50,264 bases of DNA from a virus. The notes beneath the pieces are model-generated. The model was not told where the DNA came from. It did not search any database and saw only the letters and a program-made list of their open reading frames with translations. The translations under genes were made by a program, and so were the position numbers. Location: IMG/VR virus record IMGVR_UViG_3300028376_000009, positions 1 through 50,264 of that record; one strand, 5' to 3'. Shown here piece after piece: positions 1-50,264 of this stretch. Position 1 is the stretch's first letter. Every line of letters starts with the position of its first letter.

Positions 1-1
1 G

Positions 2-298
2 AGAGTTAAGGTTCACAAAATAGATGTATCAGATAATCCCGAGGTCAGCACTGCGCTGGACCGAACATTGGAGGCCCAAGACTTGGGCACCCAATCACCG
101 TGGGTTGGATACAATGTTGAAGGGATTGCCGACAATCCTCCGATTGAGGGTGAACCTTTTTTCGTGCACCGTAAAGCCCGCAATGGTAAAGAAATACCAG
201 GAGTCTTCGAAACAAGTCCAGTTAGGTCTGTGAAACTTTTAATAACTGGTTGGCAAATCGAGACACTTAACTCGTTGTATTGGGTTGAGCGAATTTAA
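2..298 (+). CDS. Left-truncated hypothetical protein (C-terminal 98 residues)
   Basis: The frame is open from the left edge of the window to a TAA at 296-298, so only the C-terminal end of this protein is visible. It reads RVKVHKIDVSDNPEV at the start and ends in WQIETLNSLYWVERI. I do not recognise the family. The visible part is mixed and soluble-looking, with no membrane segment. Internal ATGs (for example at 68) are possible, but the open frame upstream makes a longer protein more likely. A large inverted repeat follows the stop codon, which suggests that this transcript ends there. Confidence 0.6.
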   Translation, partial: RVKVHKIDVSDNPEVSTALDRTLEAQDLGTQSPWVGYNVEGIADNPPIEGEPFFVHRKARNGKEIPGVFETSPVRSVKLLITGWQIETLNSLYWVERI

Positions 299-312
299 CT
301 AATCCACAAAAT

Positions 313-357
313 CAAGTTCTCAAGCTTGCAATCGACCATAGCAAGCTTGAGAACTTG
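313..357. repeat. 17-bp perfect inverted repeat (hairpin) between the truncated gene and the tRNA
   Basis: Positions 313-329 and 341-357 are exact reverse complements (17 bp) around an 11-base loop. The stem lies 15 bases after the stop codon of the truncated gene. It has no T-run after it on either strand, so it is not a textbook intrinsic terminator. It could protect a 3' end, be an RNase III site, or end transcription by a factor-dependent route. Confidence 0.7.
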
Positions 358-384
358 CAACTGGAATGCGGAGGCGTTTTCTCT

Positions 385-393
385 TGCTACAAT
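385..393 (+). promoter_or_regulatory. Possible extended -10 promoter upstream of the tRNA
   Basis: TGCTACAAT matches the TGnTATAAT extended -10 pattern with one change. No -35 box is seen at the usual spacing. It lies about 60 bases upstream of the tRNA and could drive the tRNA and the HNH gene. This is a weak call from the motif alone. Confidence 0.3.
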
Positions 394-454
394 TCTGCAA
401 AGACGTGAGTTTAACCCAATTTATGAGATGCCGTAATTTTTCGGCCCTCTTTAT

Positions 455-528
<74 letters not shown>

Positions 529-556
529 CATTTAAAGACGATGACGATAAAATAAT

Positions 557-1228
557 ATGAAGATCGTAGACCTACAAGATCCAGTTGCGCTGATTCTCGA
601 CAAGAGTTGGCACCCTTTTCAAGTGCTTACTGCGCGCGCCGCGTTTCATCACATGATGACCGCGAACGAACGCGTGCGCCCTATTGACATTAACGCTGTC
701 GAGTTCAGTCGTGCTGACTGGTTAAGAGGTTACGCAATTAAGAATGAAATTAAGATACCTGTAACCCTCTCGGAGAACCACCCATGTCTACGCAGCGCGC
801 ATGACGTGTGGCCAGTTCCAACCGTGGTGGTTATTACTGACCGATTTGTTGCCAGTCGTTTAACGCACAAAGGTAAGCGAATGAGCCTTAAGAAATCGAA
901 CAACGGCCGTGCGCGCAAACGTGGAGCAATGAGTCGTATCGAACTGTGCCGCAAGTACAAGTTCACCTGTCAGTACTGCTTTAAAAAATTCCATTATGAT
1001 CAGTTGAACATCGACCACATTTACCCGCGTGACAAAGGTGGGAGTAATCATGGCTTTAACCTAACACTCAGTTGTATACAGTGTAATTCGCGCAAGGCAA
1101 ACCATTACCCTGTGACAAACATCAAAGGTGATGTCCCAAAAGGTACCGCAGGCGACCCACCATACCTTCGCATAACCGATGATGAGTTGAGCGATCGACC
1201 CGAGTGGGAGAAACACCTGTACACCTAA
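557..1228 (+). CDS. HNH endonuclease
   Basis: This 223-residue protein has a C-terminal HNH nuclease fold. CQYC (138-141) and CIQC (173-176) would form a zinc knuckle, DH (153-154) gives the first catalytic pair in NIDHIYPRDKGG, and the core ends with N177 and H183. The first ~120 residues look like a DNA-binding or specificity part, with a basic stretch around KGKRMSLKKSNNGRARKR. It sits 28 bases after a tRNA gene. HNH proteins of this size in phages are often free-standing homing endonucleases, but packaging or recombination roles also occur. No Shine-Dalgarno sequence precedes the ATG. Confidence 0.88.
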   Translation: MKIVDLQDPVALILDKSWHPFQVLTARAAFHHMMTANERVRPIDINAVEFSRADWLRGYAIKNEIKIPVTLSENHPCLRSAHDVWPVPTVVVITDRFVASRLTHKGKRMSLKKSNNGRARKRGAMSRIELCRKYKFTCQYCFKKFHYDQLNIDHIYPRDKGGSNHGFNLTLSCIQCNSRKANHYPVTNIKGDVPKGTAGDPPYLRITDDELSDRPEWEKHLYT

Positions 1229-1239
1229 TAGTGTCCTAA

Positions 1240-1506
1240 GTGCTCCCACAAAAGCTCCTTCCGTGTGGGAAATGCAAAGGAACAAAAAGAATTAACCTGA
1301 TGATAACAAACGAAAGGATTAATATTAAACAACACCCAATAACAGGAATAACCCACAAAAACGAGCCAGAAACAATGGAGTGTTCTGACTCCATTGCTGA
1401 AAAGTTTTTTGGCAAAGGATTAATGACGATGAAACAGGTTCGAGAATTAGAGAAAGTAAAGCCAACAACCAACAATATCGCTCCCAAATATAGGAGGTCG
1501 AAGTGA
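1240..1506 (+). CDS. Small hypothetical protein with CxxC motif
   Basis: An 88-residue unknown protein. The N-terminus carries CGKC (residues 9-12), which resembles half of a zinc knuckle; no second CxxC is present. I chose the GTG at 1240 because the frame starts just after the HNH stop and includes the CGKC; no Shine-Dalgarno sequence supports it, so a later ATG (for example in frame at residue 21) is possible. Its end overlaps the GTG start of the next gene by four bases, so the two are probably co-translated. Function unknown. Confidence 0.55.
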   Translation: MLPQKLLPCGKCKGTKRINLMITNERINIKQHPITGITHKNEPETMECSDSIAEKFFGKGLMTMKQVRELEKVKPTTNNIAPKYRRSK

Positions 1507-1757
1507 TTGACGAACCCGAAGAAGAAGAAGAGCAATGCGACCGCAGAGAAATGGAAGCCCGAAGCTTTATAGATGCTATGACATTCTCCCGCTATACGGA
1601 ACTGCCTCCAATCCGAGTCGAAGCCCGCTCCGCTCAAGACATCCGCAACGACCCTACCCGCACCAAGACCGCGAGAGATTTTGAACGCATCGAGCAAGCG
1701 CGTATTAAGCGTGAGCGGAAAAACGCGACGAAATCCAAATATGGAACACCCGTTTAG
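1503..1757 (+). CDS. Small hypothetical charged protein, GTG start with strong Shine-Dalgarno
   Basis: An 84-residue protein with an acidic N-terminus (DEPEEEEEQ) and a basic, probably helical C-terminal third (residues 50-80, rich in R and K). The start is GTG, supported by a perfect AGGAGG at 1492-1497, five bases upstream. Such a clear ribosome-binding site is exceptional in this window. No known domain is recognised. Confidence 0.65.
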   Translation: MIDEPEEEEEQCDRREMEARSFIDAMTFSRYTELPPIRVEARSAQDIRNDPTRTKTARDFERIEQARIKRERKNATKSKYGTPV

Positions 1758-1798
1758 GAAGAACACTAAATTAAAAGCAATAAACAAAAACTAAAATA

Positions 1799-2362
1799 AT
1801 GAAAAACGAAACAATTAAAATCTTCACGAAAGTTCAAAATACAGTTGAAGCTCTAAGACTAGCAGAAGCTGGTGAAGCTCTCTTTTTTAGACGAGATGCT
1901 GACGGTAGTTATTTTACCCGGCATCTCAAGTCCATTGGATGTAACGCCAGTCTCCCTTACGAAATAAAAGTGGACGGCTATTTTCGGTACTGCTACACAT
2001 TGACCGAGATTGACCCGTGCCAGGCTCCCGATGGGTGCCCCGAGTTGGAACCTTATATGGCGTATGTGGGTCTCGGCAAAGACTTAGCAGATAATGGCGG
2101 TTTTTATTACATAATAAATTCAAGCGGTCACTGGGTTCACAGATTTAACGAGGCAACCCCCAAAGGCCATTGCGCCATCGCCACCCAAACTGTATGGGCA
2201 CAGAAGCATTTTCCAGAGCACTGTAGAATCCGGAACTATCAAGAGCCCGACGTCTTTGAAGACATGTGGCAGTCTATGGAGGGCACGCTGCCCACCGTGT
2301 GCGATGTAAAATACTTGAGCCGCATGTTCTTCGAACTCGGCCAAACAAACTCAAAGAAATAA
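1799..2362 (+). CDS. Hypothetical protein, 187 aa
   Basis: A soluble protein of unknown function with several cysteines (GCNAS, DPCQAPDGC, HCAIA, HCRIR) and aromatic-rich segments. The N-terminus (KIFTKVQNTVEALRLAEAGEALFFRRD) looks like a helix followed by strands. It is preceded by an A-rich, Shine-Dalgarno-free leader. It lies in a run of small early-type genes between the HNH gene and the tail module. No family assignment is possible by eye. Confidence 0.65.
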   Translation: MKNETIKIFTKVQNTVEALRLAEAGEALFFRRDADGSYFTRHLKSIGCNASLPYEIKVDGYFRYCYTLTEIDPCQAPDGCPELEPYMAYVGLGKDLADNGGFYYIINSSGHWVHRFNEATPKGHCAIATQTVWAQKHFPEHCRIRNYQEPDVFEDMWQSMEGTLPTVCDVKYLSRMFFELGQTNSKK

Positions 2363-2415
2363 CATTGAAGTGTCTCATGACTGAGGCACGAAGGAATTGA
2401 GACAACTGACTGGTT

Positions 2416-2619
2416 ATGAAAAATTGGACTGAACGAGGACTAGACAAACTATCGCTAAACGTGGCGAACCCAGTGGAACATGCCGCCGAAGAGTATTGGT
2501 GTGCTATGAAGATACTAGATGAACGAAACATTCCGAGATTCTACGAAGACGAAGAGCTTTCCCTTGTGGGGCGTATCGACTTCGCTATGGGCTGTTTTCA
2601 TAACAAAATACTAATATGA
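2416..2619 (+). CDS. Small hypothetical protein, 67 aa
   Basis: A small acidic protein (MKNWTERGLDKL to CFHNKILI) of unknown function. It overlaps the next start by four bases (ATGA), which argues that it is a real, coupled gene. No domain is recognised. Confidence 0.55.
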   Translation: MKNWTERGLDKLSLNVANPVEHAAEEYWCAMKILDERNIPRFYEDEELSLVGRIDFAMGCFHNKILI

Positions 2620-2909
2620 GCGGAGGACACTTCAACTATGACCAACATAGGGTAAGACAGATTGCTGACGACATTCAGCATTTGATCGATAGTAATAAAG
2701 ATGAAACACTCAATGAGTGGGGTGATAAAAATGGGCACCACTACCCGACGGGGATCATCGATAAATTCAAGGAAGCAGCGCACACCTTAAATCAAGCTGC
2801 CGCCATGGCACAGCGAGTTGATTGGTTAGTGAGTGGTGACGACGGCGAGGAATCATTCCTAGCCCGATGGGAAAAAGAAGTGCCCGATTCTTGGAATAAC
2901 ACAACGTAA
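2616..2909 (+). CDS. Small conserved-type phage protein (MSGGHFNY family)
   Basis: A 97-residue protein starting MSGGHFNYDQHRVRQIADDI. Proteins with this N-terminal signature followed by an IADDI-xxLI helix are common in phage and prophage genomes and have no assigned function; I recognise the pattern, not a role. The rest is helical and acidic. It is the last gene of the leftmost transcription unit and is followed by a terminator about 90 bases downstream. Confidence 0.7.
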   Translation: MSGGHFNYDQHRVRQIADDIQHLIDSNKDETLNEWGDKNGHHYPTGIIDKFKEAAHTLNQAAAMAQRVDWLVSGDDGEESFLARWEKEVPDSWNNTT

Positions 2910-2998
2910 GCAGTACGAGCTTTACCGATAGCGGACAGCCTGTAAGCGTAGAAATACAGTTTAATAATTACAACGCACCTAATTCGGTGTGGCGTAAC

Positions 2999-3035
2999 AA
3001 ACACTCATCCATTAATGGCTCTGAGTGTTTTTTTT
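2999..3035 (+). terminator. Intrinsic terminator
   Basis: AAACACTC (2999-3006) pairs perfectly with GAGTGTTT (3023-3030), and the T-run continues to 3035. It closes the small-gene unit on the left and separates it from the tail operon. Confidence 0.85.
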
Positions 3036-3051
3036 AGCTATCACATCCCGC

Positions 3052-3080
3052 TTGACTGTGCGGCCATGATATGAGATTGT
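3052..3080 (+). promoter_or_regulatory. Candidate promoter for the tail operon
   Basis: TTGACT (3052-3057), a 17-base spacer and GATTGT (3075-3080). The -10 box is a poor match, but its end is six bases from the ATG at 3087, the same geometry seen at better promoters elsewhere in the window. It lies directly after the terminator. Confidence 0.4.
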
Positions 3081-3086
3081 CCTTGC

Positions 3087-3536
3087 ATGGCTGAATCTGC
3101 ACCATCAACACAATCGAACTGTCTTGTTCCTGAAGACCTTAGAGCATTTATGCTGGACAACATGGTTGAAAATAATCTACTTGACCTCGACTTAGTCTGG
3201 AGCGAACAAGAAATTTTAAATGCAATGCGCAGGTGCGCCATGATGTACAACGGCAGTGAACCGTTGAGCAGTTCCCTAAATATCAAAACTCTCGCACTAC
3301 CCAACGCGTATGTATTTCTAGTAGGTACTGCATACCAGCTTTACCTCAGTAAATTGATGAATTACCAGCGCAATGACATGGAGTATACTACTGGTGGTGT
3401 AAAGGCCAGCATCTTTGGCAACCGTATCAAGCACTTTACCGGCATGATACAGTACCTCCGCGAGGAGTTCAAGGAGCTGGCCAACTCCCGTAAAACCAGT
3501 CAGAACCTATCCAACGCTTGGGGCGTAATCGGTTAA
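3087..3536 (+). CDS. Probable virion structural/neck protein, 149 aa
   Basis: First gene of the tail operon. The protein is helical (DLRAFMLDNMVENNLL, SEQEILNAMRRCAMMYNGSE), followed by a longer helical region rich in R, K and Y. I do not recognise the family with certainty. Position upstream of the tail-completion candidate and sheath fits a head-tail joining or neck role, which is inference only. Its TAA overlaps the next ATG (TAATG at 3534-3538). Confidence 0.6.
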   Translation: MAESAPSTQSNCLVPEDLRAFMLDNMVENNLLDLDLVWSEQEILNAMRRCAMMYNGSEPLSSSLNIKTLALPNAYVFLVGTAYQLYLSKLMNYQRNDMEYTTGGVKASIFGNRIKHFTGMIQYLREEFKELANSRKTSQNLSNAWGVIG

Positions 3537-4345
3537 TGATCACAAATCTAACAGTACAACCTCACTGGGGAACGAATGAGTTGGCGCTCGAATGGAAGAC
3601 CAGCGAAACACCAGCACCAGATCATCACGTGACTGTGTTGAGTTCTATTGACTCGGAACACTGGGTGAATGTGTCATCCCAAGGAGCATTGGACACTGTT
3701 GGGCAGACCTTCATCCATAAAGAACCACTATCCTTACGACGCATGCAGGAAGTGTTTTATCGTGTGATTATTCAAACAGATGGTCAGCGCTGGGACTCCC
3801 CGTCTGTGTCCGCACAACAACTCCTGCGCCCTCATGAGTTTGCGGCAGTCCGCCAGATGCTGGCACATGAGCTGCACAACATGCGTGTGGGTGACGGCCT
3901 TGAGGTTCTACTTCTAAAGCCCCTAACCTTTGGCGAGCCGGCCGACTCTTTTGATAGCGAGACTGGACAATCACTCGCAGCCAATCAGGACTTGAGCGGC
4001 TTTGGTGAAGCCTTCAAGAACGGTTTCTTCCCACCAGTCACCACGCACATGCAGTTTGTTGCACAAAAGGACCTTGCCGAAGAGAGCCCGCAGGGTAAAG
4101 GTGCTTATGAAATTTCAGTGATTCAGGCACGTGGTTTTTGCTTTCCACGACCCGCCCGCGGCGATCTGATCATCAACACGGCTATTGACGAGCGTTATGT
4201 TGTTGGTAAGGTGGTGCCTCATCGGTTCCGTGGCATTGTGGGCGTGACCTGTGATATTACTCTTGACGTTCTGCCGCGCGGTGACATACGTTACAAACTA
4301 GACCAAAACAATGTCCCAGACCCATACAACCAACCAGCAGAGTAG
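3536..4345 (+). CDS. Probable virion protein with fibronectin-like N-terminus
   Basis: I place the start at the ATG at 3536, which overlaps the previous stop, giving 269 residues. The first ~100 residues (beginning ITNLTVQPHWGTNELALEW, with FYRVIIQ later) have the strand pattern of a fibronectin type III fold, common in phage tail and neck proteins. The C-terminal half (HEFAAVRQMLAHELHNMRVGDGLEVLLLKPLTFGE) looks like a separate globular domain. Exact role unknown; a neck or tail-completion part is plausible from position. Confidence 0.6.
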   Translation: MITNLTVQPHWGTNELALEWKTSETPAPDHHVTVLSSIDSEHWVNVSSQGALDTVGQTFIHKEPLSLRRMQEVFYRVIIQTDGQRWDSPSVSAQQLLRPHEFAAVRQMLAHELHNMRVGDGLEVLLLKPLTFGEPADSFDSETGQSLAANQDLSGFGEAFKNGFFPPVTTHMQFVAQKDLAEESPQGKGAYEISVIQARGFCFPRPARGDLIINTAIDERYVVGKVVPHRFRGIVGVTCDITLDVLPRGDIRYKLDQNNVPDPYNQPAE

Positions 4346-4961
4346 CCAGCAAGGTATTCTTGATTTCTGTGAGTCGTCTTATCAGGTTGATCCTTTGACA
4401 CTTCGTCGTATTTTCCTTTTGCTAACACGCAACCACTTTGCGCAACCTTCCTATTTTGGTAACGTGCCCCCATCATTCAAAGACCTGTTTTATGATGATG
4501 ACTTGAAAAAGACTAAGGTGCGGATTGAATTAGACTATAACTATGACTGGGAGACTTCACATGTGCCCAACGGTATTTTTGTTGGTGTAGGAGATGTGGC
4601 CACAACCAAAAATGTGCTGGACAGTTATGCGCAGGCAACCGAGGAACGCAGCGGGCGTGAGTATGTTGATTCTGACAAGGTTCGTGTGACTATCAGTCAT
4701 GTTAGTAAGTCCCCGGACGCGTCCCTGCAAATGGGCATTATCAGCAAGGGCTTTTACCAAGGTATGCGTCAGCTTATCAAACAACGTCTAGGCCTACGAG
4801 GTTATCAGGTGGTCGGACTATCTGAACCCAAGCCCATTAAAAAAGGTGATGAGATCAAGTACTACAGAACCGACCTTGTTATTGAGCTGCTCATCAACAG
4901 TGCGTGGGTAACCCTCTTAGAGAGCCATCGCATTAAAAAGATCAATATAAATCTAGTCTAA
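4311..4961 (+). CDS. Probable tail-completion/terminator protein
   Basis: A 216-residue protein whose start overlaps the previous gene by 35 bases. It is placed directly before the sheath gene, where tail terminator or completion proteins are usually found in myoviruses. The sequence is mixed alpha/beta, ending in strands (YRTDLVIELLINSAWVTLLE). I see no diagnostic motif, so the name rests on synteny. Confidence 0.5.
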   Translation: MSQTHTTNQQSSQQGILDFCESSYQVDPLTLRRIFLLLTRNHFAQPSYFGNVPPSFKDLFYDDDLKKTKVRIELDYNYDWETSHVPNGIFVGVGDVATTKNVLDSYAQATEERSGREYVDSDKVRVTISHVSKSPDASLQMGIISKGFYQGMRQLIKQRLGLRGYQVVGLSEPKPIKKGDEIKYYRTDLVIELLINSAWVTLLESHRIKKININLV

Positions 4962-4970
4962 ATTTGCTTG

Positions 4971-4999
4971 TTGACACCTTCATTCTTATTCTCTAACTT
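4971..4999 (+). promoter_or_regulatory. Sigma-70-like promoter for the sheath gene
   Basis: TTGACA (4971-4976), 17-base spacer, TAACTT (4994-4999). The predicted start is near 5006, giving a short A/T-rich leader without Shine-Dalgarno before the ATG at 5024. Confidence 0.65.
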
Positions 5000-5023
5000 A
5001 CCTTTCAAACAAATAAATTTGCC

Positions 5024-7075
5024 ATGCCAATCCCAAATTACACAAAACCACAGTCGTTTGTTCAGCAGTATTTACAAGTCCTGACTGACGTTGTAGCTGC
5101 CTCCCGTAATGCTTTCATATATGGCCCACAATACCGACTGAGTCGTTACACCAATGCGGCTGAAAAAGCAGAGACTGCAAATATAGCCCCTGCCACTGTT
5201 GATTTACTTGCCACCATAGCTTCTGATGAAATCTTTGACAGTTCTTTCGTCAAGGTTTTTGGTGAAGACCTGGAAATTGCTGTGGGTTCCGAAGTTGGGG
5301 ATCGTAATGACACAGGCTTTTACTTAAAGAGCTTGGAAGAGCCGCACAAGATAGTTTACAACACAGACATCACAGGTACAGCAACTGTAACAGAAGTACC
5401 CCAGGTACTCGGTCGTGACATCAAGGTGGGCGATTTCATCGAGATTACTGACGGCGGTGGCACCGCTAGTGTTACGCGTCGGGTAACCGCACTAGAGCAA
5501 GACTCGGGCGTGGACAGTGTTATCGTTCTCGATGGTGCTGCAACACTTCGTTATGTGACCCAAAACTGGGCAGGATCTACAGACGAGATTCTTTCGGCCC
5601 AAGTGGTTGTTAAGTACACTGGCGAAATTGGCAGCGATCAATACAGTGCTACGACTAATGGTGTTAATTTTTCAGTGCTCCCAAAGGTACCAGTGACCGG
5701 AGCCACGGGCTCCCCACTCGTGGTCCGCTCAGCTAAAGGTACGCTCTATCTACACTACCGAGCCCTGGTTCAACCAGGTGCAAACGAACCGATCAAAAAG
5801 CTCCAACATGCTGCCGATATCGAATCTGCATTTGGACCCATCGACGTTGATAACTGGCTCGCATACGCTTGCTCCCGTGCACTCGCAGGTAGTGCAGGCA
5901 AAACAATTTACGCGACACGAGTCCGGGAGGATAGTGTTACCGCTTACAACGAGGTTCTGAAAAAAGCCTCACAAAACATCAACCTTTACGCACACTGCCC
6001 GTTAACATACAATATAGACATTCAGCAGGCTGTTGCCTCACACGTTGAGTCTATGAGCCGGTGGGACGTGAAACGTTGGAGACGTGCTTATGTTGCCTCC
6101 GACGTTCCATCTTCATGGGTACTCATCGACAAGCAGGATGGCGGCGCAAACTTTGAAGCACAAATCGATTCCGATGATGGTCTATTGACTGTCACACTTG
6201 GTGATGTCGACTTTGTCGCAGAGGGTGTACAACCAGAAGACATTGTTCGCACGAGCTTCGCTAGTGGTAGCTACACCGAGTATGTTGTTGCGAAGGTTCT
6301 CGGGCCTGTCACGCTCCGTGTGAAGAGCACACCAAGTATAGAACTTGTCGATGAAAGGTTTGAAATTTGGAAGGGTGATACAGGAACGGCGCAAGCCACC
6401 TATGCAGCCAACCGTTCTGATCAATTGGGTACACGACGTGTGATTAATGTATGGTCTGACAATGGCACGCGGATCAACTCTGACGGCGGGACCGATGTCG
6501 TTGAAAACATCTTCCTCGCGGCCGAGATTGCGGGTCTACGTTCCGTAGCACTTCCGCACCAGGGTCTGACGCGAACAGAAGTTGAAACGATTTCTGCAGC
6601 ACCTCTCATGTATACCAAGTACACTGATGACGACTTGGACATTGCCGCAGCAAGCGGTGTGTTTGTAATCACACAGGACCTAGAAGATGGGCCTGTTTAC
6701 ATTCGTCACCAGCTGACAACGCAGGCCGACAAGGGATCGCTCTACTACGAAGATAGTGTGGGGGTTAATCTTGACGACATCTCTTTCAACATTGTAGCCA
6801 TCATTGATGGGTACATTGGTAAATACAACGCAACCCCAGACACTGTTCAGGTGATTCAAAACAAGATCAACGAGCTGTTCCACAACAAGGCACGCGCAGA
6901 TCGCGCTCAGTTCTTCATCGGTCCACAGTTGCTTGACTACGATCCAGCTGACCTTGGTGTAGAGATTGATGCTACGTTTCGTGATCAGATTAACGTGAAA
7001 GCGACCTTGACACTACCACTTCCGTTGAACAGAATAATCGTTGAACTCTTTGGTGGGGTTTCGTTTAACAACTAA
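5024..7075 (+). CDS. Tail sheath protein
   Basis: A 683-residue protein that would form the contractile outer tube of the tail. Support: it lies immediately before a tail-tube-sized gene, the typical pair; its N-terminus (PNYTKPQSFVQQYLQVL) resembles sheath N-terminal arms; and the C-terminal ~120 residues (DGYIGKYNATPDTVQVIQ through KATLTLPLPLNRIIVELFG) carry the conserved sheath C-terminal pattern of a helix-rich segment followed by strands used for subunit handshakes. Residues ~130-480 look like beta-rich, surface-exposed insertion domains, which vary between phages. It begins a transcription unit with its own promoter and no Shine-Dalgarno. Confidence 0.83.
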   Translation: MPIPNYTKPQSFVQQYLQVLTDVVAASRNAFIYGPQYRLSRYTNAAEKAETANIAPATVDLLATIASDEIFDSSFVKVFGEDLEIAVGSEVGDRNDTGFYLKSLEEPHKIVYNTDITGTATVTEVPQVLGRDIKVGDFIEITDGGGTASVTRRVTALEQDSGVDSVIVLDGAATLRYVTQNWAGSTDEILSAQVVVKYTGEIGSDQYSATTNGVNFSVLPKVPVTGATGSPLVVRSAKGTLYLHYRALVQPGANEPIKKLQHAADIESAFGPIDVDNWLAYACSRALAGSAGKTIYATRVREDSVTAYNEVLKKASQNINLYAHCPLTYNIDIQQAVASHVESMSRWDVKRWRRAYVASDVPSSWVLIDKQDGGANFEAQIDSDDGLLTVTLGDVDFVAEGVQPEDIVRTSFASGSYTEYVVAKVLGPVTLRVKSTPSIELVDERFEIWKGDTGTAQATYAANRSDQLGTRRVINVWSDNGTRINSDGGTDVVENIFLAAEIAGLRSVALPHQGLTRTEVETISAAPLMYTKYTDDDLDIAAASGVFVITQDLEDGPVYIRHQLTTQADKGSLYYEDSVGVNLDDISFNIVAIIDGYIGKYNATPDTVQVIQNKINELFHNKARADRAQFFIGPQLLDYDPADLGVEIDATFRDQINVKATLTLPLPLNRIIVELFGGVSFNN

Positions 7076-7080
7076 GACTT

Positions 7081-7530
7081 ATGAGCGACTATTTCGGATA
7101 CACACGACAAACACAGGCTAACCAAATTATCAGTGCTGATAATGCGGTCATTGATATCGGCAACGGGCGACTTGGACTTGTACAGAGCTTCCAAGGTGGT
7201 TACTCCCACCAGGTAGAACCGCGGTTCGAAATGGGTAGCAGCACACTCTTTTGGGTTAACGGTAAACCCAGCGGCCAGTTCCAGGTTTCTAAACTTGTTG
7301 GGCGTGAGGGTATCCTTAGCGAGTTCCGAGGTGGTGCCAGCGGAGGTAGCGATGCTTGCGGAGGTATTCGCCAGATTGCGGTCTCCCTCGACAAGGCTTC
7401 TTGCGACGTTCAGGTTGGGTCAGGTGTTAACTTCAATGGTGCTAAGCTCCAGAGTGTTCAGGTTTCCGGCAGTGCAGGCGCTTTTGAAATCGCTGAATCA
7501 GCAACATTTGTTGTTGCAGAGCTTACATAA
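7081..7530 (+). CDS. Tail tube protein
   Basis: 149 residues, beta-rich, directly after the sheath gene. Features such as DIGNGRLGLVQSFQGGYSHQVEPRFEMGSSTLFWVNGKPSG fit tail-tube proteins of the T4 gp19 type, which stack as hexamer rings inside the sheath. The length and order (sheath then tube, six-base gap) are standard. No Shine-Dalgarno is seen. Confidence 0.78.
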   Translation: MSDYFGYTRQTQANQIISADNAVIDIGNGRLGLVQSFQGGYSHQVEPRFEMGSSTLFWVNGKPSGQFQVSKLVGREGILSEFRGGASGGSDACGGIRQIAVSLDKASCDVQVGSGVNFNGAKLQSVQVSGSAGAFEIAESATFVVAELT

Positions 7531-7552
7531 GGTGTGCTAAACCTTTCTGCCT

Positions 7553-9850
7553 ATGGCAGTTGTTAAGAAACTTAATTCATCCTATACGTTCAGCGATGCT
7601 CAGGACGCACCCTCAAATGAGGTAAAGTCGCAGCCTCAATCTATACCCAAAGATGCATGGGATAAAGGCGTTTTATTCCGATCCACGATACACTCGTGGA
7701 TCGCAGGTAAGAACACAGCGCTTGTGACCATACCCGAGACAGAAACAACTGAACCTGCCTATTGGCTTACAGGCGCACTGTTCTCCGGCGTGCTCGGACT
7801 ACGCACACACTTTCAACCAGACGCTGGCAGCGAGGTGTTGGTGTTACGCAGCACTAACAAGGGGGAGAACTTTATTATAGGCTCACTACCCCACGCTACA
7901 GGAGATGCAGGGGCCATGAGTGACCAGGATACCGACCTTATCACAGACACGCCCGCGGGCGCAGTGAGCAACCCTTCGACCGGGCGTCAGCAAAAGGGGG
8001 ACCCAACGTCTCGCTTGGACCGTGCAGGCGGTGAGTTTGACATGATGAATGCACAGGGCGTTGGTGTATCATTCCTACAGAACCTTGTGCGGTTGCGCGC
8101 GAGCGAGTTGAGTTCGATCGAGTGCCATGTAATGGATGATCTTGTTCGTGTGATCAGTGATAACTTTCAACACGTCAACGCCTTTGGCGATTTTACGATT
8201 CGAAATGATGGGGGTCGTCCAACTGTTACGTGGAAGGGTAGCAGTAAATTACACGAGACAGAGGGGCGCGCTGACCCAAACGCGGAACTTGAAGACCCTG
8301 AGGATTGGCTAGAAACAAAGGCCAAGCAGCGATTTCAGTCTTATGTTGGGCACTTAGGAAACATGGTGCATGTGTTTATTACAGAGCCTACGGACGCGTT
8401 GAATAAAACAGCTGCCGGCCGCTTTCGCGCACACGTGAATGAAGACGGTTCATTCCTCATGCAAAGCTTTGGCGATATTGCATTTGAAAAGACTTTCGCA
8501 GTACAGGTACCAATTCAGAAGTATCGTGAGGAAGACCCAGAGGGTGACCACTTGGCCGACCTGGAGTACATGCCTCACCCAGCGCTACAAGATTGGATTC
8601 CTGGGGATGATGAGTTTTTTTACGAGTCGTTTAAACTTCGTGACTACGCACGTTGGCTCAACAATTGGTACTCGCTGGCGCAGTACCACCGGTCTAAAAA
8701 AGACTATCGTGTACCCACAGAGGGTGAGAACAAAGGTGCACTATCCAAAGACTTGAGTGGGGACCCCGAACGCCCGAACCAAGGATTAACTGACGCGCAC
8801 GAATTCTACCTAAATGTTTACTCAACGATTCGTATTTTTAAGGATGGTTCCATCCTACTTTACGATGGTTATTCCTCTAGTGTTCATATGGCCGGTGGGC
8901 ATGTGAGTATTAGTGCCGCAAAGAATTTGAAGTTGGAGGCCGCAGGCGATGTATCAATTTCCGCAGGCCGTGACATGACGATTAAAGCCTACAAAAACTT
9001 TGACCTTCTTGCAGCTACCGGTGGTATTACTATGCGCGCAAAGCGTTGGTTCCGTGCCTTGGCCGAGCGCGCAGAAATGGTGGTTGAAAGCCTAGCCACA
9101 CAGACCACGTTAACAGAAGAGGGTACAGGCGCGTCTCACGCGGTGACGGTCCGTTCTGCGTATGATAAAGTACGCATCCTTAGTCTCAGCGAGGTGATTA
9201 TTTCTGCGTTGGAGAGTATCCTGCTAAAGAGCACAGGCATACTAGCACGCTGTTCGGCCGGGTTGCGTATGGAATCCATTGACGGCGAGTCTAACGTAGC
9301 CCCTTATTTTGCCGCGACACCAGGCGGGATGGCGGCGATGTCCGGACGCTTTGATAATCAGGTTGATTGCTCCCAAGTTCGTGTAGGAACCCCATTACCC
9401 ATCAGAAACTCTGGGGGAATTTCTGGAGTACAGGATGCTGAGGATAATGTACAACTACCACAGGCTTTGTATGACACCCTAGAAGAAGTATTGAGTACGT
9501 CAACAACTACCCTATCTGAGTCCTCTAACTTCCCGATGGGATCCGCCACGTTCAAGCACCACAACGAGTTTGTAGCAGACGAGAATTTTAGGAGTATCAC
9601 GCAAACTACACTCAGGGCTGGTGCCCCACCGACCCTAGGCAATCTAACATACAATCAGTTTAGCGGCTCTGAGTTAGATTTCCAACTTGGGGAAGGTTCA
9701 TTCCCACCAGGTGCAGAAGCAACTGAAAAAGTTTACGAGACCAATACTGCAGGTATGCACCAACCCTCATCTACTAACGAACATCCAAACAGCTCACCAT
9801 CGAATATGGTTGACAAAGCGTGGGGATTCCGTCGTATAGATACCCCATAA
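7553..9850 (+). CDS. Baseplate central spike protein (gp5/gpV/VgrG-like)
   Basis: A 765-residue protein that probably forms the membrane-piercing needle. Residues ~40-114 form an OB-fold like that of gpV/gp5 (ALVTIPE, a loop, then GSEVLVL and NFIIGSLPH). Residues ~435-500 contain periodic strands (HVSISAAKNLKLEAAGDVS) typical of the intertwined triple beta-helix of VgrG/gp5. The middle 200 residues are acidic and unusual, and no lysozyme domain is apparent. The C-terminal ~120 residues are Ser/Thr-rich with no evident metal-binding tip motif. A PAAR-type tip protein, if present, is elsewhere. Confidence 0.75.
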   Translation: MAVVKKLNSSYTFSDAQDAPSNEVKSQPQSIPKDAWDKGVLFRSTIHSWIAGKNTALVTIPETETTEPAYWLTGALFSGVLGLRTHFQPDAGSEVLVLRSTNKGENFIIGSLPHATGDAGAMSDQDTDLITDTPAGAVSNPSTGRQQKGDPTSRLDRAGGEFDMMNAQGVGVSFLQNLVRLRASELSSIECHVMDDLVRVISDNFQHVNAFGDFTIRNDGGRPTVTWKGSSKLHETEGRADPNAELEDPEDWLETKAKQRFQSYVGHLGNMVHVFITEPTDALNKTAAGRFRAHVNEDGSFLMQSFGDIAFEKTFAVQVPIQKYREEDPEGDHLADLEYMPHPALQDWIPGDDEFFYESFKLRDYARWLNNWYSLAQYHRSKKDYRVPTEGENKGALSKDLSGDPERPNQGLTDAHEFYLNVYSTIRIFKDGSILLYDGYSSSVHMAGGHVSISAAKNLKLEAAGDVSISAGRDMTIKAYKNFDLLAATGGITMRAKRWFRALAERAEMVVESLATQTTLTEEGTGASHAVTVRSAYDKVRILSLSEVIISALESILLKSTGILARCSAGLRMESIDGESNVAPYFAATPGGMAAMSGRFDNQVDCSQVRVGTPLPIRNSGGISGVQDAEDNVQLPQALYDTLEEVLSTSTTTLSESSNFPMGSATFKHHNEFVADENFRSITQTTLRAGAPPTLGNLTYNQFSGSELDFQLGEGSFPPGAEATEKVYETNTAGMHQPSSTNEHPNSSPSNMVDKAWGFRRIDTP

Positions 9851-9862
9851 CCCATTTAAATT

Positions 9863-10564
9863 ATGTCAGAAGAAGAAACAGATAAACCAAAAACACAACG
9901 ATTAGAAATTGATTCCAAGGTTGATGCAGAACTACAAGAGGCCTTGAAAGCAGGTCTTGAAGACTCAGACCAACCCATTGAACAAGAACAAGAAAAACGT
10001 GTTGAATTCGCACGCGAGGAAACCTTTGACACACCCGCAGACAGCATTGATCCAAGAGTGTTTGATAATCCAGCGCTCAAGCTCCTTGAAAAGCAGATTG
10101 AGGTAACCGACTTTGAGAAAGAAACCTTTTACGAGTCACTTATTATGGATGAACCATTCCGCTTAAACATCGAGGTCATTGGTGGCAAGACGATTAATAT
10201 TGGGTCCCGTAGTACCTATGAGCAGGCGCTTTGTTATGCGTGTGTGGGTGACATGCTTGAAGAGTCCAGGGAGAACAGCGCAACCCAGCCTGACATTCTT
10301 CTCTGGTTACAGCGTTTTAGCTGCGCCATAAGTGTGTACTCAATTTTCGGTTCAGCCCAAAGCCCTATCTCATTCCAGGGAGAGTCCGAGAGCATCAACC
10401 CAGAACACAAACAGCAGCTGCGTAAGGTTGCTGCCGAACGGTTTGTGAATATGAAGTACCCCCGATGGCAGGCAATACTCAACGCGTTCATGATCTTTAC
10501 AGGTAAGGAAAAATTACTACTTGAGAATGTTGGTAATCGGGATTTTTGGAATCCCGCAGATTAG
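9863..10564 (+). CDS. Tail assembly chaperone, short form (gpG-like)
   Basis: 233 residues, acidic and helical, with an N-terminal disordered segment. It lies just before the tape-measure candidate, and a second reading frame follows in the -1 register, which is the arrangement of the G/GT tail assembly chaperones. The short product would end at TAG 10562-10564. A run of five T residues (10543-10547) near its end followed by a strong stem-loop provides a plausible frameshift site. Function is inferred from arrangement, not from sequence similarity. Confidence 0.7.
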   Translation: MSEEETDKPKTQRLEIDSKVDAELQEALKAGLEDSDQPIEQEQEKRVEFAREETFDTPADSIDPRVFDNPALKLLEKQIEVTDFEKETFYESLIMDEPFRLNIEVIGGKTINIGSRSTYEQALCYACVGDMLEESRENSATQPDILLWLQRFSCAISVYSIFGSAQSPISFQGESESINPEHKQQLRKVAAERFVNMKYPRWQAILNAFMIFTGKEKLLLENVGNRDFWNPAD

Positions 10565-10593
10565 GTCTGCTCCTGGTTGCATATCTGCGGGGT
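10543..10593 (+). promoter_or_regulatory. Probable -1 ribosomal frameshift signal
   Basis: In the short-form frame the codons are GAT TTT TGG. A slip of one base back on the five-T run re-pairs TTT with TTT and continues as TTG in the frame of the next gene. Five bases after the T-run, CCCGCAGA (10553-10560) pairs exactly with TCTGCGGG (10584-10591), extendable by two pairs (including one G-U) to 10 bp. The stem contains the zero-frame stop in its loop. The last upstream stop in the -1 frame is at 10534-10536, so the slip must lie between there and 10562, exactly where this signal is. Confidence 0.68.
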
Positions 10594-10926
10594 AGACTTA
10601 AACCCGGACGCCCACAAGGGTTAAGAAGCGTGCTCCGTAAGGAAGTAATGCTTGAGGCTACATCTATTGAACTACAGATGGAGTCACTGGAATTAAACAC
10701 CCTATTTCGATCGGGTGTCATGTCCTCTTTGGAACCAACAGCAATCCAACAAGCCGTAGATGATACTCAGAAGAACATTCGTCTTGCTAATGAGCTGCGT
10801 TCGTTCTATTTTGAAGAACAGAATAAGGTCCGCAGACTCAGTCGAGACACCAAGGTACAGCAACGCATGTTCCAGGCCCTCGACCGCGCGGGGCTCCTCG
10901 AAAAAATAATGAACGTTCCCGTATAA
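10546..10926 (+). CDS. Tail assembly chaperone extension (gpT-like), translated by -1 frameshift
   Basis: 126 codons in the -1 frame relative to the short chaperone. It starts to be open at 10537, has an ATG at 10702 but no ribosome-binding site, and reads basic/helical (LESRRLGLLLVAYLRGRLK, then LRKEVMLEATSIELQMESLE). The most economical reading is a fusion: about 228 residues of the short form plus 126 residues here, about 354 in total. In the lambda model the short form and the fusion coat the tape measure during tail assembly. Its stop overlaps the ATG of the tape-measure candidate (TAATG). Confidence 0.66.
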   Translation: MESRRLGLLLVAYLRGRLKPGRPQGLRSVLRKEVMLEATSIELQMESLELNTLFRSGVMSSLEPTAIQQAVDDTQKNIRLANELRSFYFEEQNKVRRLSRDTKVQQRMFQALDRAGLLEKIMNVPV

Positions 10927-12911
10927 TGGACCCACAAATATTAGCAATGCTCGCACAGTACGCCCAACGTTCCGGGATGGGCAGTTCGCCGTCCCCGTTC
11001 GGCGGGAGTAATGATATGCTGCTAGGTTCTTTCGGTATGCCCACTTCGGCCAACATGCCCTCAACGTACAACGCGAACGCCCTTGGCTTAATGCAAGGTA
11101 TTCGCGAGTCTTACATCTCGGAAGGGGGTGATCAGATGCTTAACCGAATCTCACAGGCAATCGGTATAGAGCAAAGGGCGGCGGCTGGATTTATCAGCTT
11201 GTCCCCACAACTGCAGAGCATGTTCAGTACACGTGCGGACCTGACAGGTGGTGCATTCACAATGGCGCAGAGTATGAACCCTTACTTGGGGTCTACTCTA
11301 CCACAGGGACAGTTCGCACAAAAGTCCTTCAAGAATTTCGAGCAAGAGTTATACACACAACTTCGTACAGACTTGGACGAGGGTAAGTATGGTGGTATCG
11401 GGAGTGAACGTGATGCAGGCGCTATTCTTTCTTTTGCCACACAAACCGGACAGGCCTCTCTGCCCACGCGCAAGGTTAAAGCGGATGGTTCAATCGGAAA
11501 CTTTAACGCTAAGGAACTTACCTCCAGTGCAACTGAGGTATTGGACCAGTTTGACGGGCTGCTCGAGGCAGGCCGTCAAATCTTTGGACCAGACGCCCCA
11601 GCCAAACAGATTTTACAGCGTATGCGTCAAATTGGAGGGGATGTGTTCAACAAGAGTCAAGGCGACGCGCTTGCTAAAGAGGCAAAGTATCTAGCAGCAA
11701 ACGCTTACACAAACGGTGCCAACGTGCAGGCAGTTTTCCAGAACGTTGCAAACACATCTACACAGCTACAATCCTACGGTATGGGGAGTCGACGCGCGAA
11801 TGATATTGCATGGGACTCAGCAAACTATGCTGTGGTAGCCGCAGCTGGTAACCGCAGAGCGCGTGCGCATTTCGCGAAGCAAGGATTCAACATAGGCGAA
11901 CTAAATTACGAAACATTCGCCTCCGCAGCAACCCAAGCCCGCGTGCAATACGAGTCTAGAAACGAAATTAAAATGCGTAAGGCAAAAATGGCCTTAGGCA
12001 ATCTCGGGCTTATGGGGGAGGGCGGAGATGCCGCAGCTGGAGCGCTTTCATTGCTGGGTACACACAACATGGAGTTTATTGACGCGGCGCTCACAGCAGA
12101 TCAGCTTAAAGTCTTTGGTGATGAGGCGGATACAACATACGCCAAGGACACAGCACTCGACAGATATAATGCGTTGATGCGCGCCAACCAGAATAAGAAC
12201 GTAAACCGTGGTGCGGTAGATAACTTCGCCAAGGCGCGCTTCTTTGAGGGTAAAGAAAAGGCTTACGACACCATGAAGCTTATTCGGAACTTTACGGATG
12301 CAGAGGGCGAACCAGATCGTCGTGAAGAGTTACGAGCAAAGCTGCGTAAAGTGGCGGGTGTTGATAAGCTTTCAGACAGCGATATTAAGGCTATGACATC
12401 TGTTGACATGGTTGTTGGTGCTTACGAGCTGGCCGACATGGCGCGTTTGGATCCACGCTTTGACCAAGTGTCTGATGATGCCAAGCGTGACGCGTTTGGG
12501 AACCAAGTTGAGAAAACTTCTGGTGAGCGTCTTCTTGAGTCTATTGAGATTTCAAGATCCGATAAACGGAACACAGCCTTCACTGAACTGGTGGAGAGTA
12601 AGGAAGGGTTTTCCAGAATAATGTTGGGTAAGGACCAAATTGAAACGGCGAAGTTAGACGAGAAGTCGTATGAGGAGTTGAAAGATCTTGGTATTTACCG
12701 ATACAAAACGCGTGACGACGAAACTAAAGATGTGATAACCTCGTATGTTAAGGTTAATAGCGAAGGTGACATGACAGTGCAAGAAGCGTTCGAGTCCGCC
12801 GAGGGCAACAGCTTTTCCGACAAGGCAAAAGTCTTCATAGATATGCTCCTCGACAAGGCTGGTGATTTTTTTAAAGAGGCTGGTGTACTTAACGTTAGAC
12901 TTGATGAGTAA
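10926..12911 (+). CDS. Tape measure protein candidate
   Basis: 661 residues, largely alpha-helical, with a glycine/serine/methionine-rich N-terminus (MGSSPSPFGGSNDMLLGSFGM). It directly follows the chaperone pair, where the tape measure gene is expected, and its start overlaps the chaperone stop. I see no clear transmembrane stretch and no lytic domain, so the identification is positional. Other large helical tail proteins could occupy this place. Confidence 0.58.
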   Translation: MDPQILAMLAQYAQRSGMGSSPSPFGGSNDMLLGSFGMPTSANMPSTYNANALGLMQGIRESYISEGGDQMLNRISQAIGIEQRAAAGFISLSPQLQSMFSTRADLTGGAFTMAQSMNPYLGSTLPQGQFAQKSFKNFEQELYTQLRTDLDEGKYGGIGSERDAGAILSFATQTGQASLPTRKVKADGSIGNFNAKELTSSATEVLDQFDGLLEAGRQIFGPDAPAKQILQRMRQIGGDVFNKSQGDALAKEAKYLAANAYTNGANVQAVFQNVANTSTQLQSYGMGSRRANDIAWDSANYAVVAAAGNRRARAHFAKQGFNIGELNYETFASAATQARVQYESRNEIKMRKAKMALGNLGLMGEGGDAAAGALSLLGTHNMEFIDAALTADQLKVFGDEADTTYAKDTALDRYNALMRANQNKNVNRGAVDNFAKARFFEGKEKAYDTMKLIRNFTDAEGEPDRREELRAKLRKVAGVDKLSDSDIKAMTSVDMVVGAYELADMARLDPRFDQVSDDAKRDAFGNQVEKTSGERLLESIEISRSDKRNTAFTELVESKEGFSRIMLGKDQIETAKLDEKSYEELKDLGIYRYKTRDDETKDVITSYVKVNSEGDMTVQEAFESAEGNSFSDKAKVFIDMLLDKAGDFFKEAGVLNVRLDE

Positions 12912-12916
12912 TATTT

Positions 12917-13351
12917 ATGAGTGAATTAACAGCAGCAGCAAAAGGATGTGTGGTTCAGGCTACCAATGGTAACCCGGGGTACTACCGTTTACACGGTCTT
13001 CGCACTACTGGACCGATCTTTATTCAACAGGTGAGCATAAACCGTCAGGACATTGCCGCGGCCATCTCATGCTTTAACAACCGTCATCGTTTCTTTGTGT
13101 TTGGTAAAGGATTTGGCGACATCACAATTACACTTGAGGCCTTCCTAGGTAACAAGGGTACCAAGAACGCAGAGTCAGCAGTCAATGCGTTCTTCGACGC
13201 AAACCGAAGCGCGACCAAGCTTGCACCAATCATTGTAACCTCAAGGGGTGGGGGAAATTACTCTTTCTTTTTGACAGGGTGCCGTGTTGCTGCCACCAAC
13301 CCTAACAATAACTCAATGACGTTTCAACTCTTAGGAAAGCTGGTAGAATAA
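12917..13351 (+). CDS. Tail tube-like/baseplate hub protein
   Basis: 144 residues, beta-rich (IFIQQVSINRQDIAAAISCF, FFVFGKGFGDITITLEAFLG). The fold signature is close to tube-like proteins that initiate the tail tube on the hub. It sits between the tape measure candidate and other hub candidates. Its stop overlaps the following ATG. The assignment is from fold impression and position. Confidence 0.5.
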   Translation: MSELTAAAKGCVVQATNGNPGYYRLHGLRTTGPIFIQQVSINRQDIAAAISCFNNRHRFFVFGKGFGDITITLEAFLGNKGTKNAESAVNAFFDANRSATKLAPIIVTSRGGGNYSFFLTGCRVAATNPNNNSMTFQLLGKLVE

Positions 13352-13758
13352 TGACAAACCTACTCGACAAAGAATTAAAAAATTTGATGCGTGGCCAGGC
13401 GGTCAACGCCGGTGCCTTTGTGTGGGCGTCCAACGACAACACCGGCACGGAGTTGACACACGCTCACACAGTTCTGCGACTGGACCCCAGCGATCCAGAC
13501 ATTGATCAAATTCTTTCCTTTGCACAGACGTTGCTTGTCGCGTATGGTTATAAACTAGACGGGCTATCAGGCGTGCCAGTGGGTGAAGCCCCAGATAATT
13601 TTGACGTGGCTGTTTATACCGAACAATCAGTTGGTGCTCTCCGGCGCAACACACAACTGATTCATTTGCTGCTCCTTCGGGGTCTTATCGAAGCCTTTAA
13701 CCATGCGAAAAGTGATCGCGCACGACTCGCGGTCATTCTTCAAACCCTAGCACAGTAA
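13351..13758 (+). CDS. Hypothetical tail/baseplate protein, 135 aa
   Basis: Start overlaps the previous stop (TAATG), and its own stop overlaps the next ATG, so it is firmly part of the tail operon. The sequence is mixed, with a helical C-terminus (LRRNTQLIHLLLLRGLIEAFNHAKSDRARLAVILQTL trimmed in the middle by charged residues). No motif is recognised. Confidence 0.55.
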   Translation: MTNLLDKELKNLMRGQAVNAGAFVWASNDNTGTELTHAHTVLRLDPSDPDIDQILSFAQTLLVAYGYKLDGLSGVPVGEAPDNFDVAVYTEQSVGALRRNTQLIHLLLLRGLIEAFNHAKSDRARLAVILQTLAQ

Positions 13759-15167
13759 TGAAAGCCCAAGAGATAAAGGCCAGCGTCACAGTACTTGGAA
13801 CAAGCTACCCTGTTCAGTCTATTCGTTTGTCTAAAAGCATAGGCCACCTAACCATAGGCTCCGCAAGCATCCAAATGCAACAGAGTAGCAAAGCGCAACC
13901 CGTGTCTGGGGATGAAGTCGCGTCACTGGCCCGCGCATTCAACAACGCAGTCTTGAACAAAACGGATGCCACACCAAACGTTGAGGTTAATTTGGTTGAT
14001 CAAATAAATTTTAGCGGGATTCTGCTGGGCTGTAACGGCTCTATTGATGCCAAAGGTTCTGCGTCCTTTAGTATTAACTTTGCAGAGCCTGCTTACATGT
14101 TGAACGCGATGAACCTAAGTTGCTACCCGAGCGGCGTGCCGCAGAGTAAAATACTTAGTAAGGTTGAAGTTAAACACCCGTTTGCAGACCTCTCGCAAGC
14201 AACAGGCCCAATCTCTTTACGAATCGCGCAGCTGTACCGCACAGCACTCTCAAACTTCAAAACTACGGGAACCTACGTGGACCGTATTTTTGAGCAACAG
14301 CGCCAGATCAACACAGGGCTAGCCTCCGTGTTTGGTGGGGTTATTCAACGCTCAAACGCTAACACGAATGCAGAGTGGCTGGAAAACGATAACGCGGTAC
14401 TCAGCGCCCACCTGAATGACGTGCTAGCTACCACACTGTTCTCGAGCAGCCTAAACCTATGGCAGGCATTGATGAACATTGCAAACCAGACCAACCTGAT
14501 TTACGTGGGAGACTTTGAGAGGGGTGGCTATTTTCGACAACTTGAACTTGAGGGAGGAGGAGGAAACCTCGCCGCACCTCCTATCAGTACACGCGCCCTT
14601 TCGCTAGGGCGCAGCGGTGAACAGGCCATTGGGCAGGTCTCCGCGTATGCGCCTGAACGCGACGCGTACCATGGGGAATTCAACTATCGCAGTGGGAGTA
14701 CAGACAAGAGCAGGATTCTACTCTCAGCATACCCCGATACCCCACTACCGGCCAACGGTAAGATCATCACAAGGGAAGCCCCAAGCTGGTTTGTGATAGG
14801 TAGGGAAACTGCTGTTCGTGATATTGGACGGAATAAGATGAATGGTAAGACCGGGGCAGAGGTTGACCTGGTACTCGCTGACATGAAAAAGCCGAACGAG
14901 GAACTTACTGTGAACAAGGAGACCGTTAAAGATCAGTTACGCCTCTGGTGTCGTGACAAGTACAACCTTCTCCGCGCGCGTAATATCAGCGCTTCAATTC
15001 GCAGACCTTTTACTACAAATGAACTGGAACTTGGGACGCCTGGTGACGTGGCCGAGGGGGTCTCTGGTGTTATCAATGGCGTAACACATGATGTCGCTAT
15101 CAACGGGAACACAGGCTCCGCATACACAACATATGATGTGAGGTATGTGGGTGCGACAACAGGCTAA
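13758..15167 (+). CDS. Baseplate hub protein candidate (gpD/gp27-like)
   Basis: 469 residues, beta-rich N-terminus (EIKASVTVLGTSYPVQSIRL) and long mixed body. Hub proteins of the late-control-D/gp27 type lie after the tape measure and are of this size. No diagnostic signature is visible; the call is based on order, length and beta content. It is the last gene of this coupled run and is followed by a fresh promoter. Confidence 0.45.
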   Translation: MKAQEIKASVTVLGTSYPVQSIRLSKSIGHLTIGSASIQMQQSSKAQPVSGDEVASLARAFNNAVLNKTDATPNVEVNLVDQINFSGILLGCNGSIDAKGSASFSINFAEPAYMLNAMNLSCYPSGVPQSKILSKVEVKHPFADLSQATGPISLRIAQLYRTALSNFKTTGTYVDRIFEQQRQINTGLASVFGGVIQRSNANTNAEWLENDNAVLSAHLNDVLATTLFSSSLNLWQALMNIANQTNLIYVGDFERGGYFRQLELEGGGGNLAAPPISTRALSLGRSGEQAIGQVSAYAPERDAYHGEFNYRSGSTDKSRILLSAYPDTPLPANGKIITREAPSWFVIGRETAVRDIGRNKMNGKTGAEVDLVLADMKKPNEELTVNKETVKDQLRLWCRDKYNLLRARNISASIRRPFTTNELELGTPGDVAEGVSGVINGVTHDVAINGNTGSAYTTYDVRYVGATTG

Positions 15168-15170
15168 CTC

Positions 15171-15200
15171 TTGACACCCCGAAACACCCCGTGATATAAC
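15171..15200 (+). promoter_or_regulatory. Sigma-70-like promoter giving a leaderless message
   Basis: TTGACA (15171-15176), 18-base spacer, TATAAC (15195-15200). The ATG at 15209 starts eight bases after the -10 box, so the transcript would start at or next to the A of ATG. No Shine-Dalgarno is present. Confidence 0.75.
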
Positions 15201-15208
15201 ACAGAAAC

Positions 15209-18200
15209 ATGGAACCAAAAAACCCAAGTCATCGCAACGAGGACTGTCGCACAGACGACTTTTTCCCCGAAGTTTGTTACCCCAAGAACGACACGTATTG
15301 GAAACGGTTGACCGTCTGTGATGAACAGGGTGACTTTTGTGAAATGGATCTTTCTGGTCTTCGTCGTCCAAACGCGACACCCTTGAAAGAGACAGAAGGT
15401 AACCCCGGAACAAAAGTTGGAAACGACCCTGTTTCTGTGGGTTGTCCAGCACCTTATTCAGGTGCGGTCACGGTGGATATTCCCGAGGATCAATTTGTGC
15501 GCTTTATTGCGGACGCGCGAGACACTGTTGCTATTGATGAGGCAAGGCAGTTTGTAAACAACCTTGCTAATCTTTTCGCACAAACACAACTCAACTGTTA
15601 TGCAGAGAATGAGGCACAAACAGCAGACTGCCCCGCAGCGCCGACTAATGAGTCACTCCACACGAGCGCAGACACAAGCACAACGGTTGCGGCTGGATTG
15701 TTCAAGGTCAAGCTTGGGAGTGTAGGTCTTGCCCAGGGTGAAGAGGAGAGACTAGCTGTTCGTGAGGACACATCTGATGTTGGGGATTACATCATTCAAC
15801 TGAACATTGATGCCCCAAACTTTTTCAAAATAAATGGTTATGTTGCCGGCTTGGCCCAGTACAATACACCAGTCTCCGAGACTGTTGCATACGCGGACCT
15901 CCATGCCTTGGACCTGGAAGAAGCAAACAGTACAGCTCAGTCAAGGGCATTTGCCGGGCTTGATTGTGTGTATGGAAATGAAGCAGTAACCCTATACTGT
16001 CCTAATGACACGGACGGTGTAGCACCTGTACAAACCGCGGGCACACCAGTCGCTACAGCCCCGGCGCATTCATTCACCTATAGGTTGGTTGACATTGAGG
16101 ACGGGCCTGTGCAAGACCCAGACCAGACAGGACTTGATTCATTGACCGTGCGCGCCCGTGACCTTGCGGTGACACTCCTACAGTGTGTTTGGTGGAGTAA
16201 AAGTGTGAGTGTTAGTTGCCCCCTTCTCGACGTCACAACACCAACATGTACTCCCGGTACAGGGGTATGTGACCTTGGCGGTGCAGAAGGGGACAAGAAC
16301 CGCCCACCCGATCCAGTCTTTATAGCGGATACTACTGAAAATGATGTTAATTATTCGCCTCTACAACCTAGTAGTACAACAGTGGCACGAGGACAGTATA
16401 AAACACTCTTAACATTCCCGCAGGGCACCGACCCGTTAATCTTCCCTGAATTGAGCGACAACGCGGCTGAACTAACTGAGAAGGCTGTGGCTCTTGCTCA
16501 AGCACTGGTTCAGTGTCGGTATGAAAACAACGCCTACTCTGGTGCAGCCGAGTGTTGCCCAGATGGCTCAACAATTCCCAACCTGGTGAACGCTACTGTA
16601 AACCTTGTAAACCCTGGGGCTACAGTTAATATGGCAACGGACCCGCCTACAGTAACCTGCGACACCACCCAGAAAACAGACTATACAATGACGGACCAAT
16701 CAGCGGAAATCGCCCCGCCACTGGGCGGGTTTTGGGAACCTTTTGAAGAAATAAAATTCCCACTCAATATTGATAAGGGTGAGATCATTCGTGTAGTAAG
16801 CAACCCGATCCTAGACCTTGTCAGCGAAGAACTAGAACACGTCGAGTACATGGTAAACAATGGAAACCCACAGGCATTGAAGGTCGAAATGGACCAGGCC
16901 GCTCTTGATAGTGTGTGCGCTGCCAGCGCTATATGTTTTTGGGGTAACGAGGCGCTTGTGGCCGCTCACTGTGATCCAACGCAGCCGAATAACGCCTTAA
17001 GAGCACAGGACTATGAGGATAGCACCCCTAGTGACCTCATACCCGCGAACACCTTCATCAACACCACAGGCAAGTATCAGGTTCAGGAGTTGGCGGTTAC
17101 CGTAGCACTTGCTAGCCGTGTTTGCCAACCAAAGCTTGTTGGTAATATTGGAGTTGCGCTCCCATGTGCAACGCCCACGAGTGATCAGGCATTGAAGGTA
17201 GTTTACTGGCCGAACGCTTCGATCGAACCCACCATAGCTGCAGATACATTCCTAGATGTCGATGTGTGTGCAGCTACTGAGCTAGCACTGGCAGTTGCAA
17301 TCGCAACAAAGTTGTGCGCGTACACAAACAATGAGGTAACCTCAGAGGACTGTCCCACCGGCACAACTTCACAAACCCCGAAAATTACGTTGTTTAAGGG
17401 TACCATCATCGACTATACTATAACCGCAGACCCCACGGGCACAGCGCAGACCCTAGCTAATGCTAGCCGTATTTGCACGGCAATCACAGGTGACTCGGAC
17501 AACCCGTTTGAAGAGGAGGTCTCGTGCGGTCTTAAACTGACAGGAGCATACACTCAAGAAGCAGGTGCCCCGAACATAAATTCAATCGAGTGGAGTGTAA
17601 CATCCGGTGACGTAAAGCACGAGAACAGTGAGGACACTGCCGCCGCATACTCTGGTGGTAATACTACAAGCTACGACCTTTACAAACCCCACTTTTATGC
17701 CAGCTTTGCCGTGGATGAAGCCGGATTTCAAATTCCTAACACGACGATAACCGTCGAGCAGTCGGCAACCAAAACCTCCACAGATTTTACAATCCTTGAT
17801 ACCACTGGATATTTGTACATAGGTTCGTTTGTAGATTTTGGACCAACCGTTACCAATACAACAACAGGTGTGACAAATGGGCAAATTGTTGTTGCGAACG
17901 CGATCTGCGCGCCTGACCCATACAAGTACTCATTAAAGCAAACGCAACAGTTTGAAGGTTACCCCCTAACATCAGAATCAAATAATACAAAGACTGTCAC
18001 GTTCTCTGCCTTGTACGTCCACGATGCTATACTCGGTGGTGAGCCTATCGCTTCGGTCCCAACGCCCTACATATACGCGGAGGGTGATTCGTTCCACGTC
18101 AATCTGGAAGTCGACGCGGACCAAGTACCAAAAAGTGTTACTATAGAAAAAACTGGAAGCGCATCGTTACCCGCTAACACAACAACGAACAAGTACTTCA

Positions 18201-18814
18201 AACACGCCACTGAAAGCACTGGGGTTTGGACGATGGCGCGAAGCGCTGGTATTATTTGGTTTGGATCCTCAAACACCAGCTCAAGTAGCGGAGGTAGTAT
18301 GGGCTCATCGTCAGCAGGCTCAAGTACAGTAGGTAGTAGCACTGGTGGTAGTAGCGCGGGCGGTGGTAGTAGCACTGGTGGTAGTACTACACCACCGTCA
18401 GCAGGCTCAAGTAAAGATACGGCCGTTGTTCCAGCGCCATGGCTTGGAACTGACAAGTACACCGCCCTCTTTGTTGAGGAGCAGCCAGAGGTTATATTCA
18501 GTGATCATTTTGATGTCTACGTTGGAGGTAGGGAAACCCGTAAACGGTTGGACCGTAGGTTCTTTGCAGTGTGTGAACCTGGAACAATCAAAGTTGTGGG
18601 CGTTGTTCCAGACCAACCTGAAAGCGTTGGTGTTATGATTGATGCTGAGAGACAAGAGCTTGTCGTAAGAACACGACGTTGGTTCTCTAAAGTAAAGCGC
18701 GTATCAGGACGTATCAGCGGTACACGTCTTGGCTTTAAACATCTTCGATTCCCAACTAAATCACAGGCTGATTTCGAGGCTAATGAAACATGGATCAAGA
18801 GGGGTAATAGCTAA
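15209..18814 (+). CDS. Large structural protein with eight Cys-pair repeats
   Basis: 1201 residues. Between residues ~110 and ~775 there are eight copies of a helix (LAxxLxQ-like) followed by a cysteine, a short N/E-rich loop and a second cysteine often followed by proline. Cysteine pairs are near 130/141, 253/264, 326/337, 436/449, 576/588, 639/653, 703/715 and 756/773. Residues ~1021-1069 form a Ser/Gly linker. The C-terminal ~130 residues are basic and beta-rich. Location between tail and glycosyltransferase genes and the repeated architecture suggest an exposed tail fibre or adhesin. No known domain is recognised, so the function is inferred. Confidence 0.7.
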   Translation: MEPKNPSHRNEDCRTDDFFPEVCYPKNDTYWKRLTVCDEQGDFCEMDLSGLRRPNATPLKETEGNPGTKVGNDPVSVGCPAPYSGAVTVDIPEDQFVRFIADARDTVAIDEARQFVNNLANLFAQTQLNCYAENEAQTADCPAAPTNESLHTSADTSTTVAAGLFKVKLGSVGLAQGEEERLAVREDTSDVGDYIIQLNIDAPNFFKINGYVAGLAQYNTPVSETVAYADLHALDLEEANSTAQSRAFAGLDCVYGNEAVTLYCPNDTDGVAPVQTAGTPVATAPAHSFTYRLVDIEDGPVQDPDQTGLDSLTVRARDLAVTLLQCVWWSKSVSVSCPLLDVTTPTCTPGTGVCDLGGAEGDKNRPPDPVFIADTTENDVNYSPLQPSSTTVARGQYKTLLTFPQGTDPLIFPELSDNAAELTEKAVALAQALVQCRYENNAYSGAAECCPDGSTIPNLVNATVNLVNPGATVNMATDPPTVTCDTTQKTDYTMTDQSAEIAPPLGGFWEPFEEIKFPLNIDKGEIIRVVSNPILDLVSEELEHVEYMVNNGNPQALKVEMDQAALDSVCAASAICFWGNEALVAAHCDPTQPNNALRAQDYEDSTPSDLIPANTFINTTGKYQVQELAVTVALASRVCQPKLVGNIGVALPCATPTSDQALKVVYWPNASIEPTIAADTFLDVDVCAATELALAVAIATKLCAYTNNEVTSEDCPTGTTSQTPKITLFKGTIIDYTITADPTGTAQTLANASRICTAITGDSDNPFEEEVSCGLKLTGAYTQEAGAPNINSIEWSVTSGDVKHENSEDTAAAYSGGNTTSYDLYKPHFYASFAVDEAGFQIPNTTITVEQSATKTSTDFTILDTTGYLYIGSFVDFGPTVTNTTTGVTNGQIVVANAICAPDPYKYSLKQTQQFEGYPLTSESNNTKTVTFSALYVHDAILGGEPIASVPTPYIYAEGDSFHVNLEVDADQVPKSVTIEKTGSASLPANTTTNKYFKHATESTGVWTMARSAGIIWFGSSNTSSSSGGSMGSSSAGSSTVGSSTGGSSAGGGSSTGGSTTPPSAGSSKDTAVVPAPWLGTDKYTALFVEEQPEVIFSDHFDVYVGGRETRKRLDRRFFAVCEPGTIKVVGVVPDQPESVGVMIDAERQELVVRTRRWFSKVKRVSGRISGTRLGFKHLRFPTKSQADFEANETWIKRGNS

Positions 18815-19860
18815 TGTCATTAGGGTCATCAAAAAGTTCGTCATCAAGCGCGTCCCAAAGTAGCGCGTCCCAAAGTAGCGCTTCCCAAAGTAGCGCGTCC
18901 CAAAGTAGCGCTTCCCAAAGTAGCGCGCCCCAAAGTAGTGCGTACCAAAGTAGCGCGTCCCAAAGTAGCGCTTCCCAAAGTAGCGCTTCCTCCTCTGTAT
19001 GCAGTCCGGAGCATACAACGTACTGCGCGGTGTTTTCTGGTAACGCAGTGACTCTTACAGGTAGCTTGAGTTCGGGGCTTTTCACAGGAACCTGGACTGA
19101 CTCCGATGAGGTGACACATACCGCAGAGTTAGCTTGGGTTGGCTGGGCTTGGGGTTTCTCTTCTGGTGATGGCACGCACACTTCTACATATATAACCATG
19201 TACAGGTGCGATCCCACTATTAGTTATGGTTCTATAACAATAACATTAGGTGCATGTGCGACTACCAGCGATAGTAGTAGTAGCACGGCTGGTAGTAGCA
19301 CGGGTTCCGCATCCTCAAGCTCGGCCTGTGACTGCTCTAATTACGTGTTGGGGGCTGGCGATTTTGTTGGTGTGAATCGAGACTATCGCACGGGCTACGA
19401 CATAGGTTCCTCCGTTAGTAGTAGGGCTCCGGATGACACATACGCAACAGTATCAAATGGTTTTGATGTTTGTGACGTGGCAGTGATTGAATTCAAGATG
19501 ACTTGCGACAACGACACTAACCAAGACCCAACCCAACCCAAACCTTCCATGACGATCACACTTGACGAGTCGACATCAGGTCTACAATTAACATGGCAAG
19601 ACGACCTGCCACAGGATGGTGAGTATGTCGAGAGCAACCCTATTATTGGTGTGATAGATTTTGCTAGTGGTGTAATAGCCATAACAGGGCCCGTCGCACC
19701 AAGAGGAAGCGGCACCACAACAGTTACACTTAACTTTACACCGAACGCTAACTGTATCACACAGATCGACGTTTCCGGTAGCTGCTATACCACAGCCTAT
19801 AGTAATAGAGACCTGATATTGCGGCACTCAGATACCAACTTGTTTACTGTCGTGAACTAA
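18814..19860 (+). CDS. Serine-rich repeat surface protein (adhesin/tail fibre candidate)
   Basis: 348 residues. Starts in TAATG overlap with the previous gene. Residues 12-61 are ten SASQS-type pentapeptides; a second Ser/Thr/Gly-rich linker spans about residues 152-171. Between and after these are two beta-rich domains with paired cysteines (CSPEHTTYC, and CDCSNYVLG later). There is no predicted signal peptide. The layout, rigid beta domains on flexible serine linkers, fits a tail-associated adhesin. The serine runs could also be glycosylated, since sugar-transferase genes follow. Confidence 0.65.
   Translation: MSLGSSKSSSSSASQSSASQSSASQSSASQSSASQSSAPQSSAYQSSASQSSASQSSASSSVCSPEHTTYCAVFSGNAVTLTGSLSSGLFTGTWTDSDEVTHTAELAWVGWAWGFSSGDGTHTSTYITMYRCDPTISYGSITITLGACATTSDSSSSTAGSSTGSASSSSACDCSNYVLGAGDFVGVNRDYRTGYDIGSSVSSRAPDDTYATVSNGFDVCDVAVIEFKMTCDNDTNQDPTQPKPSMTITLDESTSGLQLTWQDDLPQDGEYVESNPIIGVIDFASGVIAITGPVAPRGSGTTTVTLNFTPNANCITQIDVSGSCYTTAYSNRDLILRHSDTNLFTVVN
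18847..18996 (+). repeat. Ten 15-bp tandem repeats coding SASQS
   Basis: Unit is AGC GCG TCC CAA AGT (alternating GCG/GCT), ten copies in frame, with single changes giving SAPQS and SAYQS and a final SASSS. Because the unit is 15 bases, gain or loss of copies keeps the frame and changes only linker length. Confidence 0.95.
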
Positions 19861-19889
19861 GATGCCAACCTGTAAGTTACAGAAAACGG

Positions 19890-19918
19890 TTGCTTTTGGC
19901 TTTTGTTTAGTGTAACAA
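19890..19918 (+). promoter_or_regulatory. Sigma-70-like promoter giving a leaderless message
   Basis: TTGCTT (19890-19895), 17-base spacer, TAACAA (19913-19918) preceded by TG. The ATG at 19925 begins six bases after the -10 box, so transcription would start at the A of ATG. Confidence 0.6.
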
Positions 19919-19924
19919 TACAAA

Positions 19925-20920
19925 ATGCTTAAAGATTATTTTAGTAAGGTCGTTATACTGTCCCTAAAGGGCGCGAAAAAGCGATCGGAGGCTTCCTTGA
20001 AAGCAATGTACGACCGTGGGCTCATCGAGACTTACGCGGACGTAACAGTTACAGAAGCTATTCGTGGAGACGAGTTATTACCTTCAGCCTGGTGGCGCGC
20101 TGGCAATGGAGCGTGGGGTTGCTTGTGTACACACATCCGCGTCTTACAGGATGCTTGGATTGAGGGCGTGTCGAATGTTTTGATATTGGAAGATGATGTG
20201 TGTTGGGTGGATAACGCTAAAACCGTTTTGGATGAAGTGATGCCAAAGATTCCCAAGGGCTGGAGCCAGTGCTACCTGGGCGGCCAACACCGGAACGTGC
20301 CGATTGTTCTGAACGATAAATGGGTACAAGGTACCAGCATCAACCGTACGCATGCATACGCTGTCACGCGTGAGGCCATACCACACATATTGCAACACAT
20401 CCAGTTTGCGCCTGATTATATTCACGCGCACGAGGTCCGGCACATTGACCACCAGTATGAGGTCGCCCATACGCGCCGTGATTGGAAAGTAGTTTGTCCA
20501 AACTATTGGTTAGCAGGACAGGAAGCCAATCAATCACAGATCAACGGACGCACCCACTTGAGAATGTGGTGGGACTGGTTTGATCAACGCTTGGACTACT
20601 CACCCATTGTTGTGTTAGACTCTGAACAAGATTATAAAGTACACAAGCATTCCATATTTTTGAACGATGATATGCGCACAGTAACAGTACTTCGAGACTC
20701 AGCGCACCCACCCTCACTCAGACAAGCCATACACTCCACGCGTAGGGACGCGTGGATACGGAGACGCTTGCCCGCAATACTAAAGACTTCCACAGTTTTC
20801 AACGAGTTACCCAAGGATGAATTGATCACAATACCATTCGCACAACTCACCAACACAGAGTCGAAGACGTGGACGAACCCAGAAAGATTCAAGTACGAAA
20901 AAATGGATGTAGACAGTTAA
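19925..20920 (+). CDS. Glycosyltransferase, family 25-like
   Basis: 331 residues. The N-terminal strand KVVILSLKGAKKR and the LEDD motif at 88-91 (NVLILEDDVCWVD) match GT25-type transferases, in which the acidic pair binds the metal and sugar nucleotide. GAWGCLCTHIRVLQDA around 62-77 corresponds to the conserved block before the motif. GT25 enzymes add galactose or related sugars to lipooligosaccharide or protein. Here the acceptor may be phage virion protein or host surface sugar; this is unknown. First gene of a three-gene cassette with small gaps. Confidence 0.75.
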   Translation: MLKDYFSKVVILSLKGAKKRSEASLKAMYDRGLIETYADVTVTEAIRGDELLPSAWWRAGNGAWGCLCTHIRVLQDAWIEGVSNVLILEDDVCWVDNAKTVLDEVMPKIPKGWSQCYLGGQHRNVPIVLNDKWVQGTSINRTHAYAVTREAIPHILQHIQFAPDYIHAHEVRHIDHQYEVAHTRRDWKVVCPNYWLAGQEANQSQINGRTHLRMWWDWFDQRLDYSPIVVLDSEQDYKVHKHSIFLNDDMRTVTVLRDSAHPPSLRQAIHSTRRDAWIRRRLPAILKTSTVFNELPKDELITIPFAQLTNTESKTWTNPERFKYEKMDVDS

Positions 20921-20923
20921 ATT

Positions 20924-21556
20924 ATGAACGAAAATGTAAACAACTTAGAACAACTTGCAGCTTTCAAGTGGAAGGCTGTGGTAATATCACCCGAAAGATT
21001 CAAGCAACGTAGGGAGCTATTTTATAAACGCATAAACGCAGCTGACACCATGCTAGCCAATCGCGTTGAATGGTTTAAAGGTCAAGAGATACAGGAGAGA
21101 ATAATTCCTGCTCACTTTCCAAAGTCTAGGCGACACCCTCATTTCTACTTGGCCACAATTGCACACAGAGATATAATTGAAACAGCTTATGTACAGGGTT
21201 ACGATTACCTGTTTGTTTTAGAGGACGACGCATATATCAGCGATGACTTTGATAAAGTTTTGGATCTGACGCTCCGGTATGTTCCCAAGTGCTGGAAAGC
21301 CATCATGCTCACAGGTGGATACCGTAAACAGGTGGGGGACCATGTTTACCGTGCCTTTCGCAGCTTCGGTGCTCACGGCTACCTTTTGAGTAGGCCTGGC
21401 ATGCTACGCGTGTGGTCGCACCTTGATTATGAACACAGGAGTGTAGTCGACCAGGCCTTTGCAACACTACGCCGCCGTGAAGCAGAATACTTTGCACCTC
21501 ACAAGCCTATAGTTTTCGAGGATAGAAGCAGACTACAAGGCGGAAAGGATACTTAA
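20924..21556 (+). CDS. Glycosyltransferase, family 25-like (short)
   Basis: 210 residues with KAVVISPERFKQRRELF near the N-terminus and LEDD at 99-102 (YLFVLEDDAYISDDFDKVL), the GT25 core. It has only the core part of the fold. It starts three bases after the preceding transferase and is probably a diverged second copy with a different donor or acceptor. No Shine-Dalgarno. Confidence 0.72.
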   Translation: MNENVNNLEQLAAFKWKAVVISPERFKQRRELFYKRINAADTMLANRVEWFKGQEIQERIIPAHFPKSRRHPHFYLATIAHRDIIETAYVQGYDYLFVLEDDAYISDDFDKVLDLTLRYVPKCWKAIMLTGGYRKQVGDHVYRAFRSFGAHGYLLSRPGMLRVWSHLDYEHRSVVDQAFATLRRREAEYFAPHKPIVFEDRSRLQGGKDT

Positions 21557-21558
21557 CA

Positions 21559-22908
21559 ATGATACTGAGAGATAAGAAAATTGCATTTATACACATACCC
21601 AAGTGTGCGGGAACAATGGTAGAGACCAGAATGCTCGCCAGCGAAGGTTTCAACGTCGCTTTTGCGCACAATACGGATAACAAAACTAAAGCGCACTACC
21701 ACATTTACCAACAGGGATGGGATGGTTCCGATCATCATGCAACCCTTCAAGAGTTGGAGACGCGTTTCGACCTGACAGGTTGGCGTATATTCACGGTGGT
21801 AAGAGATCCATTGCAACGCCTGCTAAGTCAGTTCCTTCATCAGGTCGAGTACAGTTACAACAAAAGGCACCGGATCGCCGAAGTGACCTTCTATAATGAT
21901 TTAAACTTGGATGAGTGTATACGCACCAGTACCTTTGATCATGGAATCAAGTGCCCACGTCACGAGATGACGCAGTCTTCATTCATCAAGTCGGACAAGG
22001 GGCACGAGATTAGGATTCTTCAAGATGACAATCTGGATGAAGAGCTTGAGAATGAATTTCCAGATGTGTTCACTCCTGAAAACCGAATTCGTCGCGTTAA
22101 TGCCACAAAAAATAAAAAAGAGGCTATCAAGTATAGTGGTATTACCCTTCGGTATCTGTTGCGCGAGTTTGGTGTGGACTACGATCGTTTTGGTTTTGAA
22201 CGTCCTGAGTTGGAGTTTCCATTACTGGAGCGTACGGTGCATATGTACTGGCACGACGCTTACCAACGACCCCGTTTAGTCAAGGCGTGCATTCACTCGT
22301 GGAAACGTTTGAATAAAGGTTGGGACATAAAAGTATGGAGTGATGCCGATGAGTTTGTGAAGAGTTTGTGGCGCGTGCACAAGGGCCGTAAGATTGCAGC
22401 TTTCTCAGACATTTTGAGAATATCACTTCTGCATGAGTTTGGTGGTGTGTGGGCTGACGCAACATTGATGTGCTTGCAACCCTTGGACCACTGGATTGAT
22501 GACGCCCTGTCTGATGAAGGCCTGTTCTTGTTTGGTGACACCGAAGGTTTTGGTGGGTACTTCTTTGCAGCGCGAAAAGATGGTGAGGCTATAAAAGATA
22601 TATACAAACGCCTTCAAGCTTACTGGGAAAATCGTCAAGCTGCTGACCACTACTTTTGGATGAGCCACCACATACTGAATCACGTTAAAGACACTATGAT
22701 GACTAACATGCATAATTATGACTCAGCCTGGAGCCACTTCAACCTTGGCCCCCACACATTCAGTAACGACTACAACACACCCGCCGGAGACTTGTTCTTG
22801 AACAGGCTTTTAATAAACGCGCCTAAGATGTTAAAATTGTCGAGACACGTTGACATAAAGGAGGGGAGTAAACTTGATTTATTGATCAAGATGCAGGGCG
22901 TGAAATAG
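21559..22908 (+). CDS. Fusion: sulfotransferase + capsular polysaccharide-type glycosyltransferase
   Basis: 449 residues in two parts. Residues 1-~215: sulfotransferase fold, with IPKCAGT (13-19) as the 5'-phosphosulfate-binding loop for PAPS and VRDPLQRLLSQF (81-92) as the 3'-phosphate motif. Residues ~225-449: RTVHMYWHDA, CIHSWKR and FSDILRISLLHEFGGVWADATL (282-303), the signature of capsular-polysaccharide-synthesis transferases (Caps_synth/GT32-like). The usual DxD appears as AD-A, so sugar-nucleotide binding may be altered. The two activities, sulfation and glycosylation, in one chain suggest a sulfated glycan. It belongs to the three-gene cassette. Confidence 0.72.
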   Translation: MILRDKKIAFIHIPKCAGTMVETRMLASEGFNVAFAHNTDNKTKAHYHIYQQGWDGSDHHATLQELETRFDLTGWRIFTVVRDPLQRLLSQFLHQVEYSYNKRHRIAEVTFYNDLNLDECIRTSTFDHGIKCPRHEMTQSSFIKSDKGHEIRILQDDNLDEELENEFPDVFTPENRIRRVNATKNKKEAIKYSGITLRYLLREFGVDYDRFGFERPELEFPLLERTVHMYWHDAYQRPRLVKACIHSWKRLNKGWDIKVWSDADEFVKSLWRVHKGRKIAAFSDILRISLLHEFGGVWADATLMCLQPLDHWIDDALSDEGLFLFGDTEGFGGYFFAARKDGEAIKDIYKRLQAYWENRQAADHYFWMSHHILNHVKDTMMTNMHNYDSAWSHFNLGPHTFSNDYNTPAGDLFLNRLLINAPKMLKLSRHVDIKEGSKLDLLIKMQGVK

Positions 22909-22911
22909 TGC

Positions 22912-22939
22912 TTGACAAGAAAGGCACAACAAGTAAACC
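22912..22939 (+). promoter_or_regulatory. Promoter with leaderless geometry
   Basis: TTGACA (22912-22917), 16-base spacer, TAAACC (22934-22939), then six bases to the ATG at 22946. The -10 box is weak but the position matches the other promoters. Confidence 0.5.
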
Positions 22940-22945
22940 AGACTT

Positions 22946-23803
22946 ATGATTCAAGAATTAATTTTAGCTTCTCTTTGTGCTGCAGGATTTATCACTAGTT
23001 GGAACTCGACCAACATCAAAGCCCGTGTGTTGGGTGTGTGTTTCCCATCCCTCAGAAACAAGCCTGTTGAGCAGGTGGAGGATGAACTGCACTTGCGCTT
23101 CGGTACTTTTGGAGAGTTACTCAACTGCCCTTACTGCTTTAGCAGCTGGGTAGGTTTGGCACTGTTCAGCCTGTTCTATTTTACTGCCCCAAGCATCTCC
23201 GTGTTCGTGAGTGCGTTCTTGATCCCTCCGGCGATCATTCACGCACTAGGAGTCTTCTCTCCAGAGCCAATGTCTGAGGAACAACCTGACGCGAGTATTG
23301 CGGAAGAACCATCCGGCGAGAACCTGATAGACCCTTTTGCCAAGGCCGTTCAAGTCCCAGCGTCGGATTACAAGGTAGGCTCACAAGGTGGTGCGTATAG
23401 ATTTACCGCACCGTTTGATGTTCAAAAGCGTATTCTAGCGATCAAGGATGATCCAAAAAAGCACCGCGAGAACCTCATCAGAAACTCTTTGTTGTTGGGC
23501 CTACTGAACCAACCTGATAGTTGTCCCGACCAAGCCTGTCGTGATATTTCTGACGCCTATAAGAAAGAGCTGAAACATATGGAGAGCGCTTACAAGAAGG
23601 ACCCCCAGAAATGTCCAAAGTGCACCCGAGGAAGTATTGTGAACAAGTACTTCTTTATGCTCTACGACATCATGGGCGAGCAGGAAGTCAGCTTCGCCAA
23701 CCCTAAAACTCAAACTAAAGAACAATTAGATGCAGAAAGTTACACCACCGAGCCAGAGGCAGAGTTTGAATTGGAAGATACCAAATTACCGACCGAAGAC
23801 TAA
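22946..23803 (+). CDS. Membrane protein of the DUF1360 type
   Basis: 285 residues. The N-terminal segment (ELILASLCAAGFITSW) is hydrophobic, a second region (CPYCFSSWVGLALFSLFYFTA) contains the CxxCxxxWxG-like signature seen in DUF1360 membrane proteins, and a third hydrophobic stretch follows (SVFVSAFLIPPAIIHALGV). The C-terminal ~170 residues are soluble and include a CPKC motif. The role is unknown. It stands between the sugar cassette and the sigma factor, with its own promoter. Confidence 0.6.
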   Translation: MIQELILASLCAAGFITSWNSTNIKARVLGVCFPSLRNKPVEQVEDELHLRFGTFGELLNCPYCFSSWVGLALFSLFYFTAPSISVFVSAFLIPPAIIHALGVFSPEPMSEEQPDASIAEEPSGENLIDPFAKAVQVPASDYKVGSQGGAYRFTAPFDVQKRILAIKDDPKKHRENLIRNSLLLGLLNQPDSCPDQACRDISDAYKKELKHMESAYKKDPQKCPKCTRGSIVNKYFFMLYDIMGEQEVSFANPKTQTKEQLDAESYTTEPEAEFELEDTKLPTED

Positions 23804-23815
23804 AACAAAAACAAC

Positions 23816-23839
23816 CACCCGCACAGGTTGCGGCGGGTG
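23816..23839 (+). terminator. Hairpin, possible weak terminator
   Basis: CACCCGC (23816-23822) pairs with GCGGGTG (23833-23839). It lacks a T-run, so it may only stabilise the 3' end of the membrane-protein message. Confidence 0.4.
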
Positions 23840-23860
23840 TCGTCGCCGACGTAAATAACA

Positions 23861-23890
23861 TTGCCAGACACGCAAAAATTGTGCTACGAT
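23861..23890 (+). promoter_or_regulatory. Sigma-70-like promoter for the sigma-factor gene
   Basis: TTGCCA (23861-23866), 18-base spacer, TACGAT (23885-23890) with an extended TG (23882-23883). The ATG at 23898 starts seven bases after the -10, so the message is probably leaderless. Confidence 0.6.
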
Positions 23891-23897
23891 TCTTCGC

Positions 23898-24641
23898 ATG
23901 CTTGAGACAGACGTAAAACAAACCAGCCCTTTAGACAGTGCTTATGAAAGCTGGAAGGTGGACCCATCACCTGGGGCTTTAAATTCTGTGGTGCGTGAAC
24001 TCAACCCTACCATCGACTTTACCCTTATAGGGTTGGGTGCCAAGGGTGACCCTGTGTTGACAGGAGAGGCACGACTGGTCGCGGCATCCGCCGTGCGTAA
24101 GTTTGACCCTGAGCGCGGTGCAGGTCTAAAGACTCACGTTAGCAACCAGCTCAAACAGATGCACCGCAAGGCGCGCCAGAATCGCACGTCGCTGCGCGTA
24201 CCGGAGCGGCATACCTTTGAGCAGCACGCGTTGTGGCGCGCCGAGCAGGACTTTATTGAAAAGAAAGGTCGGGAGCCCAGCCTTGCAGAACTGGGAGATT
24301 GGGCAGCCAGGTCAGTAGAGCATATTAAAAAGATTCGCCGCATCCCCAAGACTCTGAGCCAGAGTCAATCAGCAGGGTCGGACTCAGAGGGTGGGCCTAG
24401 GGAACCTGGTGACGATCGTCCTGATTACTTGAATGAGTCTATGGACTACGTTTACTACTCTCTGCCGCCAAAGGACCAGAAGATTTTTGAGTATATGACC
24501 GGCTATGGCGAGACAGCACAACTAGCCCCTGTTGAGATTGCCAAAAGAATGGGCGTCTCGCAGAGTCACATTTCACGTCGCTTTGCTGCGATGATGAATC
24601 AGCTGCATGACATTGACCTTCAACTACAGCGCACACAGTAA
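23898..24641 (+). CDS. RNA polymerase sigma-70-family factor
   Basis: 247 residues. Residues ~58-96 read like region 2 (ARLVAASAVRKFDPERGAGL...), ~98-150 like region 3 (RVPERH..., then EPSLAELGDWA), and ~183-236 like region 4, with a helix-turn-helix in VEIAKRMGVSQSHISRRFA. Region 1 is absent, as in alternative factors. It would redirect host RNA polymerase to phage promoters, probably late ones. It is embedded just before the baseplate operon. Its stop overlaps the next start (TAATG). Confidence 0.8.
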   Translation: MLETDVKQTSPLDSAYESWKVDPSPGALNSVVRELNPTIDFTLIGLGAKGDPVLTGEARLVAASAVRKFDPERGAGLKTHVSNQLKQMHRKARQNRTSLRVPERHTFEQHALWRAEQDFIEKKGREPSLAELGDWAARSVEHIKKIRRIPKTLSQSQSAGSDSEGGPREPGDDRPDYLNESMDYVYYSLPPKDQKIFEYMTGYGETAQLAPVEIAKRMGVSQSHISRRFAAMMNQLHDIDLQLQRTQ

Positions 24642-25006
24642 TGATTGAATCTGAAAAAATGAATGTGTTGCTCCACGACCACCGCGAACAAATGCGTCTT
24701 GGCAAAACTCGATCACGGTTTGCGTCTGAGCTCTTGGGGGACTCGTTTCGCACGCAGGACGCCACTAATCGCTCATCGAGGAACGATATGGGCCAGAAGA
24801 TGAAAGAGATTTTTGACAAGCCACCAGGTACGCAAGTATCCCTTACGTTGGACTCATTCAACTTCTCTCAGGAGTTTGCGTTGCACCGCGACTTTCGATC
24901 GCGCTATGCGTCAACCCCCGCGCTTCGCCGCCGAGGTGTTGCCAGCGCAAGACAAAAACACTTTATTGGAAGAGTCTTTCACAAGTACGTTCAACCCTCT
25001 GGATAA
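24641..25006 (+). CDS. Hypothetical baseplate-operon protein, 121 aa
   Basis: Coupled to the sigma gene by TAATG overlap. Very basic and helical (HREQMRLGKTRSRFASELLGD). No family is recognised. It could be a baseplate wedge part or an RNA-polymerase-associated protein; neither can be chosen from sequence alone. Confidence 0.55.
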   Translation: MIESEKMNVLLHDHREQMRLGKTRSRFASELLGDSFRTQDATNRSSRNDMGQKMKEIFDKPPGTQVSLTLDSFNFSQEFALHRDFRSRYASTPALRRRGVASARQKHFIGRVFHKYVQPSG

Positions 25007-25008
25007 TA

Positions 25009-25425
25009 ATGAGAAACGGTATTAAAGTAAATTTCGCACAACGCTTCAAGCCAGCCAGCATTGACTTCTCAGCGTTGGTCACAGGCTTTGATGCTGTAGC
25101 ACAAAACGGCCTGATTAACATTGGCACGCGGCAGGGTTCCGACGCACTGGACGACTTGCGAGGTACCAGCCTGTTCTCTGCGGCCACCGTTGGCCAGCTT
25201 GTGGATGCTGGAGAGCGCGACCACGCCACCGCCCTTGCCGCCGAGCGCACCCGTTTTTTCCTCCGCAACCAGGAAGATATTGAGAACATTACAGACCCCG
25301 CAGAACAGATTAGTGAGGTTGGATTGGAAGTTTCTGAGGTTGACCTAATGCAGATTGTATTCAATGCTTACTTTATAAATATAAACGAAGAGGTGGTTGG
25401 ATCCCCTCTGGTAGAAATCCTATGA
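25009..25425 (+). CDS. Baseplate wedge protein candidate (gp25/W-like)
   Basis: 138 residues, starting two bases after the preceding stop. Small size and position ahead of a J-like protein fit the W/gp25 wedge subunit. The sequence (NGIKVNFAQRFKPASIDFSAL, then EVDLMQIVFNAYFININEE) does not show an unmistakable motif. Overlaps the next start by four bases. Confidence 0.42.
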   Translation: MRNGIKVNFAQRFKPASIDFSALVTGFDAVAQNGLINIGTRQGSDALDDLRGTSLFSAATVGQLVDAGERDHATALAAERTRFFLRNQEDIENITDPAEQISEVGLEVSEVDLMQIVFNAYFININEEVVGSPLVEIL

Positions 25426-27437
25426 ACCTTGACCTTACAGCCTTAATCCCCAACAAAGACCAAATCGACAAGGACCGTCTAAACTCGGTGCAGACGCGTC
25501 TTGTTACCCTTCTTCGTGACCAGTACCCTGACATTGATGTCAGCCCAAACTCGGTATTTTATGATAACGTGCTCCGCCCTGCTGCCTACGTGTTGGCCGG
25601 GAGTGAGCAGGCTGTTGAGTGCGTGTTGGGTGACCTTGACCTGGCCAATATTGTGTCGGGGAACATTTGTGACTGCAACTTCGTCAAAGCCTACCTCAAA
25701 ACACTCGGGGCCGGGGTGAACACCGAGATCCCATCGGTGGCAACCGTACGCCTAGCTTACAGCACCGACGTTGCACATACTGTACAGAACAGTGCTCGCT
25801 TTGTGTTCTCCGACATAGTGGTGCTCCGCCCGTTAACAGCACTGGCAGGTTCTATCTCGATTGTGCCTGTGGCCACAACTCAAGAAACAAAGACCAGCAA
25901 CGTGTATCGTCTAAACCGTGCCGTAGATGGGACATACTTTGTCGACCTGCCTGTTTATGGTGCTACAGAGACTGAGCTAGACCTTATAGGCACCACGGGC
26001 ACCACGGACGTCTCAGACGAAGACCTGGTGAGTGTGGCACTTGTGAGTCCTGTGGTGCCTTTCACTGAGCCAGAGCTTGTACAGGACTTGGCCAAACGTG
26101 CGCAAAAAGCCTTTCCTTCAGCATCACTCACAACACGCAGCAGCGCGGTGAGTTTCTTCACACACAAGTTCTCAAACCTGGCTGGGGCCAGTTCGGTCAT
26201 GCCTGGTGACGCTGAGATGACACGTGGTGGTGCTAACCTCTTTGGTGTGCAACGTAACGCGGTTGATATCTTTCCCAAGGGCAAGAGCCTTGTGCGTAGT
26301 GCGCAGGCCGTGATCGCGTTGAGTAAGGATACTGACCGCACACGTTGGGTGGGCCGGATGAGCCTACCACACGTACCACTAAGACTAAGAAAATTTGAAT
26401 CACCTGATGGTTCAGCCCTCACGGTACAAAAGATTGTGGGCGCGAGCACGTCAGACGCATTCCCAGGACTGAGCGGCGCATTCAGTCCTTACGAAGAGCT
26501 AGGTGTTGAGATCGCATTGGACGAGGGCGTGATTGATGCAGAGATTACTATAGAGAATACGCCCGATGTTTATACGGCCAAGGTGTTCGATGCGACTACG
26601 GGCGCAGGCACTGCCACCCTTAACGGGTATTACACAGGACACATCTTTTCAGGTAGTCCTACACAAAAGCTCTCGGTTACCGACAACGGAGACAACACAT
26701 TCACATTAAGCAACGAGGTGACAGGCGAACAAGTTGATGGAATGACACTCTCTGGCAGCGATCTTAACCTGACATCGGGGGATGCTGTTTACCTAGTGGA
26801 GCGTTGGGTTGGTGATGCCATGACAATCACGATCGCGGGCACCGCCGGCGACAGTGTGATTCCAATTGCTTTTGATGCAGAACAAGGCCGTGTGATTGTG
26901 ACCTATGATTATGACCCATTCATAAACGAAGCTACGCAACTGCTTGAGCACGATACACTTAAAGGTGCATTTGACATCGCTGTGCTCGCGGCAAGACCCC
27001 TTGTGTTTAGTAAGGTAAAGATCGAGTACCGTACAGAGTTTGGACGCTGGGTGGACACGGGGTTGGCCCTTACGTCTCTTGACAACTACGTGAATCAGTC
27101 AATCTATCCTGACAACTTTGAGGACAGCCGCCTGAGTGACATTCTCTTTTACTCCGGGGCGCGAGGGGTGAGGGCAATCACTAAGACTGGTGTGCTCTAC
27201 GCCACACTCGCCACACACTATTCCACAGACCGTCTTGATGAGGCGATGAGCGCATCCACTTACTTAATTGGTGATGGTACCGATTACGACGCGTCTGTCA
27301 CGCTTAACTGGGTTAATGAACCACTTGTCTCTGTTATCAACCTTGATAACACAGCAAAAGATTCGGTTCTGGGCCAACGTAATGTACAGTATCTTCTTGA
27401 TAAGGAAGACATTACGCTTGTTGAACATCGCACCTAA
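25422..27437 (+). CDS. Baseplate J-like wedge protein
   Basis: 671 residues. The N-terminal part (LRDQYPDIDVSPNSVFYDNV and the helix after it) matches the pattern that opens baseplate J-like proteins, and the long beta-rich remainder fits a gp6/J wedge. It is placed after the W-like candidate. The middle contains an inserted beta-rich domain (residues ~370-470). Stop overlaps next start. Confidence 0.55.
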   Translation: MNLDLTALIPNKDQIDKDRLNSVQTRLVTLLRDQYPDIDVSPNSVFYDNVLRPAAYVLAGSEQAVECVLGDLDLANIVSGNICDCNFVKAYLKTLGAGVNTEIPSVATVRLAYSTDVAHTVQNSARFVFSDIVVLRPLTALAGSISIVPVATTQETKTSNVYRLNRAVDGTYFVDLPVYGATETELDLIGTTGTTDVSDEDLVSVALVSPVVPFTEPELVQDLAKRAQKAFPSASLTTRSSAVSFFTHKFSNLAGASSVMPGDAEMTRGGANLFGVQRNAVDIFPKGKSLVRSAQAVIALSKDTDRTRWVGRMSLPHVPLRLRKFESPDGSALTVQKIVGASTSDAFPGLSGAFSPYEELGVEIALDEGVIDAEITIENTPDVYTAKVFDATTGAGTATLNGYYTGHIFSGSPTQKLSVTDNGDNTFTLSNEVTGEQVDGMTLSGSDLNLTSGDAVYLVERWVGDAMTITIAGTAGDSVIPIAFDAEQGRVIVTYDYDPFINEATQLLEHDTLKGAFDIAVLAARPLVFSKVKIEYRTEFGRWVDTGLALTSLDNYVNQSIYPDNFEDSRLSDILFYSGARGVRAITKTGVLYATLATHYSTDRLDEAMSASTYLIGDGTDYDASVTLNWVNEPLVSVINLDNTAKDSVLGQRNVQYLLDKEDITLVEHRT

Positions 27438-28819
27438 TGAGACTTCTTGAAACATCTGGCATCCGCGCAGACCTTGGGTCTTTCTGGTATGAGAGCGTAT
27501 CAGAAGAATCTAAGGCCAAGCTTCGTCTGCTCTTAGAGTCTGTTACCAGCAGCACAGCCTATACGTCCATCCTTCACACCCTGCACCGTATCGTTGACAG
27601 CGATGAGGCTGTTGAGTTCGAGAACATCACGGTTATAGGACGTTGGGATGAAATCGAGTATGAGGGTAGTATATGGTACCGTGCGGGTATTACCACAGTC
27701 GCAAAACCAATGTTGCTCCGTGGGGGAGGCAAAGATTACGTGGTTGGTATTGACTTTGTGTATGACCCCAACACACGCGACATCCTGTTTTCAAAACGAC
27801 CATCATTTGATTCTTTCTTGATTGCACGCGGCATTGCAGACGACGCAGGTCCAATGTTTCACTCAGTGTTGTTCAACCTCTCCACCAAATCGCGTTTGGG
27901 AAACGCCGAACACATTGCGAACTACCTACGCGGTGATCAGAACGTTGGAAGTTTAGAAGCTGCCATGCGTGCCATTATAGGCCTTCGTCGTGTGAACCGC
28001 GGTGGTAGACTCCTGGAACGTAAAGACCGTGACACGGAAACTGTTTACGTTTTTGACGATGAGATCGTTTCCGTACCTTACTCACACATCAAGTTTAAGG
28101 TAGGTTCGATCATTTTACCTGGTGTTTGGATTGGTAGTCACCTCTTGGTGCTAAGCCGTTATGACCGCACCACAGACTGGTACCGAAAGGTTCACACGTG
28201 GACTGACAATGGTTTAAACCTAAAACCAATACTTGGGTATGACCTTTACGCAAACGACACCGTAGGTAACGTGTCGGACGTTGGTGGTCAAGCGCAGTTC
28301 CCCCTGCAAGAGAACACAGCGGGTGACCTCGCGGCATTTTGGAACCGCGTCAGCCAGAATGAGACGCGCTATGGTGGTGGGGTTGAGACCAAGTACTCAA
28401 TAGGGTCCGCGGTTAACCCAATGGACGTTTTGTTTCAAGACTTCTTGGACCATGGACTACTCGTTTATTTAGATGGTAAAGTAATAAAACCGCACGCAGT
28501 GTTTGCACTACAGAACTGGGTCAAGTGTAGCGCACCCTTTGGTTACCTACCAATTATTCGTGTGGACACAGCTGCAGGTGAAGTGAATTATGAACAGTAC
28601 AACCCAACGGTGGAGGGTACGTATGACGCGAGCCTGTTCTACGAAGACTTTGGTTTACTTGTTTACAACGACGGCTTTTTGACCTACGATGGCTACCCAT
28701 TAATTTTTAAAACAGACCTTGGTGAGTACGCCGTGGGTGTTTACGCCGAGGGCGATCAAATCAACAACATATCGTACTCAACACAGGAATTCAATGAAGG
28801 CGATGTAACCCTACTTTAA
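27437..28819 (+). CDS. Baseplate/tail structural protein, 460 aa
   Basis: Beta-rich protein in the baseplate operon, start overlapping the previous stop (TAATGA). Segments such as IWYRAGITTVAKPMLLRGGG and DILFSKRPSFDSFLIARGI are typical of wedge or fibre-attachment proteins, but no family is recognised. No Shine-Dalgarno. Confidence 0.55.
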   Translation: MRLLETSGIRADLGSFWYESVSEESKAKLRLLLESVTSSTAYTSILHTLHRIVDSDEAVEFENITVIGRWDEIEYEGSIWYRAGITTVAKPMLLRGGGKDYVVGIDFVYDPNTRDILFSKRPSFDSFLIARGIADDAGPMFHSVLFNLSTKSRLGNAEHIANYLRGDQNVGSLEAAMRAIIGLRRVNRGGRLLERKDRDTETVYVFDDEIVSVPYSHIKFKVGSIILPGVWIGSHLLVLSRYDRTTDWYRKVHTWTDNGLNLKPILGYDLYANDTVGNVSDVGGQAQFPLQENTAGDLAAFWNRVSQNETRYGGGVETKYSIGSAVNPMDVLFQDFLDHGLLVYLDGKVIKPHAVFALQNWVKCSAPFGYLPIIRVDTAAGEVNYEQYNPTVEGTYDASLFYEDFGLLVYNDGFLTYDGYPLIFKTDLGEYAVGVYAEGDQINNISYSTQEFNEGDVTLL

Positions 28820-28820
28820 C

Positions 28821-29753
28821 ATGATTGGTACAATAAAACTCACACGATTTCTCAGTCAGCCTGAGAGCGAAGACATCTTTCCTAGGCACAACTGGCCACT
28901 TGTGATTCACGCAACAAGCACTGGAAACATGCCCAGTGCAGTATTTGTTTTTCAGAAGCTGACCAGTGCGCTTGACCCCTTGCAGTACGACCAGTTCACA
29001 AACGTTGCCAGCGCACATGATATTTTTGAAATCCCCAAGCAGCCCACCTCCAGCGTAGATGATGAAATGGACAGCCCGTTTTACCGTGCGAGTCAGGTTC
29101 GTCTGTTCCTGCGTAGTCCTGAAGAGGTTGATGAGATTTGGGGGAAGATCAAAGCAGACGTGATAGGGTTAACGCGTAACCTTGAAGCAGAGAACCGTCT
29201 CAAGGCTGTTGACATCACAGAGATAACTCCCCTGGACACTACACCAATCACCGTGCACGAAACAGTGGACACACTTGACCAAACGGACCAGGTGCTGCTT
29301 ACACTCGACTACCGACCAGCCGGCATACCGGACGTGGACGGCTCGGACAACCAGACTATTCTCACGCCCGACGCCAACCTCACAGGGTGGCTACCTGTTT
29401 CAGAGGCACCAGGGGGCTGGTCGGTGCCCACGGACGCGAAGTTCTTTTACAATACCGCGCAGGACTCAACAGTGGCCACAGAGCTACCATTCCTACAGCC
29501 TGGCAACGTGCACCTGCTCTACATCAATGGCAGCAAGCTTACGCATGGATCATCCTACAAGATAACTTCCGAGGGAATCTTCTGGTTGAGCTTCACCCCT
29601 GTGGACACTACAGACTCATTAACGATCTTGGACGGACAGATTCTTTTGTCCCAAAATATCACTGGTAATGCACCATGGCCAATCGATTACGTTGACCGAG
29701 GATCCCCTGGTACTTCGATACCAGACTATGAACTACTTCTTTTCCGCACATAA
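28821..29753 (+). CDS. Baseplate/tail structural protein, 310 aa
   Basis: Beta-rich and Thr/Asp-rich C-terminal half (residues ~150-310) with aromatic strands (HLLYINGSKL, GIFWLSFTPVD); N-terminal ~130 residues mixed. Starts two bases after the previous stop. Likely a wedge-periphery or fibre-connecting protein. No family recognised. Confidence 0.52.
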   Translation: MIGTIKLTRFLSQPESEDIFPRHNWPLVIHATSTGNMPSAVFVFQKLTSALDPLQYDQFTNVASAHDIFEIPKQPTSSVDDEMDSPFYRASQVRLFLRSPEEVDEIWGKIKADVIGLTRNLEAENRLKAVDITEITPLDTTPITVHETVDTLDQTDQVLLTLDYRPAGIPDVDGSDNQTILTPDANLTGWLPVSEAPGGWSVPTDAKFFYNTAQDSTVATELPFLQPGNVHLLYINGSKLTHGSSYKITSEGIFWLSFTPVDTTDSLTILDGQILLSQNITGNAPWPIDYVDRGSPGTSIPDYELLLFRT

Positions 29754-29755
29754 TT

Positions 29756-30214
29756 ATGTTTGAATTACCTGGCATCATCAACCCTAACAAAACCGTTAAC
29801 TTTGACATCCGTGTGCTTACGGACGAGCGTGGCGAGTTTGAAGTGGCAATTTCAGAACCCTTTCGCATCAACCAAGGCTTCCCGTCCGTTGAGGTTATTG
29901 TGAGCATGGACAATGGTGTAGAGGTTGAACGTATCCTTCATGACAAGGTTGGTATACTCGCGCAAAAGCGTGACGTTGGGAATGGCCTTGAACAAATCTT
30001 TTGGGGGAACCGTGCGCGCAACGCTGTGTGCGGATTCCTGTTCCGCCGTGGCACGTATAAACTACAAGCGTTTGTTGGCGGTAAGCAAACTGCATTACGT
30101 CAAATTGTTTCGCAATCTGATCCCGCACGTGATGACTGGCAGTCGTTCACTTACTCGGATAGGTTGCACGCACTGCCACTCTATGCTGACATGTGTGTTC
30201 CTAGTAGCACTTGA
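29756..30214 (+). CDS. Baseplate-operon hypothetical protein, 152 aa
   Basis: Last gene of the operon, starting two bases after the previous stop. Beta-rich (NKTVNFDIRVLTDERGEFEVAI trimmed here) and ending basic/neutral. The operon ends at a promoter for the next gene that overlaps its last codons. No family recognised. Confidence 0.52.
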   Translation: MFELPGIINPNKTVNFDIRVLTDERGEFEVAISEPFRINQGFPSVEVIVSMDNGVEVERILHDKVGILAQKRDVGNGLEQIFWGNRARNAVCGFLFRRGTYKLQAFVGGKQTALRQIVSQSDPARDDWQSFTYSDRLHALPLYADMCVPSST

Positions 30215-30238
30215 CAAACAACGATGTAGTGGTATGAC
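30211..30238 (+). promoter_or_regulatory. Sigma-70-like promoter giving a leaderless message
   Basis: TTGACA (30211-30216), 16-base spacer, TATGAC (30233-30238), then six bases to the ATG at 30245. Predicted transcription start coincides with the ATG. No Shine-Dalgarno. Confidence 0.65.
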
Positions 30239-30244
30239 GGTACC

Positions 30245-32848
30245 ATGCAGCAGGACCTTATCAAAAAGATTGTACGCCTTGTGCCCGCGTTTCGCGTAGT
30301 TAAAGACGCAGGCCAACGAGTACATAGAGAAAAAGAAGACGGAGTTGGCGCGCGGTTTTATACGCAGCACCCCACATGTCCAGATGAACGCCTTTATCTG
30401 ACAGAGTATGATTATGTTGAGGCTGGTAAGAGTACAGGATTTTTCGCTGGCAACGCGTTTGATTACTTGGCCCTAATCGAGGGCTCTCTCCCACGAGCGA
30501 TTGATGTATTCTTTGAACGCTACAGAGATAAGATTCACACAATCACCGCCTACGAGGAGGGACTGATACGTGACGTGCTCACACGCAACGCCGAGCGCAC
30601 ACGCCGCGGCTACAACTTTTTAAACAAGCTGTCTATAAACTATCAGAATAGTAGTGCGTTCCATGATGTGTTGAGTTGGCAGCGTGGCAAGCACATGAAC
30701 CCGTTGTTCCTTACACACTGGGTTTACCCTGCCCTCCCCGCGCAGGTGTTAGAGTTCCTTGAATCTATGTTCGACAGTGAGGCCGACCACCCATTTGAAA
30801 TTGACCCCACTCACAACTACTTGGTCATACCCTACTACAACACGTGGAGTAATATCTCACACATTGTGTTTGAACAGCCCACAGAGGGACGCCGTTACCG
30901 TGTAGACTTAAACCCTTGTCGTGTGGCATGGGCCGGCCTACATGGTAGTCCTCACTTCCGTCCAACGCGTGCAAGTATGTTTTACAACACACCGCGAGAG
31001 GCCATGATCATGCAATCGCATTACCGTGACCGTTTGGATGATTCCCTTTGTTTACATACCGACATCAGTAGGGACTTTGTTGACGCTAATACTGTTCGAT
31101 TTATGAGGGGTGTTGTGTTGGCCGACAAGAAAACCAATTTCACCGTGTGCGCACGTTTGGCTGATTGCGTCGACCAGCTTCATGTTCAGCGCTTTGACCA
31201 GTTTGCGGCACAAGGTGAACCTGTTTCATGGGCTCGCTACCTGGCAGAGGAGCTCCACACCATTACTAACGAAGACGGGGAAAATTCTCCTCGTGCACGA
31301 GCGCTACTAAGCAACGTTGAAATAAATAGTGAATTGAGGGTCGAGCTTGAGTCGGAGTTGGTCCTCATTGGTAGCAGCGCGTCCACACGTGAACTTATTT
31401 CAAATTGGTCGGGCGGTGACACGTACCGCTTTCGTACAAGTACCGTTGAGGAAACAAAGCACGGTTACCTTGTGAGCTACCCAAACCGCGCTGACGAAAC
31501 ACTCGTCAGCAACTTTACCATAGATGTTGAGCGGAACGTGGTAATGGCAGACACAGGACAAGTTCTAATGACAGGCACCGTACGCATGGGCGATGTTGGC
31601 TTTCCATTTGAGATGGATCGAAAACAATGCGCTACACCGCGCAGTATTGAAGAGAGTGTGTTGGCCTCATTTAATCGTTGGCTCCGTAGTGACCAGAGAA
31701 ACTCGCGTGACCAACGCGTGCCGGTTATTACTGTGCCAGATCAGGCCCGCGTATTGTCAGGCGTGCTCGGACAAAAGTGCGCGAACGTACCGTTTGATGA
31801 GGGTTATAGCGCACTTGGTTGGGCGCGCGAGGACATCTTTATTGCGCCCTTCTGGATGCGACAGGAACTTAAGTTGACCGAGGGCCGTAGCCCTGTGGTG
31901 ACCGAGGGTTTTAATTTCGCGACCCACTACAGGTACGCAGCATTCCCACAACAACTGAGTCCGCGTGTCACAGAAATAGACTTTCTCTCCTACGAGGCTC
32001 GTAACCTTCTTCGTACGCTTATTGTATGGATGGTACGCGGTTCGTTGGGCTACGACACCGTGCCGGAGCGCATACAGGACGGGGCCTCGGCGCGCAACAT
32101 GCTCAAGGCAGTTTGTAGTGTGTTCGGGCAGGTCAGCCCATTACTATTAAACCCGAGCGCGCGCAAGAACCGCCCTGAAAAGTTGATGCGTGGATTGTCC
32201 CGCCTTCCACTCTACGCAAACAGCAACAACCCTGAGGTGCTCGGTGCACTCTCTTACCCCATGTGGATCCTAGGCGATACAGGCGTTCAAATTGACAACT
32301 CAATGAATCATATTGAATTACACATGCTTACCAATACCACCTATCATTTGGTCAACCGTGTGATTGACTGGATAGCCACCGGTGGGGCCAGTGGTGTTAT
32401 TGCGTTTAAGACCAGTACCGCAGACCAACAACAAGAGGCCGAAAAGATTCTCAAACGGATGCGCGAGAGCTTTGGTGAGGACCCTGTGGTTGATGCAATT
32501 CTGGGCACACCGCCATGCGCCCGTTGGATGCAGGTTCTGAGTGGCGAGTTTGATTCCCAGGTTACCCACCTTGTAAACTTCGATCTTGAGTCTGGAATGT
32601 ATGTGATGGGCAAGCGTCAACGTGGTGCTAGGTTTAAACTACCACACACCAACCCCGAGCTGATTGCAGAGATCGCTGAGTCGGGTTACGAGGTTGAAGA
32701 ACGTGAAGGAAAGTTTTGGGTCCCCCGCGAGTTTATGGAACACCAGATTGAGCATGCCAGAAAAGAGCCGTTGAAGTTCTCGCTCTACGGCTCACGAAAG
32801 ATAATTGAAGTGCCGAAAAAGTCAGCCCTAAAAGCACAAATACATTAA
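30245..32848 (+). CDS. Large unknown protein with weak primase-helicase resemblance
   Basis: 867 residues in its own transcription unit. The N-terminus (HPTCPDERLYL, then FFAGNAFDYLALIEGSLPRAI) has the layout of a CHC2 primase zinc domain (CPxH..SL, then CxGCGxGGDxxDFVxxxEG) with the zinc ligands gone. Further on, QDGASARNMLKAVCSVFG (residues ~616-633) resembles a degenerate ATPase P-loop segment of D5-like helicases (no GKS/T). If these readings are right, the protein derives from a primase-helicase but lacks its key residues. This is a hypothesis; a virion or unrelated role is equally possible. Confidence 0.3.
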   Translation: MQQDLIKKIVRLVPAFRVVKDAGQRVHREKEDGVGARFYTQHPTCPDERLYLTEYDYVEAGKSTGFFAGNAFDYLALIEGSLPRAIDVFFERYRDKIHTITAYEEGLIRDVLTRNAERTRRGYNFLNKLSINYQNSSAFHDVLSWQRGKHMNPLFLTHWVYPALPAQVLEFLESMFDSEADHPFEIDPTHNYLVIPYYNTWSNISHIVFEQPTEGRRYRVDLNPCRVAWAGLHGSPHFRPTRASMFYNTPREAMIMQSHYRDRLDDSLCLHTDISRDFVDANTVRFMRGVVLADKKTNFTVCARLADCVDQLHVQRFDQFAAQGEPVSWARYLAEELHTITNEDGENSPRARALLSNVEINSELRVELESELVLIGSSASTRELISNWSGGDTYRFRTSTVEETKHGYLVSYPNRADETLVSNFTIDVERNVVMADTGQVLMTGTVRMGDVGFPFEMDRKQCATPRSIEESVLASFNRWLRSDQRNSRDQRVPVITVPDQARVLSGVLGQKCANVPFDEGYSALGWAREDIFIAPFWMRQELKLTEGRSPVVTEGFNFATHYRYAAFPQQLSPRVTEIDFLSYEARNLLRTLIVWMVRGSLGYDTVPERIQDGASARNMLKAVCSVFGQVSPLLLNPSARKNRPEKLMRGLSRLPLYANSNNPEVLGALSYPMWILGDTGVQIDNSMNHIELHMLTNTTYHLVNRVIDWIATGGASGVIAFKTSTADQQQEAEKILKRMRESFGEDPVVDAILGTPPCARWMQVLSGEFDSQVTHLVNFDLESGMYVMGKRQRGARFKLPHTNPELIAEIAESGYEVEEREGKFWVPREFMEHQIEHARKEPLKFSLYGSRKIIEVPKKSALKAQIH

Positions 32849-32910
32849 GCAAAAAACGGCCTTTTTGTGTTATATATATTTAGAGGATGCATACTACATC
32901 CTACACCTTT

Positions 32911-33033
32911 ATGTTAAAATTAACAATGAGTGTAGCACTAATTATAGTGCTACTTAGTCACCCGATTGGGTGGCTCATACTGGCCGCCTGGGCGTTTAAC
33001 AGCATGTCCCAGGTGCCAGCAAAGTCAGCGTAA
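32911..33033 (+). CDS. Small membrane protein, 40 aa
   Basis: ATG at 32911, stop TAA at 33031. Residues ~8-30 (ALIIVLLSHPIGWLILAAWA) form one hydrophobic segment with a proline kink. No Shine-Dalgarno. The DNA itself folds: 32932-32940 pairs with 32945-32953 (9 bp, ATTA loop) and CACCC/GGGTG (32959-32963/32968-32972). The C-terminal codons lie in the following terminator stem. A small phage membrane protein (anti-host, holin-like or assembly) is possible; nothing decides between these. Confidence 0.45.
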   Translation: MLKLTMSVALIIVLLSHPIGWLILAAWAFNSMSQVPAKSA

Positions 33034-33046
33034 GCTGGCTTTTTCT
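33021..33046 (+). terminator. Intrinsic terminator overlapping the small ORF end
   Basis: AAAGTCAGC (33021-33029) pairs with GCTGGCTTT (33034-33042), nine pairs with one G-U, closed by a GTAA tetraloop, and followed by TTTTCTTT. It includes the stop codon of the 40-residue gene. Confidence 0.75.
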
Positions 33047-33049
33047 TTA

Positions 33050-33096
33050 CGTATAAGCTCGTAGAAGCTTATACGGCCTAAAGAGGGTTGGACCTC
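33050..33096 (+). other. Two hairpins in the intergenic leader
   Basis: CGTATAAGCT (33050-33059) pairs exactly with AGCTTATACG (33066-33075), ten pairs. A smaller AGAGG/CCTCT stem follows (33082-33096). They lie between the terminator and the first hairpin-rich gene. Confidence 0.7.
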
Positions 33097-33119
33097 TAAA
33101 CAAAAAACCCAAAAACAAA

Positions 33120-33455
33120 ATGGCGGGAATAAGCAAAGCAAAGGGCCGACGGTCCAATAACAAAAAAAATAAGGAGGCTTATAAAAACAATAAGCCGAAA
33201 GCAGCAACAAAACGCGAGAAGCGCCTAACGGCGTATATCGCAAATGAGGGTCGATGCCCTGGAGTTACTGAGGCGCACACGCGTCGCCTCAGTCAGCTTG
33301 AAGCTGGCATCGAAGACACAGACCGAAAGGTCCGTGTTGAGGCGAAAGTCGCGGCACGCAACAAAAACCCAAATGCAGGCAAAAACCCAAGAGGGGTAGA
33401 GCTTGCAGAGGCAAAATTGGTACGACTCAAAAAGTCGGGCCTCACAAAAGGATAG
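33120..33455 (+). CDS. Small, strongly basic protein, 111 aa
   Basis: ATG at 33120. Lys/Arg/Asn-rich N-terminus (KAKGRRSNNKKNKEAYKNNK) and more mixed C-terminal two thirds. No family recognised; the charge suggests nucleic-acid binding. The gene is built of hairpins: GGCTTAT/ATAAGCC (33176-33182/33190-33196), ACTGAGGCG/CGCCTCAGT (33267-33275/33285-33293) and ACAC-GACC-GAAA-GGTC-GTGT around 33317. Stop TAG is one base before the next ATG. Confidence 0.55.
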   Translation: MAGISKAKGRRSNNKKNKEAYKNNKPKAATKREKRLTAYIANEGRCPGVTEAHTRRLSQLEAGIEDTDRKVRVEAKVAARNKNPNAGKNPRGVELAEAKLVRLKKSGLTKG

Positions 33456-33456
33456 T

Positions 33457-33630
33457 ATGGCTAACATAAATACAAAACGAGCCCGGACCAAAACCGGGTA
33501 TGGTGTTAAAACAGGGGAACCTGTTAACACCTCAGCCCGCCGCGCGGAGAACGGCAAAAAAAGATGGGTGGGTGCAAGCCCTCCCAGAAAACAAAAGCCC
33601 GTAAGGGCTAGCAAAGGGGGTAAACAATGA
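33457..33630 (+). CDS. Small basic protein, 57 aa
   Basis: Start taken at ATG 33457 because it immediately follows the previous stop and has a fair Shine-Dalgarno (AAAGGA at 33447-33452). The protein is 57 residues, with R and K throughout (NTKRARTKTGYG, RRAENGKKRW, RKQKPVRASKGGKQ). Perfect stems inside: GGTGTTAA..CAGG with CCTGTTAACACC, and AGCCC-GTAA-GGGCT (33596-33609). Overlaps the next start. Probably nucleic-acid-binding; unproven. Confidence 0.5.
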   Translation: MANINTKRARTKTGYGVKTGEPVNTSARRAENGKKRWVGASPPRKQKPVRASKGGKQ

Positions 33631-34277
33631 GTAAATTCATTGTAAACCCTCAGTCAAGAGTTACCTTCGAAATGTATGTGACCGAACGTAATGTTCGGTC
33701 TATGCCTTGTCGAACAATTGTTGGAGTTGGTGTGCCCAACAACCTCCGATTCGAAGGTAAGCCCATCAACCCCCAGCGCCAAGACGTACCCAGGAAGACA
33801 ACGTCTGGCCCAGGCTCATTCCGAGTCTGGCTCATCACCGCCCACTTCAACCAGCACAAAGGATGTTATGAAATAACATACATCCAAACGAAGCGGGATG
33901 AAGTGGAAATTGACGCCAACTGGCGTCAAACGCTTCACACCATCGGCTGGCTGGCTGAGGGTGTGAACAAACGTATCGAAAAAGCACTAGGCTTTAGGCT
34001 AAGGCCGAATCCAGTTGTGAGCGAGCACGTAACGCGAGCACGTAAAACGGGCTTAGCAACCCGCTGCCTTATGGCTAGTGCAGTGCGGTATCACCTAAAC
34101 AATGGTGCCACGCAGGACGAGGCAGTTCGTCTTGTTATCACACGTGCCCCCCGTCAAAAGGGGTACGAAGGCAAAAAGAAAAACTTCCGTCCGAACCAGG
34201 GACGGAATAAAGGTAAACACTCAACCCACAAGTCCCGCAAAGGACTTAATAAACCCTTTGCAGCATTGAATGTTTAA
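33627..34277 (+). CDS. Basic hypothetical protein, 216 aa, in hairpin-dense DNA
   Basis: Starts at ATG 33627, inside a stem (33624-33630 pairs with 33637-33643) that would hide the start codon. The N-terminal 120 residues are globular-looking (FRVWLITAHFNQHKGCYEITY); the last 50 are a basic tail (KKKNFRPNQGRNKGKHSTHK). No family recognised. DNA features: an 11-bp long-range pair (33661-33671 with 33750-33760) enclosing an 8-bp hairpin (33680-33700), plus 8-bp hairpins at 33910, 34143 and 34185. Confidence 0.55.
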   Translation: MSKFIVNPQSRVTFEMYVTERNVRSMPCRTIVGVGVPNNLRFEGKPINPQRQDVPRKTTSGPGSFRVWLITAHFNQHKGCYEITYIQTKRDEVEIDANWRQTLHTIGWLAEGVNKRIEKALGFRLRPNPVVSEHVTRARKTGLATRCLMASAVRYHLNNGATQDEAVRLVITRAPRQKGYEGKKKNFRPNQGRNKGKHSTHKSRKGLNKPFAALNV

Positions 34278-34539
34278 AAAGAAAAAAACATCAGTCCACG
34301 CGACGTGCACTCGCGTGGACCCTGAAAACGAAAACGGGCTAAGCGTGTCCGGGTTCATTAACGACGTTCACCTGGAAAATATCCCGGTGGAACACGATAG
34401 TGAAATGCCGTATTGCGGATGCGACCTTGTTGTCACCATTCACCCGGATGGTGCCAAAACAGCAAGGTTCGTCCTTGAAGAAAAAATAAGCTGGGATGCT
34501 CTGTACGAAGATGCATCACCAGCAGTCGCAACTGATTAA
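34270..34539 (+). CDS. Hypothetical protein, 89 aa
   Basis: Overlaps the previous stop by eight bases. Short basic start (FKKKKTSVHATC) and acidic remainder. Contains a perfect 10-bp hairpin (34294-34303 with 34311-34320) and smaller ones at 34435-34455 and 34474-34490. Function unknown. Last gene before the tmRNA. Confidence 0.55.
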   Translation: MFKKKKTSVHATCTRVDPENENGLSVSGFINDVHLENIPVEHDSEMPYCGCDLVVTIHPDGAKTARFVLEEKISWDALYEDASPAVATD

Positions 34540-34545
34540 ACCCCT

Positions 34546-34575
34546 CGGGAGGGCGTCTAAACAGGCGCCCTCCCG
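34546..34575 (+). terminator. GC-rich hairpin, probable transcript end
   Basis: CGGGAGGGCG (34546-34555) pairs exactly with CGCCCTCCCG (34566-34575). There is no T-run, so it may be a factor-dependent end or an RNA-protecting stem after the basic-protein genes. Confidence 0.55.
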
Positions 34576-34585
34576 GCCAACCCAC

Positions 34586-34634
34586 GTGCGTGGTTACTTT
34601 GCTTTGACTTGACAACCAAACAATAACCACGCAC
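34586..34634 (+). promoter_or_regulatory. tmRNA promoter region with 11-bp inverted repeat
   Basis: GTGCGTGGTTA (34586-34596) and TAACCACGCAC (34624-34634) are exact inverted repeats flanking TTGACA (34609-34614). A -10 box is not clear (CACAGT or CAGTAT lie near 34632-34639). The repeat may be an operator or a leader stem. The mature tmRNA starts at 34662. Confidence 0.45.
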
Positions 34635-35072
34635 AGTATCTTTTTGTTCTTTGTAAATTTCGGGGGTGTACCAGGATTCGACTGCATGTTGAAGCTTTCC
34701 CTTGGCACGTAGGATTGAGCAGATCCGTATAAAGCTCGGTAACCATTATAAATGGCGAAGAAGAAAGCAACATCGTTGAGTTCTCAGCTTTTGCTCGTGC
34801 ACAAAATGCACCTGCACTTGCTGCGGCGTAAGCCCCTCAGCGTACAGGTCTCACGACTTGGCCAAAAATCCTGCAGCGTTCAAAGATGCAGGATGAGGTT
34901 CGAAACTACATGAACTCGGGAACATGCGAAAGACGGTAACACCGTGTTCCTTAAACAACCAGTTATCTGCTACTCAAGTCCGGCGTTTGTTGCGGACTTG
35001 AGTCTAAGACTTACAGCAAACTAAACGTGCTATAACAGGGGATTGAGAAGGCATGTAGGACGCGGGTTCGAT

Positions 35073-35849
35073 CAACGGTCGACCTTGCTGGTGACAGCAA
35101 GTGCAAAAGTGGGTGAATTGAAAGCATAGATTTTTCTATGTCTGGGAACCGTACTTGTGATGACGCAAGCGGCAATCAGCAGCCAAGCTTCGGGTACACC
35201 CGAAGAAGGTTCAGAGACTACTGGAGGGATATAGTTCCCTTAATTACCAGTTTTAGCGCCCACGAACTCAGATGTAATTTTCAGAAACTCTACGGTTTCT
35301 TCTTTGGAGTATTTATTCTTCATCCAATTGATAGCGCGTGACACAAACTCTACGTTTGTTTTCGTGTAACCTTTGGAGGGATTGATACGATCTAAAGAAG
35401 CATATTTGTAGAATCTTTCTGAACCAAGTTTATGACCTTCGGGAAGTATCAGCTGAATGCCAGAATATGGACAAGTTCTGTTCTGGCGTTCCCATACTTC
35501 TTCGAGGTCTTCCATTTTTAATTCAATGTTTTTTTGATTCTTACGTTTCGTAGACATTATTTTAAAGATGTACTTAAACTTGGATGACTCAACACGACGA
35601 TTTTTCGCGTGCTTTGAAATGTCATAATCACTTCGATTATCAATTATACGCTGCGTAGTCTCAGGACTACAACCATAGCAATGTAGCGCACAGTAGAACT
35701 TGTCTTTTCCAAGACGTAGTTTTCTGTTGTACTCTTTCTTTGGTTTGGAAAATTTGGTTCCACACGTATGACAGGTTAATTCGACTGAGTTCATGATATA
35801 GTCCAGTACCTTAGGAAACTAGGGTGGAGCTGTCAAGCTCTAACAACTG
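35073..35849 (+). mobile_element. Group I intron in the T-loop of tmRNA
   Basis: The 5' exon ends in U (TTCGAT) and the intron ends in G, as group I splicing requires. The exon end TCGAT pairs with GTCGA at 35078-35082 with the U-G pair at the splice site (P1). The conserved core is visible: Q-like AATCAGCAGCCAAGC (35174-35188), P6 hairpin CTTCGGG/CCCGAAG, R-like GTTCAGAGACTA (35209-35220), and S-like GATATAGTCC (35795-35804), whose TAGTC pairs with GACTA to form P7. The endonuclease gene fills the P8 loop. Length 777 bases. Confidence 0.88.
35240..35794 (-). CDS. Intron-encoded HNH homing endonuclease (antisense to the tmRNA)
   Basis: 184 residues on the minus strand, its start adjoining the S element and its end inside the P8 loop. 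N-terminal zinc knuckle (CHTCGTKF, and CALHCYGC); C-terminal HNH-type core CPYSGIQLIL with SLDRINPSKGYTKTNVEFVSR, where D, R, N form the active region. Such enzymes cut intronless tmRNA genes and so spread the intron. Being antisense, its mRNA cannot come from the tmRNA transcript, so it needs its own promoter. Codon use is AT-richer than its surroundings, as expected for a mobile gene. Confidence 0.82.
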   Translation of the reverse strand: MNSVELTCHTCGTKFSKPKKEYNRKLRLGKDKFYCALHCYGCSPETTQRIIDNRSDYDISKHAKNRRVESSKFKYIFKIMSTKRKNQKNIELKMEDLEEVWERQNRTCPYSGIQLILPEGHKLGSERFYKYASLDRINPSKGYTKTNVEFVSRAINWMKNKYSKEETVEFLKITSEFVGAKTGN

Positions 35850-35905
35850 TCCCGCCACCTCCACCATCTAACCCAGGACAAGTCGCCAGGCACTGTCCAC
35901 CCGAT

Positions 35906-35966
35906 TGGTTACACCCCACCACTTTACCTTGGCTTTGAGAAAAGCCTTGGGGTGTGACCAAACACT
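35906..35966 (+). ncRNA. Structured non-coding segment after tmRNA
   Basis: TGGTTACACCCC (35906-35917) pairs with GGGGTGTGACCA (35949-35960), 11 of 12 pairs, and encloses GGCTTT-GAGA-AAAGCC (35931-35946), a perfect stem with a GNRA loop. No reading frame covers it. It may be a small RNA or part of a tmRNA trailer. Confidence 0.45.
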
Positions 35967-35994
35967 TTGCGGTTCACCGCATATATCGTCAATT

Positions 35995-36037
35995 AATTAG
36001 GACCCCTGTCGAGTAGTCGCGGCAGGGGTCCGTAATT
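35995..36037 (+). terminator. Strong terminator-like hairpin after tmRNA
   Basis: GGACCCCTG (36000-36008) pairs exactly with CAGGGGTCC (36023-36031), extended by AATTA/TAATT across one bulge, and followed by CTCCTTTTTAA. It would end the tmRNA transcript. Confidence 0.65.
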
Positions 36038-36078
36038 GCGCTCCTTTTTAACTATCAAATCTACCTCAAATTTTGGGG

Positions 36079-36108
36079 TTGCATCGCGTCCCTTTAGACG
36101 CATACTTT
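36079..36108 (+). promoter_or_regulatory. Sigma-70-like promoter, near-leaderless
   Basis: TTGCAT (36079-36084), 18-base spacer, TACTTT (36103-36108), ATG ten bases further on at 36119. Confidence 0.5.
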
Positions 36109-36118
36109 CAAAATAAAC

Positions 36119-37165
36119 ATGGACTACAGAACCGATAATAACCCAAGAGGTATCAACTTTCTAGTCTCTCGCCTTGGTGATGATAAGCCCGGCTACCTCA
36201 CTGCGAAACAAGCAGAGGAAGAAGTCGAGCCAACAAAGTTCGCGCTAGAGACACGCAAAGAATACCCATATACGACACCCCGCGAAACTTGGATGTCGTA
36301 TGCATACCTTAAAACAGCGAACACTAAACTGGCGACCGGCACCGAGGAGTTTGTTGACCGGCGCTTACGTCTGGCGTCGGCTCGTTTTGGAATTGATGAT
36401 GACCTCGTTGAAGTTGACGCATTGGTTGCAGAGTTCAAAAAAGAAGCAGCTGCTTCACAACCAATGCGTAAGTACGCGTTAACAATTGAGCGCGGTGAGG
36501 AATCACATAACATGTACCCTGTTAACTCCAAGGCAGAATTACGCAACAGCATGTCCCACATTCAAAACGCAGACGCACTCCCCATTGAATGGATGAAGCA
36601 GGCCTGCGTTGCACTTGTGGACAAGGCTGAGGAAATGGGCGTATCACGCAATGAGATCCCTGAAAAAGTTTTACAGTTGGGTGTACGCCGTGAACCAAAC
36701 TTTGAGAAGGCTGCCATGGTTGCTCGTAACCGTGGCATGTTCGTCAAGGACAGGGAGATCGTTGAACTCTACAAGGAGATTGTAAAGAGTGCAGCCGCCG
36801 ACGACGAGAGTCAGATCAACCGCTACATCGAACTCTGGACAGACCTTGACCGCGCCGAGGGCATCAAATCTTATGGTAAGGGTATTGCGGACCCTTACAC
36901 CGCTTTCCTCTCTGGTGAAGAGTCCGTATACATTGACAAGATTGCCAGCGAGAACGTATTCCTTATGAACACTCTAATACCCACAGAGGCATTCTTGAAC
37001 ACCAAGCAGTTTGTGCACGAAAAGTTCAGCAAAAAGGCCGCAGAGAATATCATATCATGGATCGATGAACACGGCCATGATGGAGTTGCATTGAGCCGCA
37101 AGCTCAATGAACTGCCACTTGATTCGCAACGTGACCTGGCGCAGCTGCTGGTTAAACGGGCGTAA
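36119..37165 (+). CDS. Hypothetical protein, 348 aa
   Basis: Mostly helical, acidic, with Ala/Glu/Lys-rich stretches (AEEEVEPTKFALETRKEYPY; EEFVDRRLRLASARFGID). No family recognised. Followed two bases later by another unknown gene. Helical composition and length would suit a scaffold or virion-internal protein; nothing confirms this. No Shine-Dalgarno. Confidence 0.6.
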   Translation: MDYRTDNNPRGINFLVSRLGDDKPGYLTAKQAEEEVEPTKFALETRKEYPYTTPRETWMSYAYLKTANTKLATGTEEFVDRRLRLASARFGIDDDLVEVDALVAEFKKEAAASQPMRKYALTIERGEESHNMYPVNSKAELRNSMSHIQNADALPIEWMKQACVALVDKAEEMGVSRNEIPEKVLQLGVRREPNFEKAAMVARNRGMFVKDREIVELYKEIVKSAAADDESQINRYIELWTDLDRAEGIKSYGKGIADPYTAFLSGEESVYIDKIASENVFLMNTLIPTEAFLNTKQFVHEKFSKKAAENIISWIDEHGHDGVALSRKLNELPLDSQRDLAQLLVKRA

Positions 37166-37167
37166 CA

Positions 37168-37713
37168 ATGATTGAAGGCACACTAACCAAAGCAGACCGC
37201 AAGGAAGTATATCGCTTGTTATCCGACTCGGACACACACGCAATTGTAGTGCTTACCATCTGTCTCTCTCAGTACTCAGATTACTTTGAAATGGACCCGT
37301 TGGAGATTTATGCACGCTTGAGCGACGATTTCTCCGTAACGATGCCTGAGGCCCTGGAGAATCGCTTGCAGGCTATTACCACTGCCATGACTACCAATCT
37401 CTTTGAAACGGACCCCAGCGTCTACGATTCGGTCGTAAAGGCCATTTCTGATGGTGACCCCGATCTGGAGTACGGCGCGTCAGACACAACAGTGGATGAA
37501 TTGATGTGGGCAGAGTATCAGATCAAGCTCGCCAAGAACGAAGAATTACAATTTAGTCCCGCCGTTGAGGTGGTACGTAAGGTACTCGCACAAGACGAGG
37601 ACAACATCGAAGAAGTCGATGACATTGCAGAAACTCTTGAAGAGCATAGAGCTAAGCTACTAGCTGATCTACAAGCAGTGGGCTTTGAAGTTGAACGAGT
37701 CCCTGAATTTTAA
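37168..37713 (+). CDS. Hypothetical acidic protein, 181 aa
   Basis: Very acidic (for example DEDNIEEVDDIAETLEEH), helical, two bases after the previous gene. Function unknown; probably works with it. The end of this gene marks a change to lower GC content. Confidence 0.58.
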   Translation: MIEGTLTKADRKEVYRLLSDSDTHAIVVLTICLSQYSDYFEMDPLEIYARLSDDFSVTMPEALENRLQAITTAMTTNLFETDPSVYDSVVKAISDGDPDLEYGASDTTVDELMWAEYQIKLAKNEELQFSPAVEVVRKVLAQDEDNIEEVDDIAETLEEHRAKLLADLQAVGFEVERVPEF

Positions 37714-37717
37714 GCGA

Positions 37718-37795
37718 CCTACACGCGTAGGCGCGTCAACATCCCTCAACCGGGATATATAGTTCCACGGCTTTAAGGCCGCTGCAACAGCTTTG
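37718..37795 (+). other. Intergenic hairpin cluster
   Basis: Three short stems in succession: CCTAC/GTAGG, ATCCC/GGGAT and CGGC/GCCG, with no T-run. They open an AT-rich islet that ends near 39.4 kb. No reading frame covers them. Confidence 0.4.
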
Positions 37796-37849
37796 TATTA
37801 TTTTAACAATTAGCACGAAGCATAGCAAACGGAAACAATAAACAATATT

Positions 37850-38146
37850 ATGATAAACAGATTTTCAAAATTAGACAGTACCCAAATAGAACGTAAAACA
37901 TGGGAAGAATTTAGAGACGCCAAACTTTTATGGTGGATAAACAAATCACTACAACTATTTGGGTGGTCAATCATCGTTAATCTAAATGAAGACGGAACAA
38001 TCTCGGAGTGCTACCCTGCACGGGTTGGATTTCGTGGATTCACGGAAGAAAATGATGACGATGGATTCGTTGGGTTGACCCAATATCTCGCGGAAAACTC
38101 CGAAAAGCTGACTAAAGATATAGCACCTTTAATTAAGGACGTGTGA
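37850..38146 (+). CDS. Hypothetical protein, 98 aa (AT-rich islet)
   Basis: Codons are AT-rich (ATA, AAA, TTA) compared with the neighbours. The protein (NRFSKLDSTQIERKTWEEFR) is of unknown function. Seven bases separate it from the next gene. Probably acquired from another source. Confidence 0.5.
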   Translation: MINRFSKLDSTQIERKTWEEFRDAKLLWWINKSLQLFGWSIIVNLNEDGTISECYPARVGFRGFTEENDDDGFVGLTQYLAENSEKLTKDIAPLIKDV

Positions 38147-38152
38147 AAAATA

Positions 38153-38566
38153 ATGCCAAATTATAAAATAACATATATATCAGAGAATGAGGTAAGATCA
38201 AGATCGGTAATAGATACATCTCCAGATTATGACGCAGCAGTCAGAGTTGCTGCCAACTTTAAAGATGCAAAAATCATAAGCATCGTAGAGCTAAAAATTT
38301 CCTGTACAAAATACCTCCTATGGCTGACAAATAAAAACACTGCTGGAATGATGCAGGAAATCGTTAATGAAATGTATTTTGAAGATGGGGAATACCTGGA
38401 GGCTAAGGATGTATCCGGAGGGGATATGGTAGAGCTACTCTTCCAGGTGTTATCAGAGTATAACGCATCGATAGAAGACTACATCAGAGAGTCAGAACAA
38501 CTCGATAAGCTTGGAATTAATAACGAGGAGGCATCTGGGATAGACAGTGGTCTCGAGAAGTCTTAG
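38153..38566 (+). CDS. Hypothetical protein, 137 aa (AT-rich islet)
   Basis: N-terminal half beta/alpha (NYKITYISENEVRSRSVID), C-terminal half acidic and helical. Many AT-rich codons. Its last codons overlap, in another frame, a TnpB-like fragment. Function unknown. Confidence 0.5.
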   Translation: MPNYKITYISENEVRSRSVIDTSPDYDAAVRVAANFKDAKIISIVELKISCTKYLLWLTNKNTAGMMQEIVNEMYFEDGEYLEAKDVSGGDMVELLFQVLSEYNASIEDYIRESEQLDKLGINNEEASGIDSGLEKS

Positions 38567-38769
38567 GTAGGAACGTTGTTATAATCAACGAAGCCTACAC
38601 GAGTAAGACCGCAAATTTGACTGGCGAGATAGTCAATAACCTAGGCGGACGAAAGACCATCACCTCTGGTGGTGTGAAACTCGACCGCGACATAAACGCG
38701 GCTTTAGGAATACTCTTAAAGCCATTGGTGGATCACCCGGTTGCGGTTTACCGCAATTGCAATTGTTAA
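38551..38769 (+). pseudogene. TnpB/OrfB-like transposase C-terminal fragment
   Basis: In one frame the intergenic DNA reads SREVLGRNVVIINEAYTSK, then TGEIVNNLGGRKTITSGG and DRDINAALGILLK, a clear match to the end of TnpB: (V/I)NEAYTSKT before the zinc finger and the RuvC III signature DRDxNAAxxI. The zinc-finger cysteines are replaced (TANLTG instead of TCxxCG; TSGG instead of CxxCG). No start codon and no upstream TnpB domains exist; the frame closes at TAA 38767-38769. TTGCGG-TTTA-CCGCAA (38741-38756) is a hairpin like those near IS200/IS605 ends. It is a decayed remnant. Confidence 0.7.
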
Positions 38770-38774
38770 CATAA

Positions 38775-38780
38775 TATAAC
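38775..38780 (+). promoter_or_regulatory. Candidate -10 box
   Basis: TATAAC ends five bases before the ATG at 38786, the leaderless geometry seen elsewhere, but no -35 box is found at a proper distance. Confidence 0.3.
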
Positions 38781-38785
38781 ATAAA

Positions 38786-39151
38786 ATGAACCTGAGAACA
38801 GATAATATTGAGAACGTAGGGCAATCAAAGAATGACCCTACTGCAGTAACACAGGTTTCGGTACAGCTACACAGAGCCGATGAGTTGGCAGCAACGTATG
38901 AGGATATCGTCGCTATGATGATTTCTGCATTAACTGCACACGAGAAACGTATCAGCTCCATTGTGAACTATAAGGAGAAACCCGTTGCTATCGAGAATGG
39001 AAACTTGAAAAAAGTAGGATCAGAAACAGAAAAGCTTGTCGACCTTGCAAAATGTTTGCAGGAGAAAAACAACAGGATGAACTATCAAAATGAACAGCTA
39101 AAAGAGTTAGTTTTTAACTTAAAACTTATGACAGAACAAATCGAATTATGA
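38786..39151 (+). CDS. Hypothetical coiled-coil-like protein, 121 aa
   Basis: Helical throughout; the C-terminal 50 residues (ETEKLVDLAKCLQEKNNRMN) look like a coiled coil. Overlaps the next gene by four bases. Function unknown. Confidence 0.52.
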   Translation: MNLRTDNIENVGQSKNDPTAVTQVSVQLHRADELAATYEDIVAMMISALTAHEKRISSIVNYKEKPVAIENGNLKKVGSETEKLVDLAKCLQEKNNRMNYQNEQLKELVFNLKLMTEQIEL

Positions 39152-39396
39152 AAGAGTTCAAAATCAGTATGAGTATTTCCGGCGACATAGAAGCCACCGT
39201 GAAACTGGATGGAGAAGAGTTGACCCCCGAAGAGTTCGTAGAACTCTTTCGACACTCTCTAGTATCCTTACCCCTGGTGGAGGGAGAGGATGTAAAAGAC
39301 TACAGGGAGGGTAAAAATGAGACTATAGGGAGGGTCACCCATATAATTGATACCACAGAAAACTGTGAGATAGACCTATCCCCCGAAGAGGGTTAA
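39148..39396 (+). CDS. Hypothetical acidic protein, 82 aa
   Basis: Small protein with alternating strand pattern (EFKISMSISGDIEATVKLDG) and acidic tail. It overlaps the upstream gene by four bases (ATGA). Last plus-strand gene before the convergent terL. Function unknown. Confidence 0.5.
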   Translation: MKEFKISMSISGDIEATVKLDGEELTPEEFVELFRHSLVSLPLVEGEDVKDYREGKNETIGRVTHIIDTTENCEIDLSPEEG

Positions 39397-39413
39397 TAAT
39401 TAGGACAGTGCGC

Positions 39414-39453
39414 AGCGCCATCTTTCGAGCAACACGCCTCGAAAGATGGCGCT
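39414..39453. terminator. Convergent terminator, 16-bp perfect stem
   Basis: 39414-39429 and 39438-39453 are exact reverse complements around an eight-base loop. It sits between the plus-strand unit ending at 39396 and the minus-strand terL ending at 39610, so it may stop both. The flank on the plus side is ATTTATTA. Confidence 0.75.
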
Positions 39454-39609
39454 ATTTATTACGATCCGTAAGTGGATATTGATAAGTTTTAACCTTATCC
39501 TACACTTTTAAATAAATCACTTATAGTCACTAAAACACTATGCAAAATAAATTCAAATTACCATTAAAGAATGCCGCGACGCATATGCGGGTGGATTAAT
39601 TTAGATTGC

Positions 39610-41463
39610 CTACCCACTAATCACATCAACACCATCCGGACGAATGCGAGCACTGGCCCCAGTTGGGCCTGAGATGCGCTCGAGCACAGCATCACGAACA
39701 GCCTCGTCCTCAAAGGCAGTCTCTCCAATAACAAGCTTGGCAAGCTGAATAGCAAAGTTAACGGCGTGCAACGCGTCATCAGGTCGAGCCCCATGGCGTC
39801 GGTACGTGATGTTACCGGCGTCCGTGGGTGAGCGAATCATGTTGGTAAACTGAGTCATAAATTCACACGACTCGTTCCAATTAAAACAACGAATACGACC
39901 GTTCTTTAGCTCGTTGAACAAACTTGTGATAGAGTCAGTCTTGTTCAGGCTAAGCTGATTGTAAAGGTGTGCGTTCGTGCTCTCGCCTGTAAAGACCGAG
40001 TTGGGTCCAGTGTAATTATAAATTACATGGCGGTGTGGGTTGACGTGCTCGCGAATCAGCATGTTATAAAAACCACCTACACCAAAGTCACTTGCTATTG
40101 AGTGTCCGTTGTAACGCTTGTGTAAGTCACAGATACCCCCTGCAATATGGCCATACTTCATGCCGGAGTACTGATCAAAGTGAATAATCTCAAAGTTCCA
40201 ATCCTTGGTCACCCCAATTAAGGCGTGTACCGTGTAGGATTGCTTGAGCTTGTGTGCAGGAATGTAATCACTACCACCCCAGTCACAACCACTAATAACG
40301 TAACGGTAACCCCCAGCCTTGGCCTTCTTCAATAGCGCGGCCCGTGGACCTAGATCGCTTACAGCCTCCAGCTCTTTCACGGTAATTTCTCGGGCACCTT
40401 CCTGTGTGGCAATCCCGAGCACCTCCTCGTAAAACTCCTTTTTATCTTTTTTCAAAGACTGCTGATAAATTGGCCACCACTTTTCCGCACGCTCGGTGTT
40501 CTCTGGAACAATAATCTTTGGGACATGAAGACCTATACGACCTGCATTCAACATATTGATGCTCTGATGATCCCACTGGCCTTTACGAACGTCCAAAGGC
40601 TTACCGCACTTCACACAGCACACACCCTTAGGTTGAATCATCTCCATAACATTATGTTCCAACGTGGGATAGTTATCGTGGTTACAGCCCTCACACCTCA
40701 TACGCCACAAAGAACGCGACGTTGTCTCGTACGTGGTCTCCAACGCAGAGTCTATAGTTTTACTGGTACCGGTCTTGGTAATCATGGGCATAGGACTTTG
40801 TGTGATAACCTCCTCTACTTCTAACTCAAGCGATGGATCGAAGTCCTGGTACTCGTCGTAGTTCAACCAGTCCATAGAGTTACCACGAACCTTGTCGGCG
40901 TTGGTAAGAACGTAAACCATCTTGAGGACGCTTTGATTCGGCCACTCCTTGTAAAAAAGGTTTTGGCGGTAGTTCTTGTGTTCTGAGTTAAACCTGTATG
41001 CTTGCGACACTTCCTTGTACTTGTCACCTAGCGTTTTCAACTGTTCAATGCGGGGTGTGATCAACATGCTTCGCAACCCATTGAACAGCTGCAAAGACAG
41101 GATATCGCGAATAGCCAGACACGTACTCTTAATAATCTGACGCGACCCTTTGATACACAAAACACTTTCACGACCAAATGTTAAGTTAAACATTGCGTAC
41201 GCGTACGGGAAGTTCCTTAGTGAGAACGCATCGGTACGCGGATAGCGTGGAAAATAAAAACTCAACAACGGGGTTAGATTGAAGTTAGTAAACCGCAGTA
41301 AATCCATGATGGCTGCATCCAATTGCTTTTTGTACTTTGGATTGGCCCGTGCTGATTCCGCAAGTTTTGCGCACTTTACTGCGCGATCATTGAGCCCCTG
41401 TTGAAACTTCGTGTCCTTCCTCAAGGCTAACTCATAATCAAAAAAAGTATTTGTGTTGTCCAT
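39610..41463 (-). CDS. terL: Terminase large subunit
   Basis: 617 residues, the ATP-driven DNA packaging motor and nuclease. Walker A-like GSRQIIKS (106-113), Walker B LNYDEYQDF with D203/E204, a zinc-binding insertion with CEGC (257-260) and CVKC (283-286) as in GpA-type terminases, and a C-terminal RNase H-fold nuclease with SGCDWGGSD and ASDFGVGG. It is alone on the minus strand with a strong promoter. No small subunit is seen next to it. Confidence 0.88.
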   Translation of the reverse strand: MDNTNTFFDYELALRKDTKFQQGLNDRAVKCAKLAESARANPKYKKQLDAAIMDLLRFTNFNLTPLLSFYFPRYPRTDAFSLRNFPYAYAMFNLTFGRESVLCIKGSRQIIKSTCLAIRDILSLQLFNGLRSMLITPRIEQLKTLGDKYKEVSQAYRFNSEHKNYRQNLFYKEWPNQSVLKMVYVLTNADKVRGNSMDWLNYDEYQDFDPSLELEVEEVITQSPMPMITKTGTSKTIDSALETTYETTSRSLWRMRCEGCNHDNYPTLEHNVMEMIQPKGVCCVKCGKPLDVRKGQWDHQSINMLNAGRIGLHVPKIIVPENTERAEKWWPIYQQSLKKDKKEFYEEVLGIATQEGAREITVKELEAVSDLGPRAALLKKAKAGGYRYVISGCDWGGSDYIPAHKLKQSYTVHALIGVTKDWNFEIIHFDQYSGMKYGHIAGGICDLHKRYNGHSIASDFGVGGFYNMLIREHVNPHRHVIYNYTGPNSVFTGESTNAHLYNQLSLNKTDSITSLFNELKNGRIRCFNWNESCEFMTQFTNMIRSPTDAGNITYRRHGARPDDALHAVNFAIQLAKLVIGETAFEDEAVRDAVLERISGPTGASARIRPDGVDVISG

Positions 41464-41478
41464 ACGTATAGTGTTAGG

Positions 41479-41506
41479 CTTATACGATGAAGAATAGAAG
41501 TGTCAA
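41479..41506 (-). promoter_or_regulatory. Sigma-70-like promoter for terL
   Basis: On the minus strand: TTGACA (41506-41501), 16-base spacer, TATAAG (41484-41479). The ATG at 41463 is 15 bases further, leaving a leader of about nine bases. Confidence 0.75.
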
Positions 41507-41620
41507 CAGTTATCGTATCACACGTGACGGAGTAACAAGAGTCCCTAACAGATTTCCTGTTAACCGTTTGCGCAATATATCTTGGTTCAAAATATGGCCA
41601 AAAAAGACTAAACAATAAAT

Positions 41621-42028
41621 ATGCCCGTAAAAAAAACTACATCCAAGACGGCAAAAACAAAGGAACCGACAGCGAAGCGTGTAGCAACAGGCATCGGAGA
41701 ACATGACCTTGTTCTAGATTGCTCGCTAACGCTCAAGACTAAGTACGGTGACCCAGTGAAAGTTGAGTGCACAATACCGTTTAACAATGCACTGGTTCCC
41801 GCATTTATTCCGGACACACAACAGGCTGTACAACAAATGGTTGAGACAGTCATACGCGACAGGTTCCTGTTGCAGTCACGCCACTTCTTCAATAACAAAC
41901 GGGAAGAGAGTCTACCAAAAGTAGACGCGCAGCCCTTGCTTAAAGACCGTGGCAACAAACAACCAAAGATGAGCGACACATCCCAGCTGGCAAACTCGTC
42001 ATTTGATTTCGAAGAAGAAACCCAATAA
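41621..42028 (+). CDS. Hypothetical protein, 135 aa
   Basis: Basic N-terminal tail (VKKTTSKTAKTKEPTAKR), a beta-rich middle (DLVLDCSLTLKTKYGDPVKV) and an unstructured C-terminus. Divergent from terL and first gene of the recombination block. Function unknown. Confidence 0.55.
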   Translation: MPVKKTTSKTAKTKEPTAKRVATGIGEHDLVLDCSLTLKTKYGDPVKVECTIPFNNALVPAFIPDTQQAVQQMVETVIRDRFLLQSRHFFNNKREESLPKVDAQPLLKDRGNKQPKMSDTSQLANSSFDFEEETQ

Positions 42029-42036
42029 TAGGAATT

Positions 42037-42495
42037 ATGCCTAAAAATCAAAAACAATCGAAACAACCGAAATTAACACAACCCGTATTACCCCCTACTC
42101 AGCCACCTCTTACACATCCAAATACTGATGGTATGTCCGAGTTGGTTGAACACGTATTAGCACCACTAGGTGGGGCTGGCACAGACACGCGTAAAAATTT
42201 GAAGTCGCAGGACGCCGCAACAAACGTTGGTACAAGCTATGAAAGTGCTTCAAGAAAAGGTTGTAGGTGGGCCCATAACGAAGATGCTTTTATTAAGAAG
42301 AATGCTTCGCTACTCACTGCTAATGAAATTGGTGCTGTTTTAAAGCGCACCGATAACGCTGTGTTAAAACACGCGGCAAAACTTGGTGTGACTATGGCCA
42401 AGTACCACCGTGCACACTTCAAACTTAAACGCTACAAGAACAAGGAATTACCACTCCAATTCACCGACAAACCACTCCCTGATGGTATCAACTGA
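42037..42495 (+). CDS. SANT/Myb-like DNA-binding protein
   Basis: 152 residues. A proline/glutamine-rich N-terminus is followed by CRWAHNEDAFIKKNASLLTA and GAVLKRTDNAVLKHAAKLG (residues ~72-112), the three-helix SANT/Myb-like pattern (W..DE..I/L...; A..L.RT..AV..HA..LG) used by phage and bacterial DNA-binding proteins. It probably binds DNA as regulator or recombination helper. A weak purine-rich AGGAA precedes the start. Overlaps RNase H by 14 bases. Confidence 0.6.
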   Translation: MPKNQKQSKQPKLTQPVLPPTQPPLTHPNTDGMSELVEHVLAPLGGAGTDTRKNLKSQDAATNVGTSYESASRKGCRWAHNEDAFIKKNASLLTANEIGAVLKRTDNAVLKHAAKLGVTMAKYHRAHFKLKRYKNKELPLQFTDKPLPDGIN

Positions 42496-43030
42496 AACTA
42501 ATAAACCCAAAACAAAGACGGCACTTGAAGTAGGTGACGGCGGGCTACAATCAGAAATTGGCAACTACGAGTATTTTGTGATCAGCGACGGCAGCGGGCA
42601 CCCCAAGCAAAAGGTGGGTGGTTGTAGCGCGCTGATTATTGATCAGGAACTTAACGTACACCCGCTCGTGATTGCTCACAGTCACACCACGGTCACGCGT
42701 ATGGAGTTTACTGGGCTACTCGAGAGCCTGGCACTGATTCAGAACATGCCAGACTTTTATCCGGGTTGTCGCGTGCTCTGGTTCTGCGACCATCAAAGTA
42801 TGGTGGAAATGGTAAACGATCGAATGAAGGCTACGGCCAATGAAGACCTTTGGGTCTTGTTCGATTACTACTGCATGAAGCTGAACGTGGTGGCCAAACA
42901 CCTGCCGAGGGATAACAAAAACCTGTGGCACAACCTTGCCGACTTACACGCATCTACTGCACGAGAGGTCCTGTTGGATTACTTGTGCAGCCACACAAAC
43001 TTTCCAGTCAAATACGAACAGGAAGCATAA
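42482..43030 (+). CDS. RNase H-fold nuclease (RNase HI-like)
   Basis: 182 residues when started at ATG 42482. The conserved RNase HI acids are at D36 (ISDGSG), E75 (RMEFTGLLE), D103 (WFCDHQS) and D154 (NLADLHA). The likely role is removal of RNA primers during phage DNA replication. Overlaps the upstream gene, and its stop overlaps the SbcD start (TAATG). Confidence 0.78.
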   Translation: MVSTETNKPKTKTALEVGDGGLQSEIGNYEYFVISDGSGHPKQKVGGCSALIIDQELNVHPLVIAHSHTTVTRMEFTGLLESLALIQNMPDFYPGCRVLWFCDHQSMVEMVNDRMKATANEDLWVLFDYYCMKLNVVAKHLPRDNKNLWHNLADLHASTAREVLLDYLCSHTNFPVKYEQEA

Positions 43031-44112
43031 TGGAACCAACAATTATATACACAAGTGACTGGCACCTCGGAAAACGCCAGTATGGATTAAAGCACCGCGA
43101 ACAAGACCGCTACAAAGCGGCTTGGCACGTTCTCAAAAAGGCTGTACAAACAGGGGCCGTAGCCGTGTTAAACGGCGGGGATATCTTGGACGTTACGCGT
43201 CCTACTTCGCGTGCTGTGAATGAACTGCGTAAGATGCACAAATACTTGCGCGAGAATGGATTACCAATGTACCTTGTACAAGGTAACCATGATAAAACAT
43301 CACCGCCATGGTTTGACTTGTTCCTTGAAGACGAGCCAAAACAAACCAGCGGACTGGTCCTGCTTGAACAGGAAAAGGTTAACATCCCTGGAACTGGTCT
43401 CTCTGTTTACGGTGTTCCCGAAATGCCGGTAGACAAACTGGTTGAGCACCTTGAGTCCGATGAGGCTCCGTGTGCCAACATTCTTCTCACCCACGTTATG
43501 GTGCGTGATTGGATTGGTTTTAAGTCGCCCAGTGCGCTTGAGCTGAAAGACTTGCCCGACGGTAAGTATCAACAAGCCGTAATTGGTGATGTACACAAGA
43601 CAGAGATGTGTCGTATTGGTAAGACAATGTGTATCTCTCCAGGAAGTATCGAGCTTGGTGCACGAGATGAGCAGGTAACCAAGTATTACATCCAGGTAGA
43701 TGTAAAGACTCTCAAGCTTGAGTCCAAAACAATACCGACACGCCCCGTGGTCTTTGTTCAAATCCTCAATGAGGACGAAATGAAGGAAGGTATGGATGCT
43801 ATCAGCAATGCTGATGCAGTCGAGGCTTTGATCTACCTGACCTACGACCCGTCCATCGACGGTATTGTAAACCGGGTAATGAGCAAGAAGACCAAGCCAG
43901 GCACCATCATCGACATGAAAACTGAGGTTTCTGAAGAACAACTACATGACGGTGATTTTGAAAGTGACAGTGACGAACTGCGTTCGTTCGCATCGTTCGC
44001 CCCTGAGTTCACAGAGGATGATGCTGTTATCTCCGCGTTCAACAAAGTAATCAGTACCGACAACGCAATGGATGACATTGTGGAAGAGCTGGTAGCGGAC
44101 CTAGCTAAATAG
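43030..44112 (+). CDS. SbcD/Mre11-like nuclease subunit (T4 gp47-like)
   Basis: 360 residues, starting at ATG 43030 (overlap with RNase H stop). Metallophosphoesterase motifs: SDWHLGK (D10, H12), NGGDILD (D51), GNHD (85-88), a THV motif and GDVHKTEM. It forms a DNA end-processing nuclease with SbcC, used in recombination-dependent replication and repair. The C-terminal 100 residues are the capping region. Confidence 0.85.
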   Translation: MEPTIIYTSDWHLGKRQYGLKHREQDRYKAAWHVLKKAVQTGAVAVLNGGDILDVTRPTSRAVNELRKMHKYLRENGLPMYLVQGNHDKTSPPWFDLFLEDEPKQTSGLVLLEQEKVNIPGTGLSVYGVPEMPVDKLVEHLESDEAPCANILLTHVMVRDWIGFKSPSALELKDLPDGKYQQAVIGDVHKTEMCRIGKTMCISPGSIELGARDEQVTKYYIQVDVKTLKLESKTIPTRPVVFVQILNEDEMKEGMDAISNADAVEALIYLTYDPSIDGIVNRVMSKKTKPGTIIDMKTEVSEEQLHDGDFESDSDELRSFASFAPEFTEDDAVISAFNKVISTDNAMDDIVEELVADLAK

Positions 44113-44119
44113 CTTAACA

Positions 44120-44482
44120 ATGTTACGATGCGAGCATGTGTTATATCCAGACATTTGGATAGAACGGCCGCGTTATATAGTAATACTGACGCGGCCAGAC
44201 GGTCGTGAACAACGTTACGGTTACGACACACTTGGGCCATACGCCCTCGAAACCGCAATATTAAATAGAATAGCTGATCTTTATGAGTTGGAGTTTCTGG
44301 ACTATCCAAATTGGGATCCGACGATCCCTGTTGAGATTGTTCATAAAATAGAAACACCAATTGCATGGAAGACAGATCTAAATGGTGTACGCGCAGCGAT
44401 CGCCGACAAAATCAAAAAACAAAGTAAAATTAATTCTTATGCCTATTACAATCATGAACAAGCCTCTCCCGAAGAGCAATAA
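44120..44482 (+). CDS. Hypothetical protein, 120 aa
   Basis: Starts seven bases after SbcD. Mixed alpha/beta with Tyr-rich strands (RPRYIVILTRPDG). Unknown function; lies inside the SbcD-SbcC interval, so perhaps a cofactor. Confidence 0.52.
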   Translation: MLRCEHVLYPDIWIERPRYIVILTRPDGREQRYGYDTLGPYALETAILNRIADLYELEFLDYPNWDPTIPVEIVHKIETPIAWKTDLNGVRAAIADKIKKQSKINSYAYYNHEQASPEEQ

Positions 44483-44732
44483 AACACCGAATAAGCTTAG
44501 TGCTGCACCTGATCAGGCGCGTGACCTTCCAAAGGCCCCAGCATACTTCTTTGCGCAAAAGAACGTGTACGCACGAAAAGGACAGTTAGTTGTGCGGTTG
44601 CACAAAGATGGGTACTTCCGGCGTCATAAAAATTTGCCAATTCTCCGCTGCACTCCGCTCGGACCAACACGCGTTGCCGATAGCGACCGCAACGAAATCC
44701 GTCGTGGCCTATTCTGCAAACCTGTAAGCTGA
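44439..44732 (+). CDS. Hypothetical basic protein, 97 aa
   Basis: I place the start at ATG 44439 (next in-frame ATG 44454) because the frame upstream overlaps the preceding gene further. The protein is basic (KNVYARKGQLVVRLHKDGYF) with Arg-rich end. Ends one base before the SbcC ATG. Unknown function. Confidence 0.5.
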   Translation: MPITIMNKPLPKSNKTPNKLSAAPDQARDLPKAPAYFFAQKNVYARKGQLVVRLHKDGYFRRHKNLPILRCTPLGPTRVADSDRNEIRRGLFCKPVS

Positions 44733-44733
44733 T

Positions 44734-47277
44734 ATGCGAATCACACGAATAAAAATTGAAAACTTCGGCCCGCACGAAAAAATTGATTGGGAAATCGGCG
44801 CGGGTGTTGTTGGTGTGGTTGGAGAAAACGGTAAGGGTAAGACACACATTCTGCTTGCCTTAGAATTCGCCATGACTGGTGACTTACCTGGAAACCGAAA
44901 GATCTACATACGTCATGGATCAAAGAAAAGTTCTGTGGAAGTCTGGTTTGAACAGAACAACATTAGGGGGCGTATCAAACGCAATCTGGGCTCCTCCGTC
45001 CGGGAGCTGGATTGGGATGGTAACAGTTACACCGCTCTCGCCGAAGTCGATGAGATGTTCGGTCAGATTTTAGGGGCTCGCAAAGAGAGTTTCAAGAACT
45101 CTTCGTTCATCCGTCAGGGTGAGCTCAAGAATGTTCTTGATGGTACGGAGACGCAACGTCGTAACATCCTGATCAAGCTACTCAGCCTGGGGTTTGTTGA
45201 AAGACGCCGCTCACAACTGGATTCAAAGATCACAATGTATGCTCAGAACAATTTGGATGAGAGTGTTTACGGCAGACGTGATCAGTTGAGAGAACAGATG
45301 GAAACTACCACGACAGAGGTCGGGGAAATCCAGAGTAAGATTGACGATATGGCTGTGTATGAGCCTGACATCTCTTCTGTTCAGACATATCTCGGACAAC
45401 GCAAAGCCCTTGAGGAAGAGAAACAAAACCTCGCTACCGTTGACCACCAGATAAAGACGCAATACAATCCAAAGCAGATTGAGGATTATGAGGAAACGGT
45501 GGAACAGATATCCAAGCTTGAGGCTGAGCTGACGCAAGCCAACCTGCAGGCACGGAAGCATGCTGATAACAAACAGATTGTTACACGCTCCCAGGTAACC
45601 CAACAAGAGATAAATCGTATCGCTGCGGGACTAAAGGTTGATCGAGTTCTCCTGGAAACCTATACTCAACAGTTCAAGGTCTTAACCGGTAGTGACGATG
45701 TGGACAAAGCACCCCGTACGCTTACAACCATGGAGGATGATTTGCGAAAGCGTGAGGCTTGGCTGAACTGCGACAAATCTGTTAAGCTGCTTGGGCGCGA
45801 ACTGGAAGAGACTAACGAAGGGTTAAAGACCTGCCCTCCTGAGGCCCTACAAAAGATGGCTGCCCGTCTCCAAGTGCTTGCCCCGCTGGTAACATCTTCA
45901 CGGGTAACCATGAGTATCCTCAAGCAGGGCTACAATGCGCTGAAGGATGCCAGCAAAGGTGAGTGCACAGGTGACATGGTTACATGCACAAAGTGCTCTT
46001 TAAAGGTCATCCCAAAGGAAATGCTCACAGCAGAGGCTTTAGAGAGTGCACGGAAAGCTGCTGAGGATGAAGAGCAGAAGTACAATGATCTGCACAATGA
46101 AGAGTTGGGGCTTGTAAAAGAAGAGGCAAGCTTAACAAGCAGACGACAAAAACTGCTTAACAAACAGGAACAAAACAAACAAGAGATTGAACGTGTTGAA
46201 GACGACATGCGCGGTCTCCTGGTTGGCAGTGTATCGCAGGAGGCAGTTGACAATATAAAGTCCAACATTGAGAGCACCAAGAGTGTAATCTCAATGCTCT
46301 CTAAGCAAATTACGTTGATTCAAGTGGCAGAGGAAAACAAGAAGCGTTCCGAGGTAGAGCTTGCAGCCACGCAACTTCCTGAAGACGTAGACCTTGCCAC
46401 AATTACTGAGCAGCTTGAGGCCGCAAAGAAAGAAGTTGACCAGCTTGATAACCAGCTTGAAGAGCTTCGTGAAAAACGCAAAAAAACCGCGGAAGTTTAT
46501 CTCGCGCGTGAAAAGGCTTTAGAACGTAAACGGTATTTAGCTGAGGATCGTATACCTGCCTTGGAACTGGCAGTTGGTAAGTTTGAACCAAGTGACAATG
46601 TCCAGAAACTACTGGGCACTATGAATACCAACGATTTCCAGGTTATATATGACACAATGGTCGACGCACATCAGGAATACTTGACCACAAAGAACACACT
46701 ACAGAACCTTCAAAAGTCTCTCGTAAGCCTGCAACGTCAGGTATTAGATGTAAACAAAGCCATCGATTCCCAAGAGCGACACAAGAAGGTGTTGGACAAG
46801 CTGAAAGAGTTGCGAAAGCTTCTTGAAGCTGATGGTGTTCTTAAGTCGTATTTGAGTTACCGATTCAGATACTTGCACAATACTGTGAGCAAAAACCTAA
46901 ACTTTTTGGATGCTAATTTCGTTATCCGTCCATGCAGGGACGCGTTGAGCTATGAGTTCCTACGTTCCGACGATGCTGATGATGCCTGGCTTGACATTAC
47001 AAGGTTGAGCGGCGGCCAAAAAGTAAAACTGAGCACAGCGTTCCTAATAAGTGTTCAGGAAACAATATGTAAAGACGTGAACTTTCTTGTTCTCGACGAA
47101 CCAAGCACCCACTTGGATGAGCCCAGTGTGAATGCACTAGGCGCTCTCTTTACATCCCTTGCAACACGCATGGACAATGGTAACGGTCAGATTTGGATTG
47201 TCGACCATCACTTTAGTCTACGAAGCGCGTGTTCTGCAAACTTCCAACTCGGAAGCAACGACAACGAAACCGAATGA
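44734..47277 (+). CDS. SbcC/Rad50-like ATPase (T4 gp46-like)
   Basis: 847 residues. Walker A GENGKGKT at 30-37; long coiled-coil arms (about 170-400 and 430-700); zinc hook CTKC at 418-421; ABC signature LSGGQ at 758-762; Walker B LVLDE ending D788/E789. It tethers DNA ends and, with SbcD, opens and processes them. Shorter than bacterial SbcC, as usual in phages. Stop overlaps the next start (ATGA). Confidence 0.88.
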   Translation: MRITRIKIENFGPHEKIDWEIGAGVVGVVGENGKGKTHILLALEFAMTGDLPGNRKIYIRHGSKKSSVEVWFEQNNIRGRIKRNLGSSVRELDWDGNSYTALAEVDEMFGQILGARKESFKNSSFIRQGELKNVLDGTETQRRNILIKLLSLGFVERRRSQLDSKITMYAQNNLDESVYGRRDQLREQMETTTTEVGEIQSKIDDMAVYEPDISSVQTYLGQRKALEEEKQNLATVDHQIKTQYNPKQIEDYEETVEQISKLEAELTQANLQARKHADNKQIVTRSQVTQQEINRIAAGLKVDRVLLETYTQQFKVLTGSDDVDKAPRTLTTMEDDLRKREAWLNCDKSVKLLGRELEETNEGLKTCPPEALQKMAARLQVLAPLVTSSRVTMSILKQGYNALKDASKGECTGDMVTCTKCSLKVIPKEMLTAEALESARKAAEDEEQKYNDLHNEELGLVKEEASLTSRRQKLLNKQEQNKQEIERVEDDMRGLLVGSVSQEAVDNIKSNIESTKSVISMLSKQITLIQVAEENKKRSEVELAATQLPEDVDLATITEQLEAAKKEVDQLDNQLEELREKRKKTAEVYLAREKALERKRYLAEDRIPALELAVGKFEPSDNVQKLLGTMNTNDFQVIYDTMVDAHQEYLTTKNTLQNLQKSLVSLQRQVLDVNKAIDSQERHKKVLDKLKELRKLLEADGVLKSYLSYRFRYLHNTVSKNLNFLDANFVIRPCRDALSYEFLRSDDADDAWLDITRLSGGQKVKLSTAFLISVQETICKDVNFLVLDEPSTHLDEPSVNALGALFTSLATRMDNGNGQIWIVDHHFSLRSACSANFQLGSNDNETE

Positions 47278-47747
47278 ATCTTAAAAATGCACTAACATTA
47301 ACTAAACCTATTTTGGGCTGTAAGGTGGTCCAAGGCCGTCCGCGACAATTGTTGCGTGATGACCTTGGGCAACCCGCCCTGGTAAGCCCCGTCTGGCACG
47401 ATCACTTTACGCTCGCTGCTAGCGCCCTTGATATCCGTTACAGGAATGACATGATTGTTTTTCCAAAAGGTTACAAGGCTAACAAGTTTGAGGAGTTTGT
47501 TCGCTCCTACAACAAGTTCCAAAAGGAACGGTTCGAATGCATACCCGCAGGAGCCACTATTGAGTTTGAAGTGATGCTCCTCGATGATCGCTTAGCACCA
47601 ACAGACTACGCCAAGATATTAGCCGTTGTCGGAGAACGGTTGGGCCTTTCCCAGTTTGGGAACAAGTTTGGCTTTGGTCGATTTGATATCAACTATATAA
47701 AACGAACAAAGTTAAGCGTGGATTTGAATTTTGAGCTCGATGTCTAA
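47274..47747 (+). CDS. Hypothetical protein, 157 aa
   Basis: ATG at 47274 overlaps the SbcC stop. Mixed alpha/beta (PVWHDHFTLAASALDIRYR; GFGRFDINYIKRTK), no recognised family. Tight coupling with SbcC suggests it belongs to the same pathway. Overlaps the next start by eight bases. Confidence 0.55.
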   Translation: MNLKNALTLTKPILGCKVVQGRPRQLLRDDLGQPALVSPVWHDHFTLAASALDIRYRNDMIVFPKGYKANKFEEFVRSYNKFQKERFECIPAGATIEFEVMLLDDRLAPTDYAKILAVVGERLGLSQFGNKFGFGRFDINYIKRTKLSVDLNFELDV

Positions 47748-48243
47748 GCAGAAAAGCCCAGAAGAATATATCATAACTGGTGTAGAGTGTGTTTGGCCGG
47801 ACCCCGACAGCATGAATAGGTTTGGGGATAAAGCACAAAAAATTATTGTACCTTTCCTAAACTATATTCACAACGAAGGATACTACTACGCCCGTGATAC
47901 AAAACTCGAAAACGAATCACTATTGCTGGAAAAAGCCGCAAGAGACATGACACGGCAACATGGCCATTTGGTTGTGTTCTCATGGGTTCCAGGTTACCCA
48001 CGAACCATTATACCACTGCACCCATCAATGATACAAAATGAGTCCGCCGACCGTGCTATAGTTATCACTCAATTTTGGGAGATGTACAAAGACCACGAGG
48101 AAGCAATAACCAGCTTCAACGATGTAGCAAAGCGCGCAAAGAATTGGGCGACAATGCGCCTCGACTGTACTACGCAATGGTTTTGGGACAGTGAGGAGCG
48201 TAACATCTACATGCCCGTGTGTTTAGGGCAGCCAGTAGCATAA
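47740..48243 (+). CDS. Hypothetical protein, 167 aa
   Basis: ATG at 47740 chosen over an upstream TTG. Contains aromatic, acidic segments (CVWPDPDSMNRFGDKAQKI; YYYARDTKLENESLLLE). Function unknown. Precedes the helicase by one base. Confidence 0.55.
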   Translation: MSKQKSPEEYIITGVECVWPDPDSMNRFGDKAQKIIVPFLNYIHNEGYYYARDTKLENESLLLEKAARDMTRQHGHLVVFSWVPGYPRTIIPLHPSMIQNESADRAIVITQFWEMYKDHEEAITSFNDVAKRAKNWATMRLDCTTQWFWDSEERNIYMPVCLGQPVA

Positions 48244-48244
48244 C

Positions 48245-49711
48245 ATGCCGAAAAAACATTACTCCCTTATTTGGGATGAAAACTCGTTGGCAATCACAGG
48301 CCCACCTGATAGGGAACTGCAAAATGTTTTGACCTATACGGCCAAACGTTTGGAGCAGGACCCTAACAGGCCTTGGCAACGAGTAACTCGTAAATCGCGT
48401 GAAAAGATATTTCACCGCACAGACAATGCAGACAAAACTTGTACACTCCTGACCTTTCAGGGTGTGTTGGATACTTGCATTCGTGCTATTTTGCTGGGAG
48501 GACATTCCTACCAGATGATTGACCGTCGTAAGGCTTACCCAGAGCCACAGTACACTCTAATGCACGGGTTCAGAAACTCTCAGGAGGCTATTACTGTAAA
48601 GGCGCTTGGTGGGTTAAGAAGCGGGCTAATAAAAGCCCCGACTCGCTATGGTAAAACAGCTATACTTTGCAACATTGTAAATGCCTTTCCAGGCTTGAAG
48701 ACTGTAGTTATAGCGCCTGGTATTGACCTGTTGCCACAACTAGAAGACGCGTTGCGTTTCTTTTGTAAAGAACGAGAGGTCAAGGGTATTTATACTGGGT
48801 CACGAAACCATACACAGAGTTCAGACATAACCGTTTGTTCGGTGGATTCGATTGACAAGTTGGACTACGGCTCAACACGCCTGGTGATTGTGGACGAACC
48901 GCACGCAATCGCCACAGGCCCTCGTGCCAGCGCGTTAGCACAATTCAACAATGCCCGTCTGTTTGGATTGGGCGCGACAACAAGTGGTCGCTGGGAAGGT
49001 AATGATATCATGATTGATGCATTATTCGGTCCTATACTTGCGGAGCGAACCTACACAGAGGCGGTAACAGAAGGAGCTATAGCACCCATCAGGGTCAAGT
49101 TCATTGAAATTCCGTTCCGTCATTTTCCAGTGCGAACTCGGGCCACAGCTTACAAGAAATTGCTTGAGCTTCCGGCTTACATGAACGCGATACGTCGCCT
49201 CAGTCAGGAGATTATTCCTGCGGACTGGCAAACACTGTTCTTCATCAGTAATGAAAAGCAAGGTCGAAAGGTCTTGGAACAAGTTGGTGGGGATGCCGTT
49301 TTGGCCATGGACAAGCTTATGAAAAAGGCTGGGGATCGAAGGACTATGTTCGCCCTACTTAAGGCTGGAAAAATCTCAAGAGCTGTATGCTCAAATATAT
49401 ACTCCACCGGTGTTACCATCGACAACGTTCGATGCGCAGTAAATTGCGCCGAAGGTGGGGCCAACATCTTATCCATTCAGAAACCTGGACGCTTGGCCGA
49501 GGTCAAGGAGGGTAAGGAGGCGGGCTATATGTTCGACTTTATGTTCAAACCCACAAATTCCAATGAACAGTTGGAGACTATTTCTGACCGAGATAAGCTG
49601 TGGAAATTACCGGTAAACGATTGCTGGGCACGATATAATTCTTATCGTGAAAAAGGCTACGACGTGGAAATCATATCCAACGTATCCGACATCACACACA
49701 AACTGAAATGA
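48245..49711 (+). CDS. Superfamily 2 helicase (UvsW-like)
   Basis: 488 residues. Walker A APTRYGKTA (131-139), motif II DEPH (217-220), motif III-like GATTSGRW and motif VI QKPGRL (412-417) with the arginine-finger pattern. T4 UvsW-like enzymes resolve R-loops and recombination intermediates and switch replication to the recombination mode, which fits the SbcCD and RNase H neighbours. An N-terminal ~110-residue part may contact DNA. Confidence 0.8.
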   Translation: MPKKHYSLIWDENSLAITGPPDRELQNVLTYTAKRLEQDPNRPWQRVTRKSREKIFHRTDNADKTCTLLTFQGVLDTCIRAILLGGHSYQMIDRRKAYPEPQYTLMHGFRNSQEAITVKALGGLRSGLIKAPTRYGKTAILCNIVNAFPGLKTVVIAPGIDLLPQLEDALRFFCKEREVKGIYTGSRNHTQSSDITVCSVDSIDKLDYGSTRLVIVDEPHAIATGPRASALAQFNNARLFGLGATTSGRWEGNDIMIDALFGPILAERTYTEAVTEGAIAPIRVKFIEIPFRHFPVRTRATAYKKLLELPAYMNAIRRLSQEIIPADWQTLFFISNEKQGRKVLEQVGGDAVLAMDKLMKKAGDRRTMFALLKAGKISRAVCSNIYSTGVTIDNVRCAVNCAEGGANILSIQKPGRLAEVKEGKEAGYMFDFMFKPTNSNEQLETISDRDKLWKLPVNDCWARYNSYREKGYDVEIISNVSDITHKLK

Positions 49712-50001
49712 GTAATTTAGAAAATACACCGCACAGCACCGTATCGCTGTACAACCTTTTAGACCAAGAGCTCCAAGAATATCTAAGCTCTGCTGAAGCA
49801 CAAGAACTCCTCGTCTCCAGAGATCTATTTGACTTTGAACACGAGAATCAACCACAAGGCTTTGAAAGGTACACACCTGAAACAGACCCGTTCTTTTCGG
49901 ATATGTCCCCAGAGGAATTCGACGTAGAAACCGAGGACCTGTTGGGTCTGAGCGTGCTTGTCCCAGTGGCTGACTATATGGAACTAACTTCAGCAACATA
50001 A
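49708..50001 (+). CDS. Small acidic protein, 97 aa
   Basis: ATG overlaps the helicase stop (ATGA). Strongly acidic (DLFDFEHENQPQGFERYTPE; EEFDVETEDLLG), probably helical and partly unstructured. Unknown; acidic phage proteins sometimes mimic DNA, which is only a possibility here. Confidence 0.5.
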   Translation: MSNLENTPHSTVSLYNLLDQELQEYLSSAEAQELLVSRDLFDFEHENQPQGFERYTPETDPFFSDMSPEEFDVETEDLLGLSVLVPVADYMELTSAT

Positions 50002-50018
50002 AAATTTTCATTAAGTTG

Positions 50019-50045
50019 TTGACACCCAAACACCTCGAATATGTT
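50019..50045 (+). promoter_or_regulatory. Sigma-70-like promoter at the right edge
   Basis: TTGACA (50019-50024), 15-base spacer, TATGTT (50040-50045), ATG eleven bases further at 50057. ACCTC/GAGGT also forms a small hairpin here. Confidence 0.5.
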
Positions 50046-50056
50046 TTGAGGTAATT

Positions 50057-50264
50057 ATGAAATCCAATCCTATACCCATCGCCAGGTTCGTAATCGAAAT
50101 CATGGACCGAGACCCAATCTCCAATGAGGAGTTTTCACTGTACACGTACCAGGACGAAAAAACTGGTCGTTACTTCTCGATCGATTCATCGTTCATTATA
50201 GATGAAGAGCCGCACCTTGTGCGTTGCCCATTTGGGCATGTTGTCGAACTTGCTGACGAAACAG
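50057..50264 (+). CDS. Right-truncated hypothetical protein (first 69 residues)
   Basis: ATG at 50057 opens a frame that continues past the window edge: MKSNPIPIARFVIEIMDRD, ending in CPFGHVVELADET. Mixed alpha/beta; no family recognised from the fragment. Driven by the promoter just upstream. Confidence 0.6.
   Translation, partial: MKSNPIPIARFVIEIMDRDPISNEEFSLYTYQDEKTGRYFSIDSSFIIDEEPHLVRCPFGHVVELADET

Follow-up and report, generated by a model that had tools for sequence, protein, structure and literature searches.

We analysed the IMG/VR virus record IMGVR_UViG_3300028376_000009 over its full length of 50,264 bases (the window) and found a tmRNA gene interrupted in its T-loop by a 777-nt group I intron. 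The arrangement is real and does not arise by chance. Very probably, the intron is a mobile element of a phage lineage, is spliced out to give a 428-nt tmRNA, and bears in its P8 region, on the antisense strand, a gene for a homing endonuclease. The limits of the split gene (34662–35866) that had been read from the letters alone proved exact for both exons and the intron (Table 1). The record encodes a tail sheath and a terminase, in agreement with the earlier assignment to a phage. Elsewhere in the window, a tRNA-Gln (TTG) at 455–528 is directly followed by an HNH endonuclease gene (557–1228), and a protein encoded at 18814–19860 has long SQSSA repeats close to its start.

Table 1. Features of the intron-split tmRNA gene in the window
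Feature	Position	Strand	Basis
tmRNA exon 1	34662–35072	+	RF00023 65.8 bits; ARAGORN on spliced sequence
Tag reading frame GEEESNIVEFSAFARAQNAPALAAA-stop, resume codon GGC	34754–34831	+	ARAGORN
Group I intron, 777 nt	35073–35849	+	RF00028 E 7.4e-9; covariation; splicing restores tmRNA
P1: UCGAU 35068–35072 with GUCGA 35078–35082	35068–35082	+	Sequence
P2 hairpin CUUGCU-GGUGAC-AGCAAG	35084–35101	+	Sequence
P3: GUGGGUG 35109–35115 with CGCCCAC 35257–35263	35109–35263	+	Covariation, helix 1
P4: UUG 35118–35120 and CUG 35142–35144 with CAGCAG 35177–35182	35118–35182	+	Covariation, helix 2
21-nt hairpin insert AAAGCAUAGAUUUUUCUAUGU in P4 5' strand, between UUG and CUG	35121–35141	+	Fold, alignment, relatives
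P5 and extension CCGUACUUGUGAUGACGCAAGCGG	35149–35172	+	Fold; helix 3
P6a CUUCGGGUACACCCGAAG	35188–35205	+	Helix 5, covariation in 7/7 pairs
R element / P7 5' strand GUUCAGAGACUA	35209–35220	+	Invariant P7, helix 6
P7.1/P7.2 (group IA-type element)	35221–35250	+	Helices 7 and 8
Probable homing-endonuclease gene, 184 aa	35240–35794	-	PHROG profiles; identity to crAss-like enzymes
P8 5' strand GAACUCAG, partner 35785–35792	35264–35271	+	Helix 9
P8 3' strand CUGAGUUC	35785–35792	+	Helix 9
S element / P7 3' strand GAUAUAGUCC	35795–35804	+	Helix 6
P9 hairpin CCUUAGGAAACUAGGG	35809–35824	+	RF00028 alignment
tmRNA exon 2, TCCCGCCACCTCCACCA	35850–35866	+	ARAGORN on spliced sequence; acceptor pairing with 34662–34668

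The first exon comprises the 5' acceptor strand, a D-like region, the tag reading frame, pseudoknots and the 5' half of the T-arm through TTCGAT, and the second supplies the end of the T-loop, the 3' strands of T-stem and acceptor, and an encoded CCA. Removal of the 777 nucleotides creates the junction GCGGG-TTCGATT-CCCGC, as had been predicted. The 7-bp acceptor stem pairs GGGGGUG with CACCUCC and includes the G3-U70 wobble. ARAGORN detects no tmRNA in the unspliced DNA; with 35073–35849 deleted it recovers a complete 428-nt tmRNA whose tag ends in APALAAA-stop, so that both the complete ends and the tag proposed earlier stand. The Rfam tmRNA model RF00023 matches with 65.8 bits (cut-off 47), its alignment failing at the T-loop intron. 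The gene is identified as a tmRNA by the acceptor stem and T-arm with G3-U70 that intron removal leaves, by a tag frame and by a model score over the cut-off. We detected no SmpB gene in the record. Exact copies of the uninterrupted 32-nt tmRNA 3' end GGACGCGGGTTCGATTCCCGCCACCTCCACCA are present in 23 IMG/VR contigs and show that an empty, intron-less site exists; ARAGORN finds a whole tmRNA in six of these contigs and no full tmRNA in the other 17. Scans of IMG/VR with the window's terminase and endonuclease gave no relatives, and hence no near sister phage that lacks the intron.

The intron is inserted at position 7 of the T-loop, after TTCGAT, and ends in G35849. Its -1 U forms the splice-site U-G pair in P1 (U35072-G35078), and its P3–P8 core contains the P7 pseudoknot; these features, with the terminal G, make it a group I intron. 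The boundary rules and the R and S elements named in the sequence-only reading are all in place. The P7.1/P7.2 element between P7 and P3 is of the IA type and places the intron broadly in subgroup IA. Of the two covariance models suggested at that stage as a check, the tmRNA model scored as given above, and the Intron_gpI model RF00028 matched with 41.5 bits (E 7.4e-9 for this stretch), below its curated cut-off of 50, which is a database criterion and not a structural one. Related phage cores score 59–103 with the same model, and the low score of the window may be explained by the P4 hairpin and the P8 insert.

The core is supported by covariation. We aligned 12 related phage-type cores after deleting the P8 gene and the 21-nt P4 hairpin from that of the window. 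Across 44 core pairs, 95.9% of the cells are paired, and 28 pairs display double-sided changes. The covariation score is 0.534, compared to 0.163 in shuffles, with none of the 500 shuffles reaching it. When the helices are slid, pairing falls to 30–43%, a control somewhat biased in favour of the structure, which was drawn partly from these 12 sequences. P7 is invariant and therefore uninformative in this respect. A scan for promoters and terminators listed no site upstream of the tmRNA or the endonuclease gene, and its output was no richer than in shuffles.

The chief doubt about the function of the intron comes from the 21-nt insert in P4, which is predicted to fold as a 7-bp hairpin and has no counterpart in the other aligned cores. 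As a side stem the hairpin, to which the sequence-only reading made no reference, may do no harm, but it may also impair splicing, and it makes splicing competence less certain. A search of IMG/VR for introns with such an insert returned 49 matches, all rejected: 48 have a normal P4 and matched because CTGG occurs a second time downstream, and the last one (L109) simply contains the motif TGAATTG twice.

The gene inside the intron bears out only in part the earlier idea of the intron's own homing gene: an endonuclease gene with HNH/EndoVII-like relatives is present, but it lies in the P8 loop on the strand opposite to the intron. Both of its ends overlap core helices. The encoded protein combines a zinc-finger-like N terminus (CxxC..CxxxC) with an LDRIxxxKGY..N endonuclease domain. 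Its PHROG matches (phrog_3322, 1.6e-17; phrog_1035 and phrog_3118, 1.9e-11 each) are annotated as endonuclease, EndoVII-like (1.9e-11) and HNH-like (1.9e-11). Pfam, including its HNH family, and NCBIfam gave no match at cut-off, and the protein has no LAGLIDADG domain. The catalytic block reads LDRI in the window enzyme and in those of the crAss-like phages cr128_1 and cr6_1, versus HHI in HNH relatives; cr4_1 and cr55_1 encode enzymes with this canonical HHI block and with the same zinc-finger-like N terminus. Where HNH enzymes usually have a histidine, LDRI has none, so the activity of the window enzyme is not assured. An AlphaFold model of the enzyme alone was unusable (pLDDT 40), a PDB sequence search returned nothing credible, and plasmids contained no relative.

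The relatives of the enzyme are found next to or within tmRNA genes. The five closest full-length ones among annotated phage records are encoded by four crAss-like phages and by a gut phage scaffold. In cr128_1 and cr6_1, whose intron endonucleases are 35–39% identical to the window enzyme, the gene is antisense within a T-loop intron of a tmRNA. In cr56_1, cr113_1 and MT835588 it lies, again antisense, in the gap between the two parts of a permuted tmRNA. The T-arm there is intron-less, with an unusual loop, TATCGTAT; this arrangement may be an escaped or a pre-intron state. A 78-kb virus (L012, contig L072) has a sixth relative (33% identity) at a distance of 58 nt downstream from its intron-split tmRNA; the 292-nt tmRNA intron there has no endonuclease and the enzyme gene is freestanding. 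The likely target of the enzyme is the tmRNA T-arm, for which the tie of all these relatives to tmRNA genes is the best evidence. The arrangement looks like a mobile element specialised on tmRNA and recurs in unrelated phages. There is about an even chance that a phage mobile-element lineage has specialised on tmRNA, in which a T-arm-targeting endonuclease family, with or without group I introns, would move between the tmRNA genes of unrelated phages (crAss-like phages, the 78-kb virus and the window), using several T-loop subsites in ordinary and permuted tmRNAs, and would make ribosome rescue there dependent on ribozyme splicing.

The arrangement is not peculiar to this phage: tmRNAs split in the T-loop are present in about a dozen further viral records, among them a 735-kb phage and crAss-like phages whose tmRNAs are permuted. 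A search of IMG/VR with a pattern that places a complementary guide after a T-loop gave 16 stretches. ARAGORN calls a tmRNA only after splicing in L002 (a 164-kb contig), L007 and L015 (275 and 152 kb), L016 (42 kb) and the 78-kb virus. The same holds for the permuted tmRNAs of cr4_1, cr55_1 and cr1_1 and for the 735-kb phage LR756501, which has a 33-aa tag and carries its own SmpB gene (E 1.4e-53). The tmRNAs of L003 (102 kb), L005/L071 (97 kb, permuted), cr128_1, cr6_1 and L028 were read by eye from acceptor pairing, tag and T-arm; on L003, L071, cr128_1, cr6_1 and L028 ARAGORN made no tmRNA call even after splicing. The 3' splice site assumed for cr6_1 and LR756501 would leave the intron with a terminal A instead of G. 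Intron endonuclease genes are antisense in all phage cases (the window, L003, L007, L071 and the crAss-like ones) and sense in three bacterial cases (L040, L042 and L043), a comparison of few cases that are not independent. A LAGLIDADG domain is present in the enzymes of L003, L007, L040 and L042. Among the at least 131 matches listed for the phage-type core motif at loci fetched from IMG/VR, a crude T-loop filter let through only two, which both seem spurious; in the matches listed, introns of this type thus sit in T-loops in a minority of cases.

Several observations were made alongside these searches. The T-loop-split tmRNAs of the Crassvirales phages cr6_1, cr4_1, cr55_1, cr1_1 and cr128_1 are unannotated, and several are circularly permuted into two pieces; their introns are group I with antisense endonucleases and apparently occupy different T-loop subsites. 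RAGATH-7-assoc, -9, -20 and -22 RNAs and a hatchet ribozyme lie near the loci of cr6_1, cr4_1, cr56_1 and cr55_1. Two viral contigs (L006 and L008) match the Rfam permuted-tmRNA family RF04321. Downstream of the tmRNA of L016 there is an endonuclease-like frame that is seemingly open only if UGA encodes Trp; this phage may use genetic code 4. L028, a Flavobacteriaceae MAG contig, has a phage-clade tmRNA intron with an antisense LAGLIDADG-like gene and may be a phage or prophage.

In the course of events that we propose, a transcript starting at 34662 would read through the intron, which would fold (P1–P9 with P7.1/P7.2) and splice itself out by cutting after U35072 and before U35850. The joined exons would form the 428-nt tmRNA with T-arm, acceptor stem and G3-U70 intact. 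This RNA would be charged with alanine by the host and, assisted by the host's own SmpB, would tag the products of stalled ribosomes and rescue them. The product of the antisense P8-loop gene would act as a homing endonuclease, most likely cutting intron-less tmRNA genes at the conserved T-arm, and the intron would thereby be copied into such genes during mixed infections. The earlier suggestion that splicing is a switch of phage ribosome rescue is speculation, and we found nothing in its favour.

The P4 hairpin raises the alternative of a dead or dying insert: a ribozyme disabled by the hairpin, a tmRNA that is never made, a loss that is tolerated, and persistence by homing only. The break in P4, absent from the other cores examined, and the RF00028 score below the cut-off both fit such a decay. 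However, the remaining helices of the core are preserved, pairing in P4 is still possible to either side of the hairpin, the boundary rules are intact, the exons fold to a complete tmRNA with an open tag frame, and the endonuclease frame is open as well. We consider decay unlikely. Slightly more weight, though still little, goes to the possibility that the 184-aa ORF is a passenger or a degenerate endonuclease and not the homing enzyme of this intron. The canonical HNH histidine is missing, and the family annotation comes from PHROG profiles, with no match at cut-off in Pfam or NCBIfam. Against this, the zinc-finger cysteines and the LDRI-KGY-N block are conserved, and the five closest full-length relatives, as well as that of the 78-kb virus, are tied to tmRNA genes in other phages.

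The phage could also have captured a bacterial tmRNA that already held the known bacterial T-loop intron, an origin made conceivable by bacterial tmRNA introns at the same position and by several MAG loci with the same P1. The ancestry of the core makes this quite improbable. In a maximum-likelihood tree of 24 cores (197 usable columns, ten bacterial examples), in which only the starred branches are reliable, the window core groups with tmRNA introns of crAss-like and huge phages and with cyanophage psbA introns in a phage clade (98/98). The psbA introns are nearest to the window core, with weak support (87/76). Nine bacterial tmRNA introns form a separate clade (100/99), and the window core does not group with the ten sampled bacterial examples. 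The bacterial endonucleases found here, moreover, are sense LAGLIDADG genes in the P7.1 region, compared to the antisense HNH/EndoVII-like gene in P8 of the window. Because the phage and bacterial clades are separate, at least two intron lineages have arrived at this one T-loop position. Finally, tmRNA genes are frequent integration sites of phages, and the locus might be a fragment left by prophage insertion into a host ssrA, joined to an unrelated insert. The 17 of 23 contigs with the exact 32-nt 3' end in which ARAGORN finds no full tmRNA would agree with such a scar, yet in the window both tmRNA ends lie mid-contig, the spliced tmRNA is complete and no tyrosine integrase was found in the record, which leaves this origin highly implausible.

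The preferred reading, a functional tmRNA split by a mobile phage intron, joins a phage ribosome-rescue RNA, an intron of phage ancestry and a tmRNA-associated endonuclease family, a combination that we did not find in the open-access literature. It points to separate invasions of the T-loop by different intron lineages. Standard tools miss such phage tmRNAs, because ARAGORN finds none before splicing. This suggests that annotation has so far passed over many phage tmRNAs, those of gut crAss-like phages among them. The open-access full texts searched contain nothing on phage tmRNA introns or on crAss-like permuted tmRNAs; subscription papers lay outside the search, and we make no claim of priority.

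T-loop introns in bacterial ssrA, which the sequence-only reading had mentioned, are known: 883 intron-form sequences from 21 phyla have been described, all interrupted in the T-loop and most at position 7 (PMC11915505, doi 10.1093/nargab/lqaf019). That study reports 36 endonuclease genes among these tmRNAs; 23 of them, those in its founding set, had been identified through homology to LAGLIDADG enzymes and lie in the P7.1 region or after P9. RefSeq viruses were also searched, yet the text names no viral intron form (PMC11915505). The window resembles the bacterial form in its group I intron at position 7, the -1 U, the terminal G and the T-arm restored by splicing, and, as in some of the bacterial cases, an endonuclease gene is present. 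It differs in being carried by a phage and in having a core of the phage intron clade; in addition, the enzyme is HNH/EndoVII-like, antisense and in P8 instead of LAGLIDADG in P7.1 or after P9, and the intron is 777 nt long, in contrast to means of 293 and 414 nt in the two sets of that study (PMC11915505). The closest cores are those of the psbA introns of cyanophages S-PM2 (68% identity) and S-SRM01, which have the same P7.1/P7.2 type and an EndoVII-like gene nearby (F-CphI in S-PM2). Unlike the window intron, they split a protein gene, and their EndoVII-like gene is downstream, on the sense strand, and annotated as a gene of its own. The Crassvirales introns (cr128_1, cr6_1, cr4_1, cr55_1 and cr1_1) share with the window the intron clade, the antisense endonuclease and its zinc-finger-like N terminus, and in cr128_1 and cr6_1 the likeness extends over the whole enzyme. 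They differ in that the endonuclease gene follows P7 and is not in P8, several of the tmRNAs are permuted, and some of the introns occupy other subsites of the T-loop.
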